From NCBI GenBank assembly GCA_028864885.1, contig JAGWLR010000003.1, positions 1 through 64,000 on the forward strand: DNA of 64,000 nt, in the 5' to 3' direction. Each line of letters starts with the position of its first letter. Position 1 is the stretch's first letter. This DNA comes from Burkholderiales bacterium. Its GTDB lineage: Bacteria > Pseudomonadota > Gammaproteobacteria > Burkholderiales > Burkholderiaceae_C. This document shows, piece after piece, positions 1-64,000 of the stretch. The notes under the pieces were generated by a model. It had not been told where the DNA came from and did no database searches. It was given only the letters and a program-made list of their open reading frames with translations. The position numbers were made by a program, and so were the translations under genes.

Positions 1-461
1 ATCTGATCGAAGCCCATGTGGGTCCCATGCGCGAGCGCTATGCCCAGTTGATGGCCCACCCCGAGCAGATCGAAGAAGTGTTGCAAGCCGGTGCGGTCAA
101 GGCTCGCCAGGTGGCGACACCTTTCCTGAACGAGTTGCGGCAGGCTGTGGGCTTGCGCCGGATGGTGGCGGTGCCCCAACCCAAGGCGGCGGCTGAGCAA
201 CAGGCGAAGCTGGCCTTGCCAGTGTTCAAGCAATACCGTGAGGCCGATAACCAGTTCTACTTCAAATTGACCGATGCGCATGGCCATCTGCTGCTGCAAA
301 GCCAAGGATTTGCCGAAGGTCGCGAGGCTGGTGCTTGGGTCAAGCGCCTGAAGACCGAGGGGGCGGCAGCCTTGGGCGGCGCGCCGGTCGCGCTGGCTGA
401 GGGTGTCGAGCGCGCCACCGTTGAGGCGGCTTTGGCAGCTTTGGTGGCGGCGCAGGAGTAA
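1..461 (+). CDS. trpS: Tryptophanyl-tRNA synthetase, C-terminal part (5' end outside window)
   Basis: The frame is open to the left edge. The segment reading LIEAHVGPMRERYAQLM and the following helix ending NELRQAVGLR match the C-terminal end of class I tryptophanyl-tRNA synthetases, which charge tRNA-Trp in the cytoplasm. The catalytic HIGH and KMSKS motifs lie upstream of the window and cannot be checked. Beyond the normal end are about 95 further residues. Part of these (FKQYREADNQFYFKL, then LLLQSQGF) resembles a DUF1508/YegP-like module, an extension I know from Burkholderiales TrpRS. The ORF-track start at 18 is an internal Met, not the real start. Confidence 0.85.
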   Translation, partial: LIEAHVGPMRERYAQLMAHPEQIEEVLQAGAVKARQVATPFLNELRQAVGLRRMVAVPQPKAAAEQQAKLALPVFKQYREADNQFYFKLTDAHGHLLLQSQGFAEGREAGAWVKRLKTEGAAALGGAPVALAEGVERATVEAALAALVAAQE

Positions 462-471
462 GTCGGCGGCC

Positions 472-924
472 ATGGCAGGCATCCACATCACCGACATCGA
501 AGCGGCCATCAACTGGTGGCGCGAGCAATTTCCGGTGGCTGACGACCTGAGCTTGGCACCCGAGGTGGCTGCCCTGGCCGAGGTCTATGCCTTGATGGTG
601 TATTACCACGAGCCTTTGTGCGACGAAGACTCGATGCCTGCGGCCGCCAAAGAGGCCTGGCTGGCCTGGTATGACACCACCCCCGACACCCCTTGCATTG
701 CCATTTGCTCGACCAGTCAGGGCGACAACCTGTGCAAGGGCTGTGGCCGCACCTTTGACGAAGTGCAGCGGTGGCCTCAGATGACGCCCGGCGAAAAACG
801 CGCCACCTGGCGGCGCATCACCATCGAATCCAGCGCGTGGCGCTTCAATCGCTACGCCGAGCGTGCCGCCGAAGGCATCGTGCCGAAGCCGGATCTCAGC
901 GCGCCATTGGCGGAATCGGTTTGA
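472..924 (+). CDS. DUF3717 and DUF1289 domain protein
   Basis: This is a 150-residue protein starting at ATG 472 (MAGIHITDIE); the longer ORF start at 403 lies inside trpS. Residues 1-50 contain the DUF3717 signature ITDIEAAINWWRE. The C-terminal half has the DUF1289 cysteine pattern CIAICSTS...CKGCGRTFDEV, followed by W..MTPGEK, which suggests a small zinc- or iron-binding fold. The function of both domains is unknown. It follows trpS by 10 bp and is probably co-transcribed. Its last 29 bases overlap the 3' end of the convergent ppk2 gene. Confidence 0.85.
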   Translation: MAGIHITDIEAAINWWREQFPVADDLSLAPEVAALAEVYALMVYYHEPLCDEDSMPAAAKEAWLAWYDTTPDTPCIAICSTSQGDNLCKGCGRTFDEVQRWPQMTPGEKRATWRRITIESSAWRFNRYAERAAEGIVPKPDLSAPLAESV

Positions 925-1708
925 GCGAGCCTTTGAAGTTCTCCGTGGCCAGCTTGCCCGGCAAGGGTGAGAAATCGATCCATTGCTCCGGTACCGCATA
1001 GTCGGGCAGCTGATCCAGCAGGTGGCGGATCAGGGTCAGGCGGCCCAGCCGCTGGTCATTGAAGTTCACCAATGTCCAGGGCGCGTACTTGGTGTGGGTG
1101 GCCTCCAGCATCGCGTCTCGTGCCTTGCCATATTCGGCATATTTTTGTCGGGCGATCAGGTCAATGGGAGACAGCTTCCAGCGCTTGGAGGGGTCATCGC
1201 GGCGCTCGGCAAAGCGGCGCTCCTGCTCGGCCTGGTCCACCGTCAGCCAGTATTTGAACAACAGGATGCCGTCGTCGACCAGCAGCTTTTCGAAAACAGG
1301 GGCCTGTTTCAAAAAGCGCTGGTACTCGTCGTCGGAACAAAAGCCCATGACCTTTTCGACCCCGGCTCGGTTGTACCAACTGCGATCGAACAGGGCGACA
1401 TGGCCGCCTGCGGGTAAATGTGGCACATAGCGCTGGAAGTACCATTGCGTGGCCTCGACGTCCGAGGGCTTGGGCAAGGCCACGACCTGGTACTGGCGTG
1501 GGTTCAGACCTTGGGAGATCGCGTTGATCGCGCCAGTCTTGCCGGCAGTGTCGCGGCCCTCCAGCAAGATCACCAGGCGCTTGCCGGTGTGCTGCAGCCA
1601 ACGTGTGACCTGATTGAGCTCCAGCTGCAAGGGCTCCAGCAGCTCTTCATAGTCTTTGCGACTCAGGTGGTCGCCATTTTTGGTGCTGTTCTTGCTGCCG
1701 TTTGACAT
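896..1708 (-). CDS. ppk2: Polyphosphate kinase 2 family protein
   Basis: This 270-residue protein is a PPK2, which transfers phosphate between polyphosphate and nucleoside diphosphates in the cytoplasm. Visible motifs are the Walker A-like EGRDTAGKTGAI (about residue 50), the lid and Walker B-like FDRSWYNRAGVE, and RRDDPSKRWKLSPID, all typical of the single-domain PPK2 branch. The ORF track begins at a GTG (1717). I chose the ATG three codons downstream (MSNGSK), although neither start has a clear ribosome-binding site. It converges on the DUF3717 gene with a 29-base tail overlap. The direction of catalysis (ATP or GTP synthesis versus polyP synthesis) cannot be read from the sequence. Confidence 0.9.
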   Translation of the reverse strand: MSNGSKNSTKNGDHLSRKDYEELLEPLQLELNQVTRWLQHTGKRLVILLEGRDTAGKTGAINAISQGLNPRQYQVVALPKPSDVEATQWYFQRYVPHLPAGGHVALFDRSWYNRAGVEKVMGFCSDDEYQRFLKQAPVFEKLLVDDGILLFKYWLTVDQAEQERRFAERRDDPSKRWKLSPIDLIARQKYAEYGKARDAMLEATHTKYAPWTLVNFNDQRLGRLTLIRHLLDQLPDYAVPEQWIDFSPLPGKLATENFKGSLKPIPPMAR

Positions 1709-1791
1709 GGGGGGCACTTTTCTGGTCGATCTGGGTGTGAACCTTACCCCTGGCGGTTCGAGTTGACCAGTCCAATCGATAGAATCGAGGC

Positions 1792-3594
1792 ATGAACGCC
1801 CCGATTGACGACAACACCCCCTCTAAACCGACCAACTTCCTGCGCGGCATCATCGACCGCGACCTGGAGCAGGGTACCTACGCCAGCCGCCGCTGGGCCG
1901 GCTCGCCAGGCGATGCTGCTCATCACGAAGCCGGTCAGCCCGATCCGGCCAAAATCCGCACCCGCTTTCCGCCTGAGCCCAATGGCTATCTGCACGTGGG
2001 CCACGCCAAGAGCATTTGCCTGAACTTTGGCCTGGCGCGCGACTACGGCGGCGTGTGCCACATGCGCTTTGACGACACCAACCCCGAAAAGGAAGAGCAA
2101 GAGTACGTCGACTCGATCCTGGACGCGGTGAAGTGGCTGGGCTTTGGCTGGGAGTCGAACTTCAACGGCAAAGCCGAGAGCCACCTGTACTACGCCAGCA
2201 ACTACTTCGACTTCATGTACGAAGCCGCCGAGGCCTTGATCACGGCGGGTTTGGCGTACGTGGACGAACAAACGCCCGAAGAAATGCGTGCCAACCGGGG
2301 TGACTTCTCGACCCCCGGCAAGGACAGCCCGTTCCGCAGCCGCGCCGCAAAAGAAAACCTGGCGCGCTTCCGTGAAATGCGCGATGGCAAGCACCCCGAT
2401 GGGTCGATGGTGCTGCGTGCCAAGATCGACATGGCCAGTCCCAACATCAACATGCGGGATCCGGCCATCTACCGCATTCGCCGTGCCACCCACCACAACA
2501 CGGGTGACAAATGGTGCATCTACCCAATGTACACCTTTGCCCACCCCATCGAAGACGCGCTGGAGCAGATCACCCACTCGATCTGCACGCTGGAGTTTGA
2601 AGACCAACGTCCGTTTTACGACTGGTTGGTCGACAACCTGGCCAAGCTGGGCTTGCTCAAGCACCCCAACCCCAAGCAGTACGAATTTGCGCGCTTGAAT
2701 CTGACCTACGTCATCACCTCCAAGCGCAAGCTCAAACAGCTGGTCGACGAGAAAGTGGTCGAAGGTTGGGATGACCCCCGCATGCCCACCATCGTCGGTT
2801 TGCGCCGCCGTGGCTACACCCCGGAAGCCATCCAATTGTTCTGCGAGCGCATCGGCGTGAGCAAAGCCGACAGCTGGATCGACTACAGCACCCTCGACAT
2901 CGCCCTGCGTGATGATCTGGAAAACAAGGCCCACCGCGGCATGGCCGTGCTGGACCCGGTCAAGCTCGTGCTGACCAACTGGGATGAGGTCATGGGCACG
3001 GGCCACCTGGAGCCTTGCGCATTGCCGGCTTTGCCGCATCCGCCTGAAGGCACGGAATCGCCGGTGCGCCACTTCAAGCTGGGCCGCGAAGTGTGGATCG
3101 AGCGTGAAGACTTTGAAGAGGTGCCGCCCAAGGGCTACAAGCGCCTGTTTCCTGGCAACAAGGTGCGCCTCAAGGGCGGCTATGTGATCGAGTGCACGGG
3201 CTGCAACAAAGATGCCGATGGGCGTGTCACCGAGGTGCTCGCCACCGTGGTGCCCGACACCAAGAGCGGCACGCCAGGCGCCGACAGTGTCAAGGTCAAA
3301 GCCGCGATCACCTGGGTGGGAGTGGCCGATGGCGTGGAAGCCGAAGTGCGCTTGTACGACCGCCTGTTCACCGACCCGCATCCGGATGCGGGTGGCAAGG
3401 ACTTCAAGGCCAGCCTGAACCCGGACAGTAAGAAGGTGATGAAGGCCTATGTCGAGCCCTCACTGGCGCAAGCGGTGCCTGATCAGAAGTTCCAGTTCGA
3501 GCGCTTTGGCTACTTTGTGGCCGATCGCAAGGACCACCAGGCTGGCAAGCCCGTGTTCAACAAGATCACCGGGTTGAAGGATAGCTGGAAGTAA
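1792..3594 (+). CDS. glnS: Glutaminyl-tRNA synthetase
   Basis: This 600-residue class I synthetase charges tRNA-Gln in the cytoplasm. The HIGH region reads PEPNGYLHVGHAKSI (about residue 60) and the KMSKS equivalent reads VITSKRKL (about residue 305). The GlnRS-type RFDDTNPEKE and GLRRRGYTPEAI segments are present, followed by the beta-barrel anticodon-binding domains. Length is slightly above the E. coli enzyme, through a short N-terminal extension. It is transcribed away from ppk2 with 83 bp between the starts. The 545-residue minus-strand ORF lying over it is a codon-bias shadow. Confidence 0.97.
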   Translation: MNAPIDDNTPSKPTNFLRGIIDRDLEQGTYASRRWAGSPGDAAHHEAGQPDPAKIRTRFPPEPNGYLHVGHAKSICLNFGLARDYGGVCHMRFDDTNPEKEEQEYVDSILDAVKWLGFGWESNFNGKAESHLYYASNYFDFMYEAAEALITAGLAYVDEQTPEEMRANRGDFSTPGKDSPFRSRAAKENLARFREMRDGKHPDGSMVLRAKIDMASPNINMRDPAIYRIRRATHHNTGDKWCIYPMYTFAHPIEDALEQITHSICTLEFEDQRPFYDWLVDNLAKLGLLKHPNPKQYEFARLNLTYVITSKRKLKQLVDEKVVEGWDDPRMPTIVGLRRRGYTPEAIQLFCERIGVSKADSWIDYSTLDIALRDDLENKAHRGMAVLDPVKLVLTNWDEVMGTGHLEPCALPALPHPPEGTESPVRHFKLGREVWIEREDFEEVPPKGYKRLFPGNKVRLKGGYVIECTGCNKDADGRVTEVLATVVPDTKSGTPGADSVKVKAAITWVGVADGVEAEVRLYDRLFTDPHPDAGGKDFKASLNPDSKKVMKAYVEPSLAQAVPDQKFQFERFGYFVADRKDHQAGKPVFNKITGLKDSWK

Positions 3595-3621
3595 AAAGGG
3601 CCCGTGGTCAAGGTCTTGTCA

Positions 3622-4014
3622 TCAAGCTGATTTGATCGCAGCCAGAGCGGCCCCGCTCAATCCCGCTAGCAACAACGCCAGGGCCGGCATCATGCTCATG
3701 CCGTAGCCCAGGCTGCGACTAGCCGGATCCTTCACATAGGCCTTCAGGTAGACAAAACGACCGACCACATAAACGGCGCCCAACGCGGCCATGCCGACGG
3801 GCGACCAATAACGTGCCGCGAGCCAGAGAGAGGGCAAGAACACGATCAGCAACTCCAGCGTGTTCATCTGTACGCGGTAATAGCGTTCAAACATCTCATG
3901 GCCCGTGATGGCCGGCGCCGACACACCGTACTTGCCGCGGGCACTGCCCACCAATGCACCAAAGTAAATGTATTGAAGCAATGCGACTGCAGTGATGATG
4001 TCGATCCAGGCCAC
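3622..4014 (-). CDS. MAPEG family membrane protein
   Basis: This 130-residue protein has about four hydrophobic segments. The central motif FERYYRVQMNTLE matches the MAPEG family (membrane-associated proteins in eicosanoid and glutathione metabolism), whose members often conjugate glutathione to hydrophobic electrophiles. The start is a GTG preceded by AAGGA at good spacing, so initiation here is well supported. It is the last gene of a minus-strand run of small genes that also includes a glutathione transferase, which fits a detoxification role. That role is inferred from family and context. Confidence 0.85.
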   Translation of the reverse strand: MAWIDIITAVALLQYIYFGALVGSARGKYGVSAPAITGHEMFERYYRVQMNTLELLIVFLPSLWLAARYWSPVGMAALGAVYVVGRFVYLKAYVKDPASRSLGYGMSMMPALALLLAGLSGAALAAIKSA

Positions 4015-4055
4015 GGGTGTTCCTTTGAAGTGTGTGATGCGGCATGGCCGCTGCC

Positions 4056-4487
4056 TCAGTCGCCCCTGTCCCCGACATCAAAGTCCTCGTTCAGCGTGAG
4101 GTCTCCTCTGCGAAGGGCTTTGAGCACCTGTTTCGCCTCGAGCAATTGCGATTGAGGCACCCGTACTTTAGCCCCGCCGAGGGCGATAGACCACAGCGAG
4201 TTGATTTGCACGGTGTTGGTGTCGCCCGTGACGGCTTGGATACCGGCTGAAGCCAGGTACGACGCCAGTAGGTGGGCCTCTGTCGGTTTGAGGTTGCTCG
4301 CCAGCAATACCATGTCACCCAGGTAGGGCTCGTCTGGCTCTTGAGCTTCTTCAAGCGGTGGGCACGCTAGCCCGCGCCGTTCAAGTTCGTCGCGCGCGAT
4401 GGCATGCGCTTCGGTCGTCAGGCCACTTTGGACCCTGGCGATCAGTTCGTCGTCAGTCAGCTTGCTGAAGAACGCTTTGAGGGTCAT
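4056..4487 (-). CDS. DUF2007 domain protein
   Basis: This 143-residue protein starts at ATG 4487 (MTLKAFFSKL); the 304-residue ORF in the track runs far upstream through the neighbouring gene in another frame. The N-terminal half contains LTDDELIARVQSGLTTEA, a helical segment seen in small helper proteins. The C-terminal half reads LASNLKPTEAHLLASYLASAGI and VRVPQSQLLEAKQVL, which matches DUF2007 (putative signal-transducing domain, function unknown). It lies 25 bp after the DUF1697 gene in the same run. Confidence 0.75.
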   Translation of the reverse strand: MTLKAFFSKLTDDELIARVQSGLTTEAHAIARDELERRGLACPPLEEAQEPDEPYLGDMVLLASNLKPTEAHLLASYLASAGIQAVTGDTNTVQINSLWSIALGGAKVRVPQSQLLEAKQVLKALRRGDLTLNEDFDVGDRGD

Positions 4488-4512
4488 GGCTTGAAGTGTG
4501 CTTGATGCTTGA

Positions 4513-5055
4513 TCAGGAGCCTTTATTGGCCAACGCCTGCAATTTGAGGACCGTTGCCCAGTTCCGGGTGGTGGCTGCTTGACCCATCTTGCCCACCAAA
4601 GCCTTGGCAGCCTTGCTTTCCAGTATGCCGTTGGCGCAATGCAGATACGCGGCATGCTCGCCGAACGCGATGGGCTCTGTGGGCGCTGCGAGCTGCTCAA
4701 TGGCACGGAGACCTTGGAGCGTTGACGCATTTTGAACAAAGGCAACCAACAATTGCGAATGATCGGCGGCGTGCGTGTCCAGCGGGTTGTCTTGAATGAC
4801 GGTGGACAGCTCTTGCGCGGATTTGACGATGACCGGCACGTCCAGGCCCAGCTCGGATGAGATGGCCGAGGCGATGGCCGAAGCGTGCTCCGCTGGTGAA
4901 CCTTTGGATGCTCGAAACACGGCGTTGCCGCTGTTGAGTAGTGTGACCACCTTGTCATAGCCTTGATCAAGCAGCAAGGCTCGCAGATCAGCCATCGGGA
5001 GGCGGTTGGCCTTGCCTACGTTGATGCCGCGGAGCAGCGCTATGAAAGTTTGCAT
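4513..5055 (-). CDS. DUF1697 domain protein
   Basis: This 180-residue protein has the DUF1697 opening signature FIALLRGINVGKANRLPMADL, followed by LNSGNAVF. Members are small cytoplasmic alpha/beta proteins without a proven activity. The C-terminal part ends in the family pattern in which a lysine-rich motif precedes a T.RNW...LKL segment (TTRNWATVLKLQAL). It starts 5 bp after the VOC gene stop, so the two are almost certainly co-transcribed. Confidence 0.88.
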   Translation of the reverse strand: MQTFIALLRGINVGKANRLPMADLRALLLDQGYDKVVTLLNSGNAVFRASKGSPAEHASAIASAISSELGLDVPVIVKSAQELSTVIQDNPLDTHAADHSQLLVAFVQNASTLQGLRAIEQLAAPTEPIAFGEHAAYLHCANGILESKAAKALVGKMGQAATTRNWATVLKLQALANKGS

Positions 5056-5060
5056 CGACT

Positions 5061-5546
5061 TCAGCCGCGAATGGCTGACTCAATGGCTGCGACATCGATT
5101 TTGGTCATGTCCATCATGGCATCGAACGCTCGCTTGGCTACGTCGGGGTCGGGGTGGGCAATGGCCAGTGTCAGCACGATTGGGGTGATCTGCCACGACA
5201 CGCCCCATTTGTCCTTGCACCAACCGCATGCGCTTTCCCGGCCGCCATGTCCCATGATCGCGTTCCAATAACGGTCCGTTTCGGCTTGGTCGACCGTGGC
5301 GACCTGGAAAGAGAACGCTTCGGTTTGCGGGAAGGAGGGCCCGCCGTTGAGCCCCAGGCAGGGAATGCCCATCACGGTGAACTCCACCGTCAAGACGTCG
5401 CCCTTTTTCCCAGCCGGAAAGTCTCCAGGCGCGCGGTACACCGTGCCCACGGAGGAGTCTGGGAATGTATTGGCATAAAAGCGTGCCGCTTCCTCAGCAT
5501 CGCCGTTGTACCAAAGACAGATGGTGTTCTTTGCAGGGGTGGCCAT
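5061..5546 (-). CDS. VOC-family protein (PhnB / 3-demethylubiquinone-like)
   Basis: This 161-residue protein belongs to the glyoxalase/bleomycin-resistance (VOC) fold, PhnB-like subgroup. It shows ICLWYNGDAEEAARFYANTFP at the N-terminus, then GIPCLGLNGGP, and later CGWCKDKWGVSWQITP, all standard for this subgroup. The substrate is unknown; members are often annotated as 3-demethylubiquinone methyltransferases, which is not supported by chemistry. It lies between the GST and DUF1697 genes with 26 and 5 bp gaps. Confidence 0.88.
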   Translation of the reverse strand: MATPAKNTICLWYNGDAEEAARFYANTFPDSSVGTVYRAPGDFPAGKKGDVLTVEFTVMGIPCLGLNGGPSFPQTEAFSFQVATVDQAETDRYWNAIMGHGGRESACGWCKDKWGVSWQITPIVLTLAIAHPDPDVAKRAFDAMMDMTKIDVAAIESAIRG

Positions 5547-5572
5547 GTGAGTTCTCCATCAGGCACTGCGGG

Positions 5573-6190
5573 TCAGCCCACCTTCAGCCTGTCGTTGTTG
5601 ATCTGGTTGGCGCGGATCGCCGCCGGGCGGCTTTGCAAGCGGGCCACGTAGTCTTCAAAGCCGGGGCGTTTCTCGACAGAGCCGAACATCATTCCCCACG
5701 CCAGCGCCGACCCCAGATACACGTCGGCAGCAGTGAACTGATCGCCGCACACGTAAGGGCCTTGGCTCAAGGCCTTCTCGATCGCGTCGAGCGTGCGGGC
5801 GTAATGGCCGAAGCCGGCCATGCCTGTCTTGCCTTCGGGCACTTCCCAGCAAAAGGCTTTGGCGGTGGTGGCCATCTCCAGCGGCCCTGCCGTGAAAAAC
5901 AGCCAGCGAAAGTAGCGTGCCTTGGCTTGCGCAGAGGTCGGCAGCAGCCCAGCTTCAGGAAAGGCATCGGCCAAGTAGGCGCACAGCGCGGGTGTTTCCG
6001 TGACGATGGCATTGCCATGGACGAGTGCCGGCACCTTGCCCATGGGGTTGATCGCCAGGTATTCGGGCGTGCGCATCGGGGCGCCGAATCCCAACCACAC
6101 CACCTCGTAGGGTTGCCCGATTTCTTCCAGCATCCAGGTGGCGATGCGGCCCCGTGATTGAGGGTTGGAGTAGAGAACCAGCTCGCTCAT
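5573..6190 (-). CDS. Glutathione S-transferase family protein
   Basis: This 205-residue cytosolic GST-like protein has an N-terminal thioredoxin fold (SELVLYSNPQSRGRIATWML). The glutathione-binding NPMGKVPALVHG and TETPALCAYLADAFP follow, then an all-helical C-terminal domain (FTAADVYLGSALAWG). It probably conjugates or otherwise uses glutathione in detoxification. The upstream gene encodes an ABM-type protein and the downstream gene a VOC protein. The precise substrate cannot be predicted. Confidence 0.9.
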   Translation of the reverse strand: MSELVLYSNPQSRGRIATWMLEEIGQPYEVVWLGFGAPMRTPEYLAINPMGKVPALVHGNAIVTETPALCAYLADAFPEAGLLPTSAQAKARYFRWLFFTAGPLEMATTAKAFCWEVPEGKTGMAGFGHYARTLDAIEKALSQGPYVCGDQFTAADVYLGSALAWGMMFGSVEKRPGFEDYVARLQSRPAAIRANQINNDRLKVG

Positions 6191-6261
6191 GGTGAGTCAC
6201 TCCTGAGTGAATGAGTGGGCAGCCATGACTGCACAACAGGCTGGGACGCAGAGAGGGCGCG

Positions 6262-6543
6262 TCACGCTACGTAGTATGCCCCGGATGGGGGTTTGGCCAG
6301 CATGGGCAGCACCACGTCGAATTTTTCAGGCGGAATGGCTTTGGTCGCACCCTTGTGGGCCGCCACTGACACCCATTTTTCGATGATCACGAATTCGTGC
6401 GGGTCATCCTTGCCGCGCAGCAGTTGTGCAGATTCGCAGCCCTCGGATCCCTCGATGATCGGCAAGATCGAGAGCAGAAATTCGTGCAGGTCTTCGGCCA
6501 AATGGGGTTTGGCAAAAAAGCGGTTGATGCGGGTGACGTGCAT
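6262..6543 (-). CDS. ABM-type (antibiotic biosynthesis monooxygenase-like) protein
   Basis: I took ATG 6543, giving 93 residues beginning MHVTRINRFF; the ORF-track start adds 22 residues with no family resemblance. The pattern of a short strand, a helix (AEDLHEFLLSILPIIEGSEGC), then LLRGKDDPHEFVIIEKW is that of the dimeric ferredoxin-like ABM fold used in small monooxygenases and stress proteins. It is the first gene of the minus-strand small-gene run and diverges from the HPP gene at 6684. A quinone or heme substrate is possible but not shown. Confidence 0.75.
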   Translation of the reverse strand: MHVTRINRFFAKPHLAEDLHEFLLSILPIIEGSEGCESAQLLRGKDDPHEFVIIEKWVSVAAHKGATKAIPPEKFDVVLPMLAKPPSGAYYVA

Positions 6544-6683
6544 GTTCGCGAGGATGAGGTGACCAATAGAGCGGGATCCTAGCAAACCTGGTGAAAGGGC
6601 CGATGCCACGTCTGGACTTTCTGCCAGCCCAACTCGGGTGAGGCTTTTATTAGATATATTTCAATTGCAACTTTCTGCCCCCC

Positions 6684-7862
6684 ATGAACACGAGAACGCA
6701 ATGGATCCTGACTGCGCGCCAATGGCGCGCGACGCTTCCCACCTGGAAAGAATGGCTGAGGGCCTTCAAACCGGCCCCGATTGCGGTGGACACCAAGGAG
6801 CGGATGCGGGCTGTGATCGGGGGGCTGGTCGGCGTGTTGGTCACCGCAGCCGTCAGTCGCTTCTTGTCAGGATCAGCGTTTGTCGGCGCCTGGTTGGTGG
6901 CGCCCTTGGGTGCGAGCACCGTGCTGGTGTTTGCGGCACCAGCCAGCCCCCTGGCACAGCCTTGGTCGGTGGTGGGCGGCAACACCCTGTCGGCCTTGGT
7001 CGGGGTGGTTTGCTCGATGTGGATGCCAGATGTGGTGCTGGCCAGCGCCGTGGCCGTGTCGGTCGCGATCGCTGTGATGTTTGCCATGCGGTGTCTGCAC
7101 CCTCCGGGTGGCGCCATGGCCCTGTCTGCGGTGTTGATCCACGCCAGCCACGGCCATTTCGCTGTGGGGGCGGCGCTGACCAACTCGCTGATCCTCGTGA
7201 CCATGGGCGTTCTCTATAACAGCATGACCGGGCGTCGCTACCCGCACATGCAAATGGCGCCGGCCAAAGCCGACACGAAGGCGCAGGGCGCACGCTTCAA
7301 GTCCGAAGACCTGGATGCCGTGCTGGCGCGTTACAACCAGGTGTTGGACGTGAGCCGGGATGATCTGGAAGACCTGCTGCAGGAAGCTGAACTCGAAGGC
7401 TATCGGCGCCGAATGGGCGAGATTCGTTGCAGCGACATCATGACCCGCTCGGTGACGGCGGTGGAGTTTGGCGACTCACTGCAAGAGGCCTGGCATCTGA
7501 TGCGCGAACAAAAGATCAAGGCCTTGCCGGTGGTCGATCGCTCACGCCGGATCGTGGGCATCGTGACCTTGGCCGATTTCATGCGCGCTGCCCGCGTAGA
7601 TGGTCCACAAGGCCTGGCCGCTCGTTTACGCGAGTTCGTGCTGCCCGATGGTTTGCTGCACTCGGACAAGCCCGAGGTGGTGGGGCAGATCATGACCCGT
7701 CAGGTTCGGGTCACGAGCGAGGACCGCCATGCGGTCGAACTCATGCCCTTGTTCACCGAGGGCGGCCACCACCACATCCCTGTGATTGATGAAGACAAGC
7801 GTCTGGTGGGGATGATCACGCAATCCGATTTCGTGCGGGCGCTGTACCAGGTCAACGGCTGA
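6684..7862 (+). CDS. HPP-family membrane protein with two C-terminal CBS domains
   Basis: This 392-residue protein has an HPP integral membrane domain (about residues 30-185). It carries the diagnostic MRCLHPPGGAMAL motif and four hydrophobic segments, and is followed by a linker and a CBS pair (MTRSVTAVEFGDSL to GIVTLADFMRAA, and MTRQVRVTSEDRH to GMITQSDFVRAL). HPP proteins have been linked to nitrite transport in chloroplasts and cyanobacteria. CBS pairs usually bind adenine nucleotides and gate the membrane part. It lies 131 bp upstream of hmp on the same strand, an interesting neighbour because both families touch nitrogen oxides. That link is inference. Confidence 0.9.
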   Translation: MNTRTQWILTARQWRATLPTWKEWLRAFKPAPIAVDTKERMRAVIGGLVGVLVTAAVSRFLSGSAFVGAWLVAPLGASTVLVFAAPASPLAQPWSVVGGNTLSALVGVVCSMWMPDVVLASAVAVSVAIAVMFAMRCLHPPGGAMALSAVLIHASHGHFAVGAALTNSLILVTMGVLYNSMTGRRYPHMQMAPAKADTKAQGARFKSEDLDAVLARYNQVLDVSRDDLEDLLQEAELEGYRRRMGEIRCSDIMTRSVTAVEFGDSLQEAWHLMREQKIKALPVVDRSRRIVGIVTLADFMRAARVDGPQGLAARLREFVLPDGLLHSDKPEVVGQIMTRQVRVTSEDRHAVELMPLFTEGGHHHIPVIDEDKRLVGMITQSDFVRALYQVNG

Positions 7863-7926
7863 TCCACTAATCCTGTCGAGTTCTAGGGCCTTTCGGGAAA
7901 TGGCCTGAGCGAGCGTCTCCTCGATT

Positions 7927-7949
7927 AAGATGTATAAAAAATACATTAA
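7927..7949 (+). promoter_or_regulatory. NsrR-like operator in front of hmp
   Basis: AAGATGTAT-AAAAA-ATACATTAA has the 9-5-9 layout of NsrR sites. The inner six bases of each arm (ATGTAT/ATACAT) are perfectly complementary; the outer three on the right deviate. It sits 44 bp upstream of the hmp start, close to where a promoter would be. A gene with the NsrR cysteine spacing follows hmp, so repression lifted by nitric oxide is the natural reading. Confidence 0.75.
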
Positions 7950-7993
7950 ATAAATTCAGCAGTTTTTTCTTCATCCTCAAGGACCGATTTACC

Positions 7994-9214
7994 ATGATTG
8001 ATAAGCCCATCCGCGATCTCGTGAAAGCCACCGCCCCCGTTCTCAAGGAGCATGGCGTCAGCCTGACCCGGCATTTCTATGCCCGCATGTTTGCCCACAA
8101 CCCGGAGCTGATCCCGGTGTTCAACCAGGGCCACCAGAATGCAGGTGCGCAACAGCAGGCATTGGCGATGGCTGTGGCCGCTTACGCCGAGCACATTGAT
8201 GATCCCTCTGTCCTGACTCCGGTCTTGGTGCGCGTGGCCAACAAGCACGCCAGCCTGGGCATCCGCGCCGAGCACTATCCCATCGTGGGGCGCCATTTAC
8301 TGGCCTCCATTCGCGAAGTGCTGGGGGAGGCCGCAACCGATGAGCTGGTTGATGCATGGGCCGCTGCCTATGGCCAACTGGCCGATGTGCTGATTGGGCT
8401 GGAGGCGCAGCTCTACCAGGAGGCCGCGACGCAAACCGGTGGTTGGTCGGGCTGGCGCGGATTCAAGGTGCAGCGCAAGGTGGCTGAGAGCGACGAGATC
8501 ACCTCGTTTCATCTGGCACCGGCCGATGGCGGCACCGTGTCGACATATCGTCCAGGCCAGTACGTGACGGTTCGCGTGCTGGTGCCTGAGCTCGGCATCA
8601 CGCAACCCCGCCAGTACAGCCTGTCGGCGGCGCCGGGTGGCAAAACCTTGCGCATCTCGGTCAAGCGGGAAGACGAAAAGAATCAGTCGCCCGCCGGCCT
8701 GGTGTCCAACACCTTGCATCGAGACATTCAAGTGGGCAGCGTGATCGACGTGGCTCCGCCCATGGGCGATTTCTTCCTGCACGAAGACCGTGACACCCCG
8801 GTGGTGCTGATCAGTGCCGGGGTGGGTGTGACGCCCATGATGTCGATGCTCGACCACCTGCTGCAATCCGGATCGAAGCGGACCATCCGGTTTGTCCACG
8901 CCTGCCGCCATGGTGGGGTGCAAGCCTTTGGTGAACACGTGCGCAATCTGGCGCGCGAATACCCGCAGGTCAAGACTTCGGTGTACTTTGAAGATCCACG
9001 TCCTGAAGAGGATCGATTGGGTGTTCATTACGATCGTGCGGGCCGCCTGAACTGGGTTGATCTGGCGCAGGACGCCTTGCTGCCCGATGCCGATTACTAC
9101 CTGTGTGGTCCGGTGCCGTTCATGCAAGAGCAGCTGAAAGAGCTATGCTCACGAGGAGTGGAAGCCCATCGCATCCACCTGGAAGCGTTCGGAACGGGCG
9201 GGGTGACTGCCTGA
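7994..9214 (+). CDS. hmp: Flavohemoprotein (nitric oxide dioxygenase)
   Basis: This 406-residue Hmp oxidises NO to nitrate using O2, heme, FAD and NAD(P)H. The N-terminal globin domain (about 1-140) includes the proximal-heme helix segment NKHASLGIRAEHYPIVG. The FAD domain has PRQYSLSAAPGG and the NAD domain has VVLISAGVGVTPMMSM and DYYLCGPVPFM. Length and domain order match the family. Its promoter region carries an NsrR-like box and the regulator gene follows 49 bp downstream. Confidence 0.97.
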   Translation: MIDKPIRDLVKATAPVLKEHGVSLTRHFYARMFAHNPELIPVFNQGHQNAGAQQQALAMAVAAYAEHIDDPSVLTPVLVRVANKHASLGIRAEHYPIVGRHLLASIREVLGEAATDELVDAWAAAYGQLADVLIGLEAQLYQEAATQTGGWSGWRGFKVQRKVAESDEITSFHLAPADGGTVSTYRPGQYVTVRVLVPELGITQPRQYSLSAAPGGKTLRISVKREDEKNQSPAGLVSNTLHRDIQVGSVIDVAPPMGDFFLHEDRDTPVVLISAGVGVTPMMSMLDHLLQSGSKRTIRFVHACRHGGVQAFGEHVRNLAREYPQVKTSVYFEDPRPEEDRLGVHYDRAGRLNWVDLAQDALLPDADYYLCGPVPFMQEQLKELCSRGVEAHRIHLEAFGTGGVTA

Positions 9215-9263
9215 TCCGGCGCCGAGGCGTGCGGGGCGCGCCTTGTTTTGCCCCCAATTTGCC

Positions 9264-9707
9264 ATGCAACTGACGCACTTTACTGACCTGGGATTGCGTG
9301 TGCTGATGTACCTCAGCCACTCCGATCGCGACACGCCTGTCACCATCAGTGAGGTGGCAGAGCGCTTTGACGCCTCTCGCAATCACTTGGTCAAGGTGGT
9401 TCACTTCATGGCGCAACACGGATGGCTGGTCACCACCCGTGGCAAGGGGGGCGGCTTGGCCCTGGCTCGGCCCCTGGCTGACTACAAGTTGGGTGAAGTC
9501 ATCCGCAGCCTGGAAAACGTCACCGAGATGATCGATTGCGCCGACCCGCCCTGCGCCTTGCGTGGACGTTGTCAGCTCAAATCGATTCTCGATCAGGCCA
9601 TGAACGCCTTTTTCGAGGTGCTGGATCAATACACCTTGGCCGACGCCGTCGCGGCCCCCACACACCAAGCCATCCAGATGCTGCACAGGCTGCGTCCGGT
9701 GGCTTGA
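9264..9707 (+). CDS. nsrR: Rrf2-family NO-sensing repressor NsrR
   Basis: This 147-residue protein starts at ATG 9264 (MQLTHFTDLGLRVLMYL). The winged-helix N-terminus is typical of Rrf2 proteins (ISEVAERFDASRNHLVKVV, then TRGKGGGLALA). Three cysteines in CADPPCALRGRC have the Cx4Cx5C spacing of the [Fe-S] ligands of E. coli NsrR. This supports NsrR over IscR, which is also present in this window. It is probably co-transcribed with hmp and therefore autoregulated by NO through the box at 7927. Confidence 0.92.
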   Translation: MQLTHFTDLGLRVLMYLSHSDRDTPVTISEVAERFDASRNHLVKVVHFMAQHGWLVTTRGKGGGLALARPLADYKLGEVIRSLENVTEMIDCADPPCALRGRCQLKSILDQAMNAFFEVLDQYTLADAVAAPTHQAIQMLHRLRPVA

Positions 9708-9717
9708 GCCCGTCGCC

Positions 9718-10935
9718 TCACTCGGCGGCCGCCGTTTTCTTGGCGGCTGCTTTTTTGGCCGCGGGCTTGCGTGGCCGTCGAGGGCGACTGGTTTTCTCGG
9801 CGATAGTTTCTGACTCGCCGGCGGGCGTAGCTTCAGGTTCAGGTGCAACGCTGGTGACGGGTGGGGCTTCAACCGCTTGGGTTTCGCCTGCCTCTACCGC
9901 GGTTGCACTTCGCGACGAGCGATTCCCTCGGCCTCGTGTCCCTCCACGTCGTGAGCGACCCTTGGCGGGCGCAGCGGTGGGCTCCTGCTCGCTCGCGGGG
10001 GCGATCTCACTTGGCGCTGCGTCGGCTGTGTTTGCCTCAGCAAGCGGCAGAGAGGGCTCAACTGAAGGCGTTTCTACCTGCGCGGTCACGGGCGCGGCAT
10101 CGGTTCGAGACGCCAAGCCATTGCCGCGGCTCACAAAGGCGCTCGATTTCTCGTCACGCGCGAACTCCAGCAGCCCCCGGTTCTGGGCTTCTTCCAGCAA
10201 GTTGCCAAAGGTCCGAAAGCCATAATAGTTTTCATTGAAACCAGGGTTGCGTCGCTTGATGGCTTCCTTGAGCACCGAGGCCCAGACCTTGCCGCCCTCA
10301 TCGCGGTCAGACACCAAGGCCTCATACGTTTCCACCGCCATCTCGATGGCCTTGGTGCGGCGAACATCCATTTCGGCGCGGCGGCGTTGCTCTTCCTCAG
10401 GCGTGCGACGCGGCTGCGCTTGATCACGGTTGTCACGTCGGGCCGCGTTGCGTTGGCTTTCACGCACGAGGTCGTCGTAGAAGATGAACTCGTCGCAGTT
10501 GGCGATCAGCAGGTCCGAGGTCGACTGCTTGACGCCCACGCCGATCACGTACTTGGCGTTTTCGCGCAGTTTGGAAACCAGGGGCGAGAAATCCGAGTCG
10601 CCCGAGATGATCACGAAAGTGTTGACGTGCGACTTGGTGTAGCAAAGATCGAGCGCATCCACCACCAGGCGGATGTCGGCTGAATTCTTGCCCGATTGGC
10701 GCACGTGGGGGATCTCGATCAACTCGAAATTGGCCTCGTGCATCGCAGCCTTGAAGCCCTTGTAGCGATCCCAGTCGCAATAGGCCTTCTTGACCACGAT
10801 GCTGCCCTTGAGCAGCAGGCGCTCCAGAACGCGCTTGATGTCGAACTTGTCGTAATTGGCGTCGCGGACGCCCAGGGCCACGTTCTCGAAGTCGCAGAAC
10901 AGGGCCATGCTGATGTGATCAGGTGTGGAGGCCAT
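9718..10935 (-). CDS. NYN-domain RNase-like protein with OST-HTH/LOTUS domain
   Basis: This 405-residue protein has an N-terminal NYN (PIN-like) domain with conserved acidic residues in FCDFENVAL, SADIRLVVDALDL and IISGDSDFSPLV, the pattern of a metal-dependent nuclease. After a charged linker, residues about 205-275 (AIEMAVETYEAL to LLEFARDEKSS, including WASVLKEAIKRRNPGF) match an OST-HTH/LOTUS RNA-binding domain. The last 130 residues are low-complexity and end in an Ala/Lys-rich tail (KPAAKKAAAKK). An RNA-processing role is expected from the family; the target is unknown. It converges with nsrR. Confidence 0.88.
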   Translation of the reverse strand: MASTPDHISMALFCDFENVALGVRDANYDKFDIKRVLERLLLKGSIVVKKAYCDWDRYKGFKAAMHEANFELIEIPHVRQSGKNSADIRLVVDALDLCYTKSHVNTFVIISGDSDFSPLVSKLRENAKYVIGVGVKQSTSDLLIANCDEFIFYDDLVRESQRNAARRDNRDQAQPRRTPEEEQRRRAEMDVRRTKAIEMAVETYEALVSDRDEGGKVWASVLKEAIKRRNPGFNENYYGFRTFGNLLEEAQNRGLLEFARDEKSSAFVSRGNGLASRTDAAPVTAQVETPSVEPSLPLAEANTADAAPSEIAPASEQEPTAAPAKGRSRRGGTRGRGNRSSRSATAVEAGETQAVEAPPVTSVAPEPEATPAGESETIAEKTSRPRRPRKPAAKKAAAKKTAAAE

Positions 10936-10989
10936 TGGTATCTCAGATGATTCAGACCGCCATCATCACATGAACCGGCCCCCAGGCGA

Positions 10990-12003
10990 TCAAGGGGTCA
11001 ACGTTGGTGCGGTTGGGGTCGAGATGCTGAGCGCGGTGACACTGCTGGGCATGGCTGTCCAGCGGATCGCCAGGTTGCCAAAATGGGATGAGGCCAGGTA
11101 GACGAACTGTTCGTCAACGGCGGTCACCCAGGAAAATTCGTTCAAGCCGTCGATCGGCAAGACGATCAGCACACCCACATCGGATTGGCTCAGCAGCTGC
11201 GTATAGTCGTCAGCAGCGCTCACGCTGTAGCCGTTGGCGACGTACCCTTCGTGAACCAGATACCGCTTGGCGTCCAGCAAGGAAAAACCTTTGCGTTGAA
11301 TGATCAGATCTGTTTCACCGTAGGTCATCATGCCAGTCATGGCGTCCCGTTCGGTGGTCACCCCATTACGGACATACAGCATGGACTGCAGGATGGCGGA
11401 CATGCCGGAGAAGTCGTATTGGGCATGGAAAACAGGCTGAACACGAGGGCCCAGCGTGCCGCCAGCAAAGCCGCTCGTCGACAAGACACGGTGGGTGCAG
11501 GCGCAGTTGGCGTTTTGAATCCGCAGCCATTGGGCGTCAGCCGCCCCTACCTGTACCCGGATGGCCAGATAGTCCTGATTGAGTTGGTTGTTCAGGAACA
11601 TGTAGGCGTGTCGAGGGGTGGCCGACGATCCTTGCACAGTCCCATTGTTCAGATCGTAGACATTGGCGCGCCCCGCTCGCACACCGGCTAGTCCGGTAAT
11701 CTTGATGTTGCTCCAATTGACGTCGGTATCTGATTGCAGCTCAAGGTATGCCGCTTGCTGATCGGCGGGAATCGCATGACCGGGCAGGGTGGAGTTGACG
11801 GTCTGCATCCAGGCCGTGGCCTTGAATTGGGTGCTGCCAACCACGATTTGCTGCGGCGCGGCGATCGCCTGCGACTCTTGCGTGACGGGCGTGGGCCCCG
11901 ATTGACTGTTGAGATTGGATGAGGCGTCGGAGTTGGATGATCCGCCACCGCAAGCGGACAGCATGACAGCTGCCGCCAGGATGATTCCTGCGACTGATTT
12001 CAT
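10990..12003 (-). CDS. Lipoprotein with a degenerate C39-peptidase-like domain
   Basis: This 337-residue protein starts at ATG 12003 after a good AGGGAG site. A signal peptide ends in the lipobox LSAC, so it should be a lipid-anchored envelope protein. Residues about 190-320 follow the order of C39-like peptidases: QYDFS..., a RKGFSLLDAKRYL block, a GY.A.GY.V block, a GLNEF segment and a final FGN. The usual catalytic Cys (S-C-G) reads S-G-M, the usual His (G-x-x-H-F) reads G-L-N-E-F, and the usual Asp position is Ser. The protein is therefore probably a non-catalytic binding protein. The N-terminal half (50-185) is unrecognised. Confidence 0.7.
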   Translation of the reverse strand: MKSVAGIILAAAVMLSACGGGSSNSDASSNLNSQSGPTPVTQESQAIAAPQQIVVGSTQFKATAWMQTVNSTLPGHAIPADQQAAYLELQSDTDVNWSNIKITGLAGVRAGRANVYDLNNGTVQGSSATPRHAYMFLNNQLNQDYLAIRVQVGAADAQWLRIQNANCACTHRVLSTSGFAGGTLGPRVQPVFHAQYDFSGMSAILQSMLYVRNGVTTERDAMTGMMTYGETDLIIQRKGFSLLDAKRYLVHEGYVANGYSVSAADDYTQLLSQSDVGVLIVLPIDGLNEFSWVTAVDEQFVYLASSHFGNLAIRWTAMPSSVTALSISTPTAPTLTP

Positions 12004-12059
12004 TTTTTGTGCTCCCTGAATACAAGCGGCATGTTAACCGCTTTACATCCAGGGAAGGG

Positions 12060-12992
12060 TCACTCGCCTTGTTTGCGTTGCAGGTTGCGTTCGGCGCGCA
12101 GGCGCTTGAGTTCGGCTTCTGCCGCTTTGGCCTCGGCTAGCCAGGTTTCAAATTTGCGCGGGGTTTCCAGGGTGATGCGCCCGATGGATCCGCTGCGGAA
12201 ATCGTTGAGGACGATCTCTGCCGCCTTTTGCAGGTTCACGCGCCCGCCACTCATGACCGCCCCGCGCTTTTTGGCGATCTCGACCAACAACTCGTCGTCA
12301 TGTCGGGTGGGGATGTTGTGCTCGTCGTCCAGCCGGTAGCGTGCGGCCAGTTCTCGGTGATAGTGGCCCTTGATGCTGTTGATCAATTCCAGCGCCACTT
12401 CTTCTTCGTCATAGGCATTGCGCCCGATCGCGCCACTGGCGGCCAGGTGGTAGCCCGATTTCTCGACAAGGATCTTGGGCCAAAGCATGCCAGGCGTGTC
12501 AAACAAGTAGCAGTCGCTGGCCAGGTTGATGCGTTGCTCAACACGGGTGATGCCGGCTTCGTCGCCCGTCTTGGCGGCTTTTTTGCCCACCATGGTGTTG
12601 AGCAAGGTCGATTTGCCCACGTTGGGGATGCCGCAGATCAACACGCGCAAAGGCTTGTCCATGCCGCCCCGGTTCGGTGCCAGTTCTCGGCAGGCTTTGA
12701 CCAGCCGCTGGGTCGGAGCCGTTTCGCCGGCATCCAGGCCGATGGCCAGGGTGTCGGGCTTCTTGTTGTACCAGTCCAGCCAAAGCTCGGTGCGTTCGGC
12801 ATCGGCCAGATCCTGCTTGTTCAAAACCTTGAGCTTGGCCTTCTTGCCGGTCAACTGGGCCAGCATGGGGTTGGCGCTGGAGCCGGGCAGTCGGGCATCC
12901 AGCATTTCAATGACCACATCGATGTCCTTGACACGCTCGGTGATGGCTTTTTTGGTCACGTGCATGTGACCGGGGAACCATTGAATGCCCAT
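12060..12992 (-). CDS. ylqF: YlqF/RbgA-family ribosome biogenesis GTPase
   Basis: This 310-residue circularly permuted GTPase has G motifs in the order G4 (LNKQD, about residue 58), G1 ([12 protein letters not shown], about residue 126) and G3 (DTPGMLWP), as in YlqF/RbgA proteins that help assemble the large ribosomal subunit. It begins [17 protein letters not shown], the family hallmark. A basic coiled helix ends the protein ([15 protein letters not shown]). It is followed 57 bp later by the C39-like lipoprotein on the same strand. Confidence 0.93.
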
Positions 12993-13149
12993 GGAGATGA
13001 ATTCTTTGTGCGCAAAACGCGCATTGTCTTCTGTTCTGGACGCCCGCGCACAATTTCAACAAAATCACGCGAACCCGGGCGGCGTCGTGCTTTCGCTTGA
13101 AAACAGCCTCGATTGACCGATAAGGCATCAAATCATCCAGGATTTCGTC

Positions 13150-14181
13150 ATGTCGATTGAGCAGTACCCGACTTTCATCCATGAGCCGAAGCGACTGGCT
13201 GCCCTGCAGTCCTACGGGCTATTGGACACGCCGGCCGAGGCCGATTTCGATGCCGTGGCACGCCTGCTGTCGCAGGTGACGCGGGCGCCGGTCGCCTGGG
13301 TGGGGCTGCTGGATTCCGAGCGAGTTTGGTTCAAGGCCCAGTGTGGCGTGACAGACGCAGAGTGGCCTCGCGATGGCTGGATCTCCGTGCACCTGCTGTC
13401 TCATCCGCGCGAGAGCTGGTCGTGTGCCGACCTGAGTCATGAGTCTCGATGGCAGGGGCACCCCTGGGCGAACGCCTTGCCGCAAGCCCGATTCCTGGCG
13501 GTGGCGCCGGTGGTCGACCTGGCCGGCCAGGTGCTGGGGATGGTGGGGGTGGCGTCGCCTCAAGCGAAGGAGTTTGACGACGAACTGAAGGGACCACTGC
13601 AGGATGCCGCTGTGCTGGTGGCGTCGCTGATGGAGTCGCGCAAGCGTGCCGGGCTGCTGGCACGCCAGGCGATGACCGATCCTTTGACTGGCATTGGCAA
13701 CAAGGCGCAGTTCGATCTGTCTTTGCAAGTCGAGATGGGCCACGCGATGCGAAGCGGTGAGCCCTTCACGGTGCTGTGCATGGATCTGGATGGGTTCAAG
13801 GCAGTCAACGACGGCTTTGGCCACACGGCAGGTGACGAGGTGCTGTGCGAGGTGGCCAAGCGCCTGCAACAACAGGTTCGCTTGGGCGACACGCTGGTGC
13901 GCTTGCGCGATGACGAATTTGCCGTCGTCATGCGTCATGGGGCCGAAGAGGCCGCCACGGTGTTATCCAAGCGAATTGTGCAAGCCATTTCTCAGCCGGT
14001 GGATCTGACCACGGGCGACACCGTTGGGGTGGGCATCTCGATCGGCATGGCAGCGTATGACGATCAGATCTGCTCCGGGCAGGACCTGGTCAAGAAGGCG
14101 ACTGAATCGCTTCAGCAGGCCAAACGCCGCAATGAGCGTCGCTGGAACATGTTCCTGGGAGGCGGGCGGCGTCTGTTCTGA
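13150..14181 (+). CDS. GAF-GGDEF protein with degenerate RDDEF signature
   Basis: This 343-residue protein has an N-terminal GAF domain (about residues 15-165; EPKRLAALQSYGLLDTP is a common lead-in) and a C-terminal GGDEF-fold domain (about 172-335). The metal and substrate motifs DLDGFKAVNDGFGH are intact. The signature hairpin reads R-D-D-E-F instead of G-G-D/E-E-F, so the two glycines that shape the guanine-binding turn are missing. It is likely a non-synthesising sensor or c-di-GMP/GTP-binding relay rather than an active cyclase. No membrane segment is seen. Its last 92 bases overlap the convergent dusC frame. Confidence 0.88.
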   Translation: MSIEQYPTFIHEPKRLAALQSYGLLDTPAEADFDAVARLLSQVTRAPVAWVGLLDSERVWFKAQCGVTDAEWPRDGWISVHLLSHPRESWSCADLSHESRWQGHPWANALPQARFLAVAPVVDLAGQVLGMVGVASPQAKEFDDELKGPLQDAAVLVASLMESRKRAGLLARQAMTDPLTGIGNKAQFDLSLQVEMGHAMRSGEPFTVLCMDLDGFKAVNDGFGHTAGDEVLCEVAKRLQQQVRLGDTLVRLRDDEFAVVMRHGAEEAATVLSKRIVQAISQPVDLTTGDTVGVGISIGMAAYDDQICSGQDLVKKATESLQQAKRRNERRWNMFLGGGRRLF

Positions 14182-15118
14182 ACTCGGGGCTGAGGCTGTT
14201 GAGCCAGCTCTCGATCTGACGAGAGTCGTTCACGATGCGAACCGCCATGTAGGCATCTTCCGCCTCGGGATAGGTACGGCGCAAGTAGTTGAGCCATTGC
14301 TTCATCCGGCCCGCACGGTGTTTGGGGACCACGTTGGCGCAAATCAGCTGCCAGAACCCATGCAGCAGGGGGATCACCTCTGCCCAGGTGATGACCGCCT
14401 GCTCTCCGGCGATGGCCTGGCCCAGGCCGGGGTTCGCCACGGCGCCCCGCCCAATCATCAACATCTCACATCCGGTCACGTCGCGGCATCGATGGGCGTC
14501 TGCCACGCTCCAGATTTCGCCATTGGCAATCACCGGCACGCGTACGTGCGCGCGGATGTCGGCAATGCGATCCCAGTAGGCCGGCGGGCGGTAGCCGTGG
14601 GCCTTGGTTCGGGCGTGGATCACGAGTTCTTCCGCACCCCCCGCCTCAATGGCCTGGGCGCAGGCTTCAGCCAGGGTGTCGTCGTGAAAACCCAATCGCA
14701 TCTTGGCCGAGACCGGGATCGGCCTGGGAACGGCCGCTCGCACTGCGGCCACGATGCGTTCCACATGCTCCGGGTCTTGCAACAAGGCGGCACCGCCCCC
14801 GTGGCGGTTCACCACCTTGGCCGGGCAGCCGAAGTTCAAATCGATCCCCGCGGATCCGAGTTCGGCCAGCTTGGCGGCGTTTTCGGCCATGCAGACCGGG
14901 TCGGAGCCCAGCAATTGACCGCGCACAGGTACACCCGAAGGGGTCCGGCTGCCATGCGCCAATTCCGGCACGATGCGCTTGAACGCTCGGGCAGGCAAGA
15001 GCGTGTCGGTGATACGGATGAACTCAGACACGCAGCGATCAATGCCCCCCACACGGGTCAGGATATCTCGCAATGCGAAATCGAGTGGCCCTTCCATGGG
15101 GGCGAGCAGAATGGTCAT
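14090..15118 (-). CDS. dusC: tRNA-dihydrouridine synthase (DusC type)
   Basis: This 342-residue flavoenzyme reduces uridine to dihydrouridine in tRNA. I chose ATG 15118 (MTILLAPMEGPLDFALRD) because the family begins there; the track start at 15238 adds 40 unrelated residues. Visible motifs are the DLNFGCPAK catalytic-Cys loop, VSAKMRLGFHD, VIHARTK and MIGRGAVANP. The DusC subgroup is favoured by VGGIDRCVSEF and the later FWQLI block. The C-terminal about 30 residues lie antisense to the GGDEF gene and carry no recognisable motif. Confidence 0.9.
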   Translation of the reverse strand: MTILLAPMEGPLDFALRDILTRVGGIDRCVSEFIRITDTLLPARAFKRIVPELAHGSRTPSGVPVRGQLLGSDPVCMAENAAKLAELGSAGIDLNFGCPAKVVNRHGGGAALLQDPEHVERIVAAVRAAVPRPIPVSAKMRLGFHDDTLAEACAQAIEAGGAEELVIHARTKAHGYRPPAYWDRIADIRAHVRVPVIANGEIWSVADAHRCRDVTGCEMLMIGRGAVANPGLGQAIAGEQAVITWAEVIPLLHGFWQLICANVVPKHRAGRMKQWLNYLRRTYPEAEDAYMAVRIVNDSRQIESWLNSLSPEFRTDAARLPGTCSSDAHCGVWPAEAIQSPS

Positions 15119-15264
15119 GAGGCGTGTAACAGGGGGCGGAAAGGGCGAGGCCGCTAGTGTACGGAAACGTGGCTTAGGACACGGGTTGTCAGTTTTTTCT
15201 TGCTTCAACCTGGTCAGGGATCGCCGATAAATGAACACCTGCCCGCCAGAAGAAGATTTTCCTC

Positions 15265-16125
15265 ATGACGACGTCTGCCATTGCTGCTGAAATTGATCAG
15301 GTACGCCGCAGTGCGCCGCTGCAGACCATCGTGATTCCGCCTTGCCCTGAATTGCTGGCCCGCTTGCAAGCCACCATGGCGGTGCCCGAGCCGGACTTGA
15401 ACGAGGTGGCGCGGATCGCCAGCAGCGACGTGGCCATGGCCGCGGTGCTGTTGCGGCAGGCCAATGGCCCTATGTTCGCTGCGGGGCAGCCCGTGCAAAC
15501 CGTCGGGCAGGCCATGAATCGACTGGGCTTGGAGCACACCGCGTCGGTGATGACCGGCTTTCTGGCGCAGCGGGCCATCAAGGTCAACAGCGTGCATCTG
15601 CAGCGGTTCTGGGAGCGGGCAGCCAAACGCGCCATCGCCATGACTTTCATGGCGCAGAAGTTTCCGGGGATGTCGACCGACATCGCCCACACCTACGGCC
15701 TGTTTTGCCACGTGGGCTTGCCGGTGATGATGCAAAGCGTGCCGGGTTACAGCGGCACCCTGGTCGAGGCACGTGCGCGCCGTGATCGTTCACCGATTGA
15801 GACCGAGAACGCCAATCACAAGACCGACCATGCCGTGGTCGGGGCGTTGGTGGCCAGGGTGTGGCGCCTGGCACCCCAGGTCATGGCGGCCATCCGCTTG
15901 CATCACGATCTGGATGTGCTGGGCGACAGCCACACCGACTCAGAAGTGCAGATGCTCGTGGCGGTGGGGCTGTTGGCTGAGCATGTGATGCTCAAACACG
16001 AAGGGTTGGACCCCGACCGCGATTGGAATGAACACTCAGACCACGCCCTGGGTTGGCTTGAGTTGGCCCGAGACGAGTTGGACGTCTGGGACCTGGAGTT
16101 GCGCGACCTGCTCGATGCGGCTTGA
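15265..16125 (+). CDS. HDOD domain signalling protein
   Basis: This 286-residue protein consists mostly of an HDOD domain (about residues 20-225). It shows the family pattern LLARLQATMAVPEPDLNEVARIASSDVAMAAVLL, GQAMNRLGLEHTASVM, an internal TYGLFCHVGLPVM and a HHDLD segment. HDOD domains are HD-related but usually not catalytic and often work with c-di-GMP or phosphorelay pathways. It lies near GGDEF and EAL genes, yet no clear operon partner is present. The start at ATG 15265 is 26 bp after an AT-rich leader. Confidence 0.88.
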   Translation: MTTSAIAAEIDQVRRSAPLQTIVIPPCPELLARLQATMAVPEPDLNEVARIASSDVAMAAVLLRQANGPMFAAGQPVQTVGQAMNRLGLEHTASVMTGFLAQRAIKVNSVHLQRFWERAAKRAIAMTFMAQKFPGMSTDIAHTYGLFCHVGLPVMMQSVPGYSGTLVEARARRDRSPIETENANHKTDHAVVGALVARVWRLAPQVMAAIRLHHDLDVLGDSHTDSEVQMLVAVGLLAEHVMLKHEGLDPDRDWNEHSDHALGWLELARDELDVWDLELRDLLDAA

Positions 16126-16141
16126 GCAGGCCGCCACGCGT

Positions 16142-16915
16142 TCAAGCTGCCTGACCAAGCAGATCGTGCAAGGAAATCAGCTCTTGTGTGAGCTTGTGGC
16201 GCGCGTCCATGTGAATCATCGGCTTGGACAGCTGATGCGATTCGCGAATCTTCACGGATGAACTGAGGTAGGGCTGCAGCACGGGCAGGCCCTCGTCGAT
16301 CAACTCCTGAACCAGCTGCTGCGGCAGATTGGCGCGCGGCTGGAACTGGTTGACCACGATGCCACTGACGGCCAGATCCTTGTTGTGATCGGTCTGGATC
16401 TCTTGCACGTTGTCGAGCAAGGTGTACAGCGCACGACGCGAGAAATCATCGCAGTCGAACGGGATCAGGCAGCCCTCGGCCGCGATCAGCGCCGAGCGTG
16501 TGTAGAAGTTCAGCGCGGGCGGCGTGTCGATGTAGATGCGGTCGTACTCTTCTTCGAGTTCTTGCAGCGCATCACGCAGCTTGTAGATCTTGTAGCGCGA
16601 TTCGAGTTTGGGTTGCAGCTCTTCGAGCACGGGGTGCGAGGGCATCAGGTGCAGGTTTTCCCACGGGGTTTCGACCACGTAGTCGCTGGCGCTCTTGTCG
16701 CGGGCGCTGAAACGCAGGGTCTGCTCGAAGAACTCGGCGGCGCTGACCTCGGCATCTTCTTGCGGGCCACCCAGCAGGTAGTGCGTCGAGTTGCCTTGGG
16801 GATCGAGGTCGACCACCAGGGTCCGCAGCCCTTGGTGGGCGCTGATGGCAGCCAGGTTGCTGGTGATGGTGGACTTGCCGACACCACCTTTTTGGTTGAA
16901 GACAACGTAGCGCAT
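16142..16915 (-). CDS. ParA-family ATPase (orphan)
   Basis: This 257-residue protein starts at ATG 16915 (MRYVVFNQKGG), preceded by an AGGAAGG ribosome-binding site. The deviant Walker A KGGVGKSTITSN, DLDPQGNST and a later IDTPPALNFYTRSAL place it in the ParA/Soj group that dimerises on ATP and binds DNA or membranes to position cargo. No parB neighbour is visible, so it is probably not the chromosome-partition ParA. It follows minCDE with a 95 bp gap, and its cargo is unknown. Confidence 0.9.
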   Translation of the reverse strand: MRYVVFNQKGGVGKSTITSNLAAISAHQGLRTLVVDLDPQGNSTHYLLGGPQEDAEVSAAEFFEQTLRFSARDKSASDYVVETPWENLHLMPSHPVLEELQPKLESRYKIYKLRDALQELEEEYDRIYIDTPPALNFYTRSALIAAEGCLIPFDCDDFSRRALYTLLDNVQEIQTDHNKDLAVSGIVVNQFQPRANLPQQLVQELIDEGLPVLQPYLSSSVKIRESHQLSKPMIHMDARHKLTQELISLHDLLGQAA

Positions 16916-17010
16916 GAGCAGGGACCTTCCTTGTTTCGCGTGATGCATATTGTGCACCGCAACACGGTCAGATTTTTTGCGGGAAGGCCCCAGCTTTGCG
17001 TGGGATCAGA

Positions 17011-17274
17011 TCAGCGGTTGGCCTCGGGCAGCTCGATCTTGACCTCCAGCACCTCCAGATTGTCCTGTCGCTCCATCGACACCTTGATGTCGTCCGGGTT
17101 GATCTGGACATATTTGGAGATCACGGCCACCAGCTCACGCTGCAGGTCGGGCAGGTAATCCGGGCTGCCCGCGTTGCGGCCGCTGCGCTCATGCGCCAGG
17201 ATCAGCTGCAGGCGCTCTTTGGCGACGGTGGCCGACTGCTTCTTTTCGCCGAGGAAGAAAGACAGGAATCCCAT
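17011..17274 (-). CDS. minE: Cell division topological specificity factor MinE
   Basis: This 87-residue MinE has the N-terminal membrane-targeting and MinD-contact segment (GFLSFFLG, then [16 protein letters not shown]) and the C-terminal dimerisation part ([15 protein letters not shown] to VKIELP). It stimulates MinD ATPase and drives pole-to-pole oscillation so that MinC acts away from midcell. It starts 4 bp after the minD stop, so the two are translationally close. Confidence 0.97.
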
Positions 17275-17278
17275 GGTC

Positions 17279-18094
17279 TCACTTGCCTCCGAACAGGCGC
17301 TTGAAGAAGCCGGGTTTCACGGCGTCCACGAAACGCATGGGCTTGTCTTCACCCAGGAAGCGGGCCACCACATCTTTGTAGGCTTCGGACACGTCCGAGC
17401 CTTCCATGTGGATGGCGGGCACGCCCTGGTTCGAGGCGTTCAGTACGGATTCCGATTCGGGGATCACGCCGATCAGCTTGACGCGCAGGATCTCGTGGAT
17501 GTCTTCCAGCGACAGCATTTGGCCGCCTTCGACGCGGTTCGGGTTGTAGCGGGTGATCAGCAGGTGTTCCTTGATCGGCTCGCCACCGTCTTGGGCGCGC
17601 TTGGTCTTGCTGTTGAGCATACCCAGGATGCGGTCGGAATCGCGCACCGACGACACTTCGGGGTTGGTCACCACCAGAGCCTCGTCGGCGAAGTGCATGG
17701 CCATCAGCGCGCCGGTTTCGATGCCGGCGGGCGAATCGCAGACGATGTAGTCAAAGCCCATCTCGCCCAGCTCTTTGAGTACGCGCTCGACGCCGTCTTG
17801 TGTCAGGGCGTCTTTGTCACGTGTTTGCGAGGCCGCCAGCACGAACAGGTTTTCGCACTGCTTGTCCTTGATCAGGGCCTGCGTGAGCTTGGCTTCGTCA
17901 TGGATGACGTTGATCAGGTCATACACCACACGGCGTTCGCAGCCCATGATGAGGTCAAGGTTGCGCAGACCGACGTCAAAGTCGATCACGGCCGTTTTGA
18001 AGCCGCGCAGGGCCAGGCCCGAAGCGAAGCTCGCGCTGGTGGTTGTTTTGCCGACGCCTCCTTTACCGGAGGTCACCACGACGATCTTGGCCAT
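17279..18094 (-). CDS. minD: Septum site-determining protein MinD
   Basis: This 271-residue ATPase has its start at ATG 18094 ([13 protein letters not shown]). The deviant Walker [31 protein letters not shown] and [15 protein letters not shown] are diagnostic. The C-terminal amphipathic membrane-targeting sequence is [10 protein letters not shown]. It recruits MinC to the membrane and interacts with MinE. It is in the middle of minCDE, 27 bp after minC. Confidence 0.98.
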
Positions 18095-18121
18095 TGGTGG
18101 CTGTCCTTTCAACTGTAAGTC

Positions 18122-18877
18122 TTAGATTTTGATGGCTTCATAGACCAGACGCTCGCCATCCAGTCGGATTTGGGCGGGTTTGCCCAGCACCTCGGGGGGC
18201 AGTGGGGTCTCGGTCGTGCGATAGGTTCCGGCGATGGAGACGAGTTCCGGCTCCATGCTGGTCGAAAAAATGCGGGCTTCAGGGTTGCCTTTGGCGCCGG
18301 CAATGGCTTTGCCACGCAGGGGGGCATAGACGTGGATGCTACCGTCGGCGATCACTTCGGCACCATGGTTGACCACAGCCATGACAATCAGGTCGCCGCC
18401 CTTGGCGTACACCTGCTGGCCTGAACGCAAGGGTTTGTCAATGATCATGGTGGCGGACGATACCGGCACTTCCACGCGCACCTCCACGGGCACTTCGCGA
18501 ATCACCTCTTTGACGACCTCTTGAACCGCCTGCTGGCGAGGTGTGCTGCTCTCGGGCGCTTCGCCCAGCCCTGCTTCCAGCGCATCGGCCATCTGTTTGG
18601 CATTGCCGCCGCGCACAGCCACGGGGGTCAGGCGGAAGCGCTTGAGCAGTTCGATCAGGGCCGGGAAGTTCAGGGTGGCGACTTCCAGACTCGACAGGGG
18701 CGTCAGGTCAACGACCACGGGGTCGTGGCTGAAGAAATCCGGCGTGTCGCCGAATTTTTCGGTCAAGGCCTGCTCCAGCGCCTGCATGTTCCCGGTCTTG
18801 AGCACGAAGGCCACCAGGGTGAGCGAGGCGCTCTTGAGGTCGAATAGGGCGTTGGCGTTCGCGGAGGTGGCGGACAT
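18122..18877 (-). CDS. minC: Septum site-determining protein MinC
   Basis: This 251-residue FtsZ-assembly inhibitor has an N-terminal domain of about 110 residues. It is followed by a linker with a VKEVIREVPVEVRVEVPV repeat and the C-terminal beta-helix domain (RSGQQVYAKGGDLIVMAVVNHGAEVIADG, then VYAPLRGKAIAGAKG, then IFSTSMEPELVSIAG). This gene starts the min operon. No obvious promoter was identified in the 203 bp to ygiQ. Confidence 0.97.
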   Translation of the reverse strand: MSATSANANALFDLKSASLTLVAFVLKTGNMQALEQALTEKFGDTPDFFSHDPVVVDLTPLSSLEVATLNFPALIELLKRFRLTPVAVRGGNAKQMADALEAGLGEAPESSTPRQQAVQEVVKEVIREVPVEVRVEVPVSSATMIIDKPLRSGQQVYAKGGDLIVMAVVNHGAEVIADGSIHVYAPLRGKAIAGAKGNPEARIFSTSMEPELVSIAGTYRTTETPLPPEVLGKPAQIRLDGERLVYEAIKI

Positions 18878-19080
18878 GGGACAGCGGGCGCGGACAAAAG
18901 CGCAAGTTTAAGGCAGCCGGCGGCTTCTCCTCGCGTTCCTCGTACTCGGAGGCACCATACTGTCATTCAGGTGATCGAGCGGAGGGAAAGCCTTGTGTGT
19001 TGTCGTCGGACCAGATTGGCTTGGCCGTGGCCTTGGGGGCTTGAGCCCCTGTTTGCATCGACCAGGTGGCTGGCTGGCGA

Positions 19081-21588
19081 TCAGCGCTGCTTCTTGCGCT
19101 GCCCCGGGCGCGATGAACCAGCACGCCCCTTTGACTCACCTTGATCCCGAGGGGGCAGGCCCGTGTGCTGGGTCAGCAGCAGGCCCTTGCGAGGCTGTGC
19201 CTTGGGGATGTTGCGCGGATCGGCCGACTCGTTGGCGCGGCTGTTGCCCACTTTGCCCGCACCGCGATTGACACGCCCTGTGGTCACCACCGAAGCCTTG
19301 GTACCCGATGCCGTCGAGTTCTTGCGACGTGCGCTTTCATAGCCGCCATCCGTGGCCGGCTGGTAGTTTGGGATCAGGTGGTTGGGGCCATTGCCGATCA
19401 GGTCATAACGGCCCATGGCCTTGAGCGCATCGCGCAGCAAGGGCCAGTTGTTGGGGTCGTGATAACGCAAGAAGGCCTTGTGCAAGCGGCGGCGTTTTTC
19501 GCCCTTGACGATGTCCACCTTTTCGCCTTTGCCTGCTTGGCGACTGATGCCCTTGAGCGGGTTCAGGCCCGAGTGGTACATGGCCGTGGCCGTGGCCATC
19601 GGGCTGGGGTAGAAGGTCTGCACCTGGTCAGCCTTGAAGCCATTGCGCTTGAGCCAGATGGCCAGGTTCATCATGTCTTCATCGGTGGTGCCGGGGTGGG
19701 CAGCGATGAAGTAGGGGATGAGGTATTGCTTCTTGCCAGCCTCTTCGCTGAACTGCTCAAACATCTGCTTGAAGCGGTCATACGTGCCGATGCCCGGCTT
19801 CATCATCTTGGTCAGCGGGCCGTTCTCGGTATGCTCGGGCGCGATCTTGAGGTAGCCGCCCACGTGGTGGGTGACCAGCTCTTTGACGTACTCGGGCGCG
19901 CGCACGGCCAGGTCGTAGCGCAGGCCTGATCCAATCAGGATCTTCTTGATGCCGGGCAGGGCGCGGGCGCGGCGGTACATGCGCACCAGTGGGCCGTGGT
20001 CGGTATGCAGGTTGGAGCAGATGCCCGGGTACACGCACGAGGGCTTGCGGCAAGCCGCTTCAATGGCTTTGGACGCACAACCCAGACGGTACATATTAGC
20101 CGTGGGGCCACCCAGGTCAGAGATGACGCCGGTGAAGCCCTTGACCTTGTCGCGGATGTCTTCTATCTCTTTGAGCACCGAGGCTTCAGAGCGGCTTTGG
20201 ATGATGCGGCCTTCGTGCTCGGTGATGGAGCAGAAGGTGCAGCCGCCAAAGCAGCCGCGCATGATGTTGACGCTGAAGCGGATCATGTCCCACGCGGGGA
20301 TCTTGGCGTCGCCGTATTTGGGGTGCGGGGCGCGAGCGTAGGGCAGGTCAAAGACCAGGTCCATCTCGGGCGTGGTCAGTGGGATGGGGGGCGGGTTGAT
20401 CCACACATCCTGTGCGCCGGGGCCTTCGCCATGCAATTGGACCAAGGCGCGGGCGTTGCCGGGATTGGTCTCCAGGTGCAACACGCGGTTCGCGTGGGCA
20501 TACAGCACGGGGTCGCTGGCCACTTGTTCGTAAGACGGCAGGCGGATCACGGTGCGATCACGCGCGGGCATGACGATCTTGCCGCTGCGCTCGGGCAGGG
20601 GCATCAAGGTGGACGCCGCTTTTTTGGCGGCCAGGGCCGGGTTGCTGACGATCTTGATGGGCTTGGCACCACCGGCCAGATCGGCTTGGATCGCCTGACC
20701 CGGCTTCTTGGTGGGATCGAATTCACCCGCTTCTTCCAAGGCGCAACTGCCACCTTGTTCAGCCGCCTGCTGACCCGTGGTCATGTAGGGGTTGATGTGC
20801 TGGTCGATGCGGCCAGGCAGATCGACCTCGGTCGAGTCCAACTCGAACCAGTCTTGGGCGGTGGTGTCTTTGCGCCGTCGGATGAAGGCGGTGCCGCGCA
20901 CATCGGTGATGCTGGTCACGGGCTCGCCCGCAGCCAGGCGGTGGGCCACTTCAATGATGGCGCGTTCGGCATTGCCGTACAGCAGCAGGTCGGCCTTGGC
21001 GTCCATCAGGATGGAGCGGCGCACCTTGTCGGACCAGTAGTCGTAATGGGCGATGCGGCGCAGCGAGGCTTCGATGCCGCCCATGATGATAGGTACCTCT
21101 TTGAAGGCTTCGCGGCATCGCTGGGCGTACACGGCGGAGCAGCGGTCAGGCCGTGCGCCGCCCAGGCCCCCGGGCGTGTAAGCGTCGTCACTGCGAATTT
21201 TGCGATCAGCCGTGTAGCGATTGATCATTGAGTCCATGTTGCCCGCCGCCACGCCCCAAAACAAATTGGGTTTTCCCAGGGCCTTAAAGGGCTCGGCACT
21301 CAACCAGTCGGGTTGCGCAATGATGCCCACGCGAAAGCCCTGGTTCTCCAGCACGCGGCCGATGACGGCCATGCCAAAGCTGGGGTGGTCCACATAGGCG
21401 TCGCCCGTGACGATGATGACGTCGCAGCTGTCCCAGCCCAGCGCGTCCATCTCGGCACGACTGGTGGGCAGGAACTTGGCCGATCCCAAACGCTTGGCCC
21501 CAGACGGCTTGTACGGCTTGTAGCTGTCGATGGGTTTGGCGCTTGGGACGGCGGGAGCGGCGGGGGACTCAAGGGTCAGATCAGACAT
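19081..21588 (-). CDS. YgiQ family radical SAM protein
   Basis: This 835-residue protein has a radical SAM cluster motif in [17 protein letters not shown] (Cx3Cx2C, about residue 420), preceded by NIMRGC and followed by [12 protein letters not shown]. The N-terminal 350 residues show the family pattern of [30 protein letters not shown]. The C-terminal 100 residues are basic and low-complexity ([15 protein letters not shown]). YgiQ proteins are widespread but without proven substrate. It is separated by 87 bp from dbpA (minus strand) and a 203 bp gap from minC. Confidence 0.93.
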
Positions 21589-21675
21589 AACCCTCTATTG
21601 TCGCCGGTCTGCCTTTTCAAGAGGCCCCATTTTTAAAAGGGCTTTTTTTGATCAGGGTGCGAGAGCGGCGAGGCG

Positions 21676-23094
21676 TCAGCGTTCTTGCTGGATCACGTCC
21701 TTGAGCAAACGGGCCTTGGTTTTCTTGCCTTTGACGTTGATTTTGTTGAGCTGGGACACGGCCTTGGCGGCCACGCTGCGCTCCATCGCCACGTAGGTGT
21801 GGAAGTCGGTGACGTTGATCTTGCCGATCCGGCTGCCCTGAAAGCCCCCCTCGCCCGTCAGCGCGCCCAGCACGTCGCCAGGGCGCAGCTTTTCCTTGCG
21901 GCCACCCAGAATCTGAATGGTGACTATGGGGGGCAGCAGGGGCTCGTTGCTGGCGGGCGTCAGCTCGCTCAGTTTGTGCCATTCGGACTCGCGACCTTGC
22001 AGCAGCTCGATGTTGCCCACGCGGCCCATCTCGTCCATGCTGGCCAAGTTCAGGGCCCAGCCTTCTGCATCGCCCCGGCCGGTACGGCCAATGCGGTGGA
22101 TGTGGATTTCGGGGTCTGGGGTCACGTCCACGTTGATGACAGCCTCCAGTTGGGCGATGTCCAGGCCGCGTGCGGCGACGTCGGTGGCCACCAGCACCGA
22201 AGCGCTTCGGTTGGCGAATTGGATCAAGACCTGATCGCGGTCACGCTGTTCCAGGTCGCCATGCAGGGCAATGGCTTCGATGCCATGGGCGCTCAGCACA
22301 TCGACCAAGTCACGGCATTGCTGCTTGGTGTTGCAAAAGGCAATGGTGCTGGTGGGGCGGTAGTGCAGCAGCAGTTGGGCCACGGCATCCAGACGCGTTT
22401 CGCGGTCGACTTCGTACCAGCGCTGGCGAATCTTGTTGGCCTCGTGCGTGGTGGCCACTTTCACCTCTTTGGGCTGCCGCAGGAACTGCGCGCTTAGCTT
22501 GGCAATGCCTTCGGGGTAGGTGGCCGAGAACAGCAGAGTCTGGCGGTCCTTGGGGCATTGACGGGCCACGTAGACGATGTCGTCGTGAAAGCCCATGTCC
22601 AGCATGCGATCGGCTTCGTCCAGCACCAGGGTGTTGAGGGCGCCCAAATCCAGCGTGCCGCGCTCCAGGTGGTCCATGATGCGACCGGGCGTGCCCACCG
22701 CGATGTGCGCACCGTGGGCCAGGCTTTCGATTTGCGGGCGCATGGTGCTGCCGCCGCACAGGGTGATCACCTTGATGTTGGCTTCAGAGCGGGCCAGGCG
22801 ACGAATCTCTTGGCAGACCTGATCGGCCAGCTCGCGCGTGGGGCACAGCACCAGGGCTTGCACGTTCAGATTTTTGACATCCAGCCGGTTGAGCAAGGGC
22901 AGGGTGAAGGCGGCGGTTTTGCCGCTGCCGGTCTTGGCTTGGGCGATCAGGTCGTGTCCGGCCAGGGTCAAAGGCAGGCTGGCGGCCTGGATGGGCGTCA
23001 TGCTCAGGTAGCCCAGGCTTTGCAAGGTGTCTTGCATGGCGGGGCTCAGCGGCAGGGTGCTGAAGGAGGGACTGGAGGCCTGGAATGCGGTCAT
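21676..23094 (-). CDS. dbpA: DbpA-type DEAD-box RNA helicase
   Basis: This 472-residue protein starts at ATG 23094 (MTAFQASSPSFSTLPLS). DEAD-box motifs are complete: AQAKTGSGKT (I), PTRELADQV (Ia), GTPGR, VLDEADRMLD (II), SATYP (III), HGDLEQRDRDQVL, ATDVAARGLDIAQ (V) and HRIGRTGRGDAEG (VI). The C-terminal 75 residues (VTIQILGGRKEKLRPGDVLGAL, then GKINVTDFHTYVAMERSVAAKA) match the DbpA RNA-binding domain that recognises 23S rRNA helix 92. It acts in 50S ribosome assembly. Confidence 0.95.
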   Translation of the reverse strand: MTAFQASSPSFSTLPLSPAMQDTLQSLGYLSMTPIQAASLPLTLAGHDLIAQAKTGSGKTAAFTLPLLNRLDVKNLNVQALVLCPTRELADQVCQEIRRLARSEANIKVITLCGGSTMRPQIESLAHGAHIAVGTPGRIMDHLERGTLDLGALNTLVLDEADRMLDMGFHDDIVYVARQCPKDRQTLLFSATYPEGIAKLSAQFLRQPKEVKVATTHEANKIRQRWYEVDRETRLDAVAQLLLHYRPTSTIAFCNTKQQCRDLVDVLSAHGIEAIALHGDLEQRDRDQVLIQFANRSASVLVATDVAARGLDIAQLEAVINVDVTPDPEIHIHRIGRTGRGDAEGWALNLASMDEMGRVGNIELLQGRESEWHKLSELTPASNEPLLPPIVTIQILGGRKEKLRPGDVLGALTGEGGFQGSRIGKINVTDFHTYVAMERSVAAKAVSQLNKINVKGKKTKARLLKDVIQQER

Positions 23095-23132
23095 GGGGCG
23101 GATTATCCGCAGGTGGCGCAGGCTAATTTCTG

Positions 23133-23470
23133 ATGATGGCACTGCTGGCCATGGTGGCGATCTTTGCGATCAGCTGGATCATGGGACGTTTGAGGGGCGG
23201 TAGCGCCGCTCAAGGGCCACAACTGGCCGGCGCCGGTGCGCCTTACACGTCACAGCCGATGTCGCCACCCGAGCCGCAATCGGCGCAGCGTCAGTCTTTG
23301 GATGTGACGCCTGTTGCGGCGGGCGCGGTGGGGCAGCAAGGCAGCGTGCCCGTTGGCTTTGACGCCGCGAGGGCTTCCAGCGCGTGGTCAAGATGCTGTT
23401 CATTCGCCTGCAGGCCGCCAACGATGCAGGTGACTGGGCGATTGCCGGGATCACTCCTTTACAAGCCTGA
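23133..23470 (+). pseudogene. Frameshifted, truncated Tim44-like membrane protein
   Basis: The plus frame from ATG 23133 begins with a hydrophobic segment (MALLAMVAIFAISWIMGRL) and a low-complexity linker, reaching VPVGFDAA. It then continues as an unrelated Arg/Ser/Pro reading. In the frame one base over, from 23369, the sequence reads EGFQRVVKMLFIRLQAANDAGDW and stops at 23468-23470. GFDxEGF...VRLQAANDAGD is the start of the bacterial Tim44-like domain, whose remaining roughly 100 residues are missing. The gene is therefore interrupted by a frameshift (one base missing near 23367) and lacks both the usual N-terminus and most of the domain. Confidence 0.7.
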
Positions 23471-23472
23471 TT

Positions 23473-24426
23473 TCAGCCCTGGCCACGCACCCTGCTGGCC
23501 ACGCGCTGCAACAGGCTGACCCCGGCCAGCACCAAGGCGCCTGCCACTACGCCCCCCACGGTGTCCAGCAGCGCGGGGGTGATGGCGGCCAACAAGGTGC
23601 CCAGTCCTGGCACTTGGGCGGCGACTTCGCTGGCATGGTGTGCGAGCTCATGCTCGCCAGGCAGGCCGTGCATCAAGATTCCGCCGCCCACCATGAACAT
23701 GGCGACGGTACCGGCCACGGTCAAGCCCTTCATCAGCAAGGGGGCTGCGCGCAGCAGGCCACGACCGATGGTTTGCAAGGCGCGCGTGCCGGCGCTTTGC
23801 CCTGGCAGTTGATGCAGATACAAGCCCGCATCGTCCATTTTCACGATGGCGGCGACCAGGCCGTACACGCCCACGGTCATGATGAAGGCCACACCGACCA
23901 ACACGCTTACCTGGGTCAGGAATGAGGCCGTGGCCACCGTGCCCAGGGTGATGGCAATGATCTCGGCCGACAGGATGAAGTCGGTGCGGATGGCGCCTGC
24001 AATCTTGTCTTTCTCGTAGGCCACCAGGTCAACCTTGGGGTCGGACAGGGCCTGCACCAGTTCAGCATGGTGCGTCTGCTCTTCTTGCTGGCTGTGAAAG
24101 AACTTGTGCGCCAGCTTTTCAAAGCCTTCAAAACACAAATAGGCGCCGCCCAGCATCAGCAAAGGTGTGATCAACCAAGGGGCTAAGGCACTGATGGCCA
24201 GCGCAGCGGGCACCAAAATGGCTTTGTTCTTGAGGGAACCCTTGCCCACGGCCCACACCACCGGCAGTTCCCGGTCGGCCGTGACACCTGCCACCTGCTG
24301 GGCATTCAAAGCCAGATCGTCACCCAGAACGCCGGTGGTCTTTTGGGCGGCGACTTTGGTCAGCACGGCCACATCGTCCAGCACGGTGGCGATGTCGTCG
24401 ATCAGGGCCAAAAGGCTCGAAGCCAT
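23473..24426 (-). CDS. DUF808 family membrane protein (YedI-like)
   Basis: This 317-residue protein starts at ATG 24426. It shows LLALIDDIATVLDDVAVLTKVAAQKTTGVLGDDLALNAQQV, the DUF808 opening, and several hydrophobic helices (about 85-110, 165-190, 200-215, 255-275, 280-310). Members are inner-membrane proteins of unknown transport or structural role. It stops 3 bp from the Tim44 remnant and its start is 26 bp from that of the MASE3-GGDEF-EAL ORF, which it diverges from. Confidence 0.92.
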   Translation of the reverse strand: MASSLLALIDDIATVLDDVAVLTKVAAQKTTGVLGDDLALNAQQVAGVTADRELPVVWAVGKGSLKNKAILVPAALAISALAPWLITPLLMLGGAYLCFEGFEKLAHKFFHSQQEEQTHHAELVQALSDPKVDLVAYEKDKIAGAIRTDFILSAEIIAITLGTVATASFLTQVSVLVGVAFIMTVGVYGLVAAIVKMDDAGLYLHQLPGQSAGTRALQTIGRGLLRAAPLLMKGLTVAGTVAMFMVGGGILMHGLPGEHELAHHASEVAAQVPGLGTLLAAITPALLDTVGGVVAGALVLAGVSLLQRVASRVRGQG

Positions 24427-24452
24427 GGAGTTGTAGTCCTTGTCTGATTGGA

Positions 24453-26522
24453 ATGGGAAGCTTGTCCGCAAAGCCGGCTCGTACCCAGAAAAACGGGTTT
24501 TCCCTCGCTATTTGGATGAGCGAGCCCATGGGATTGAAGGGAACATTGTCCCATTCAAGGATGCTGCGCAAATGGTTTTCGGTATCGATGCACACGATCA
24601 CCGAGTTCGCGGCCATTGTGGTGGCCCTGCTGGTGTTCACCCTGGCCTGGCACACCAGTTCGGTGGGGCAACCGGGCAACATCCTGATCATTGGATGCGG
24701 CTTTCTGGCGGTGGGCTTGATCGATCTGGGACATGTCTTGTCCTACAAAGGAATGCCTGACTTTGTCACGCCCGCTTCGCCGGAAAAGGCGATCCACTTC
24801 TGGCTGGTGGGGCGCTATACCGCCGCGTTGACCCTTTTGGTTGCCGCCAGCCGCCCGGTCAAGTCGATGTTCGGCTTGCCTTGGCGCTACGTGATGCTGG
24901 CGCTCTCTCTGAGCTATGTGATGGCCGTGTATGCCATCGAGTTCCTGGCCCCGCAGGTTTGGCCCCGCACCTTTGTCGATGGGCTGGGGTTGACGCCATT
25001 CAAACGGGTGGCCGAATACGGTGTCATCGTGATCGCTGCCGTGGCAGCCTGGGCTTTTCGTCGCTGGGGCGGGCGCGAGCGCGTCTACAACACCACCGAC
25101 CTGTGCGCGGCCGCTCTCATCACGATCTTGTCCGAGTTGTGCCTGACGCTGTACTCCGACGTCAGCGATCTGTTCAGCCTGCTGGGGCATCTGTACAAGA
25201 TCGTGGCGTACTACTTCATCTATCGCGCCGTGTTTGTGACGAGCGTGCGTGATCCTTACAACCGCCTGAGCGTCGAGGTGGAAGAGCGGCGTGAGGCGGA
25301 GCAGCGAGTTGAATTTCTGGCTTATCACGACGTCTTGACCCGATTACCGAACCGGGACTTGGCCCGCGATCGCTTGACGCAAGCCATCGCCGATGCACAC
25401 CGTCATGGCTCCATGGTGGCCACCAGCCTGCGTGAGCATGTGCGAGAGGCTGACACCGTGAGCCGGCAGGGGGGCGATGAATTCCTGCTGATCCTCAAAG
25501 ACCTGCCTGATGTGGACATGGTTGTGCCCATCGTCTCGAAGCTACTGGCTGAGCTGTGCGTGCCGGTGATGCTGGCTGGCCGCGAGCTGACGACCTCGGC
25601 CTCGATGGGCATTGCGATGTATCCGCATGATGGGCAGGACTTTGAAACCCTGTCTCAGAAAGCCGATACGGCGATGTATCGCGCCAAGGCAGAAGGGCGC
25701 AACACCTATCGGTTCTTCGACGATCGGATGAACCAGGAATCGATCGAGCGCCTGACCCTGCTGCAGGAACTGCGCCGGGCTTTGGAGCACAAGCAGTTTG
25801 TTCTGCATTACCAGCCGCAAATCGATCTGCAGACCCGTCGGGTCGTGGGCATGGAAGCCCTGATCCGTTGGCAGCATCCAGAAAAAGGCCTGATTCCGCC
25901 GAATGTGTTCATCCCGATCGCCGAAGAAAGTGGCCTGATTGTGCCCATGGGGGATTGGGTGATTGAAGAAGCCGCCACACAGTCGGTCGCCTTGACTGCG
26001 CAAGGCTTGCCCGCCATCCCCGTTGCAGTGAATCTGTCGGCCCTGCAGTTCCGGCGTGGCAACCTGGAAGAGGTGGTGGCTCAGGCCTTGAAACAGTCAG
26101 GCCTGTCGCCCAGCCTGCTTGAGCTGGAGCTGACCGAGTCGGTTCTGATCAGCGACACCGAATCAGTCGAGACCCGCTTGCGCGGTTTGCAGCGCATGGG
26201 GGTCACCTTGTCGATCGATGATTTCGGAACCGGCTATTCCAGCTTGTCCTACCTCAATCGCTTTTCGGTGGACAAGCTCAAGATCGATCAGAGCTTCGTG
26301 CGCGACCTCAATCGCAATCCTGACGATGTGGGCATCGTTCGCGCCATCATCCAGATGGCCAGCAGCCTGGGCTTGAAAACCATCGCCGAAGGGGTGGAAA
26401 CAGAGACCATGGCCGAGTTGCTGACCCAACTGGGTTGCGACGAGGCGCAGGGCTACTACTTCGCCCGCCCCATGCCTGCCGATGCGCTGACGGTTTGGTT
26501 TCGGGATCAAGCTCGAGCCTGA
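24453..26522 (+). CDS. MASE3-GGDEF-EAL protein; GGDEF domain internally deleted
   Basis: This is up to 689 residues; the start is uncertain (ATG 24453, 24528 and 24561 are all possible). A membrane sensor domain of MASE3 type (ILIIGCGFLAVGLIDLGHVLSYKGMP) precedes a GGDEF region. That region runs from LAYHDVLTRLPNRDLARDRL directly to TSLREHVREADTVSRQGGDEF. About 33 residues that normally carry the DLDxFKxxND/GHxxGD metal and substrate motifs are absent, in frame. The EAL domain (about 440-680) is complete: EALIRW, NLSALQF, LELTES, DDFGTGYSSLSYL, KIDQSF, EGVET. It should hydrolyse c-di-GMP but not make it. The last 16 bases overlap the convergent ABC gene. Confidence 0.85.
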   Translation: MGSLSAKPARTQKNGFSLAIWMSEPMGLKGTLSHSRMLRKWFSVSMHTITEFAAIVVALLVFTLAWHTSSVGQPGNILIIGCGFLAVGLIDLGHVLSYKGMPDFVTPASPEKAIHFWLVGRYTAALTLLVAASRPVKSMFGLPWRYVMLALSLSYVMAVYAIEFLAPQVWPRTFVDGLGLTPFKRVAEYGVIVIAAVAAWAFRRWGGRERVYNTTDLCAAALITILSELCLTLYSDVSDLFSLLGHLYKIVAYYFIYRAVFVTSVRDPYNRLSVEVEERREAEQRVEFLAYHDVLTRLPNRDLARDRLTQAIADAHRHGSMVATSLREHVREADTVSRQGGDEFLLILKDLPDVDMVVPIVSKLLAELCVPVMLAGRELTTSASMGIAMYPHDGQDFETLSQKADTAMYRAKAEGRNTYRFFDDRMNQESIERLTLLQELRRALEHKQFVLHYQPQIDLQTRRVVGMEALIRWQHPEKGLIPPNVFIPIAEESGLIVPMGDWVIEEAATQSVALTAQGLPAIPVAVNLSALQFRRGNLEEVVAQALKQSGLSPSLLELELTESVLISDTESVETRLRGLQRMGVTLSIDDFGTGYSSLSYLNRFSVDKLKIDQSFVRDLNRNPDDVGIVRAIIQMASSLGLKTIAEGVETETMAELLTQLGCDEAQGYYFARPMPADALTVWFRDQARA

Positions 26523-28372
26523 GTAGGCAAGGTCTCTTCGGCGTCTTCTTCGTTGCCCAGAAAACCGCCAGATTGGTGAGCCCACAGTCGCGCGTAAAGC
26601 CCATTGCGTGCCAGCAAGGAAGCGTGATCGCCTTCTTCCACAATTCGACCATGATCCAGCACGATGAGGCGATCCATCGCGGCAATGGTGGACAAACGGT
26701 GTGCAATGGCGACCACCGTCTTGCCTTCCATCAGTCGATACAGGCTGGCCTGGATCGCGGCTTCGACTTCTGAATCCAGTGCGCTGGTGGCTTCGTCCAG
26801 CAAGAGGATCGGTGCGTCTTTGAGCATGACGCGGGCAATGGCAATGCGCTGACGCTGCCCACCTGAGAGTTTCACGCCGCGTTCGCCCACGTGGGCTTCA
26901 AATCCCGATCGGCCTTTGGGATCGGTCAGGGTGGCGATGAAGTCGGCAGCTTCGGCCTTGCGGGCTGCGACCCACATGGCTTCGTCGCTGGCATCGGGAC
27001 GACCGTACAGGATGTTGTCGCGAACCGAGCGGTGCAGCAATGAGGTGTCTTGCGTCACCATCCCCACCTGGGCGCGCAGGCTGTTCTGGGTGACATGGGC
27101 CACGTTCTGCCCATCAATGAGCACCTCACCCGCGCTCACATCGTAGAAGCGCAGCAGCAGGTTGACGATGGTGGATTTGCCCGCGCCGGAGCGCCCCACC
27201 AGGCCGATCTTTTCGCCCGGACGAATCCGCAGGTTCAGATGCTCAATGACAGGCTTGTCGGGGCCATAGGCAAACGACACGTTGCGGAACTCGATCTCGC
27301 CTTGCTGGACCTTCAGGTCAGGTGCATCTGGAGCGTCAACCACAGTTTGTCGACGCGACAGGGTGTTGATGCCGTCCTGTACGGTGCCCACATGCTCGAA
27401 CAACGCCGCCATTTCCCACATCATCCAATGCGAAATGCCGTTGAGGCGCAAAGCCATGGCCGTGGCCGCCGCCACGGCCCCGATGCCCAACTGGCCATGT
27501 ATCCACAGCCACAAGGTCACGCCACTGGTGCTCAGGATCAACAGCATGCTCAGGGTGTGGTTGACCACTTCGAAGCCGCTGACCAGTCGCATTTGTCCGT
27601 ACACGGTGGTCATGAAATCCTGCATGGCGGCTTGTGCGAAGCCTGCCTCGCGCTTGGCGTGCGAAAACAGCTTGACCGTGGCGATGTTGGTGTAGGCATC
27701 GGTGATGCGGCCTGTCATCAGCGACCGCGCATCGGCTTGGGCCTTGGCCCATTGGCTCAACCGGGGGATGAAGAAAAACAGCGCACCGGCATAACACCCC
27801 AACCAGCCCAGGAACGGCAGCAGCAACCAGATGTCGAAGCCGCCCACCACCGCGCTCATGGTGATGAAGTAGATGACGACGAAAACCAGGATGTCGGTCA
27901 CGATCAGGATCGTGTCGCGCACCGCCAGCGCGGTCTGCATCACCTTGGCGGCAATCCGCCCGGCAAACTCATCTTGATAGAAGCTCATGCTTTGGCCGAG
28001 CAGCAGGCGGTGGAAGTTCCAGCGCAGCCGCATCGGGAAGTTGCCCGCCAGGGTCTGATGCTTGAGCATTGTTTGGAACATCACAGCCAAGGGGCTGGCC
28101 AGCAAAATGGCACTCAGCACGATCAGATGCCCCTTGCGCTCGACCCAAAGTTGCTCGGGCTTGACGGTGCTCAGCCAATCCACGATCTGCCCCAACATGC
28201 TGAAAAGCAGGGCCTCAAATGCGCCAATGGTGGCAGTCAACAGGGTCATGGCCAGCACATAACGGCGCACGCCATGACTGCAGGCCCACAAGAAAGCAAA
28301 AAAGCCCCGGGGCGGGGCTGCGGGAGGGGTGTCGGGGTAAGGATCTACCCAACGCTCAAAAACGCTCCACAC
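26507..28372 (-). CDS. ABC exporter, fused membrane and ATPase domains
   Basis: This 621-residue ABC protein has an N-terminal six-helix membrane domain (about 40-345) and a C-terminal ATPase. The ATPase has Walker A GRSGAGKSTIVNLLLRF, Q-loop VTQDTSLLHRSVRDNILYG, signature LSGGQRQRIAIARVM, Walker B ILLLDEATSALD and H-loop AIAHRLSTI. I chose GTG 28372 because AGGAG lies 8 bp upstream; the track start is a TTG. It probably exports lipids or drugs as a homodimer, but the substrate cannot be assigned. A terminator-like hairpin lies inside the first 30 codons. Confidence 0.92.
   Translation of the reverse strand: MWSVFERWVDPYPDTPPAAPPRGFFAFLWACSHGVRRYVLAMTLLTATIGAFEALLFSMLGQIVDWLSTVKPEQLWVERKGHLIVLSAILLASPLAVMFQTMLKHQTLAGNFPMRLRWNFHRLLLGQSMSFYQDEFAGRIAAKVMQTALAVRDTILIVTDILVFVVIYFITMSAVVGGFDIWLLLPFLGWLGCYAGALFFFIPRLSQWAKAQADARSLMTGRITDAYTNIATVKLFSHAKREAGFAQAAMQDFMTTVYGQMRLVSGFEVVNHTLSMLLILSTSGVTLWLWIHGQLGIGAVAAATAMALRLNGISHWMMWEMAALFEHVGTVQDGINTLSRRQTVVDAPDAPDLKVQQGEIEFRNVSFAYGPDKPVIEHLNLRIRPGEKIGLVGRSGAGKSTIVNLLLRFYDVSAGEVLIDGQNVAHVTQNSLRAQVGMVTQDTSLLHRSVRDNILYGRPDASDEAMWVAARKAEAADFIATLTDPKGRSGFEAHVGERGVKLSGGQRQRIAIARVMLKDAPILLLDEATSALDSEVEAAIQASLYRLMEGKTVVAIAHRLSTIAAMDRLIVLDHGRIVEEGDHASLLARNGLYARLWAHQSGGFLGNEEDAEETLPTQARA
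28298..28319 (-). terminator. Intrinsic terminator-like hairpin inside ABC exporter ORF
   Basis: On the minus strand AGCCCC-GCCCC-GGGGCT is followed directly by TTTTTT, a compact G/C stem plus U-tract, encoding the A-P-P-R-G-F-F region. It is located roughly 55 to 75 bases after the GTG start. It may be a coincidence of codon choice, or an attenuator that operates when translation of the first codons is poor. Confidence 0.35.
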
Positions 28373-28450
28373 GCAAGGGCCTCCTGACAAACTTCCTAAG
28401 TTGATGAGGTTAGCCGATCGAGCCTGCCAACACTCGCCTAGGGGCAATCC

Positions 28451-29425
28451 TTACACGAGAGCAAGTACTTTTGCAGCGTCAAAATAAGTACCGACGGCAT
28501 CATTCTCCGCTGCTCCGATGACTGAACGACCATGTGCCTTGCCAGTTGCCGTCTTGATCGGAGTCTCCCGACGCTCGCCGAGTTCGTTGGTTAACACGAC
28601 GATTTCTGGTGACATGGGATCTCTTGTCCGACGGACCACAATACCTTGCTCACCCGTGTTGAGTTCAACCAGGCAGCCGGGTGGATACAAGCCCAACTCA
28701 CGGATGATGGTGGCACCAAAATAGCCAGCGCTGCGCTGACGGAAGATCTCGGCAGCAGCACGCGTCGATAGCATTCCGCTGCGGCTGACCCGGGGGCTGA
28801 GTTTGGCGCCAAATACATCGCAAGTGCGTAGAGCATCGGCTGTCTGATTGACCTCCGTGAGCCCTTGGGGATAACCTTTTCCGTCAGGCTGTTCATGGTG
28901 CTGGGCCACTGCGATAAGCCAGTCTTCATCAGTGACACCCAGTTGACGCAGCATGTGCCATGTAGCCAAGGGGTGTGCGGCGATTGCTTGGCGCTGATCT
29001 GATGTGGGCGGCTCGACTTGCTGAGCCAGAGTGATCTGCAGCGCCGTGATTGACAGGTTCATGGTCAGAGCAGCCTTGACGGCGCTGTCAATTCGCGAAT
29101 GCACCCAATCCTTGCGTTTGCCAACCAGCGTGACCAACATACCTGTGTGCATTGAATGCAGGATGCCGTAGCGGGCCATTTTTTCCGGGCATGCGTGCAC
29201 GATGTGGAAAATAGCCAAGTCAGGATCGGCTTCAACCAGTTCCACCAGGTTGTGCGAGCACCGGTTGATGTCCGCCACGAAGCCTGAACTGTTCCCTGGA
29301 TTCAGTAGCAAAGGCTCGAGCCATTCGGACAGGTCTTGCCATTGACTCCACCGCAGCAGGGTTTCGGTCACAACCGGGGTGTCATTCATGTTCTGATCTG
29401 CATTAGGCATGATGGCGGCCAGCAT
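28451..29425 (-). CDS. HD-GYP-like protein lacking the HD motif
   Basis: This 324-residue protein (ATG 29425; ATG 29389 is an alternative) shows the GYP half of HD-GYP domains: HPLATWHMLRQLGV and AVAQHHEQPDGKGYPQGL. At the position where the metal-binding HD normally occurs (LLHDIGK) the sequence reads AALTMNLSI. This subtype is not rare in Burkholderiales. It is probably a non-hydrolysing c-di-GMP-related protein, or retains partial metal binding. A C-terminal about 85-residue segment begins near YPPGCLVELNTGEQGIVVRR. It is separated by 78 bp from the ABC gene downstream. Confidence 0.8.
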   Translation of the reverse strand: MLAAIMPNADQNMNDTPVVTETLLRWSQWQDLSEWLEPLLLNPGNSSGFVADINRCSHNLVELVEADPDLAIFHIVHACPEKMARYGILHSMHTGMLVTLVGKRKDWVHSRIDSAVKAALTMNLSITALQITLAQQVEPPTSDQRQAIAAHPLATWHMLRQLGVTDEDWLIAVAQHHEQPDGKGYPQGLTEVNQTADALRTCDVFGAKLSPRVSRSGMLSTRAAAEIFRQRSAGYFGATIIRELGLYPPGCLVELNTGEQGIVVRRTRDPMSPEIVVLTNELGERRETPIKTATGKAHGRSVIGAAENDAVGTYFDAAKVLALV

Positions 29426-29677
29426 GGTGTTAGCCTGTCAGGCAGGTGGAATGAAAAAAATGGCAATTGGTGCTCAACATACCCCAATCGGGAACTGCGT
29501 GCACGTTCAGAGCGTGAGCGAATCCACATGGTTTGGGGCCGTGTTGCCAATCAAGTCTCTTTTCGGTTGTCTTTGGACAGAATGTAGGTCTAACTGCTCA
29601 CACAGTCAGGGTTTGCTGACGTTGGCTACGAAGGTCAACAAGCTTTTTTGCTTGGGGCGCCGACAAAATCCACACCT

Positions 29678-30154
29678 ATGTTGTTGCGTGAACTGACTTT
29701 GCCGGTTGAGATGCGAGGACGAGTCTTGCTGTCTGCCATGCCGGGCCGATTCGAGCCCTGGCCTCAGGCGGCGCACGCCCTGGTCAAGGCCCGGGTGGAC
29801 TTGGTCGTGTGCCTGAACCCGCTGGACGAGATCGCTATGGTGTCGCCCGGCTACCATGCGGCGATTGCCGCCCAGGAGCTTCCTTGCCGGTGGCTGAATG
29901 TGCCCATGCGGAACTTTGGCTTGGCCGAACAGGCCAAGGCTTTTCAGTCAGGCGTCGAGCAAGTGGTGCGTGCACTGGCGCTGGGCGAGACGGTTTTGAT
30001 CCACTGCGCTGCCGGCATGGGCCGGACGGGTTCGATGGCAGCCTGTGTGCTCAAGCGCTTGGGGCTGAACCGACTGGATGCCCTGGAGCGGGTGCAGGCC
30101 GCCGGGTCGAATCCTGAATCTGCTGCACAAAGCGGCCTGATTGATCGGTTTTGA
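29678..30154 (+). CDS. Dual-specificity/tyrosine phosphatase-like protein
   Basis: This 158-residue protein starts at ATG 29678 (MLLRELTLPVEM); the track start 10 codons earlier is a TTG. The signature VLIHCAAGMGRTGSMAA has the phosphatase HCx5R active site, and the family's upstream general-acid region may be the LNVPMRNFG segment. Bacterial examples are small cytoplasmic phosphatases. It lies in a 250 bp gap after the HD-GYP-like gene with no apparent promoter seen. Confidence 0.85.
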   Translation: MLLRELTLPVEMRGRVLLSAMPGRFEPWPQAAHALVKARVDLVVCLNPLDEIAMVSPGYHAAIAAQELPCRWLNVPMRNFGLAEQAKAFQSGVEQVVRALALGETVLIHCAAGMGRTGSMAACVLKRLGLNRLDALERVQAAGSNPESAAQSGLIDRF

Positions 30155-30231
30155 CACCGTGGTAAGGCCGGCTGCCGTGATAATCGGCGGCTGTGTTGAC
30201 CGTTGGCGGCGCTGCCGCCCGAATCTCCATC

Positions 30232-31122
30232 ATGCTGGATCGACTGTTTTCTTGGTTCAAGGCCTTGGTGGCCATCACCCTGCTGTTCACCAACATCGTG
30301 GTGGCTTTCTCGATTGTGGTTCCTCTGGGCTTGGTCAAACTGCTGCTGCCCTTCCCCAGGGTGCGCAAGGGGTGCAATGCCATCATCAACCCGGTGTCTG
30401 ACGCCTGGGTGCGCTGCAACAGCGGCTGGATGAAGCTGGTGCAGCCCAAGCCTTGGCACATCTCCGGGGTGGAAGGACTGTCGCGCAAAGGCTGGTATCT
30501 GATTGGCAGCAATCACCAAAGTTGGGTAGACATCCTGGTGCTGCAGCGAACCTTCGATGGTCATGTGCCCTTGCTGAAGTTCTTCATCAAGAAAGAACTG
30601 ATCTTTGTGCCCCTGATGGGCCTGGCCTGGTGGGCGCTTGATTTTCCCTTCATGCGTCGCAAAGGCGGCAGCACGGCCGCCAAGGATCTGGAGGCGGCGC
30701 GTAAGTCGTGCGAGATCTTCCGCCTCAATCCCACATCGGTGATCAGCTTCATGGAAGGCACGCGCTACACCCCCGCCAAGCACAAGCAGCAAAAGTCACC
30801 TTACAAGCATTTGCTCAAGCCCAAGACCGGGGGCGTGGCGATGGCCTTGGAGACGATTGGCGAAAAATTTGAATGCCTGTTAGACGTGACCATTGTCTAC
30901 CCACATGGCGTGCCCACCTTCGGCGACTTGTTGAAGGGGCATGTCAAAGATGTCATCGTGCGTGTGCATCAGCGCGAGATCCCGATGGAACTCAAGACCG
31001 GATCGACCGAATCGGCACATTACCGCAGCCACTTGCAGCATTGGATCCATGACCTGTGGGTGGCCAAGGATCAAGAGATCGACGAATTGTCGGCGCAGTT
31101 CAAGCAGGGCTTGATTCGCTGA
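30232..31122 (+). CDS. 1-acyl-sn-glycerol-3-phosphate acyltransferase-like (YihG type)
   Basis: This 296-residue protein starts at ATG 30232 (MLDRLFSWFK). An N-terminal membrane helix (about 10-40) precedes the PlsC domain: NHQSWVDILV (Hx4D catalytic motif, about residue 92), FPFMRRKG, FMEGTRYT and an IVYPHGVP segment. Its layout fits YihG-type lysophospholipid acyltransferases that modify membrane phospholipids at the inner membrane. It ends 1 bp from a convergent gene. Confidence 0.9.
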   Translation: MLDRLFSWFKALVAITLLFTNIVVAFSIVVPLGLVKLLLPFPRVRKGCNAIINPVSDAWVRCNSGWMKLVQPKPWHISGVEGLSRKGWYLIGSNHQSWVDILVLQRTFDGHVPLLKFFIKKELIFVPLMGLAWWALDFPFMRRKGGSTAAKDLEAARKSCEIFRLNPTSVISFMEGTRYTPAKHKQQKSPYKHLLKPKTGGVAMALETIGEKFECLLDVTIVYPHGVPTFGDLLKGHVKDVIVRVHQREIPMELKTGSTESAHYRSHLQHWIHDLWVAKDQEIDELSAQFKQGLIR

Positions 31123-31123
31123 C

Positions 31124-31810
31124 TCAACGCGCGTGCAATGGGGCGCTCAGTCGTTCGAAATCGGCGGGCGCCACATACTGCAAAACGTCTTTGCCGCGGG
31201 CATTCAGCGCCAGGTCCAACCCTCGGGCTGGATACAGGAAGTGCTCGGTGTCGCGACCGGTTCGCAGTCGCTCCTGCGGGGCGCCGAAGCGTGCCAGCAC
31301 CGAGGCCGCGTCCAGCTTGGCTTGCGGGATGAACGTCAGCGCCGAGATGGCGTAAGCCGCCGCCCCCTCTCGGTCAGCCATCGCCAGGGTGTATTTTTTG
31401 GTGGTGCTTTCCATGTAGTCTGATTTGACCGCACGGGCTTTCAAGCCGACCACGGCGGTGGCTGGCGCATCCAGCGTCAGCACCAACTTGCCGCTGATGA
31501 ACCCCGCTGACACGGGATCGACAAAGGCTTCCAGCGTGCCGTCTTCACCAGGAGCGGCCACCACAGCCAATTCCAGCATCGGGCCCCAGAGTTTCTGAGC
31601 GTCGGCCAGGGTGCTGCCACCAGCACCCAGGGTCAGGCCCATCACACCCACGCGCCCAGCTGGCAAGGTCGTGATCTGCCAGGGCAGGCCCACTGATTGC
31701 TGGTTCGGCCCCGATTGAGGGCCAGAGGCTCGGTCGTGCCCCAGAACCAAGACCGAACTGATGGCGACGGCGCCAACCACCATGGCGCCGATGGTCCAGA
31801 TTTGCTTCAT
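31124..31810 (-). CDS. Membrane-anchored hypothetical protein
   Basis: This 228-residue protein starts at ATG 31810 (MKQIWTIGAMVVGAVAI), 4 bp after the matB stop. The track adds 23 arginine-rich residues without family resemblance. One N-terminal hydrophobic segment (about 5-25) suggests anchoring with the rest in the periplasm. The middle has a GVMGLTLGAGGSTLADAQKLWG stretch. I do not recognise a family. The location after matB suggests co-transcription; no lipid-related function is implied by the sequence. Confidence 0.75.
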   Translation of the reverse strand: MKQIWTIGAMVVGAVAISSVLVLGHDRASGPQSGPNQQSVGLPWQITTLPAGRVGVMGLTLGAGGSTLADAQKLWGPMLELAVVAAPGEDGTLEAFVDPVSAGFISGKLVLTLDAPATAVVGLKARAVKSDYMESTTKKYTLAMADREGAAAYAISALTFIPQAKLDAASVLARFGAPQERLRTGRDTEHFLYPARGLDLALNARGKDVLQYVAPADFERLSAPLHAR

Positions 31811-31814
31811 GGCC

Positions 31815-33362
31815 TCACCCTTGGAACAGATCCTGGTGCGCCAGTCGCAGCAGATTCTTCTGGACCTTGCCCATGGCATTACGAGGCAGTTCGTCGGCCA
31901 AGATGATGCGCTTGGGTACCTTGTAGCCGGCGATGGTCTGCTTCAAGGTCTGGATCATGCGGTCTTCGTCGAGGTGTGTGTCAGCGTGTGGCACCACGAT
32001 GGCGACCACCCCTTCGCCGAAGTCAGGATGAGGTACCCCGATCACCGCCGATTCCTGCACCCCGGTCATTTTGTCGATGTGGCTTTCGACCTCGGCGGGA
32101 TAAACGTTGAATCCCCCCGAAATGATCAGATCCTTGGCGCGACCACTCAGGTGCACGTAGCCGCGATCATCGATGTGGCCGACGTCGCCCGTCTTGAACC
32201 AGCCATCTTCGGTGAAGGCTTCAGCGGTTTTGTCGGGCATGCCCAGGTAGCCCTGAAACACGTTCGGTCCCTTGACCTCGACGTGACCGATCGCATCCGT
32301 GTCGCAGACTTGGCCGTCATCGTCAAACACTCGCAGCATCACGCCAGGCAGGGCCGGGCCGACGCTGCCTGAGACGCGCTCACCCTCACGGGGCCGGCAG
32401 GGGTTAGAGCACAGCATCCCGGTTTCGCTCATGCCGTAACGCTCCAGGATGGTGTGGCCAGTCATGGCCTGGAAGTCTTCGAATGCAGCGGGCAACAAAG
32501 GCGCAGAGCCACTGACGAACAGCCGCATGTGGTCGCAGGCGGCACCCGTCAAGGCTGGGTCTTGCAGCAGTCGACCATACATCGTGGGCACACCCATGAA
32601 CACGGTGGCGCGAGGGCGGTGGGTGTCCTTGATGTGACGGATCACGGTGGTGGCATCGAACTTGGGCAGCCAGCGCATGGGGGTGCCCGACAACAGCGCA
32701 CAGTGCACCGCGACGAACAAGCCATGAATGTGGAAGATGGGCAGGGCGTGGATGAGCACGTCATCGGTTCGCCAGTCCCAGTGGCGCAGCAACGTGCGGG
32801 CGTTGCTCAGCAGGTTGCCATGGGTGAGCATGGCACCTTTGCTGCGGCCCGTGGTGCCGGAGGTATAGAGGATGGCGGCCAGGTCATCCGGTGAGCACAC
32901 GGCGTGCGCATGCTCATCTGGCTGGGCCGCCGCGTGGGCCAGCAGGCTACCCGTGCCGTCGTCGTTCAGCGTGAAAAGGTGCTCGACCTGGCGGTGAGCC
33001 GCCAGTGGCACGATCCAGTCCTGATCATGTGGGCGGCACACCAGCACCGCCGGTTGGGCATCGGCGACGAAATAATCGAGTTCTGCAGCCTTGTAAGCGG
33101 GGTTGAGTGGCAGGTACACACAACCAGCGCGCAAGGTGGCCAGGTACAGCAACAGGGATTCAACGGACTTGTCGACATGAGCCGCCACCACTGGAGGGCG
33201 GTCGTCCACCCCGCGAAGATCCAGGCTGTCGAGCAAGTTGGCCAGCATGGCCGTGGCCCGATCGAGATCTTGCCAGGAGTAGTAGGCCCCACCATCGAGC
33301 AGGATGGCGGGTTCTTCCAGAGTGGCGGGCCAGGCCGCCCGCAAGGCCGTGAACAGGTTCAT
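31815..33362 (-). CDS. matB: Malonyl-CoA synthetase-like acyl-CoA ligase
   Basis: This 515-residue adenylate-forming enzyme has A3 YTSGTTGRSKGAM (about residue 165), A5 YGMSETGM, A7 TGDVGHIDDRGY, A8 GRAKDLIISGGFNVYPAEVE and A10 PRNAMGKVQKN. Substrate-region HIHGLFVAVHCALLSG and the RYGMSET region agree with MatB, which makes malonyl-CoA from malonate, CoA and ATP. No malonyl-CoA decarboxylase neighbour is visible, so the assignment to malonate rests on sequence pattern. It follows a diguanylate cyclase gene by 30 bp. Confidence 0.85.
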   Translation of the reverse strand: MNLFTALRAAWPATLEEPAILLDGGAYYSWQDLDRATAMLANLLDSLDLRGVDDRPPVVAAHVDKSVESLLLYLATLRAGCVYLPLNPAYKAAELDYFVADAQPAVLVCRPHDQDWIVPLAAHRQVEHLFTLNDDGTGSLLAHAAAQPDEHAHAVCSPDDLAAILYTSGTTGRSKGAMLTHGNLLSNARTLLRHWDWRTDDVLIHALPIFHIHGLFVAVHCALLSGTPMRWLPKFDATTVIRHIKDTHRPRATVFMGVPTMYGRLLQDPALTGAACDHMRLFVSGSAPLLPAAFEDFQAMTGHTILERYGMSETGMLCSNPCRPREGERVSGSVGPALPGVMLRVFDDDGQVCDTDAIGHVEVKGPNVFQGYLGMPDKTAEAFTEDGWFKTGDVGHIDDRGYVHLSGRAKDLIISGGFNVYPAEVESHIDKMTGVQESAVIGVPHPDFGEGVVAIVVPHADTHLDEDRMIQTLKQTIAGYKVPKRIILADELPRNAMGKVQKNLLRLAHQDLFQG

Positions 33363-33392
33363 GACCCGTAACTTACCCCAACTTTGGGGCCA

Positions 33393-35321
33393 TCAGGCCA
33401 GTCCGAGCGCGCCCCAGTTGCTGTCGCTCAAGGGTTCGCTCATTGGCTCGGCATCGTAGGGGTGATGGATCTCGACCCGGTTGCGGCCGCGCCGCTTGGC
33501 GCGATAGAGCGCTGAATCGGCCTGCATCAACAGGCTGTGCACATTCTCGTGCTCGTCTTCATGCCACTGCACGGCGCCGATGCTCACGGTGGCGTGCAAG
33601 GTGCGGTTGCCAATGGTGATGGGGGTCAGGCTCAAGGTGGCACGGATGCGCTCGAGTGCGTTGACTGCGTCTTCCAGCGAGGTGCTGGTCAAGATCACCG
33701 CGAACTCTTCGCCGCCAATCCGAGCAGGTGTATCTGAATCGCGCAGCACCTGCCGCAAGATGTCGGCCATCACCCGCAAGACCTCGTCGCCTGCGCTGTG
33801 GCCATAGGTGTCATTGATCTGCTTGAAGTTGTCCAAATCGAGCAAGCCAATGGTCATGGGATTGCCATAACGACGGCTTTGCAGCAAACAGGTTTCAGCC
33901 ACATCGAAGAAATGGCGGCGATTGGGCAAGCCAGTCAGGGTGTCTTCAGTAGCCAGGCGCAGCCACTCCTGTTCGGCCTCCATGCGCGCCTCTTCCTGCT
34001 GGCGGGCGTGAATCAAGGTGCCCAGGGTCGAGGCCAGTGGCGCCAGCAACTCCTGCAAGGCCGAGTCAAACTCACACTGCCGATTGCCCAGCCCAATCAG
34101 GCCCACCACATCGTGATCGAACCGAATCGGGATTCCCATGAAGTTGCGCAGTTCAGGGATGCCATCGGGCCAGGCTTGGTGCGAACCATCGGTGATGACG
34201 ACAGTGTCGTTGTGCGTCACCACCCGCCCCAGAAGGTTGTTGAGATCAAGGTATTCGCGTGAGCGATGACCCTTCTCGGAAGGTGTGTCCCACGTCATGG
34301 TGGGAACCACCAGATACGGCATGCCGTTGGCGCCCGGCCGCACGATGCCGATCAGGCCGAACTGGCATTCGCTCAGTTTCAAGAGGGGCTCGAACAGGGC
34401 TTCACACGCATCCTTGATGTCGTGGTTGAGCAGGAAAGCTGCTTGCGCCTGGTTGATCAGGTCAAGCAGTTGTCGATGCTTGTGCTGCTGCAGTTCCTGC
34501 TGCTTTTGCTCCGTGATGTTGCGCAAGGTGCCCACCACCCGCTTGGGACGCCCAAAGGCATCACGCTCGACCAACTTGCCGTAGCTTTGGACCCAGATGT
34601 CGCGCCCCGCTTGATGGCGGATCCGGTATTCGATCGAGATGATGTCGCTCAGGCCTTTGCGATAGATCTGGGTGGCTTGAACGATCTTGTGGCGGTCCTG
34701 CGGGTGAACCAGTTTGAGCCACGAGTCGATCGAGGTCTGACCGAGGTCGTTCTGCCCCAGGCCCAGCATCGCGGCGGTGCGGTGGTTGATGACGCGGTCT
34801 TTGGTTTCGAAGTCGAAATCCCAGGTGCCCATCTGGGCGGATTCCAATGCCAACTGCAGACGCTCTTGATCGGCATGGGGCAGGGCATTGCGGTCGGTGT
34901 GCACCTGTTGTCGCGCATCGTGCGCCAGGGCGGCAAACTGAGTCAGTTGCTGCCAGGATGCCGCATCGAAGTCGGGGTGATCTTGCCAGTCACACACCAC
35001 CAACACGGCGTGGGCGGGCATTTGCAGCGATTCTGACTCCGGCGTTTCAAGTGATGCCACTGCCAAGAACCGCAGGGCTTGATCGTTCACATGCTTCCAC
35101 GCGTCTCCGTGGGGCGGAGGCGTGCCCGAATCGGCGTGCCAGATACCGACCGTAGGGCCGCGTGAGTCTGGCCAGGCCGCGAGAGGTGTACCGAATGACG
35201 AAATCACTTGCCAGGATGTATCAGGCATTCGCTGTGCAAGCAGACACACAGGAACCTTGAACACAGCCGCAGCCAACGCGGTGACGCGATCAACTGCCGG
35301 CTTGGCATCGAATGAAGACAT
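33393..35321 (-). CDS. GAF-PAS-GAF-GGEEF diguanylate cyclase
   Basis: This 642-residue protein has an N-terminal GAF-like segment (about 10-145), PAS (about 155-275; GTWDFDFETKDRVINHRTAAMLG), a second GAF (about 285-445) and GGDEF (about 460-625). The cyclase part has DTLTGLPNRR, DLDNFKQINDTYGHSAGDEVL and signature IGGEEF. An RDSD sits five residues before the signature, the position of the inhibitory I-site. This is the only GGDEF protein in the window with all expected catalytic features, so it probably makes c-di-GMP. It is the first gene of a run with matB. Confidence 0.92.
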   Translation of the reverse strand: MSSFDAKPAVDRVTALAAAVFKVPVCLLAQRMPDTSWQVISSFGTPLAAWPDSRGPTVGIWHADSGTPPPHGDAWKHVNDQALRFLAVASLETPESESLQMPAHAVLVVCDWQDHPDFDAASWQQLTQFAALAHDARQQVHTDRNALPHADQERLQLALESAQMGTWDFDFETKDRVINHRTAAMLGLGQNDLGQTSIDSWLKLVHPQDRHKIVQATQIYRKGLSDIISIEYRIRHQAGRDIWVQSYGKLVERDAFGRPKRVVGTLRNITEQKQQELQQHKHRQLLDLINQAQAAFLLNHDIKDACEALFEPLLKLSECQFGLIGIVRPGANGMPYLVVPTMTWDTPSEKGHRSREYLDLNNLLGRVVTHNDTVVITDGSHQAWPDGIPELRNFMGIPIRFDHDVVGLIGLGNRQCEFDSALQELLAPLASTLGTLIHARQQEEARMEAEQEWLRLATEDTLTGLPNRRHFFDVAETCLLQSRRYGNPMTIGLLDLDNFKQINDTYGHSAGDEVLRVMADILRQVLRDSDTPARIGGEEFAVILTSTSLEDAVNALERIRATLSLTPITIGNRTLHATVSIGAVQWHEDEHENVHSLLMQADSALYRAKRRGRNRVEIHHPYDAEPMSEPLSDSNWGALGLA

Positions 35322-35448
35322 GCGCGAACTCTCCCGCTGCGATGATCAACCCGTCAGATCCGGGTCGTCAAGGACCACAACGTTACGCGGGGTGTCCCGG
35401 GTTGACGTTTGTCAGGAATGAACGCGACTCTTTACATCCCGAAACGCA

Positions 35449-35694
35449 TCAGGCCGAATCGGCCTCGGTGGTGGGCACCACTTTGATGCGAAAACCGGGG
35501 GCGGAGACAACCTGTCCGGCACGGATTTTGGCGGTCTTGCGCATTTCATCCTGGCCATCGACCTGAATCATGCCTTCGGCCACCATGGCTTTGGCCCGCC
35601 CGCCGCTTTCGGCAACGCCGGTGGCCTTCAGCAAGCTGTCCAGGGTGATGAACTCGCCACGGAGTTCAAAGCGGATTTGGTTCAGGGAAGCCAT
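35449..35694 (-). CDS. S4-type RNA-binding protein (YbcJ-like)
   Basis: This 81-residue protein has the S4-fold pattern FITLDSLLKATGVAESGGRAKAMVAEGMIQVDGQDEMRKTAKIRAGQVV, matching YbcJ-like small RNA-binding proteins. It probably binds structured RNA in ribosome assembly or quality control. Its start lies 71 bp from the divergent lysine-tailed gene. A 127 bp spacer to the diguanylate cyclase contains nothing recognised. Confidence 0.9.
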   Translation of the reverse strand: MASLNQIRFELRGEFITLDSLLKATGVAESGGRAKAMVAEGMIQVDGQDEMRKTAKIRAGQVVSAPGFRIKVVPTTEADSA

Positions 35695-35765
35695 GAATAG
35701 GGTGGGCAGGTAATTGGGGGCACAATGCGCCCAGATTGTGCACTTCGGTGTTTTCAGATTCGAAC

Positions 35766-36119
35766 ATGTCCCTCAAAAAAACCGACCTCGCGAAGAACCT
35801 GGGCCTCAAGATCACCCAGCAGATGAAAAAATCCGGCCCCCCTGGCCGTTTCGGTGCGGCCTCAGTGGCCTTGCCGGATCGGCGTGAGCAGCGCAAACTT
35901 GACCAAGCCGCTGGGTTGCTTCCGTTTGCGGTGAAGCTGCACGACGATCTGATCAAACAGCTGCGTGATCTGGCTCAACAAGAAGGTGGCAACCTGAATG
36001 CGGTTACTGAACGCCTGATCCGGGCGGGTCTGGCCGCCTCTCAGCCCACAGGGGCGGAGAAACCGGCGCCGGCGAAAAAGGCAGCAGCCAAAAAGGCCGC
36101 GAAAAAGACAAGCAGTTGA
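35766..36119 (+). CDS. Small RHH-like protein with lysine/alanine-rich tail
   Basis: This 117-residue protein starts at ATG 35766 (MSLKKTDLAKNLGLK); the track's GTG start is upstream. The middle (LLPFAVKLHDDLIKQLRDLAQQEGGNLNAVTERLIRAGLAA) has the strand-helix-helix rhythm of ribbon-helix-helix proteins. The tail (PAPAKKAAAKKAAKK) resembles histone H1-like tails. A DNA-binding or nucleoid role is plausible but not proven. It precedes the aldehyde dehydrogenase gene by 30 bp, so they may be co-transcribed. Confidence 0.7.
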   Translation: MSLKKTDLAKNLGLKITQQMKKSGPPGRFGAASVALPDRREQRKLDQAAGLLPFAVKLHDDLIKQLRDLAQQEGGNLNAVTERLIRAGLAASQPTGAEKPAPAKKAAAKKAAKKTSS

Positions 36120-36149
36120 TTCACTCACTCAGTCCAGAGGAGCTCGAAC

Positions 36150-37622
36150 ATGAACCGTCCCATGATGCACGTTGTCAACCCTCAGACCGGTGAATCGGAT
36201 CCCGCCGAAATTCGCCGCGTGTTCGACGCTCAACTGGCCACGGCGCTGGCATGGCGCGAGTCCACCGCTGCCGAACGCATTGCGCGACTCAAGAAGCTGC
36301 GTGACGGCATGATGGCGCGTCGTGAAGACTTCTATTCAGCCTTCCAGAAAGATTACCGCAAGCCCTCTGCTGAGGTGGAAGCCACGGAGTTCATGCCGGT
36401 GCTCGATGAGATCCGGCACGCCATTGGCAGCTTGAAAAAGTGGATGAAGCCCAAGAAGGTGTGGCCCACGATCGCATCGGCCATGACCTCCAGCTGGATC
36501 GAGTACCAGCCGCGTGGCCGCAGCCTGATCATCGCGCCCTGGAACTTCCCGTTGAATCTGTGCTTCGGGCCCATGGTGTCGGCCTTGGCTGCGGGCAACA
36601 CCGTGATCCTCAAGCCATCTGAAATGACGCCGGCTGTCAGTGCGGTGATGGCCGAGATCATTGCCAGCTTGTTCAAGGACGACGAAGTCGCCTTGTTTGA
36701 AGGCAGCTTGCCCACCTCGCAGGCCTTGCTGGAGTTGCCCTTCGACCATATCTTTTTCACAGGCTCGCCGGCCGTGGGCAAGGTGGTGATGTCGGCGGCT
36801 GCCAAGCACCTGACCAGTGTCACCCTGGAGTTGGGCGGCAAGTCGCCCGTGATCGTCGATGAGACGGCCAACCTGCGTCTGACGGCTGAGGCCCTGATGT
36901 GGGGCAAGTTCACCAACTGCGGACAGATCTGCGTGGCGCCCGATCACGTCTATGTGCACGAATCAGTGAAAGAGAAACTGGTCGATGAATGCAAGGCGGT
37001 GTTGGCTGAGCGCTATGGCGTGACCCCGCAGGAGCAGCGCAACAGTCCGCATCTGGCGCGCGTCATCAACCAGCGCCACACCCAGCGCATTGCTGGCTTG
37101 CTGCAGGACGCCCAAGGGCGGGGCGCGCGCGTCTTGACCGGTGGCGATGTCGATGTCTCGACCTGCTACATCGCGCCCACCTTGATCGAGCAAGTGCCCC
37201 AAGAGGCTCAGATCATGTCCGAAGAAATCTTCGGGCCCGTTTTGCCCATCATCACTTACCGTGATCTGGACAGCGTGGTGCGTGAGATCAACGCGCAGCC
37301 CAAGCCTCTGGCGCTTTATGTTTTCAGCACCCACAAGCAACGCACTCGCCGCCTGCTGGCCCAGACCAGCTCGGGTGGTGTGGCCATCAACCACTGCGTG
37401 TTGCATTACGCCCAGGGCAATCTGCCCTTTGGTGGCGTGAATAACTCTGGCATTGGCAATGCCCACGGGCACTTCGGCTTCAAGGCGTTCTCGCATGAAC
37501 GGGCGGTGCTGAAGTCCGGGCCCATCCTGATGGCCAAGCTGTTCTTTCCGCCCTACACGAATTTCAAGCAAAAGCTGATTCGGGCCACGGTCGACATCCT
37601 CCGATTGCCTTCGATTTTCTGA
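36150..37622 (+). CDS. Aldehyde dehydrogenase (class 3 / coniferyl-type)
   Basis: This 490-residue NAD(P)-dependent dehydrogenase oxidises aldehydes to acids. It carries the catalytic Cys in NCGQICVAPD (about residue 258), the general base Glu in LELGGKSP, and the cofactor motif FTGSPAVGKVV. It lacks a classical PWN start but has APWNFPLN. C-terminal residues ILMAKLFFPPYTNF form a hydrophobic patch as in membrane-associated class 3 (ALDH3-like) enzymes. The substrate is not predictable. An intrinsic terminator follows. Confidence 0.92.
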   Translation: MNRPMMHVVNPQTGESDPAEIRRVFDAQLATALAWRESTAAERIARLKKLRDGMMARREDFYSAFQKDYRKPSAEVEATEFMPVLDEIRHAIGSLKKWMKPKKVWPTIASAMTSSWIEYQPRGRSLIIAPWNFPLNLCFGPMVSALAAGNTVILKPSEMTPAVSAVMAEIIASLFKDDEVALFEGSLPTSQALLELPFDHIFFTGSPAVGKVVMSAAAKHLTSVTLELGGKSPVIVDETANLRLTAEALMWGKFTNCGQICVAPDHVYVHESVKEKLVDECKAVLAERYGVTPQEQRNSPHLARVINQRHTQRIAGLLQDAQGRGARVLTGGDVDVSTCYIAPTLIEQVPQEAQIMSEEIFGPVLPIITYRDLDSVVREINAQPKPLALYVFSTHKQRTRRLLAQTSSGGVAINHCVLHYAQGNLPFGGVNNSGIGNAHGHFGFKAFSHERAVLKSGPILMAKLFFPPYTNFKQKLIRATVDILRLPSIF

Positions 37623-37672
37623 GGTCCGAAATTCAAAGCGCTTTGCCGCGATAATTCGACCCCAAACCCATC

Positions 37673-37708
37673 GCCCGCCTCTGGCTTCCTCCCCTTGGCG
37701 GGCTTTTT
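37673..37708 (+). terminator. Rho-independent terminator between aldehyde dehydrogenase and livH
   Basis: GCCCGCC, 17-base loop, GGCGGGC then TTTTT: a seven-pair G/C stem and T-tract, 50 bp after the dehydrogenase stop and 10 bp before livH. It can end the upstream transcript, so the liv genes need their own promoter. A GATAAT hexamer at 37650 would put the hairpin in a liv leader. Confidence 0.75.
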
Positions 37709-37718
37709 GCATGTCTGG

Positions 37719-38648
37719 ATGATCGTGGACGTCTTCATTCAACAACTGATCAATGGCCTGGTGGTGGGCAGCATGTATGCGCTGGTGGCGCTGGGCTACA
37801 CCATGGTCTACGGCATCATCAACCTGATCAACTTCGCCCATGGCGAGGTGCTGATGGTGGGCGCACTTGTGAGCTGGTCCGTGGTGACCACCTTGGGCGA
37901 CAGTGGCATCCCTGGTTGGGCGTTGCTGCTGTTGTCACTGGTGGCGGCCATGCTGGCGTGCATGCTGCTGAATTTCGTCATCGAGAAGCTGGCGTACCGG
38001 CCGTTGCGCAATGCGCCTCGCCTGGCGCCCCTGATCACGGCCATGGGGATGTCCTTGCTGCTGCAGACACTGGCCATGATCATCTGGAAGCCAGACTACA
38101 AGCCCTATCCGATCTTGCTGCCCGATGCGCCGTATGACTTCATGGGGGCATCGATCAACTTGGCGCAGATTCTGATTCTGGTGATCACGGCGGTGGTGCT
38201 GGCTGGGCTGATGGCCTTGATTCATGGCACCCGCCTGGGACGGGCCATGCGTGCCACGGCCGAGAACCCGCGCGTGGCGCAGTTGATGGGCGTGCAGCCA
38301 GACAAGGTCATCTCGGCCACTTTCATCATCGGGGCGGCCCTGGCGGCCTTGGCGGGCGTGATGTGGGCCGTGAATTACGGGTCGGTACAGCACACCATGG
38401 GCTTTCTGCCGGGGCTGAAGGCCTTCACTGCGGCGGTGTTTGGTGGCATCGGCAACCTGGGCGGTGCGGTGGTGGGGGGGCTGCTGCTCGGCCTGATCGA
38501 GTCGCTGGGTGCGGGGTATATCGGCGATCTGACCGGTGGGGTATTGGGGAGCAACTACCAGGACATCTTTGCCTTTGCCGTGCTCATTCTCATCCTGACG
38601 CTGCGTCCGCAAGGCTTGCTAGGCGAGCGTGTGGCAGACCGCGCATGA
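37719..38648 (+). CDS. livH: Branched-chain amino acid ABC permease LivH
   Basis: This 309-residue inner-membrane permease has the family opening IQQLINGLVVGSMYALVALGYTMVYGIINLINFAHGE and an EAA-like loop with TRLGRAMRATAENPRVAQLMG. About eight hydrophobic segments are visible. The start is uncertain: ATG 37719 (MIVDVFIQ) or GTG 37725 (VDVFIQ, which fits other LivH N-termini better). It forms the transmembrane heterodimer with LivM. The stop overlaps the next start as ATGA. Confidence 0.93.
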   Translation: MIVDVFIQQLINGLVVGSMYALVALGYTMVYGIINLINFAHGEVLMVGALVSWSVVTTLGDSGIPGWALLLLSLVAAMLACMLLNFVIEKLAYRPLRNAPRLAPLITAMGMSLLLQTLAMIIWKPDYKPYPILLPDAPYDFMGASINLAQILILVITAVVLAGLMALIHGTRLGRAMRATAENPRVAQLMGVQPDKVISATFIIGAALAALAGVMWAVNYGSVQHTMGFLPGLKAFTAAVFGGIGNLGGAVVGGLLLGLIESLGAGYIGDLTGGVLGSNYQDIFAFAVLILILTLRPQGLLGERVADRA

Positions 38649-39754
38649 TGGGTGGGACGATGAACAAACGGTTGATGGGCGTGGTGGCCAGTGCGGTGGC
38701 CCTGGCGGTGTTGCCCTTGGTTCTGCAAGGGGTGGGCCAGGCTTGGGTTCGGATCGTGGACACGGCGTTGCTCTACATCCTGCTGGCCTTGGGGCTCAAC
38801 ATCGTGGTGGGCATGGCGGGTTTGCTGGATTTGGGCTACATCGCCTTTTATGGGGTCGGCGCCTACCTGTATGCCTTGCTGGCTTCGCCGCAATTGACGG
38901 ACAACATCCCGGCCATCGCAGCGATGCTTCCTCACGGGCTGCACGCGCCCATCTGGGTGGTGCTGCCGCTGGCCGCCGGGGTGGCCGGTCTGGCGGGTGT
39001 GATCCTGGGGGCCCCCACGCTGAAGTTGCGGGGTGACTACCTGGCCATCGTCACTCTGGGCTTTGGCGAAATCATCCGGGTGTTTTTGAACAACCTGGAT
39101 GCGCCGGTCAACATCACCAATGGCCCGATGGGCATCGACAGCATCGAGCCCTTGTCCGTGTTTGGCGTCAGCCTGGGCGAGCCCTGGCGTGTGGCGGGGT
39201 TCAAGCTGCAACCGGTCACCTTGCATTACTACCTGTTCCTGGCCATGGTGGTGCTGGCTGTGGTGCTCAGTGCCCGCTTGCACGATTCGCGTCTGGGGCG
39301 TGCCTGGGTGGCCATCCGAGAAGACGAAATCGCCGCCAAGGCGATGGGGCTGAACGTTCGCAACATCAAGTTGCTGGCCTTTGGCCTGGGGGCCACTTTC
39401 GGGGGCGTGTCCGGGGTGCTGTTTGCCAGCTTCCAGGGCTTTGTCTCGCCTGAATCGTTCAGCTTGCAGGAGTCCGTCATGGTGGTGGCCATGGTGGTGT
39501 TGGGTGGCCTGGGCCACATCCCGGGCGTGATCCTGGGCGCCTTCTTGCTGGCCGCTTTGCCCGAGGTGCTGCGCTATGTGGCGGGGCCCTTGCAGGCCAT
39601 GACCGATGGTCGCCTGGATGCGGCCATCCTGCGCCAACTGCTGGTGGCACTGGCCATGATTGGGATCATGCTGTTGCGGCCTCGTGGCTTGTGGCCGTCG
39701 CCTCGACACGAGGATCAGCTGATACCCGAGGCCGGTGAAGGAGAGCGCGCATGA
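38645..39754 (+). CDS. livM: Branched-chain amino acid ABC permease LivM
   Basis: This permease is 369 residues from the ATG that overlaps the livH stop; ATG 38660 (MNKRLMG), preceded by GGTGGG, is a strong alternative. Motifs are LLYILLALGLNIVVGMAGLLDLGYIAFYGVGAYL, APTLKLRGDYLAIVTLGFGEI and RLGRAWVAIREDEIAAKAMGLN, all LivM. It pairs with LivH. It overlaps livG by four bases. Confidence 0.93.
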   Translation: MMGGTMNKRLMGVVASAVALAVLPLVLQGVGQAWVRIVDTALLYILLALGLNIVVGMAGLLDLGYIAFYGVGAYLYALLASPQLTDNIPAIAAMLPHGLHAPIWVVLPLAAGVAGLAGVILGAPTLKLRGDYLAIVTLGFGEIIRVFLNNLDAPVNITNGPMGIDSIEPLSVFGVSLGEPWRVAGFKLQPVTLHYYLFLAMVVLAVVLSARLHDSRLGRAWVAIREDEIAAKAMGLNVRNIKLLAFGLGATFGGVSGVLFASFQGFVSPESFSLQESVMVVAMVVLGGLGHIPGVILGAFLLAALPEVLRYVAGPLQAMTDGRLDAAILRQLLVALAMIGIMLLRPRGLWPSPRHEDQLIPEAGEGERA

Positions 39755-40530
39755 GCCAGCCTTTGCTGTCCGTGTCCGGGGTATCCAAGCGCTTTGGCGG
39801 GGTACAGGCCTTGACCGATGTCGGCCTGTCGATCCCATCGGGACAGGTGCACGGACTGATCGGTCCCAACGGCGCCGGCAAGACCACCTTCTTCAATGTC
39901 ATCACCGGTTTGGTCCCGGCAGACCAAGGTCGATTTGAATTGGCTGGGCAGCCCTACAAGCCCACGGCGGTGCACAAGGTAGCGCAGGCTGGCATTGCTC
40001 GTACCTTCCAGAACATCCGTCTGTTTGCAGAGATGTCGGCGGTCGACAATGTGCGCGTGGGGCGCCATGTGCGTACGCATGTGAGCTGGTGGCAAGCTGT
40101 CTTGCGCACGCCTGCGTTCAAACGAGAAGAAGCACAGATTCTGGATGAGGCGATGGCCTTGCTTGATTTCGTGGGCTTGGCCAGTAAGGCCAAGCAGACA
40201 GCGCGCACCCTCAGCTATGGCGATCAGCGGCGACTCGAAATCGCGCGGGCGCTGGCCACCGAGCCCAAGTTGCTGGCGCTCGACGAACCGGCGGCCGGCA
40301 TGAACGCCACCGAGAAGGTTCAACTTCGCGCCTTGATCGAGCGCATCCGTGAACAGGGGCGGGCGGTTTTGTTGATTGAACACGATGTCAAGCTGGTGAT
40401 GGGGCTATGCGATCACGTGACGGTGCTGGATCAGGGCAAGTTGATCGCGTCGGGCTTGCCTGCGCAGGTCCAGCAAGATCCCGCTGTGATTGCGGCCTAC
40501 CTGGGGACGGCGCCAAGCGCCCAGGTTTGA
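39751..40530 (+). CDS. livG: Branched-chain amino acid ABC ATPase LivG
   Basis: This 259-residue ATPase has Walker A GPNGAGKTTFFNVITG, a conserved insert FQNIRLFAEMSAVDNVRVG, signature LSYGDQRRLEIARALA, Walker B LLALDEPAAGMN and H-loop IEHDV. The insert after Walker A and the GMN after Walker B identify LivG over LivF. It pairs with LivF on the LivHM permease. Confidence 0.95.
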   Translation: MSQPLLSVSGVSKRFGGVQALTDVGLSIPSGQVHGLIGPNGAGKTTFFNVITGLVPADQGRFELAGQPYKPTAVHKVAQAGIARTFQNIRLFAEMSAVDNVRVGRHVRTHVSWWQAVLRTPAFKREEAQILDEAMALLDFVGLASKAKQTARTLSYGDQRRLEIARALATEPKLLALDEPAAGMNATEKVQLRALIERIREQGRAVLLIEHDVKLVMGLCDHVTVLDQGKLIASGLPAQVQQDPAVIAAYLGTAPSAQV

Positions 40531-40550
40531 GTCCCGAATCGAGGAATGTG

Positions 40551-41264
40551 ATGGCAGAGACTTTGTTGTCGGTTCAGGGCTTGAACGTCGCCTATGGTGG
40601 CATTCAGGCGGTGAAAAATCTGAACCTGGAGTTGTTTCCCGGCGAGTTGGTCAGCTTGATCGGTGCCAACGGCGCAGGTAAAACCACCACGCTCAAGGCC
40701 ATTTGTGGCTTGCTCAAGCCGCAGGCTGGCGAGGTGGTTTACCAGGGGCGCCGTGTTCAAGGCTGTGGCCCTTGGGAGCTGGTGGCGCAAGGCCTGGTCA
40801 TGGTGCCGGAAGGACGGGGCATTTTCGCGCGCATGTCGATCGAAGAAAACCTGCGCATGGGCGCCTACTTGCGGCGTGACCAGCAGATTGAATCCGATAT
40901 CGACTCAGTCTATGCGCGCTTTCCGCGCTTGAAAGAGCGCCACAAACAATTGGCCGGAACCTTGTCGGGTGGTGAGCAGCAGATGCTGGCCATGGGCCGA
41001 GCATTGCTGGCCAGGCCGAAGTTGCTTCTGCTCGATGAGCCGTCCATGGGCTTGGCGCCGATCATGGTCGATCAGATTTTTCAGGTAGTCGAGGAAGTGT
41101 CTCGACAAGGCGTGACGGTGTTGCTGGTGGAGCAGAACGCACACCGCGCACTCGAGTTGGCGCATCGTGCGTACGTGCTCGATTCTGGCGAGATGGTGCT
41201 GTCCGGGGCTGCGGCCGATCTGTTGCGCGACCCGCAGGTGCAGGCCGCCTATCTGGGGGCGTAA
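40551..41264 (+). CDS. livF: Branched-chain amino acid ABC ATPase LivF
   Basis: This 237-residue ATPase starts at ATG 40551 (MAETLLSVQGL) with GAGGA upstream; the ORF-track start is inside livG. It has Walker A GANGAGKTTTLKAICG, VPEGRGIFARMSIEENLRMGAY, signature LSGGEQQMLAMGRALL and Walker B LLLLDEPSMGLAP, the LivF set. No livJ/livK-type substrate-binding protein is visible beside the operon, so the ligand cannot be named beyond the family. Confidence 0.95.
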   Translation: MAETLLSVQGLNVAYGGIQAVKNLNLELFPGELVSLIGANGAGKTTTLKAICGLLKPQAGEVVYQGRRVQGCGPWELVAQGLVMVPEGRGIFARMSIEENLRMGAYLRRDQQIESDIDSVYARFPRLKERHKQLAGTLSGGEQQMLAMGRALLARPKLLLLDEPSMGLAPIMVDQIFQVVEEVSRQGVTVLLVEQNAHRALELAHRAYVLDSGEMVLSGAAADLLRDPQVQAAYLGA

Positions 41265-41277
41265 CCCCCTCACGCCA

Positions 41278-41694
41278 TCACAAGGCCGCCGTGATTTTGT
41301 CGGCCAGCGCCTTCAGGTGTGCCGGGTCCGCCATCACCGTGGCATGCGGCCTGCGCAGATCAGCAATTGAGCCTGGGATCACATGGATATGAAAGTGCGG
41401 CACCGTCTGCCCCGCGCCCGGGCCATTGAGCTGCATCAGCACCACGCCGTCGGCGCCCAGACCCTTCTTTTGCGCGTTACCAATCTTGCGCACGGTGCTC
41501 ATGCAGGCCGTTGCCGCCGCATCAGACAGTTCGAACAAGGTGGTGGCAGCCTCTTTGGGGATCACCAGGGCGTGCCCATCGGTTTGGGGCATGATGTCCA
41601 TGAATGCCAGGGTGTGTTCGTCTTCGTACAGCTTGATGCAAGGGATCTCGCCTCGCAGGATCTTGGCAAAGATGTTGTTCGTGTCGTAGGGCAT
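41278..41694 (-). CDS. HIT family nucleotide-binding protein
   Basis: This 138-residue protein has the histidine triad HFHIHVIP near residue 100, preceded by MQLNGPGAGQTV. It opens with NNIFAKILRGEIPCIKLYEDEHTLAFMDI, a classic HIT layout. Members hydrolyse phosphoramidates or dinucleoside polyphosphates as dimers in the cytosol. It follows the ferredoxin reductase gene by 11 bp and converges on livF. Confidence 0.93.
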   Translation of the reverse strand: MPYDTNNIFAKILRGEIPCIKLYEDEHTLAFMDIMPQTDGHALVIPKEAATTLFELSDAAATACMSTVRKIGNAQKKGLGADGVVLMQLNGPGAGQTVPHFHIHVIPGSIADLRRPHATVMADPAHLKALADKITAAL

Positions 41695-41705
41695 GAGGGC
41701 TCCTG

Positions 41706-42737
41706 TCAGTGTTTGTCGGCTTCGCTGGTGAACGCGTCGGCGTAGAAGTATTCTGCAGGCAGGCCAGCCTGTGCCACGAAATCATGTTGCGCTGATTGAA
41801 CCATGATGGGCGCACCACATGCGTAGACCTCAAACCCTGACAGGTCTGGCAGGTCTTGCAACACAGCCTGATGAACGAAGCCGGTGCGACCAGTCCATTG
41901 GTCTTGCACGGTGGCATCTGACAGAACGGGGACGTAGGTGAGCCAAGGAAGTTCCGCGGCTTGCTGCAAGGCCCATTCGTGCAGATACAGATCTGGCTTG
42001 CTACGGCAGCCCCAATACAAGCGGGTGGGGCGCTCGATGCCCTGGTGCCGCATGTGATCCAGAATCGACTTGATCGGCGCAAAGCCGGTGCCGGAAGCCA
42101 GCAGCACGATCGGGCGATCCGAATCCTCGCGCAGGAAGAAGGTGCCGAACGGACCTTCCATGCGCAGGATTTCTTTTTCCTTCATGCCGGTGAACACATG
42201 GTCCGTGAATTTGCCGCCGGGCATGTGCCGCAGGTGCAACTCCAGGCCCGTGCCTTCGGCCAATGTGTGCGGGGCATTGGCCATCGAGTAGCTGCGGCGG
42301 CTGCCATCCTTGAGGATGAACTCAATGAACTGGCCGGCACGGAAGCCAAAGCTGTTGTTGGCTGGCAGTTGCAGTTTGATGATCATCACGTCGGGGGCGG
42401 CGCGCTCCAGCGTGGTCACCCGCGTGGGCATCTTCTGAACCGGAAAATCACCCAGCCCCACCACTTGCTTGCACTCGATCACCAGATCGGTTTGCGGCGT
42501 GGCGCAGCAGGTGAGCATATAACCGGCGGCTTCCTCTTCAGCGGACAAGGCTTTGGTCTGGTGTGCACCGTGAATCACGCGCCCTTCGACGAGTTTGCAT
42601 TTGCACGATCCGCAAGCACCATCCTTGCAGCCATAGGGCAGACCCACGCCGGCGTGGATGGCCGCGCCGAGCACGGTTTCATCCCGCTGCATGGTGAATT
42701 CGCGACCACTGGGTTGAATGTGGACGGAAAAGCTCAT
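41706..42737 (-). CDS. 2Fe-2S ferredoxin-type NAD(P)H reductase (CDP-6-deoxyglucoseen reductase-like)
   Basis: This 343-residue protein starts at ATG 42737 (MSFSVHIQPSGREF). Residues 1-90 form a plant-type ferredoxin with CKDGACGSCKC and a later CCATPQT cysteine ligand. The FAD domain has RRSYSMANAP, and the NAD domain has LASGTGFAPIKSIL and YACGAPIMVQ. Similar proteins are called CDP-6-deoxy-L-threo-D-glycero-4-hexulose-3-dehydrase reductase or electron-transfer parts of oxygenases. No sugar-biosynthesis neighbours are here, so the redox partner is unknown. Confidence 0.88.
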   Translation of the reverse strand: MSFSVHIQPSGREFTMQRDETVLGAAIHAGVGLPYGCKDGACGSCKCKLVEGRVIHGAHQTKALSAEEEAAGYMLTCCATPQTDLVIECKQVVGLGDFPVQKMPTRVTTLERAAPDVMIIKLQLPANNSFGFRAGQFIEFILKDGSRRSYSMANAPHTLAEGTGLELHLRHMPGGKFTDHVFTGMKEKEILRMEGPFGTFFLREDSDRPIVLLASGTGFAPIKSILDHMRHQGIERPTRLYWGCRSKPDLYLHEWALQQAAELPWLTYVPVLSDATVQDQWTGRTGFVHQAVLQDLPDLSGFEVYACGAPIMVQSAQHDFVAQAGLPAEYFYADAFTSEADKH

Positions 42738-42801
42738 GAAGACGTCCTCTGAACAGGGAAAATAGGCAAACCCCGATTTTCGCTCAAGACCCGCGTTTGC
42801 C

Positions 42802-43713
42802 ATGTACAACCCGCAACCCTCCCGTTTGTCCCAGTTCAAACGTCCACGCATTTTGATTGTTGGCTGCGGGGATGTCGGTTTACGGGTGGTGCGGCAGATG
42901 CGGCCACGCTGTCGGCTGATGGCCCTGACCTCGCAGCCTGAGCGGGTTGCAAGCCTGCGGGCGCAAGGCGTGCTGCCATTGGTGGGCAACTTGGATGACG
43001 CGGCCTCGCTCAGCCGTCTGGCCGGGCTGGCGCCCTACGTGGTTCACCTTGCACCGCCCCCCAGCACAGGCGGGACCGATCTACGCACGGCCCATTTGCT
43101 GCAAGCCCTGGCGCGCCGCGGTGGCGTGCGATCGCTGGTGTACGGCAGCACCACGGGTGTGTATGGCGATGCCCAGGGCGCTCGATTTGACGAAACACGC
43201 CCTCTGAATCCGACTACGCCTCGTGCCCGGCGACGGGTTGACGCCGAAAGCCGTGTTCGGTGGTTCGGGCGTCAGCACTTGGGCACGCGCACTGCCATCT
43301 TGCGCATCCCCGGCATCTATGCCGCGGATCGTGAAGGAGGGCACCCACGTGACCGGGTTGCCAAGGGCACACCGGTGCTGGTGCCGCAAGACGATGTCTA
43401 CACCAATCACATCCACGCCGATGATCTGGCTCGCATCGTGGTCGCGGCTCTGTGGCGTGGCAAGCCTGGACGGGTCTTGCATGCCAGTGATACCACCGAG
43501 ATGCGGATGGGCGATTACTTTGACTGGGTGGCTGACCACCATGGTCTGCCCAGGCCACCGCGCATCACGTTGGCCGAGGCTCGACAGAGCATGACGGTGA
43601 TGCAGCTGTCTTTCTGGTCTGAATCCCGGCGTTTGATCAACACCCGACTCAAGACCGACCTGCGACTGGATCTGCGTTACCCAACTGTGCAGGACGGACT
43701 GCGTCAGGCCTGA
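42802..43713 (+). CDS. NAD-dependent epimerase/dehydratase-like SDR (YeeZ-type)
   Basis: This 303-residue extended-SDR-like protein has the dinucleotide-binding ILIVGCGDVGLRVVRQM at the N-terminus and the YGSTTGVYGD segment. RIPGIYAADREGG and a TNHIHADDLARIVVAAL region follow, as in YeeZ-like proteins. The expected YxxxK is not clear. Its biological role is unknown. The first residues (MYNPQPSRLSQFKRP) precede the fold. The last 10 bases overlap the 3' end of nth. Confidence 0.85.
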   Translation: MYNPQPSRLSQFKRPRILIVGCGDVGLRVVRQMRPRCRLMALTSQPERVASLRAQGVLPLVGNLDDAASLSRLAGLAPYVVHLAPPPSTGGTDLRTAHLLQALARRGGVRSLVYGSTTGVYGDAQGARFDETRPLNPTTPRARRRVDAESRVRWFGRQHLGTRTAILRIPGIYAADREGGHPRDRVAKGTPVLVPQDDVYTNHIHADDLARIVVAALWRGKPGRVLHASDTTEMRMGDYFDWVADHHGLPRPPRITLAEARQSMTVMQLSFWSESRRLINTRLKTDLRLDLRYPTVQDGLRQA

Positions 43714-44348
43714 GGGGCCGGTGTTTTGGGCTTGAACTTGCAGTAAGCCGCCACACTGCATTCCCAGCACCGAGGCTTGCGGGCCTGGCAGATGTAGCGA
43801 CCATGCAGAATCAGCCAGTGGTGCGCATGCACCTTGTAGGGCTCAGGCACACGCTTGAGCAGCTTCAATTCGACCTCCAGCGGGGTCTTGCCGGGCGCCA
43901 GGCCCGTGCGATTGCCGACCCGGAAGATGTGGGTGTCAACGGCCATCGTGGGCTCTCCGAAAGCCACGTTCAGCACCACATTGGCGGTCTTGCGGCCGAC
44001 ACCGGGCAGGGACTCCAGCTCCTCGCGCGTGCGCGGCACCTCCCCACCGAATTGATCGATCAGGATGCGGCAGGTTTCCAGCAGGTGTTTGGCTTTGCTT
44101 TTGTACAGGCCGATCGTCTTGATGTACTCGCACAGGCCGTCCATGCCCAGATCGAGTATCTGCTGAGGTGTGTGGGCCACCGGAAACAGCTTGCGGGTGG
44201 CCTTGTTGACCCCCACATCGGTCGCCTGTGCAGACAGCAGCACGGCCGTGAGCAGCTCGAACGGTGTGCTGTACTCCAGCTCCGTTTCGGGGTGCGGGTT
44301 GGCTGCCTGCAGGGTGGCGAAGAAGGCGGAGATGTCAGCTGTTTTCAT
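43704..44348 (-). CDS. nth: Endonuclease III (DNA glycosylase/AP lyase)
   Basis: This 214-residue base-excision repair enzyme cuts oxidised pyrimidines. The helix-hairpin-helix LPGVGRKTANVVL carries the catalytic Lys, AVDTHIFRV the catalytic Asp, and the C-terminal cysteines C...CWEC...C (Cx6Cx2Cx5C) bind the 4Fe-4S cluster. It is slightly shorter than its family in no important part. It faces the epimerase gene. Confidence 0.97.
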   Translation of the reverse strand: MKTADISAFFATLQAANPHPETELEYSTPFELLTAVLLSAQATDVGVNKATRKLFPVAHTPQQILDLGMDGLCEYIKTIGLYKSKAKHLLETCRILIDQFGGEVPRTREELESLPGVGRKTANVVLNVAFGEPTMAVDTHIFRVGNRTGLAPGKTPLEVELKLLKRVPEPYKVHAHHWLILHGRYICQARKPRCWECSVAAYCKFKPKTPAPQA

Positions 44349-44366
44349 GGCCCGCCAGTCTAGCGG

Positions 44367-44897
44367 TCAGATCAGCACGATGCCATCCGGCAACTCGTTG
44401 GCGTTGCGTTGCCCTTTGAGTACGGGATAGTGTCGTTGCAGCAGCGCGCCGATTTGTTCGATCGCATGCTGTAGGCCTTGTTCCATCTGATGGCGACCCA
44501 GATGATCTGACAGGCTCGCCACCAGTTGCTCCCAGTGATCGGACCCATCCAGCTTGTGCATCAGCCCCCGGTCGGCCAGCACCTCGATACGGCGGTCAGA
44601 CAGCAGCAGGTAGATCAGCACGCCGTTGTTGTGCTCGGTGTCCCACACACGCAGTTGGGAGAACAACTCGACCGCACGCTGCCGAGCGGTGACGCCACAC
44701 CAGAGTTGGTACGGGGTCAAGCTCGCTTCGACACATACCCGCAACTCGCCCAGATGGCGTGCCTCGCTGGATCGAACGCAGGTCTCCAGCCGCTGGCACG
44801 CGGCCTCGGGCAGTAGGCGACGTGCATCGCCTACATCGGTCGCCAGGTGTCGCAGCCACCGTGCCAGGCCCGAGCGAGAGTCAGATTGATGCTGCAT
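44367..44897 (-). CDS. TPM-domain protein (short form)
   Basis: This 176-residue protein contains the TPM domain in residues 50-150: RVCVEASLTP, ELFSQLRVWDTEHNNGVLIYLLLSDRRIEVLADRGL and DHLGRHQMEQGLQHAIEQIGALL. There is no signal peptide or membrane helix, so it probably acts in the cytoplasm or at the membrane face with the next protein. The function of TPM proteins is uncertain; some have phosphatase activity. It starts 9 bp after the second TPM gene. Confidence 0.85.
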   Translation of the reverse strand: MQHQSDSRSGLARWLRHLATDVGDARRLLPEAACQRLETCVRSSEARHLGELRVCVEASLTPYQLWCGVTARQRAVELFSQLRVWDTEHNNGVLIYLLLSDRRIEVLADRGLMHKLDGSDHWEQLVASLSDHLGRHQMEQGLQHAIEQIGALLQRHYPVLKGQRNANELPDGIVLI

Positions 44898-44906
44898 GGT
44901 CCAAGC

Positions 44907-45800
44907 TCACCATCTGCCGGAGGCGCCGCCTCCTCCAAAGTCGCCACCACCGCCCGACGACCACCCGCCGCCGGAGCCTCCGCCCCAGCCACCGCCGCCG
45001 CCCCAGCCTCCACCCATGGGAGGGCCGCCCCAGCCGCCACGGCCGCCGTTGCCAAAGGCCAGCGACAGGATGAGTGTGATGACCCAGCCCACGATGCCCA
45101 ACAGGATGCTACCGGTGATCAACCACACCAAGCCACTGCCGATGAAGGCCGTGACCGCCGAACCGCCTTTGCGCCCGAAGATCGAGCTCAAAAGGCCGCT
45201 GACAATGGGGATACCGATGAGGCCGAACACCAGCAGTTGGTCCCAGTTCACACCGCGTGAGCGGCTGCGGCTTTGACGCGGTTCAGGCAAAGGCAAGGCT
45301 TCGCCTTTGATGCGGCTTTCGATCTGATCGATCGCTGAACTCAGGCCGCCAGCAAAGTCACCGGCTTTGAATGCCGGCACCATCACCCGTTGAATGATCT
45401 GGCTGGCCGCCAGATCGGGAATGGCGCCCTCCAAGGCCTTCGCCACTTCGATGCGCACCGTGTGATCCTGCTTGGCGACCACCACAATGAGGCCGTCACC
45501 TACGTCCTTGCGCCCAATCTTCCAACTGTCACCCACCCGTTGGGCATAAGCGGCGATGTCTTCCGGCTGGGTGCTAGGGATGATCAGGATCACCACTTGT
45601 GAACCCAGGCTTTGTTCAAGCTGGGTCAGCCGGCCCTCCAGGGCCTGAGCCTGCGCGGCAGATAGGGTCGAGGTTTGATCGATCACATGCGCCGACAAGG
45701 CGGGCACAGGCAACACGTCCTGAGCCCGAACCTCGGCAGGGATGATCCAGGTCAGCAGGCTGACCCAGGCCAGCCACCACAGCCGAACGGCGCGGTTCAT
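44907..45800 (-). CDS. TPM-domain membrane protein with glycine-rich tail (YgcG family)
   Basis: This 297-residue protein has a signal peptide (LAWVSLLTWIIPAEVRA). A periplasmic TPM domain (about 30-165) follows, with HVIDQTSTLSAAQAQALEGRLTQLEQSLGSQVVILI, RVGDSWKIGRKDVGDGLIVVVAKQDHTVRIEV and MVPAFKAGDFAGGLSSAI. Two membrane helices come next, then a glycine/tryptophan-rich tail. LemA is encoded 3 bp upstream and a second TPM protein downstream, a frequent arrangement. The role is thought to be in envelope homeostasis. Confidence 0.92.
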   Translation of the reverse strand: MNRAVRLWWLAWVSLLTWIIPAEVRAQDVLPVPALSAHVIDQTSTLSAAQAQALEGRLTQLEQSLGSQVVILIIPSTQPEDIAAYAQRVGDSWKIGRKDVGDGLIVVVAKQDHTVRIEVAKALEGAIPDLAASQIIQRVMVPAFKAGDFAGGLSSAIDQIESRIKGEALPLPEPRQSRSRSRGVNWDQLLVFGLIGIPIVSGLLSSIFGRKGGSAVTAFIGSGLVWLITGSILLGIVGWVITLILSLAFGNGGRGGWGGPPMGGGWGGGGGWGGGSGGGWSSGGGGDFGGGGASGRW

Positions 45801-45803
45801 CGC

Positions 45804-46421
45804 TTACTTCTTGTTGAAGTCCACCACGGGCGGGGCCGAGATCTGGGCTTCGTTCTGCACCGTGAAGTTCGGCTTGGGTTGATAGCTGAACATCATGGCC
45901 GTCAGGTTGGTGGGGAAGCTGCGGGCCAGCACGTTGTAGTCCTGCACCGACTTGATGTAGCGGTTGCGGGCCACGGTGATGCGGTTTTCTGTGCCTTCCA
46001 GTTGCACCCGCAGATCCTGAAAGCCCTGATTGGCCTTGAGGCTGGGGTAGTTTTCGCTGACCATCAGCAGGCGCGACAGAGCGCCGCTCAGTTCACCCTG
46101 TGCCTGCTGAAACTTGTTGAAGGCTTCCGGGTTGTTGATCAGCTCAGGCGTGGCCTGGATGCTGGTGGCTTTGGCGCGTGCCTCGACCACTTTGGTCAAA
46201 GTTTCTTGCTCAAAGTTGGCCTCGCCCTTGACGGTGGCCACGATGTTGGGCACGAGATCGGCGCGGCGCTGGTATTGGTTCAAGACCTCTGACCACGAGG
46301 CTTTGGTTTGCTCATCCAGTCGCTGGAAGTCGTTGTAGCCGCAGCCCGTTAATGAGGCGGCTGTCACGCCGATCACGACAGCAGCCGACAAACGGGAGCG
46401 GAGGTTTGACACAACGGTCAT
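45804..46421 (-). CDS. lemA: LemA family protein
   Basis: This 205-residue protein uses the second ATG (46421, MTVVSNLRSRL) because AAAGGA lies just upstream; the track's first ATG is seven codons earlier. A signal/lipobox-like start (VTAASLTGCGYNDFQ) predicts a lipoprotein. The LemA core is the long coiled helix set: DEQTKASWSEVLNQYQRRADLVPNIVATVKGEANFEQETLTKVVEARAKA. LemA is thought to be an envelope scaffold and pairs with the TPM genes after it. Confidence 0.93.
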   Translation of the reverse strand: MTVVSNLRSRLSAAVVIGVTAASLTGCGYNDFQRLDEQTKASWSEVLNQYQRRADLVPNIVATVKGEANFEQETLTKVVEARAKATSIQATPELINNPEAFNKFQQAQGELSGALSRLLMVSENYPSLKANQGFQDLRVQLEGTENRITVARNRYIKSVQDYNVLARSFPTNLTAMMFSYQPKPNFTVQNEAQISAPPVVDFNKK

Positions 46422-46522
46422 CGTCGTCCTTTCAATGGTCATCGCGCGTCACGCGCAATCGACAGCATAAATCAGGTCGAAGACGACGATTTCAAGCCCC
46501 GCAAGAAAGTATTGATGGGGGG

Positions 46523-46741
46523 TCAGGCCGCCATGGCAGGCCATGTGTGGCATGCCAGGACTTCGTGGCCCCGTGAGCGAGGGTAGCGGTCGCGCACAAT
46601 TTGGACCGCGCCGACGGGGGTGTCAGCCAATACTTTCAGAACGCGTTTGACAGCCCGCTGTGAAGGGTCGATCACGACCATGGCAGACACTTCAAAAAGA
46701 CGCAGGGCAGGTTCAATGGCTAAGTTCATCAAGGCACGCAT
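46523..46741 (-). CDS. Small hypothetical protein (72 residues)
   Basis: This protein reads MRALMNLAIEPALRLFEVSAMVVIDPSQRAVKRVLKVLADTPVGAVQIVRDRYPRSRGHEVLAC... from ATG 46741, preceded by GGAG seven bases upstream. The long ORF in the track starts inside rnfB and its N-terminal half has no character. I recognise no family. Codon use is as in neighbours, and no membrane helix is seen. It lies between lemA and rnfB on the same strand, about 180 bp after rnfB. Whether it is translated is uncertain. Confidence 0.5.
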   Translation of the reverse strand: MRALMNLAIEPALRLFEVSAMVVIDPSQRAVKRVLKVLADTPVGAVQIVRDRYPRSRGHEVLACHTWPAMAA

Positions 46742-46919
46742 GGCGGTACTCCGTATCGTGGTGGGGCACCCGAGGGCGCCGTCCACACCATGAGCATGCA
46801 TTTTGCGGGCCAGCCATGACAGGGGAATGACCCCCGTCTGAGGGAATACGCGGGGAAGATTTGCAGCCAAATGACAACTTTGATTCACTTTGGCGTCGTT
46901 TATCGGACAGCCGGCGGGC

Positions 46920-47585
46920 TCAGGTGCTTTGCCGCCGCGCTCGGGCCTTCGCGAGAGCTGCCTCAATGGTGGCGCGCTTCTTGTCTAGCTGAGCGGGCTC
47001 TGTCAGCCTGGACGACTCTTCCAAATGCGCGAGCTTGTGTTCGGCCTTGGCCAGCAGTCTGGCATCGTTGTCAACCTTGGCTTGTACGATGCGAATGGCT
47101 CGGAAAGCGTGGCGTTCGCGGGCCTCATCGGCTTGCGCGGCACTCCAGGCGGCCCACCCGGTGGGGACGGCCGGTTGACCCTTATGTGCGGGCACCAGGG
47201 TGATGCAGTCGACGGGGCACGCAGGAATGCACAGCTCGCAACCGGTGCACTGATCTTCGATCACCGTGTGCATGTGCTTGGGCGCGCCCACAATGCAGTC
47301 GACCGGGCAGGCCTTGATGCACAAGGTGCAGCCAATGCACCAGTTTTCGTCGATGACGGCCAGGAATCGGGGGCCTTCAGAGCCGAACTCTGGGTTCAAG
47401 GGCTCAGCGGGTAAGCCGGTCAGCTGAGCCAAACGGGCAATGCCTTCTTCGCCTCCCGGCGGGCACTGGTTGATGCCAGCGCGGCCCTGAGCAATGGCTT
47501 GGGCGTAGCTGGCGCAGTCAGGGTAGCCGCAGCGGGTGCACTGCGTCTGGGGCAAGAGAAGGTTGATCTGGTCGGCATCCAACAT
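46920..47585 (-). CDS. rnfB: RnfB-like electron transport ferredoxin
   Basis: This 221-residue protein has an N-terminal 4Fe-4S motif C..C....C ([13 protein letters not shown], then QCPPGG). Two bacterial ferredoxin motifs follow, [15 protein letters not shown] and [15 protein letters not shown]. The N-terminal membrane helix of canonical RnfB is missing and no other rnf genes are beside it; that is usual for the betaproteobacterial stand-alone form. The C-terminal about 70 residues are a charged helix ([15 protein letters not shown]). It donates electrons to unknown partners. Confidence 0.88.
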
Positions 47586-47637
47586 AGGCGCCGCAGTCTA
47601 CAACCTTCTCCCCCTGAGGGTTGCCGCTAGGCGGCAG

Positions 47638-48960
47638 TTACTTGGCCTTTGACGAGGTTTTGGCGGGGGCTGTTTTGCCTGCCGCCCGGGCCGAAACTCG
47701 GGCCAGCTCGTTGTGGGCGTAGATGAAGGCCTTGATTTCGGGGTAGGCCATCTCGCGCCAGCGGCGGCCCGAGAAGATGCCGTAGTGGCCCGCGCCCTTG
47801 ACGATGTAGTGTTGATGGCGTCCCTTCGGGATGCCGGTGCACAGATCGTGGGCAGCTTCGGTCTGGCCGGCGCCGGAGATGTCGTCCAGCTCGCCTTCCA
47901 CTGTCAGCAAGGCCGTGGTCTTGATGTCTTGCGGACGAACGAGTTCCAGCTCGCCATCCGGGTTGCGTACCTGCCAGGTGCCGTTGACCAGGGCGAAGTC
48001 CTGGAACACGGTCTTGATGGTGTCGAGGTAATACTCGGCAGGCAAATCCAGCACGGCGTTGTATTCGTCGTAGAACTGACGGTGGGCTTCGGCACTGTCC
48101 CCATCACCACGCACCAGATCCAGGAAATAGTCGTAGTGCGAGGTGGCATGACGATCCGGGTTCATGGCCACAAAGCCCGTGTGCTGCAAGAAGCCTGGGT
48201 ACACACGGCGGTTGACGCCCGGGTAGTTGGGCGGCACGCGGTAGATCACATTGGCCTCAAACCATTCGTAGGCCTTGTTCATGGCCAGGTTGTTCACGGC
48301 CGTGGGTGACTTGCGGGCGTCAATCGGGCCGCCCATCATGGTCATGGTCAGCGGGGTCTTTTCGCCACGGCTGGCCATCAGCGACACGGCGGCCAGCACG
48401 GGCACAGTGGGTTGGCACACCGAGATCACGTGCACGTTCGAGCCCACGATGCGGATGAACTCCTGCACGTAGTTGACGTAGTCATCCAGATGGAACGCGC
48501 CTTCTTCCGTGGGCACCAGGCGGGCGTCAATCCACTCGGTGATGTAGACCTTGTGATCGTGCAGCAGGGTGCGAACGGTGTCGCGCAGCAGGGTGGCATG
48601 GTGGCCGGACAAGGGGGCGACCACCAGCACCGAGGGCTGCTCACGCATCTGAGCCAGCACTTCGGCGTCGTCAGTGAAGCGCTTGAAGCGAATCAGGCGA
48701 CAAAAAGGCTTGGTGTCGGCCACCTGCTCTTGAATGACCACTTCGGCATCGCCGACCTTGACTTCGCGAATGTCGAAGGCGGGCTTTTCATATTCCTTGG
48801 TCAGGCGGTGCATCAGGTCGAAACCGGCGGCGACGCGGTGCGCCTGAGGCATTTGGGCCATGGGCGACAGGGGGTGGCTGTACAGCTTCGAGGCTGCACT
48901 GGCAAATTCGGAGAAAGGGCTCAGCCAGGCGCGATTGGTTTCGTAGATCTGATAAAGCAT
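47638..48960 (-). CDS. phaZ: Intracellular polyhydroxybutyrate depolymerase
   Basis: This 440-residue enzyme starts at ATG 48960 (MLYQIYETNRAWLSP) with AAAGGT upstream; the longer ORF start lies 90 bases earlier without family support. The motif VISVCQPTVPVLAA carries the cysteine active-site residue of i-PHB depolymerases, and GAGHYGIFSGRRW is the conserved C-terminal His region. It degrades stored PHB. The last 20 residues are Ala/Lys-rich (AAGKTAPAKTSSKAK), suggestive of binding to DNA or granule surface. No other pha genes are here. Confidence 0.93.
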   Translation of the reverse strand: MLYQIYETNRAWLSPFSEFASAASKLYSHPLSPMAQMPQAHRVAAGFDLMHRLTKEYEKPAFDIREVKVGDAEVVIQEQVADTKPFCRLIRFKRFTDDAEVLAQMREQPSVLVVAPLSGHHATLLRDTVRTLLHDHKVYITEWIDARLVPTEEGAFHLDDYVNYVQEFIRIVGSNVHVISVCQPTVPVLAAVSLMASRGEKTPLTMTMMGGPIDARKSPTAVNNLAMNKAYEWFEANVIYRVPPNYPGVNRRVYPGFLQHTGFVAMNPDRHATSHYDYFLDLVRGDGDSAEAHRQFYDEYNAVLDLPAEYYLDTIKTVFQDFALVNGTWQVRNPDGELELVRPQDIKTTALLTVEGELDDISGAGQTEAAHDLCTGIPKGRHQHYIVKGAGHYGIFSGRRWREMAYPEIKAFIYAHNELARVSARAAGKTAPAKTSSKAK

Positions 48961-49155
48961 GATGTGACCTTTTGGGTTCGAGAGTCTGGCGCGAACTGTC
49001 AAAGCTCTGGTGAGGGCTTTGTGCAGTGCAGCATAAATGACTTTCGTCATCTTTGCACCCGCAAGCGAAAGCCCAAGTCGCTAACAGCGCTACTTTGAGC
49101 GTGCAATTTTTGGTATTCGGCAAAACGCGATGCGTTAAGTCTGTGCCGAGACATG

Positions 49156-49180
49156 AAAAAAGGGCCCGAGGGCCCTTTTC
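49156..49180 (-). terminator. Rho-independent terminator after the aminotransferase gene
   Basis: AAAAGGGCCC-GA-GGGCCCTTTT is a perfect palindrome with an A6 on its plus-strand left side, which gives a U-run on the minus strand. It lies 47 bp after the aminotransferase stop and 195 bp before phaZ, so it separates those two transcripts. Symmetry suggests it can work in both directions. Confidence 0.9.
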
Positions 49181-49225
49181 TTGATGCGAGTCAGCTTTGT
49201 CGCAGGAATGCGACTGTCGAGGCAC

Positions 49226-50425
49226 TTACATCACGGCTTTGATGGCAGCGGCCACCGCTTTGATGTTCTTGGTGTTCAGTGCAGCCACACAGATGCGGCC
49301 CGAATCGACACCGTAGATGCCGAATTCGGAGCGCAGGCGCTGCATTTGACCGGCGTTCAGGCCAGAGTAGCTGAACATGCCCTTCTGGCGGGTGATGTAG
49401 CTCAGGTCACCTTGCACGCCCGCGGCGGTCAGCTCATTGACCAAGGCGGTGCGCATCAGCTTGATGCGGTCACGCATTTCGGCCAGTTCGTCTTCCCACA
49501 TCTTGCGCAACTCGGGGCTGGTCAACACGGTGGCCACCACTTGGGCGCCATGGGTGGGTGGGTTGGAGTAGTTGGTGCGAATCACGCGCTTGAGCTGGCT
49601 CAGCACGCGAGCGCACTCTTCGGCCGTCTCGCTGACGATGCTCAGGGCGCCCACGCGCTCGCCGTACAGCGAGAAGCTCTTGGAGAAGCTGGTGGACACA
49701 AAGTAGCTCAGGCCCGCATCCAGGAACTTGATCACCACGGCGCCGTCTTCGGCGATGCCGTTGCCGAAGCCTTGGTAGGCCATGTCCAGGAAGGGGATCA
49801 GGCCGCCGGCCTTGATGACAGCGATGACTTCGTCCCACTGGGTGTTGGTCAGGTCGTAACCGGTGGGGTTGTGGCAGCAGGCGTGCAGCAACACGATGGT
49901 GCCGGGGGCCGACGCCTTCAGCTTGGCAATCATGCCGGCGAAGTTGATGCCACGGTTGGCTGCATCGTAGTAGGGGTAGACGTCGACTGGGAAGCCGGCC
50001 GACTCAAACAGGGCGCGGTGGTTTTCCCAGCTGGGGTCAGAAATCAGCACTTGGGCATTGGGGTTCAGGCGCTTGAGGAAGTCGGCGCCCAGCTTCAGGC
50101 CGCCGGTGCCACCAATGGCTTGCGCGGTAGCAATGCGACCGGCCTTGACAGCCGGATGTTCGGCCCCAAATACCAGGCCTTGAACAGCCTTGTCGTAAGC
50201 GACGATGCCGTCGATGGGCAGGTAGCCACGGGCCTTGGGGGCTTCCATCATCTGCTTTTCAGCGGCAGCCACGCATTTGAGCAGGGGCAGCTTGCCGTTG
50301 TCGTCGGTGTACACACCCACGCCCAGGTTCACCTTGTTGGGGTTGGTGTCGGCGTTGAATTGTTCGTTGAGACCCAGAATCGGGTCGCGGGGGGCCATTT
50401 CAACGGTGGCAAACAAAGAGGCCAT
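49226..50425 (-). CDS. Aspartate/aromatic amino acid aminotransferase (class I)
   Basis: This 399-residue PLP enzyme transfers amino groups between aspartate or aromatic amino acids and 2-oxoglutarate. It has the PLP lysine in STSFSKSFSLYGERVG (about residue 247), the CCHNPTGYD and FLDMAYQGFG cofactor motifs, and NYSNPPTHGAQVV near the substrate site. AspC and TyrB are too close to separate here. It diverges from uvrB, whose start is 139 bp away, and ends before a strong terminator. Confidence 0.95.
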   Translation of the reverse strand: MASLFATVEMAPRDPILGLNEQFNADTNPNKVNLGVGVYTDDNGKLPLLKCVAAAEKQMMEAPKARGYLPIDGIVAYDKAVQGLVFGAEHPAVKAGRIATAQAIGGTGGLKLGADFLKRLNPNAQVLISDPSWENHRALFESAGFPVDVYPYYDAANRGINFAGMIAKLKASAPGTIVLLHACCHNPTGYDLTNTQWDEVIAVIKAGGLIPFLDMAYQGFGNGIAEDGAVVIKFLDAGLSYFVSTSFSKSFSLYGERVGALSIVSETAEECARVLSQLKRVIRTNYSNPPTHGAQVVATVLTSPELRKMWEDELAEMRDRIKLMRTALVNELTAAGVQGDLSYITRQKGMFSYSGLNAGQMQRLRSEFGIYGVDSGRICVAALNTKNIKAVAAAIKAVM

Positions 50426-50563
50426 GCAAGCAGTCTCCGGTCAGAGGTGGTAGAGCTGAAAAAGGGATAAGCTGAAAACCAGTCCAAGCGCCGAGCCGGT
50501 TCAGGCGGTAACCTGTCAGGGAACTCGGGCAAACCCTTTATTTTATCTCGCCAAACTCCGTTC

Positions 50564-52705
50564 ATGCCAGATCTCATTGACGTCAACGCAGAGATTCCAG
50601 CGCCTTCTTCTGGAGCGTCGGGTGAATCAACTGGCCAATTCGTGACTTTTCCCGATTCACCCTTTCAGCTCTACCAGCCGTATCCGCCAGCGGGGGATCA
50701 GCCCACGGCGATTGCCGGATTGGTGGATGGGGTGCAGGATGGCCTGGTCTATCAGACCCTGTTGGGTGTGACGGGTTCGGGCAAAACTTTCACGATGGCC
50801 AATACGATCGCCCGCCTGGGGCGCCCGGCCATCGTGTTCGCGCCCAACAAGACGTTGGCAGCCCAGCTCTACGCTGAATTCCGCGAGTTTTTCCCCAACA
50901 ACGCGGTCGAATATTTTGTCAGTTACTACGACTACTACCAGCCCGAGGCCTACGTGCCCCAGCGCGATCTGTTCATTGAAAAAGACAGCGCCATCAACGA
51001 GGCCATCGAACAGATGCGGCTGAGCACCACCAAGAGCTTGCTGGAGCGGCGCGATGTCGTCATCGTCGCCACGGTGTCGGCCATCTACGGCATCGGCAAG
51101 CCTGAGGATTACATGCAGATGGTGCTGATCGCCCGCGTGGGTGACAAGATGGGCCAGCGCGATGTGATCGCGCAGCTCATTCGCATGCAGTACCAGCGCA
51201 ATGACATGGACTTCGGTCGCGGCACTTTCCGGGTGCGTGGCGACACCATCGATGTCTTCCCGGCTGAACACAGTGAGTTGGCGGTGCGCATCGAGTTGTT
51301 CGACGACGAGATCGATTCGATTCAGTTGTTCGATCCGCTGACAGGGCGGGTGCGGCAGAAAATCCCCCGCTTCACGATCTACCCCTCGAGTCATTACGTG
51401 ACCCCGCGTGAGCGTGTACTGGCCGCCATTGAGGGCATCAAGGACGAGCTCAATCAGCGAGTCAAGGAGTTGGTGGGATCCGGCAAGTTGGTGGAGGCCC
51501 AGCGCCTGGAGCAGCGCACCCGCTTTGATCTGGAAATGCTGCAGGAGGTGGGGCACTGCAAGGGCATTGAAAACTACACGCGGCATCTGTCAGGTGCGCG
51601 CCCCGGCGATCCACCGCCCACCTTGGTCGATTACCTGCCGCCCGATTCTTTGATGTTCCTGGATGAGAGTCACGTCATGATCGGCCAGTTGGGCGGCATG
51701 TACAACGGCGACCGATCCCGCAAGACCACCTTGGTGGAATACGGTTTCCGCCTGCCTTCGGCGCTCGACAACCGCCCGCTCAAGTTCGATGAATTCGAAC
51801 GCAAGATGCGGCAGGTCATCTTCGTGTCGGCCACCCCAGGTGATTGGGAAAAGAATCACACGGACAACGTGGTCGAACAATTGGTGCGACCCACAGGCTT
51901 GCTCGACCCCATTGTCGAGGTGCGACCGGCTACCCATCAGGTCGATGATGTGCTGCAGGAAATCCGCATCCGCGTCGAAAAAGAAGAGCGTGTGCTGATC
52001 ACGACCTTGACCAAACGCATGGCTGAGCAACTGACTGACTACCTCACTGACAACGGTGTCAAGGTTCGCTACCTGCACTCCGATATCGACACCGTCGAGC
52101 GCGTCGAAATCCTGCGCGACTTGCGCTTGGGGACCTTCGATGTGCTCGTGGGCATCAACTTGTTGCGCGAGGGATTGGACATTCCTGAAGTGTCCCTGGT
52201 GGCGATTCTGGATGCCGACAAGGAAGGCTTCTTACGCGCAGAGCGCAGCCTGATTCAGACCATTGGCCGCGCTGCCCGGAACCAGAATGGCATGGCCATT
52301 CTGTATGCCGACAAGATCACCGAATCCATGCGCAAAGCCATTGGCGAAACCGAACGGCGTCGCGCCAAACAGATTGCCTACAACGAGGTGCATGGCATCA
52401 CCCCACGCACGGTCAACAAGAGGGTCAAGGAGTTGATCGACGGGGTCATGTCGAATGCGGCCAAGGATGACCTCAAGGCCGCACAAGCCTTGGCTGATTC
52501 AGTCGCGGATGTGGGCGAGTTGAGCGAGAAGGATTTGAGCCGACGCATGAAGCAACTTGAGAAGGAGATGCTGGAAGCCGCGCGCAACCTTGAATTCGAG
52601 AAGGCGGCGCGCCTGCGAGATCAACTCGCCATCCTCAAAGAGCAAGCCTTCGGCGCCGTGGTACACGACCATGTGGTGCCCATCTCTGCTGCACGGAAGA
52701 GTTGA
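50564..52705 (+). CDS. uvrB: Excinuclease ABC subunit B
   Basis: This 713-residue helicase-fold protein is the damage-verifying subunit of nucleotide excision repair. Walker A is [15 protein letters not shown], the beta-hairpin region [17 protein letters not shown] is the Walker B, and [12 protein letters not shown] and [14 protein letters not shown] follow. The C-terminal UVR motif reads [24 protein letters not shown]. An N-terminal extension of about 30 residues precedes the usual start of the fold. I see no LexA-type palindrome in the 139 bp upstream. Confidence 0.98.
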
Positions 52706-52707
52706 CC

Positions 52708-53268
52708 ATGCTGTCTCGTCTGTTTGGTAAGAGCACGCCGCAATTCGAGCCGGACTATCGGGTTTTGATGGTCTGCATGGGCAATATTTGCCGCAGCCCA
52801 ACCGCCGAAGCCGTGCTGCGCCACAAGCTGAAAGAGGCGGGATTGCATGAGCGGGTGTGGGTTGATTCAGCCGGTACGCACGCTTACCATGAAGGAAGTC
52901 CGCCAGACGATCGGTCGCAGCGCCACGCTTTGCTGCGCGGCTATGACTTGTCTGAACAGCGGGCACGGCGGGTGGAACCCCAGGATTACGCAGTGTTCGA
53001 TCTGATCCTGGCCATGGATTGGGACAACCTGGCTTTGCTGGAAGAGGCGTGCCCGCCAGATCCTGGCATCCAGCGAAAGCTCAAGCGGCTGACCGAATTT
53101 GTTCCTGATCACTCCCCCTTGTCGGGCGCACAGGTGGTGCCTGATCCGTACTACGGGGGGCCGGCCGGCTTTGACGCAGTGCTGGATCTGGTCGAGGCGG
53201 CCTGCGAAGGCTTGGTGGTGCACATTCAGGGGCAACTGGCGCGTGACCAGGGTGCGGGTCAACCCTGA
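52708..53268 (+). CDS. Low molecular weight protein-tyrosine phosphatase
   Basis: This 186-residue enzyme has the active-site loop VLMVCMGNICRSPTAEA (Cx5R, about residue 25) and the DPYYGG general-acid motif at about 147. Start ATG 52708 is 3 bp after the uvrB stop; the track's TTG start overlaps it. It probably dephosphorylates proteins such as regulators of polysaccharide export, but no kinase gene is nearby. A N-terminal 15-residue extension is seen. It ends a few bases before the isc promoter. Confidence 0.93.
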   Translation: MLSRLFGKSTPQFEPDYRVLMVCMGNICRSPTAEAVLRHKLKEAGLHERVWVDSAGTHAYHEGSPPDDRSQRHALLRGYDLSEQRARRVEPQDYAVFDLILAMDWDNLALLEEACPPDPGIQRKLKRLTEFVPDHSPLSGAQVVPDPYYGGPAGFDAVLDLVEAACEGLVVHIQGQLARDQGAGQP

Positions 53269-53271
53269 GGG

Positions 53272-53296
53272 GAAGTTGACAAAAACAGTCGACTTA
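53272..53296 (+). promoter_or_regulatory. IscR type-1-like operator, upstream copy
   Basis: GTTGACAAAAACAGTCGACTTA matches the core GACT-n5-AGTC of type-1 IscR sites at GACa...AGTC and overlaps the -35 hexamer TTGACA. Binding of [2Fe-2S]-IscR here would exclude RNA polymerase. Called by eye against the known consensus. Confidence 0.7.
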
Positions 53297-53304
53297 AATA
53301 AAAT
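53276..53304 (+). promoter_or_regulatory. Sigma-70 promoter of the isc operon
   Basis: TTGACA (53276-53281), a 17 bp spacer and TAAAAT (53299-53304) form a near-consensus sigma-70 promoter. It lies about 110 bp before the iscR ATG and is overlapped by both IscR-like sites, the classic negative feedback arrangement. Confidence 0.8.
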
Positions 53305-53324
53305 CGACTCAAATACTCGGGATT
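53300..53324 (+). promoter_or_regulatory. IscR type-1-like operator, downstream copy
   Basis: ATCGACTCAAATACTCGGGATT fits the type-1 pattern well: GACT, five A/T-rich bases, ACTCGGG as in the E. coli iscR site. It covers the -10 element and start region, so this copy and the upstream one bracket the promoter. Confidence 0.75.
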
Positions 53325-53414
53325 AAGAGTCCTGACCAAACCGGAGATCCTGGTTCGGTGCGATTCTGGTAAACCCTGCCGGAAATAGGGCTGCCTGAGA
53401 CAAGGAGCTGAGTC

Positions 53415-53957
53415 ATGCGTCTGACCACCAAAGGACGGTTCGCCGTCACTGCCATGATCGATCTCGCCTTGCGCGAGCACACCGGCCCTGTGGCCTTGGC
53501 TGCCATCAGCCAGCGTCAACAGATTTCGTTGTCCTACTTGGAGCAACTGTTCGGCAAGCTGCGCCGCCACGAGTTGGTGGAGAGCACGCGGGGTCCGGGT
53601 GGGGGCTATTCCCTGGGGCGCAAGTCTGAGGACATCACGGTGGCTGACATCATCGTGGCCGTCGATGAGCCGATTGATGCCACTGGTTGCGGCGGCAAGG
53701 AAAACTGCATGGGTGAAGACGGTGCTCGGTGCATGACCCACGACCTGTGGACCAGCCTGAACACCAAGATGATCGAATACCTCGATTCGATCAGCCTTCG
53801 CAAGCTGGTGGAAGATCAGCTGGCCAAGGGCGTCTCGATTGAAGCGCAGCCCATCAAGCGCGCCATTTCGACCGCTCCGGTGGTCAAGCCCATCAAGGTC
53901 ACCGCTCCCAACTCCGTCTTTGCGCTGGGCTCGACCCTGGCCAAAACCGGTCCTTGA
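53415..53957 (+). CDS. iscR: Fe-S cluster regulator IscR
   Basis: This 180-residue Rrf2 protein represses its own operon when loaded with a 2Fe-2S cluster. The N-terminal MRLTTKGRFAVTAMIDLAL is the IscR opening, LSYLEQLFGKLRRHELVESTRGPGGGY the winged helix, and CGGKENCMGEDGARCMTHDLW contains the three Cys and the His ligand. The cysteine spacing is Cx5Cx7C rather than the Cx5Cx5C of E. coli. A 35-residue tail ends the protein. Ribosome-binding site AAGGAG lies 8 bp upstream. Confidence 0.97.
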   Translation: MRLTTKGRFAVTAMIDLALREHTGPVALAAISQRQQISLSYLEQLFGKLRRHELVESTRGPGGGYSLGRKSEDITVADIIVAVDEPIDATGCGGKENCMGEDGARCMTHDLWTSLNTKMIEYLDSISLRKLVEDQLAKGVSIEAQPIKRAISTAPVVKPIKVTAPNSVFALGSTLAKTGP

Positions 53958-53964
53958 TCACAGT

Positions 53965-53982
53965 GGGGGAATCCATTCCCCC
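53965..53982 (+). promoter_or_regulatory. Perfect hairpin between iscR and iscS
   Basis: GGGGGAA-TCCA-TTCCCCC forms a seven-pair stem with a four-base loop, 7 bp after the iscR stop and 75 bp before iscS. There is no immediate T-run, so it is less a terminator than an RNA-stabilising or processing structure. In enterobacteria the iscR/iscSUA junction is a point of differential mRNA stability. Confidence 0.6.
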
Positions 53983-54056
53983 GCGATAATCTCGTTTTTG
54001 TTTGACCGGCGCTCCGCTCTTTTCATAGGGTGGTAGCGCTAGCTTGAGTCCCCAAC

Positions 54057-55277
54057 ATGGACATGACCCCACACTTCCCGATTTACATGGATTACGGCGC
54101 CACCACGCCGTGCGACCCTCGCGTGGTCGATGCCATGATCCCCTGGCTGCGTGAGCACTTCGGCAACCCGGCGTCGCGCACCCACGCCTATGGCTGGGAA
54201 GCCGAAGAGGCCGTGGAGAAGGCGCGGACCCAGGTGGCCGAACTGATCGGTGCCGATCCCCGTGAGATCGTCTGGACCTCCGGTGCGACCGAATCCAACA
54301 ACTTGGCACTCAAAGGGGCTGCGCACTTCTACCAAAGCCGCGGCAAGCACATCATCACCGTCAAGACTGAGCACAAGGCGGTGCTGGACACCGTGCGCGA
54401 GCTGGAGCGCCAGGGTTTCGAGGCGACCTACCTGGATGTGCAGGAAAACGGTCTGGTCGATCTGGATGCCCTCAAGGCGGCCATCCGCCCCGACACCATC
54501 CTGATCTCGGTCATGTATGTGAACAACGAGATTGGCGTCATCCAAGACATCCCCACCATTGGCGCTTTGTGCCGCGAAAAGGGCATCATCTTCCACGTGG
54601 ACGCGGCGCAGGCCACCGGCAAGGTCGACATCGATCTGGCCAAGTTGCCCGTTGACCTGATGAGCCTGGCCTCGCACAAGACTTATGGCCCCAAGGGCAT
54701 CGGCGCCTTGTACGTGCGCCGCAAGCCTCGCGTGCGCCTTGAGGCGCAAATGCACGGTGGCGGCCATGAGCGCGGCATGCGCTCGGGCACCTTGCCCACC
54801 CACCAGATCGTCGGTATGGGCGAAGCCTTCCGCATTGCCAAAGAAGAAATGCATGCCGAGAACGAACGCATTCGTGCTTTGCAGCAGCGTTTGCTCAAGG
54901 GCTTGCAAGACATTGAACAGATCTTCGTCAACGGGGATCTAACACAGCGCGTGCCTCACAACCTCAACGTGTCTTTCAATTACGTTGAGGGCGAATCGCT
55001 CATCATGGGCATCAAGGGCATCGCGGTGTCTTCTGGCTCGGCTTGTACCTCGGCCAGCCTGGAGCCCAGCTACGTGTTGCGCGCCCTGGGTCGTAGCGAT
55101 GAACTGGCGCACAGTTCGTTGCGCATGACGATCGGCCGCTTCACGACCGAAGAAGAAATCGATTACGCCGTCACCACACTGAAGGATCGCGTTGCCAAAC
55201 TGCGCGAACTTTCCCCTCTGTGGGACATGTACCAAGACGGTATCGATTTGTCGACCATTCAATGGTCGGCACACTGA
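54057..55277 (+). CDS. iscS: Cysteine desulfurase IscS
   Basis: This 406-residue PLP enzyme provides sulfur for Fe-S clusters. It opens [11 protein letters not shown]. The PLP lysine is in [18 protein letters not shown] and the active-site loop cysteine in [17 protein letters not shown], as in IscS. The start could also be ATG 54063, two codons later. It forms the core complex with IscU encoded 28 bp downstream. Confidence 0.97.
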
Positions 55278-55305
55278 TACCTCACTTGCTCTTTGGAGAA
55301 TCATC

Positions 55306-55692
55306 ATGGCATACAGCGACAAGGTCATTGACCACTACGAAAACCCCCGCAACGTCGGCTCCTTTGAAAAGGGCGACGAGTCTGTTGGCACCGGCATGGT
55401 GGGCGCGCCTGCTTGCGGCGACGTGATGAAGCTGCAGATCAAGGTCAACCCCAGCACCGGTGTGATCGAAGACGCACGTTTCAAGACTTATGGTTGCGGC
55501 TCCGCCATCGCATCCAGCTCTTTGGTGACCGAGTGGGTTCGCGGCAAGACGCTCGACGAGGCGCTGGACATCAAAAACACCCAGATCGCGGAAGAGCTGG
55601 CTTTGCCCCCGGTCAAGATCCACTGCTCGATCCTGGCGGAAGATGCGATCAAAGCAGCTGTGAACGACTACAAGGCCAAACATGCAAACTGA
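55306..55692 (+). CDS. iscU: Fe-S cluster scaffold IscU
   Basis: This 128-residue scaffold starts at ATG 55306 ([18 protein letters not shown]). The cluster-ligand cysteines are in [15 protein letters not shown] and the [10 protein letters not shown] segment, whose LPPVK is the HscA recognition site. It accepts sulfur from IscS and passes clusters on through HscAB. Its last 11 bases overlap the next ORF. Confidence 0.98.
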
Positions 55693-56092
55693 TCAAGCCA
55701 CCTCGGGCTCTTGCACCAGTGGGCCGGGCAACGGCCCTCTGGCCGAGATCGCGCAGATTCACGCCGACATGAAGGTTGGTCTGACTGAAGCCGCGGCCCG
55801 CCACATCACGCGCTACCTTGGCCGTCGTGGTAAGGGAGTCGGTGTGCGCCTGGGCGTTAAGACGACGGGTTGCTCGGGCCTGGCTTACAAGATCGAGTTT
55901 GCGGACGAAATCAACCCCGAAGACATTGTGTTCGAGCAGTTGGGCGTGAAGATCCTGGTCGATCCCAAGAGCCTGCCTTACATCGATGGCACCGAGTTGG
56001 ATTTTGTGCGCGAAGGCCTCAACGAGGGCTTCAAGTTCAACAACCCCAACGAACGAGATCGGTGCGGTTGTGGGGAATCCTTCCGGATCTGA
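55682..56092 (+). CDS. iscA: A-type Fe-S carrier IscA with N-terminal extension
   Basis: This is 136 residues from ATG 55682, which overlaps the iscU stop by 11 bases and has AAGG upstream. The standard protein begins at residue 30 ([29 protein letters not shown]). Ligand cysteines are in [10 protein letters not shown] and the C-terminal CGCGESFRI. The extra 29 residues (containing [10 protein letters not shown]) are unusual; ATG 55769 is the alternative start. It transports Fe-S clusters to acceptor proteins. Confidence 0.92.
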
Positions 56093-56120
56093 GGCTCCAC
56101 ACGTCTTGTGTTGGATGAGG

Positions 56121-56142
56121 CCCCACCCTGTGGTGGGGTTTT
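56121..56142 (+). terminator. Terminator-like hairpin between iscA and hscB
   Basis: CCCCACC-CTGT-GGTGGGG-TTTT is a seven-pair stem with a T-tract (followed by GACTTTT) 28 bp after the iscA stop, within the 65 bp to hscB. It looks like a partial terminator that could reduce hscBA-fdx expression relative to iscSUA. Confidence 0.65.
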
Positions 56143-56157
56143 GACTTTTCAAATGCC

Positions 56158-56682
56158 ATGAACATCGATGCCGATGATTTCACCCTGCTGGGTTTGAGGC
56201 GGGCGTTCAGCCTGGATCGCAGCGAGCTGGATGCAGCCTGGAAGGCGCTGCAGGCGCAGGTGCATCCAGACCGTTTTGCCGCAGAGGGTGGGGCCGCTCA
56301 GCGTCTTGCCATGCAGTGGGCGGTTCGGGTCAATGAAGCGCACCAGCGTCTCAAGGATCCACTCAAGCGAGCAGCCTACATGTGTGAACTGGGAGGCGCT
56401 CCGGTTCAGGCACACAGCAACACCGCCATGCCGGGTGATTTCCTCATGCAGCAGATGCAATGGCGTGAGGCCCTGGAAGAAGCTGAGGCCGTTGCCGAAG
56501 TCGAAGCGTTGGCCGACGAAGTGTCGTCTCAGCGCAAAACGCGACTGGCCCGTGTCACCCAGTTGCTCGACGGGGAATCCAATCCCGCCGCTGCTGCCCA
56601 AGAGGTCCGCGCCCTCATGTTCATCGATCGCTTGCTCGAAGAGATCGATGCCCGTCTCGAACAATATGAAGACGCTCGCTGA
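56158..56682 (+). CDS. hscB: Co-chaperone HscB
   Basis: This 174-residue J-protein contains a J-domain with the HPD motif in QVHPDRFA (about residue 40) and the C-terminal IscU-binding coiled domain (LMQQMQWREALEEAEAV, then RLLEEIDARLEQY). It delivers IscU to HscA. It is 17 bp from hscA. Confidence 0.95.
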   Translation: MNIDADDFTLLGLRRAFSLDRSELDAAWKALQAQVHPDRFAAEGGAAQRLAMQWAVRVNEAHQRLKDPLKRAAYMCELGGAPVQAHSNTAMPGDFLMQQMQWREALEEAEAVAEVEALADEVSSQRKTRLARVTQLLDGESNPAAAAQEVRALMFIDRLLEEIDARLEQYEDAR

Positions 56683-56699
56683 AGCGACCGAGCTGATCC

Positions 56700-58568
56700 A
56701 TGGCCCTGCTACAAATTTCTGAACCCGGACAATCTCCTGACCCGCACCAGCGACGCATCGCGGTCGGCATCGATCTGGGCACCACCCACTCACTCGTGGC
56801 GTCTGTACGCCATGGCGCGGCGGAGTGCTTGCCTGACGCGCAGGGCCGTGTGATCCTGCCTTCTGCCGTGCGTTACCTGCTGGATGATCGTGGTCAGGTG
56901 CGCCGCCAGATTGGCTATGACGCGATTGCGCAGCAGGCCGAGGATCCTCTCAATACGATCGTGTCGGTGAAGCGCTTCATGGGCCGCAAGTTGGCAGACC
57001 TGCCCGATGCGGGCCGTTTGCCCTACCAGTTCGAAGACCAGCCTGGCATGGTGGGTGTGCACACCGTGGCCGGAGTGAAATCACCGGTCGAGGTGTCCGC
57101 CGAGATCCTCGCTAACCTGAGGCAGCGCGCCGAAGACACCTTCAATGACGATCTGTTCGGTGCCGTGATCACGGTGCCGGCTTACTTTGATGACGCGCAA
57201 CGCCAAGCCACCAAAGATGCCGCGCAGATGGCCGGCCTCAACGTACTGCGTCTGCTCAACGAGCCGACGGCAGCCGCCATCGCGTACGGCCTGGACAATG
57301 GGGCCGAGGGGCTCTATGCCATCTACGACCTGGGCGGCGGTACTTTCGATATCTCTTTGCTGCAGTTGAGTCGGGGCGTCTTCGAGGTGGTGGCCACCGG
57401 CGGGGATTCGGCCTTGGGCGGAGACGACATCGATCACATCCTGGCCGATGCCGCTTTGGCCGAAGCCAAGATGGAGGCGGTGACCCCTCAAGACAAGCGA
57501 ACGGTGCTGGTGGCCGCTCGTCGAACCAAAGAAAAGCTTTCCACGGATGGCAATGCACACCTCTCGTGTGCCTTGTCCGGCGGGATGCTGTCGGTCACGA
57601 TCACCCGTGAGCATCTGGCTGAGTTGGCCAAGCCTTTGATCGACAAGACGCTGGCTTCAGTCAAGCGCGTGTTGCGCGACGCCAAAGTGAAAGCCGATGA
57701 GGTCAAAGGGGTTGTCATGGTCGGCGGTTCGACCCGCATGCCAGCGGTGCGCGATGCGGTGGGCGCTTTCTTCGGCCAGACGCCGTTGACCGATCTCAAC
57801 CCCGACGAGGTTGTGGCCTTGGGGGCCGCCATCCAGGCCAATTTGCTGGCCGGCAACAACACGCAGGGCGAGCATTTGCTGCTTGATGTCTTGCCGCTGT
57901 CGTTGGGGCTGGAGACCATGGGTGGGCTGGTCGAACGGATCATTCCGCGCAACACACCCATCCCTTGTGCCCGCGCCCAAGACTTCACCACCTTCAAGGA
58001 CGGGCAGACCGCCTTGGCCGTGCATGTGGTTCAAGGTGAGCGCGAACAGGTCGAGTATTGCCGCTCCCTGGCTCGGTTCGAGTTGCGTGGCATCCCCCCG
58101 ATGGCCGCTGGCGCAGCGCGTATTCGCGTGAGCTTCCAGGTCGATGCCGACGGTTTGCTGAGCGTGTCAGCCAAGGAGTTGCAATCGGGCGTCGAGGCCT
58201 CCGTGGTGGTCAAGCCCAGTTACGGTTTGAGCGACGAGCAAGTGGCCAACATGCTGCGTGAGGGTTTCACCACGGCTGCAGAAGACATGAAAGACCGTGC
58301 CTTGCGCGAAGCACGGGTCGAAGCCGAACGCATGCTTGAGGCGACTCGAACGGCACTGGCCGCCGACGGTGATTTGTTGAGCGCCGAGCAACGCGCTGAA
58401 ATCGATCGCCTGATGGCGCAAATTGGCCAGCGCTGTGACCGTGGCGATCTGGAGGCACTTGAAGCTGCCACCAAAGCACTGGCCCATGGTACCGAGGCCT
58501 TTGCAGCCGAGCGCATGAACCGCAGCATTCGCCAGGCTCTGGCCGGGCGCAAGCTGGATCAAGTCTGA
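56700..58568 (+). CDS. hscA: Hsp70-type chaperone HscA
   Basis: This 622-residue Hsp70 is specialised for IscU. The ATPase domain has [35 protein letters not shown] and [14 protein letters not shown]; the peptide-binding domain follows with [29 protein letters not shown]. It drives cluster transfer from IscU with HscB. ATG 56700 overlaps no other gene and lies 17 bp after hscB. Confidence 0.97.
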
Positions 58569-58588
58569 GTTTTGTAGAGTTCCATCCC

Positions 58589-58927
58589 ATGACCACCATC
58601 AAGATCCTGCCTCACGCGGCGCTGTGCCCTCAGGGCAAGACCATTCAGACGTCGCCGGGCACCAGCATTTGCGAAGCCTTGCTGGAAAACGGTGTTGAGA
58701 TTGAGCACGCCTGCGACATGAGTGCGGCTTGCACAACCTGTCACGTCATCGTGCGTGAGGGTTTCAAAAGTCTCAACGAGATGGACGAGACCGAAGAGGA
58801 TTTGCTGGATCGCGCCTGGGGGCTGGAAGCCAATTCGCGTTTGAGCTGTCAAGCCATCGTGGCGGGGCAGGATCTGACGATCGAAATCCCCAAGTACACG
58901 ATCAACCACGCGCGCGAGAATCATTGA
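58589..58927 (+). CDS. fdx: ISC-type 2Fe-2S ferredoxin
   Basis: This 112-residue ferredoxin donates electrons to cluster assembly. Ligands are in CDMSAACTTCHVIV (Cx5Cx2C) and the later LSCQAIV cysteine. Typical acidic patch MDETEEDLLD is present. It is the last recognised isc gene, 20 bp after hscA; dnaQ follows in 19 bp. Confidence 0.97.
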   Translation: MTTIKILPHAALCPQGKTIQTSPGTSICEALLENGVEIEHACDMSAACTTCHVIVREGFKSLNEMDETEEDLLDRAWGLEANSRLSCQAIVAGQDLTIEIPKYTINHARENH

Positions 58928-58946
58928 CTCCTGAGCTCGCAGCGCC

Positions 58947-59672
58947 ATGACACGACAAATCTTTCTCGATACCGAAACCACCGGCCTGAGCCCAGAGTCG
59001 GGTGACCGCATCATCGAAATCGGTTGTGTGGAAATGATCAACCGGCGTTTGACCGGTCGGCATTTGCACTTCTACATCAACCCGGAACGCCCCAACAGTG
59101 AAGACGCGGTCAAGGTGCACGGCCTGACCGATGAGTTCCTGGCCGACAAGCCAGTGTTTGCGGCCCTGGCCGATGAGATCCTGGATTACTGCCGCGATGC
59201 CGAGATCATCATTCACAACGCTGCGTTCGACATTGGCTTTCTGAATGCCGAACTCAAGCGCTTGAACCGCGGCTTGTTCACTGATCATGTCGCCAATGTG
59301 ATCGACAGCCTGATCATGGCCCGAGAGATGTTCCCGGGCAAATCGAACTCGCTGGATGCCTTGTGCCGCCGCCTGGAGGTCGACAACACCCATCGCACCT
59401 TGCACGGCGCGTTGATGGATGCGGAGTTGTTGGCCGAGGTCTACATCAACATGACTCGCGGTCAAGACGCGCTGTTGATCGACTCGGCCAATGGCGGCGA
59501 GGGCGGTGAGGGGGCAGGCATGGCGCTTGAGATGGTGGACTTCAGCCAGTTCAGCCTGCCTGTGCTGGGCCCAACGCCAGAGGAGGAAGAGGCCTTCCTC
59601 AAGCAACTGGAGGGCATCGACAAAGCCAGCGGCGACAAAACTTTGTGGAAAACCCAAAATCTTGTGTTATAG
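58947..59672 (+). CDS. dnaQ: DNA polymerase III epsilon subunit (proofreading exonuclease)
   Basis: This 241-residue 3'-5' exonuclease has Exo I FLDTETTGLSP, Exo II HNAAFDIGFLN and Exo III epsilon HRTLHGALMDAELLAEV. The C-terminal region (ALEMVDFSQFSLPVL, then PTPEEEEAFLKQLEGIDKA) resembles the alpha-binding tail. It proofreads replication. It follows fdx closely and ends 60 bp before the tRNA gene. Confidence 0.97.
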   Translation: MTRQIFLDTETTGLSPESGDRIIEIGCVEMINRRLTGRHLHFYINPERPNSEDAVKVHGLTDEFLADKPVFAALADEILDYCRDAEIIIHNAAFDIGFLNAELKRLNRGLFTDHVANVIDSLIMAREMFPGKSNSLDALCRRLEVDNTHRTLHGALMDAELLAEVYINMTRGQDALLIDSANGGEGGEGAGMALEMVDFSQFSLPVLGPTPEEEEAFLKQLEGIDKASGDKTLWKTQNLVL

Positions 59673-59732
59673 TTTTGGTCTTCGCTGATTGAGGCGGCCC
59701 ATATGGCTCAATCAGTAACCCGAACCAGTTTC

Positions 59733-59807
59733 GGGCGGTTAGCTCAGTGGTAGAGCACTGCCTTCACACGGCAGGGGTCGCAGGTTCGAACCCTGCACCG
59801 CCCACCA
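59733..59807 (+). tRNA. tRNA-Val, anticodon CAC
   Basis: The cloverleaf is complete: acceptor GGGCGGT/ACCGCCC, D-arm GCTC...GAGC, anticodon stem CTGCC/GGCAG with loop TTCACAC, T-arm GCAGG-TTCGAAC-CCTGC and encoded CCA. The anticodon CAC reads GTG valine codons. A terminator follows 10 bp after, then an accessory element. An inverted repeat TGATTGAG...CTCAATCA lies just upstream (59686-59714). Confidence 0.97.
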
Positions 59808-59816
59808 AGAAAATCA

Positions 59817-59847
59817 AGCACTTAGCAGCCATGCTAGGTGCTTTTTT
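59817..59847 (+). terminator. Rho-independent terminator after tRNA-Val
   Basis: AGCACTTAGC and GCTAGGTGCT pair with one G-T pair around a six-base loop, followed by TTTTTT. It lies 9 bp after the CCA end, so it ends the tRNA transcript. Confidence 0.85.
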
Positions 59848-60163
59848 CTTGTCGGTAGGAAAAACGTAGGAAAAAGCGGGTTTCAAACTTTGCCTAAGGC
59901 GCCGAATTTGTCCGTAAATACCGGCAGATCAACAGCGTGTCGGTTTGTTGCTTCACGCGCATGTCCCCGTTGACGATTTCGGGGCTGATTCCCCGCATGG
60001 TTACCCTGAAACCTTAACGTAACCTCACCGTTGCAACCCGTGGTGTGACCTTAGGATTCAGTAGCTTGAGTTGAAGCGTGCAGCGAAGAAGCGATTACTA
60101 GGCAGCGCTCAAAACGGGACCCCATCTTGCATACTGTCATTTCACGTATGTGGAGGGCAAGCG
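59848..60163. other. Gene-poor segment at the element start
   Basis: No convincing gene is present. An 11-bp sequence GTAGGAAAAAC is repeated in tandem (59855-59875). A minus-strand ORF of 34 residues (59998 to 59894, MRGISPEIVNGDMRVK...) with AGGG upstream is possible but unsupported. The rest carries a small hairpin (GGGGCTGATTCCCC) and no known motif. Confidence 0.4.
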
Positions 60164-60436
60164 ATGGACGACGATGAGGACATTCTTCGCCAGAGGTCTG
60201 AAATTGCGGACGCGAGGCTTGGCGTTGCAGAGGAATTGGTTTGGTTTATCGCTTTCCTTATTGCGTATGTCGCCAATCAGCACCTTGATAGTGTCATTGC
60301 TTCCCTTGCGATTTTTGCGCTGACCTACTTCGCCGTGACTGCCCCCTATAGGTCGCAGGCTAAGACGGCAGAGGATACGTACTTTCGGGTTGCCAAACTT
60401 GGAAAATATGCCCAAAGAGGGTTGCGCGACGATTGA
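60164..60436 (+). CDS. Small hypothetical membrane protein
   Basis: This 90-residue protein starts at ATG 60164 (MDDDEDILRQRSEIADARLG) with GGAGG seven bases upstream; the ORF-track start is a TTG without ribosome-binding site. Residues 25-65 contain two adjacent hydrophobic stretches (LVWFIAFLIAYVA, then VIASLAIFALTYFAVTA), flanked by charged ends. I recognise no family. It is element cargo; composition is more AT-rich than the core genes. Confidence 0.65.
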   Translation: MDDDEDILRQRSEIADARLGVAEELVWFIAFLIAYVANQHLDSVIASLAIFALTYFAVTAPYRSQAKTAEDTYFRVAKLGKYAQRGLRDD

Positions 60437-60572
60437 AAGCTGCAGAGTTCATTACATGTCAGCAACTGCAATACCTTGCTATGACCTTGTTGTAGCTGAA
60501 TGTCCCGCCCGCGCGTAGGTACGACGCGCCCCTCTTGTGCGGTATCGTTGGTGCAAACAACAGGAGGTTTCA

Positions 60573-60893
60573 ATGCTCACTCGGTTTGCTGCCGTAGGCT
60601 CTTTTGTTTGTGCAGTTGCGCTTGTCGCAGGATGTGCCCATTCGGGCGTGGTCGCTATGGGGCCCGACACCTACATGGTCGCCAATTCAGAATGGGGCTT
60701 TTCCTCCGGCGGCTATCAGAAGGCCAAGGCGCTGCAAGAGGCATCTGGTTATTGCAAAAGCATAGGCAAGGAAATACTGGTGCTGTCGTCCAAGCAAAAC
60801 GACGTTGAGCTTGGAAAGACGCCCGCGGCAGAGATTCAGTTCCGCTGCCTGCCACCCGGTGATCCTGATCTGAAGCGACCTGCGCCGTTTTGA
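60573..60893 (+). CDS. Small lipoprotein of unknown function
   Basis: This 106-residue protein starts at ATG 60573, with a clear AGGAGG. The signal peptide ends in the lipobox LVAGC. The mature part has GPDTYMVANSEWGFSSGGYQKAKALQEASGYCKSIGKE and ends with EIQFRCLPPGDPDL, a pattern I know from a family of short Gram-negative lipoproteins without assigned function. The two Cys after the lipobox may form a disulfide in the periplasm. Confidence 0.8.
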   Translation: MLTRFAAVGSFVCAVALVAGCAHSGVVAMGPDTYMVANSEWGFSSGGYQKAKALQEASGYCKSIGKEILVLSSKQNDVELGKTPAAEIQFRCLPPGDPDLKRPAPF

Positions 60894-61165
60894 GGTCCAT
60901 TGATTGTTTTTTAGGGTCGGTGTGCCGACCTTCCCGCGCGCGTACTGAGCAGCGTTTGATTTCATTTGATTGTTTTTCAGGCAACCAACAGTCATACAGC
61001 GCATTTGATGATGCCCGTTTGAAAAAGGGGATTTATTCTGCGCGTGGGCTCACATGCGGTTTCCAGCCCTCAATGCGCCATAGATAGCTCCCCCCCCCTA
61101 CGTCAGGGTGTGGCCTTTTTAGGGTTGTGACAAAGTACGGCGATTCAATGATGAAGGAGCCGTCA
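60894..61165. repeat. Intergenic segment with direct repeat, CG-rich motifs and poly-C run
   Basis: The segment contains a near-identical direct repeat CATTGATTGTTTTTTAGG / CATTTGATTGTTTTTCAGG (60898-60914 and 60963-60981), a hairpin GGTCGG-TGTG-CCGACC (60916-60930), a CGCGCGCGTA motif (60935-60944) and nine cytosines in a row (61090-61098). No gene is recognised. Confidence 0.5.
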
Positions 61166-61423
61166 ATGGAGTGGATTTTTCCAGCCGCTATCGGTGTGAT
61201 TGTGTATTTCCTCTCTGAGGCTCTACCTGGGCCAGTTCCTGGTTTGCTCGGACTACTTGCCGCAACAGTGATCTACTTGGAGATGCGCCTTAGGCATTGG
61301 GTCGAGCTCTATTCGATCACTGACAGGCAACTTATCGACACCGACAAACGACTTTGCGAGGCTGAAGAATTGATTGGTGAGTTGACTCAAAAGGTTGAGT
61401 CCCTGACGAGTCAGATGTCCTGA
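61166..61423 (+). CDS. Small membrane protein with C-terminal coiled coil
   Basis: This is 85 residues from ATG 61166 (MEWIFPAAIGVIVYFLSEALPG), because AAGGAG lies six bases upstream; the track starts at a GTG 39 bases before. Two hydrophobic stretches (about 5-15 and 22-35) precede a heptad-like helix (LIDTDKRLCEAEELIGELTQKVESL). I recognise no family. It is presumably element cargo. The minus-strand ORF at 61253-61549 partly overlaps it. Confidence 0.6.
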   Translation: MEWIFPAAIGVIVYFLSEALPGPVPGLLGLLAATVIYLEMRLRHWVELYSITDRQLIDTDKRLCEAEELIGELTQKVESLTSQMS

Positions 61424-61549
61424 CGCTTTGGAATTGTTCACCGCCCCTTTGATGTGCCGGGCTTCATTCGCCTTTTTTGGCTTTTTTAAAGCCCAGATCA
61501 CCAGCGTCAACACGATGTTGTCAAAGATCAGCTCGCCGGGTTCGCTCAT
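61253..61549 (-). CDS. Possible small membrane protein, overlaps opposite gene
   Basis: This 98-residue ORF starts at ATG 61549. The first 40 residues look protein-like (GELIFDNIVLTLVIWALKKPKK, then NEARHIKGA), but the second half runs antisense to the preferred plus-strand gene. It has only a weak ribosome-binding site. It could be the next member of the minus-strand operon after the ribbon-helix-helix gene. Low support. Confidence 0.25.
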   Translation of the reverse strand: MSEPGELIFDNIVLTLVIWALKKPKKANEARHIKGAVNNSKASGHLTRQGLNLLSQLTNQFFSLAKSFVGVDKLPVSDRIELDPMPKAHLQVDHCCGK

Positions 61550-61554
61550 GTGTT

Positions 61555-61582
61555 GACGCCTACGCGCGCGCGTTAAGGCGTC
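61555..61582 (-). promoter_or_regulatory. Nested inverted repeat after the RHH gene
   Basis: GACGCC...GGCGTC flank TACGCGCGCGCGTTA, itself nearly self-complementary. It is downstream of the RHH stop by 10 bp. It lacks a U-run, so it may be an operator or a terminator of unusual kind. A related CG-repeat occurs at 60510 and 60935. Confidence 0.4.
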
Positions 61583-61591
61583 TGAAAATCA

Positions 61592-61810
61592 TCAGATCTT
61601 CTGTTTGTTGTCTGTTCTGAGAGACTGGGGCAGGGTGTCTCTGGCCAGTTTCTCGGTAATGGCCAGCCGCACAAACTCCGCCCGGTTGCCTCGGGCTGGA
61701 TGGTTCCTAGCCAGTTTCAGCAGTAAATCAACTTGCTGCACCACATCATCAGGGACCGATACGATCAGCCTTAGTACAGGATTGCCGTGGAATCTTCTGG
61801 CCATACTCAT
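61592..61810 (-). CDS. Ribbon-helix-helix (CopG-like) protein
   Basis: This 72-residue protein has the layout of a short N-terminal strand and two helices (LRLIVSVPDDVVQQVDLLLKLARNHPARGNRAEFVRLAITEKLAR). That is typical of RHH DNA-binding proteins that act as repressors or plasmid copy-control factors. ATG 61810 overlaps the stop of the 35-residue ORF as ATGA. It may regulate the replication operon it closes. Confidence 0.8.
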   Translation of the reverse strand: MSMARRFHGNPVLRLIVSVPDDVVQQVDLLLKLARNHPARGNRAEFVRLAITEKLARDTLPQSLRTDNKQKI

Positions 61811-61914
61811 GATTGATTTCCTATCTGTATTTTGCTGTTATTTGCAGCAGCGTTGACCCCGGCCAGGGCGCGCACGATTTGGTCGAACACAGCTTGTCCG
61901 GGGTCTTGAGTCAT
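61807..61914 (-). CDS. 35-residue ORF, coupled at both ends
   Basis: This ORF is too short for the ORF track. It reads MTQDPGQAVFDQIVRALAGV, then NAAANNSKIQIGNQS. The start ATG overlaps the stop of the upstream gene (ATGA at 61911-61914) and its stop overlaps the ATG of the RHH gene (ATGA at 61807-61810). The double coupling and helical first half argue for a real gene. The function is unknown. Confidence 0.65.
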   Translation of the reverse strand: MTQDPGQAVFDQIVRALAGVNAAANNSKIQIGNQS

Positions 61915-62498
61915 CGTTCTTCGAAGCCTTCGCAACGGTGCAGGATGTGTGTCACAGGCTCAAGTAAGCCAATCACGCCTTCAATGCGTCCGCGCCGTGC
62001 TGATGTACATCTGCCTTTTGAATCCAGGCCAGAGCATTCCAGGCACATGCGCCGGTCATCGCCTTCACGGTCCCGCGTAACCAAGCTATAGGCCAGCCGT
62101 TCGGCCTTGACCGGGTTCACGCCACACATCACGAATGAATCGACCCGTCCAGTGAATCGGTCAATCTCCCGCGTGTTCATGGCCTCGGTTTGTGGCCAGC
62201 AATGCCGATCAGGGTCTAGCGGTTCCCCGTGGATTTCAGCCGCCATGCGTTCGGCGTGTTCGCGTGACATTTCGCCATCGTGTTCAATGATTGCGGCTCG
62301 TTCTTCGAATGCTTCTTTCTGGCTGGCTTCATCGGGGTGTTGAAGAGCCTGAACGATGGCGGCTTTGTGGCTCTTGATGGCGGCTCGCTGATCCTGTGAC
62401 AGCTTGCTGGCAGGCTGCACCGCCAGATCGCCCGAAGGCAATACGGACAGTGCGATGCCTGCACGCCTGAGCCCTTGGAGTAGGTCAGGCGCGCCCAT
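61911..62498 (-). CDS. TubC-docking-like protein of mobile elements
   Basis: This 195-residue protein has an N-terminal segment (LLQGLRRAGIALSVLPSGDLAVQPASKLSQDQRAAIKSHKAAIVQAL) that follows the pattern of TubC-like docking domains. Such domains are also present in small proteins beside RepA-type ATPases on mobile elements. The C-terminal part has four or more cysteines (VMCGVNP, MCLECSGLDSKGRC, HRCEG), possibly a zinc site. The middle is acidic and helical. Its start overlaps the ATPase stop by one base (TGATG). Confidence 0.65.
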   Translation of the reverse strand: MGAPDLLQGLRRAGIALSVLPSGDLAVQPASKLSQDQRAAIKSHKAAIVQALQHPDEASQKEAFEERAAIIEHDGEMSREHAERMAAEIHGEPLDPDRHCWPQTEAMNTREIDRFTGRVDSFVMCGVNPVKAERLAYSLVTRDREGDDRRMCLECSGLDSKGRCTSARRGRIEGVIGLLEPVTHILHRCEGFEER

Positions 62499-63694
62499 CA
62501 GATAACCTCTATATCGTCAGGTTGAGAAGGCGTCGGATCGGCAACTTGCTCTCCAACTTGCTCAACTTGCTCACTGTTTGAAAGTTGAGCATCTTGAGCA
62601 ACTTGGGTGAGCAACATGGGTAGTCGCCAGTACCAGACACCCCCGTCACCACGTCGCTTGGTCACCTTCAGATCGTCTGCTGCACGTCTGACAGAAGCCC
62701 ATTTCACGCCCGCCGCTTTCGCTTCAGCTTCGACCGTTTTAGTCGGGGTGACGCCGGTGGCCAGCACTTGCAGAAGAAAGTCCGCAGCCGCTTGTCTTGC
62801 GCCTGGAGCTTGTTCTCCTGTTTCTTCTGTTTGGGCGTCTGGCTCTCGCAGTAGATCGCGGGCTGTGCCTGCAACACCTTTGCCCCAATTGACATAGCTG
62901 GCGTGAATGCCCGGCAATGGTTCGGCTTGCTCGATGGTGTATTCAAAACCACCATCGTCCGGGCCAATGTTGGACTTGCCTCGCGCCAGGATGCGCCGGT
63001 CTTGGCTGTCGTCGTCTTCGTCCTTGACCTTGGCTGCAACCAGCACCACGCGCGCCACCGCAGTGAATGCAATCGAGCCCACCACCCGAGATGCAGGATC
63101 GGACCCGGCTCCGCCTTTGGAGAAATGCGAGATGCCCAGCACAGCAGCATCAAGCCTTGATCCAAGGTCAACCAGTGGTTGCAGTGCGCGTCTTACTTCG
63201 GTGTTCTTGTGGCTGTCGCCTTGAACGGCTGACACCACTGGATCAACGATTAGCAAGCGAACACCGCCAATTGATCGGGCCTGATCTTCAAGGGCTGTCA
63301 TGTGACTGGCTGGATCAAACGGAATCACATCACCGTCAACTTGCGTGCCCTGCACAAAGTAGCAGCGCGAACGGTCAGCACCAGCAGCCAGCAGGCGAGG
63401 CAAAAGGGTGTCTGCTGGATCATCCTCACCGGACCAGATCAGCACGTTTCCAGGCTCGCAGCGTGCGCCACATGGCCAGCGCCCACCGATGGTGATAGTT
63501 GCTGCTATGGCTAGGGCAATGGTTGTCTTTCCCTGCCCGGGTGCGCCAGCCAGGATGTGCAGCTTTCCTAGTGCCAGCCAATCAGGCCAAAGCCACCGCA
63601 CAGGCTCAGGGGTTAGGTCCGATCCATTGACCAAGACCACAGACGGTGGGAGTCCAGCCATTTGCAGGCGCTTCAGGTCATCGGTCCCACTCAT
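62498..63694 (-). CDS. RepA-like AAA ATPase (replicative helicase type)
   Basis: This 398-residue RecA-fold ATPase has Walker A LAGAPGQGKTTIALAIA (about residue 50), then IWSGEDDPADTLLPRL, and Walker B LLIVDPVVSAV. GISHFSKGG and VVGSIAFTAVARVVL follow, which matches RSF1010 RepA-like helicases of plasmids and integrated elements. The C-terminal part is a helical accessory domain, with a Gln/Glu-rich end. It probably unwinds the element's origin. Its ATG overlaps the primase stop as ATGA. Confidence 0.85.
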   Translation of the reverse strand: MSGTDDLKRLQMAGLPPSVVLVNGSDLTPEPVRWLWPDWLALGKLHILAGAPGQGKTTIALAIAATITIGGRWPCGARCEPGNVLIWSGEDDPADTLLPRLLAAGADRSRCYFVQGTQVDGDVIPFDPASHMTALEDQARSIGGVRLLIVDPVVSAVQGDSHKNTEVRRALQPLVDLGSRLDAAVLGISHFSKGGAGSDPASRVVGSIAFTAVARVVLVAAKVKDEDDDSQDRRILARGKSNIGPDDGGFEYTIEQAEPLPGIHASYVNWGKGVAGTARDLLREPDAQTEETGEQAPGARQAAADFLLQVLATGVTPTKTVEAEAKAAGVKWASVRRAADDLKVTKRRGDGGVWYWRLPMLLTQVAQDAQLSNSEQVEQVGEQVADPTPSQPDDIEVI

Positions 63695-64000
63695 GCTGTA
63701 CCTCCGCCCTGTTCGTCAAAGTGCGCACGCTCCAAGTTGTCGATCACCGCGTCAATCCTTCGTTCATCGCGCCGTGCGTAAACGTCTGCCCAGTCCTCGC
63801 CAGGGGTTTGAGGGATCAACACCGATACCGACAGACCAGCCGCACGCGCACGGCTTTCGAGCTTGTGTGCAGCCGCTTGTCCTGTTCCGCTTTCGTCGTT
63901 GTCTCCGAAGATCACCAACCGCTTGACGCCTCGGGGCCACTGGAAGCTGCTCAAGCAGCCAGCCGAATAGGTGGCCACTACCGGTAGGGCGCTTGCAGCA
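63691..64000 (-). CDS. Toprim-domain primase-like protein, C-terminal part
   Basis: The frame is open to the right edge (AASALPVVATYSAG onward), so only about 102 residues of the C-terminus are seen. The Toprim metal motif reads LVIFGDNDESGTGQAAAHKL, with the DxD-type acidic pair. This fold is used in primases and primase-helicase fusions of phages and integrative elements. It precedes the RepA-like ATPase with an ATGA overlap, which supports a joint replication role. The N-terminal zinc or DNA-binding domains are outside the window. Confidence 0.8.
   Translation of the reverse strand, partial: AASALPVVATYSAGCLSSFQWPRGVKRLVIFGDNDESGTGQAAAHKLESRARAAGLSVSVLIPQTPGEDWADVYARRDERRIDAVIDNLERAHFDEQGGGTA

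Follow-up and report, generated by a model that had tools for sequence, protein, structure and literature searches.

A probable satellite-like island without capsid genes carries a cfPICI-type replication module at the tRNA-Val gene of a Burkholderiales bacterium

We analysed a 64,000-nt stretch of DNA (the window), which comprises bases 1–64000 of contig C106 in a genome assembly of 3.54 Mb and 194 contigs (99.99% complete). The contig reaches 1.5 kb beyond the window and itself stops at 65529, within the element described here. The original prediction had placed an abrupt switch in gene content after an intact tRNA-Val(CAC), to small plus-strand genes and a minus-strand operon, and both ARAGORN and the open reading frames bear this out. 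The features are as follows (positions are those of the window unless a contig is named):

59733–59807, plus strand: tRNA-Val (CAC), the integration site, intact (ARAGORN); it adjoins dnaQ across the genus
59763–59807, plus strand: att core, 45 bp, spanning the 3' half of the tRNA gene; C154 carries an identical second copy on its minus strand
59816–59843, plus strand: tRNA terminator hairpin; a related hairpin comes after the second att copy, and the same type is found in a subset of relatives
60071–60436, plus strand: small ORF, 121 aa, probable ATG at 60164; cargo without a family match
60573–60893, plus strand: lipoprotein-like cargo gene, 106 aa from the ATG; homologues in seven other genomes of the family
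61127–61423, plus strand: small cargo ORF, 98 aa
61592–61810, minus strand: RHH-like small protein, 72 aa, at the end of the operon (weak matches: RHH 0.22, NikR-like 0.019)
61807–61914, minus strand: 35-aa ORF, overlapping the RHH-like gene
61911–62498, minus strand: TubC_N-like protein, 195 aa, with a C-terminal Cys motif (Pfam TubC_N 1.8e-4)
62498–63694, minus strand: RepA-like AAA_25 (RecA-fold) ATPase/helicase, 398 aa (Pfam AAA_25 1.6e-39)
63691–64000, minus strand: 3' part of a primase-like gene (Toprim/DUF7146) that continues past the window edge
C106:64916–65437 (L002:5917–6438), minus strand: AlpA-domain ORF, 173 aa (AlpA 1.6e-9)
C154:47685–48863, reading toward the contig end at 49144, i.e. 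into the element: tyrosine integrase, 392 aa (Pfam, PHROG)

Past the window edge, the Toprim gene is completed on C106, followed by a 71-aa ORF and the AlpA-domain gene. The whole Toprim/DUF7146 gene (C106:63691–64692) encodes a protein of 333 aa that matches Toprim_3 (1.9e-19) and DUF7146 (6.4e-23) in Pfam and the DNA primase family PHROG 510 (7e-42), and it overlaps the RepA-like gene by 4 bp. Among the operon labels first proposed, RepA-like and Toprim hold up in Pfam, whereas TubC_N-like and RHH should be read as weak, both matches falling below the family cut-offs. Homologues of the TubC_N-like protein nevertheless come after RepA in most related elements, and its AlphaFold model (pLDDT 63 overall) reaches 85–91 over the N-terminal 50 residues. 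A comparison of the RepA profile with solved structures returned nothing useful. The fold matches of the RepA model (a RAD51/DnaB-like core and a winged-helix end) are only suggestive, since its mean pLDDT is 54. The reading frames of all core genes of the element are intact, with overlaps typical of an operon; the lipoprotein-like gene and the other small genes on the opposite strand, close to the tRNA, sit in the cargo position. Family searches found no structural, terminase, relaxase or conjugation gene among the ORFs of the assembled element. No defence or cargo family was matched by its small genes, the lipoprotein-like protein had no match in phages or viral contigs, and the integrase had none in IMG/VR. 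We also considered a resident HK97-type helper or a hidden capsid gene and rejected both, as the HK97 capsid family (PF05065) is found nowhere in the genome assembly.

The att cores at both ends of the element are identical over 45 bp (TTCACACGGCAGGGGTCGCAGGTTCGAACCCTGCACCGCCCACCA), and a related terminator then follows the second copy. In a genome-wide pattern search that allowed ≤3 mismatches in 30 bases, the tRNA-Val 3' end turned up exactly twice: in the tRNA itself and at C154:47523–47552 on the minus strand, a place in which ARAGORN detects no tRNA gene. The window contains a single occurrence of a 30-base stretch of the core (0 expected from shuffled sequence), and the exact 45-bp repeat (E 1e-28 including flank) is not due to chance. 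The terminator hairpin is probably carried by the arm of the element. The integrase gene (Phage_integrase 5.4e-8; PHROG 1 integrase 3.4e-37) begins 117 bp from the end of the second att core, so that the direct repeat of the tRNA 3' end and the adjoining integrase by which a tRNA integrative element is recognised are both present. The original prediction had seen no integrase in the 4.2 kb after the tRNA, which is correct only because the window stops there; the tyrosine integrase and the repeat that it proposed to look for were both found on C154.

We infer that tRNA-Val on C106 and the integrase on C154 mark the two sides of one element, with an unassembled gap between them. Three observations lead to this: att is present in two copies, the integrase and the replication genes read in the same direction, and in genome G026 the tRNA-Val fragment is separated by 124 bp (versus 117 bp here) from an integrase with 60% identity to this one. 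A contig bridging the two was sought, and no overlap was found. The order of the element would be att, int, the gap, AlpA, the 71-aa ORF, Toprim/DUF7146, RepA (AAA_25), the TubC_N-like gene, the 35-aa ORF, RHH, three opposed small genes and tRNA-Val. The assembled part amounts to 7.34 kb. In 19 out of 20 complete relatives the distance between integrase and alpA is 292–1509 bp (3.3 kb in the remaining one), and 373 bp of this interval are already assembled here; the missing piece is therefore probably shorter than ∼1.1 kb, and the total length would be roughly 7–9 kb.

The tRNA-Val gene beside dnaQ has received other islands in the genus. Several congeners (L062, L063, L064–L066, L067, L068–L069 and L070–L072) have a second tRNA-Val fragment of 45–50 nt located 2–50 kb downstream, which marks the far end of an island of about that length in this tRNA gene. 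In genome G010, which has no second copy, the right flank is common to the DNA past the second copy in three other genomes (G018, G026 and G007), which indicates that the site takes islands repeatedly. The empty site is thus seen for other tRNA-Val islands, while the right flank in our genome is not common to the relatives tested, and the genes on C154 show no synteny with congener flanks. The replication gene itself (RepA) has no homologue in any of the 41 same-genus genomes, the outcome expected of an insertion in the comparison with relatives that had been suggested at the outset. The C154 DNA past the second att copy (L019:172–4470) encodes an HTH/M78 protease-like gene, an AbiEi-like antitoxin and other genes. 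This flank is possibly a second island stacked at the same tRNA, because a hairpin of the type found on the element arm follows the second att copy.

Homologues of RepA are present in 42 out of 401 genomes of the family, spread over 33 genera; none above 60% identity was found in phage or plasmid collections. We mapped 33 of these loci. Nearly all contain int, RepA and a primase-like gene (zinc-ribbon or Toprim), often together with alpA and usually with a TubC-like gene, and lie beside varied tRNAs. HK97 capsid genes come directly after RepA in 17 of the 33, an arrangement that is the layout of capsid-forming PICIs (cfPICIs). The capsid-bearing elements bounded by att sites measure 9.6–11.0 kb, a size that leaves no room for a tail cluster. 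For example, the 11-kb IMG/VR contig L111 reads int, AlpA-like, RepA, TubC, capsid, protease, portal, connector, HNH, TerS and TerL, followed by host uvrB. A RepA profile search of IMG/VR, a collection biased toward capsid-bearing contigs, retrieved 70 contigs, 54 of them with a capsid gene and many of ∼10–11.5 kb. About a dozen matches lie in viral contigs of 26–83 kb, so small satellites are not the only setting of the module.

Relatives without capsid genes are also found between att sites: L117 (6.2 kb, tRNA-Met), L118 (7.5 kb, tRNA-Asn) and L136 (14.2 kb, tRNA-Pro). The cargo of the last one (L136:10439–17158) includes genes for type I restriction-modification and for a ThsA-like SIR2 protein. 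On the RepA tree, presence of the capsid gene changes four times, against a mean of 11.7 for shuffled labels, i.e. the capsid-less elements are clustered and do not represent scattered losses. The tree neighbours of our element are L059, L112 and L116; L059 and L116 have no capsid gene in the DNA fetched, which is not bounded by att sites, and L112 is cut off by a contig end after TubC.

The AlpA ORF has an unusual start. Close to its beginning it carries an SSB N-terminus (MKRAINKVLLIGNLGRDP), followed by a linker (SISDGAPESGGGGASAA) leading to AlpA. The AlpA ORF of genome G331 (L135:669–1259) carries a longer SSB N-terminus on the same type of linker, and that of G388 (L136:6681–7316) carries, again on this linker type, an N-terminus that we take, by eye, to be DnaN. 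The sequences flanking this swapped N-terminal block hardly differ between G331 and G388. The linker motif SISD[GD]xPESGGGGA[SA]A occurs in exactly three of the 401 family genomes (0 in a reversed control); a further occurrence, in viral contig L165, was set aside because it falls by chance within a capsid ORF that is unrelated. Most differences between the linkers are synonymous, a pattern that points to selection on the peptide. The SSB piece of G331 is 84% identical to another place in the G331 genome, presumably its own ssb; no strong match was found for a donor of the N-terminal piece in our genome or in G388. It is conceivable, and in our view rather doubtful, that this subgroup of three swaps the 5' end of alpA, with the start of ssb or dnaN joined in frame via the linker as a replaceable cassette that would tie AlpA expression or activity to the replication or damage state of the host. 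A perfect DnaA-box (TTATCCACA) lies upstream of alpA at position 546 of L135 and position 6564 of L136, making this region a possible candidate origin. Behind the integrase on C154 lies a broken fragment of host ssb (L019:8880–9010), with 48 bp that are 94% identical to the chromosomal ssb (C49:17326–17373). The N-terminal fusion of AlpA together with this fragment could reflect partial decay of the element.

With its two ends, an integrase and a replication module that is absent from same-genus relatives and shared with cfPICI-like elements, the island is almost certainly a mobile element bounded by the tRNA. Our best reading is that it is a capsid-less satellite-like island, an analogue of PICIs and PICMIs that uses a cfPICI-type replication module. 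We put the probability that it is a phage satellite at roughly 0.6, and its dependence on a helper phage, like its excision, replication and packaging, is what we infer from the genes. The integrase would recombine the 45-bp core in the 3' half of tRNA-Val(CAC), leaving the tRNA whole. AlpA, probably an excisionase or activator, would induce excision together with the integrase, and the excised circle would be copied by the Toprim primase and the RepA helicase, with the TubC_N-like protein. Since capsid, terminase, relaxase and conjugation genes are all missing from the assembled ORFs, spread as a phage satellite is the most likely route: the terminase and particles of the helper phage itself would package the element without packaging genes of its own, as in PICMIs.

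Integrative and mobilizable elements (IMEs) are among the small tRNA-integrated elements that encode a primase/helicase of their own, and the Toprim protein weakly matches the TraI C-terminal family (1.1e-6), over its primase-like part only. Our element could accordingly excise and replicate by itself and be moved in trans by a conjugative element through an unrecognised oriT. We consider this unlikely: the relaxase and/or conjugation genes that mark IMEs and ICEs are absent from the element ORFs searched, as are coupling protein and mating-pair genes, the relatives of RepA accompany capsid genes rather than transfer genes, and those on plasmids are all below 60% identity. About as improbable is a decayed capsid-forming PICI or prophage that has lost its structural genes and become immobile. 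Capsid-bearing relatives are common, and the broken ssb fragment behind the integrase fits decay, but the core genes are all open with operon-style overlaps, the att cores are identical, capsid absence is clustered on the RepA tree and other capsid-less elements bounded by att sites exist.

The joining of the contigs allows a further alternative, in which two separate islands, one on C106 and one on C154, are stacked at one tRNA-Val and the integrase is part of the other island. The lack of synteny between the C154 DNA past the second att copy and any congener flank tested makes stacking plausible in itself. A third att copy would be needed between the islands, however, and only two were found at ≤3 mismatches; moreover, the integrase and the replication operon share their direction, as in complete relatives. 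We regard this alternative as very improbable.

Read as a capsid-less satellite-like island, the element can be placed among systems already described, and the initial suggestion of an undescribed system at this locus overstates the case: islands of this kind are known, and ours is a variant of them. The element type, which had been left open, is narrowed by the match of its module to cfPICI-like satellites. It resembles cfPICIs in its module (int, AlpA, primase, RepA and a TubC-like gene, arranged alike), a homologous RepA, an att site in a tRNA and a similar size class; it differs in having no capsid, protease, portal, HNH or terminase gene in the assembled part (the gap is probably < ∼1.1 kb). 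PICMIs of the Vibrionaceae need int, alpA and prim for excision or replication and have no structural genes; the model combines int and alpA with a DUF3987/DUF5906 primase at a site next to fis (PMC10803314). Our element has the same minimal set of int, alpA and primase with few cargo genes and no structural genes, but it lies in tRNA-Val beside dnaQ, and its primase is of the Toprim_3/DUF7146 type with a separate RepA helicase. The genes by which PICIs are broadly recognised (specific att site, integrase, AlpA, replication genes) are all present, as in Gram-negative PICIs such as EcCICFT073 (PMC6092414), where AlpA is the activator. Unlike in that type, the Toprim primase and RepA are separate here and are not recognised as Pri-Rep, and no interference or capsid-remodelling gene was recognised. 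Islands at tmRNA/tRNA genes that are moved by jumbo phages (e.g. I55) likewise have a tyrosine integrase, alpA, direct repeats at the tRNA/tmRNA and no autonomous transfer genes; our element is smaller, and the core genes named for them (RadC, YqaJ and inovirus Gp2-like; PMC12595487) do not include its replication proteins.

One replication module is thus common to capsid-forming and capsid-less islands, and its RepA relatives span 33 genera of one bacterial family, in att-bounded tRNA islands down to 6.2 kb. These islands offer a natural comparison for studying the gain or loss of a capsid by satellites and the minimal genes that suffice for being carried. Because some of the capsid-less relatives bear defence genes, phage resistance may also travel with them.
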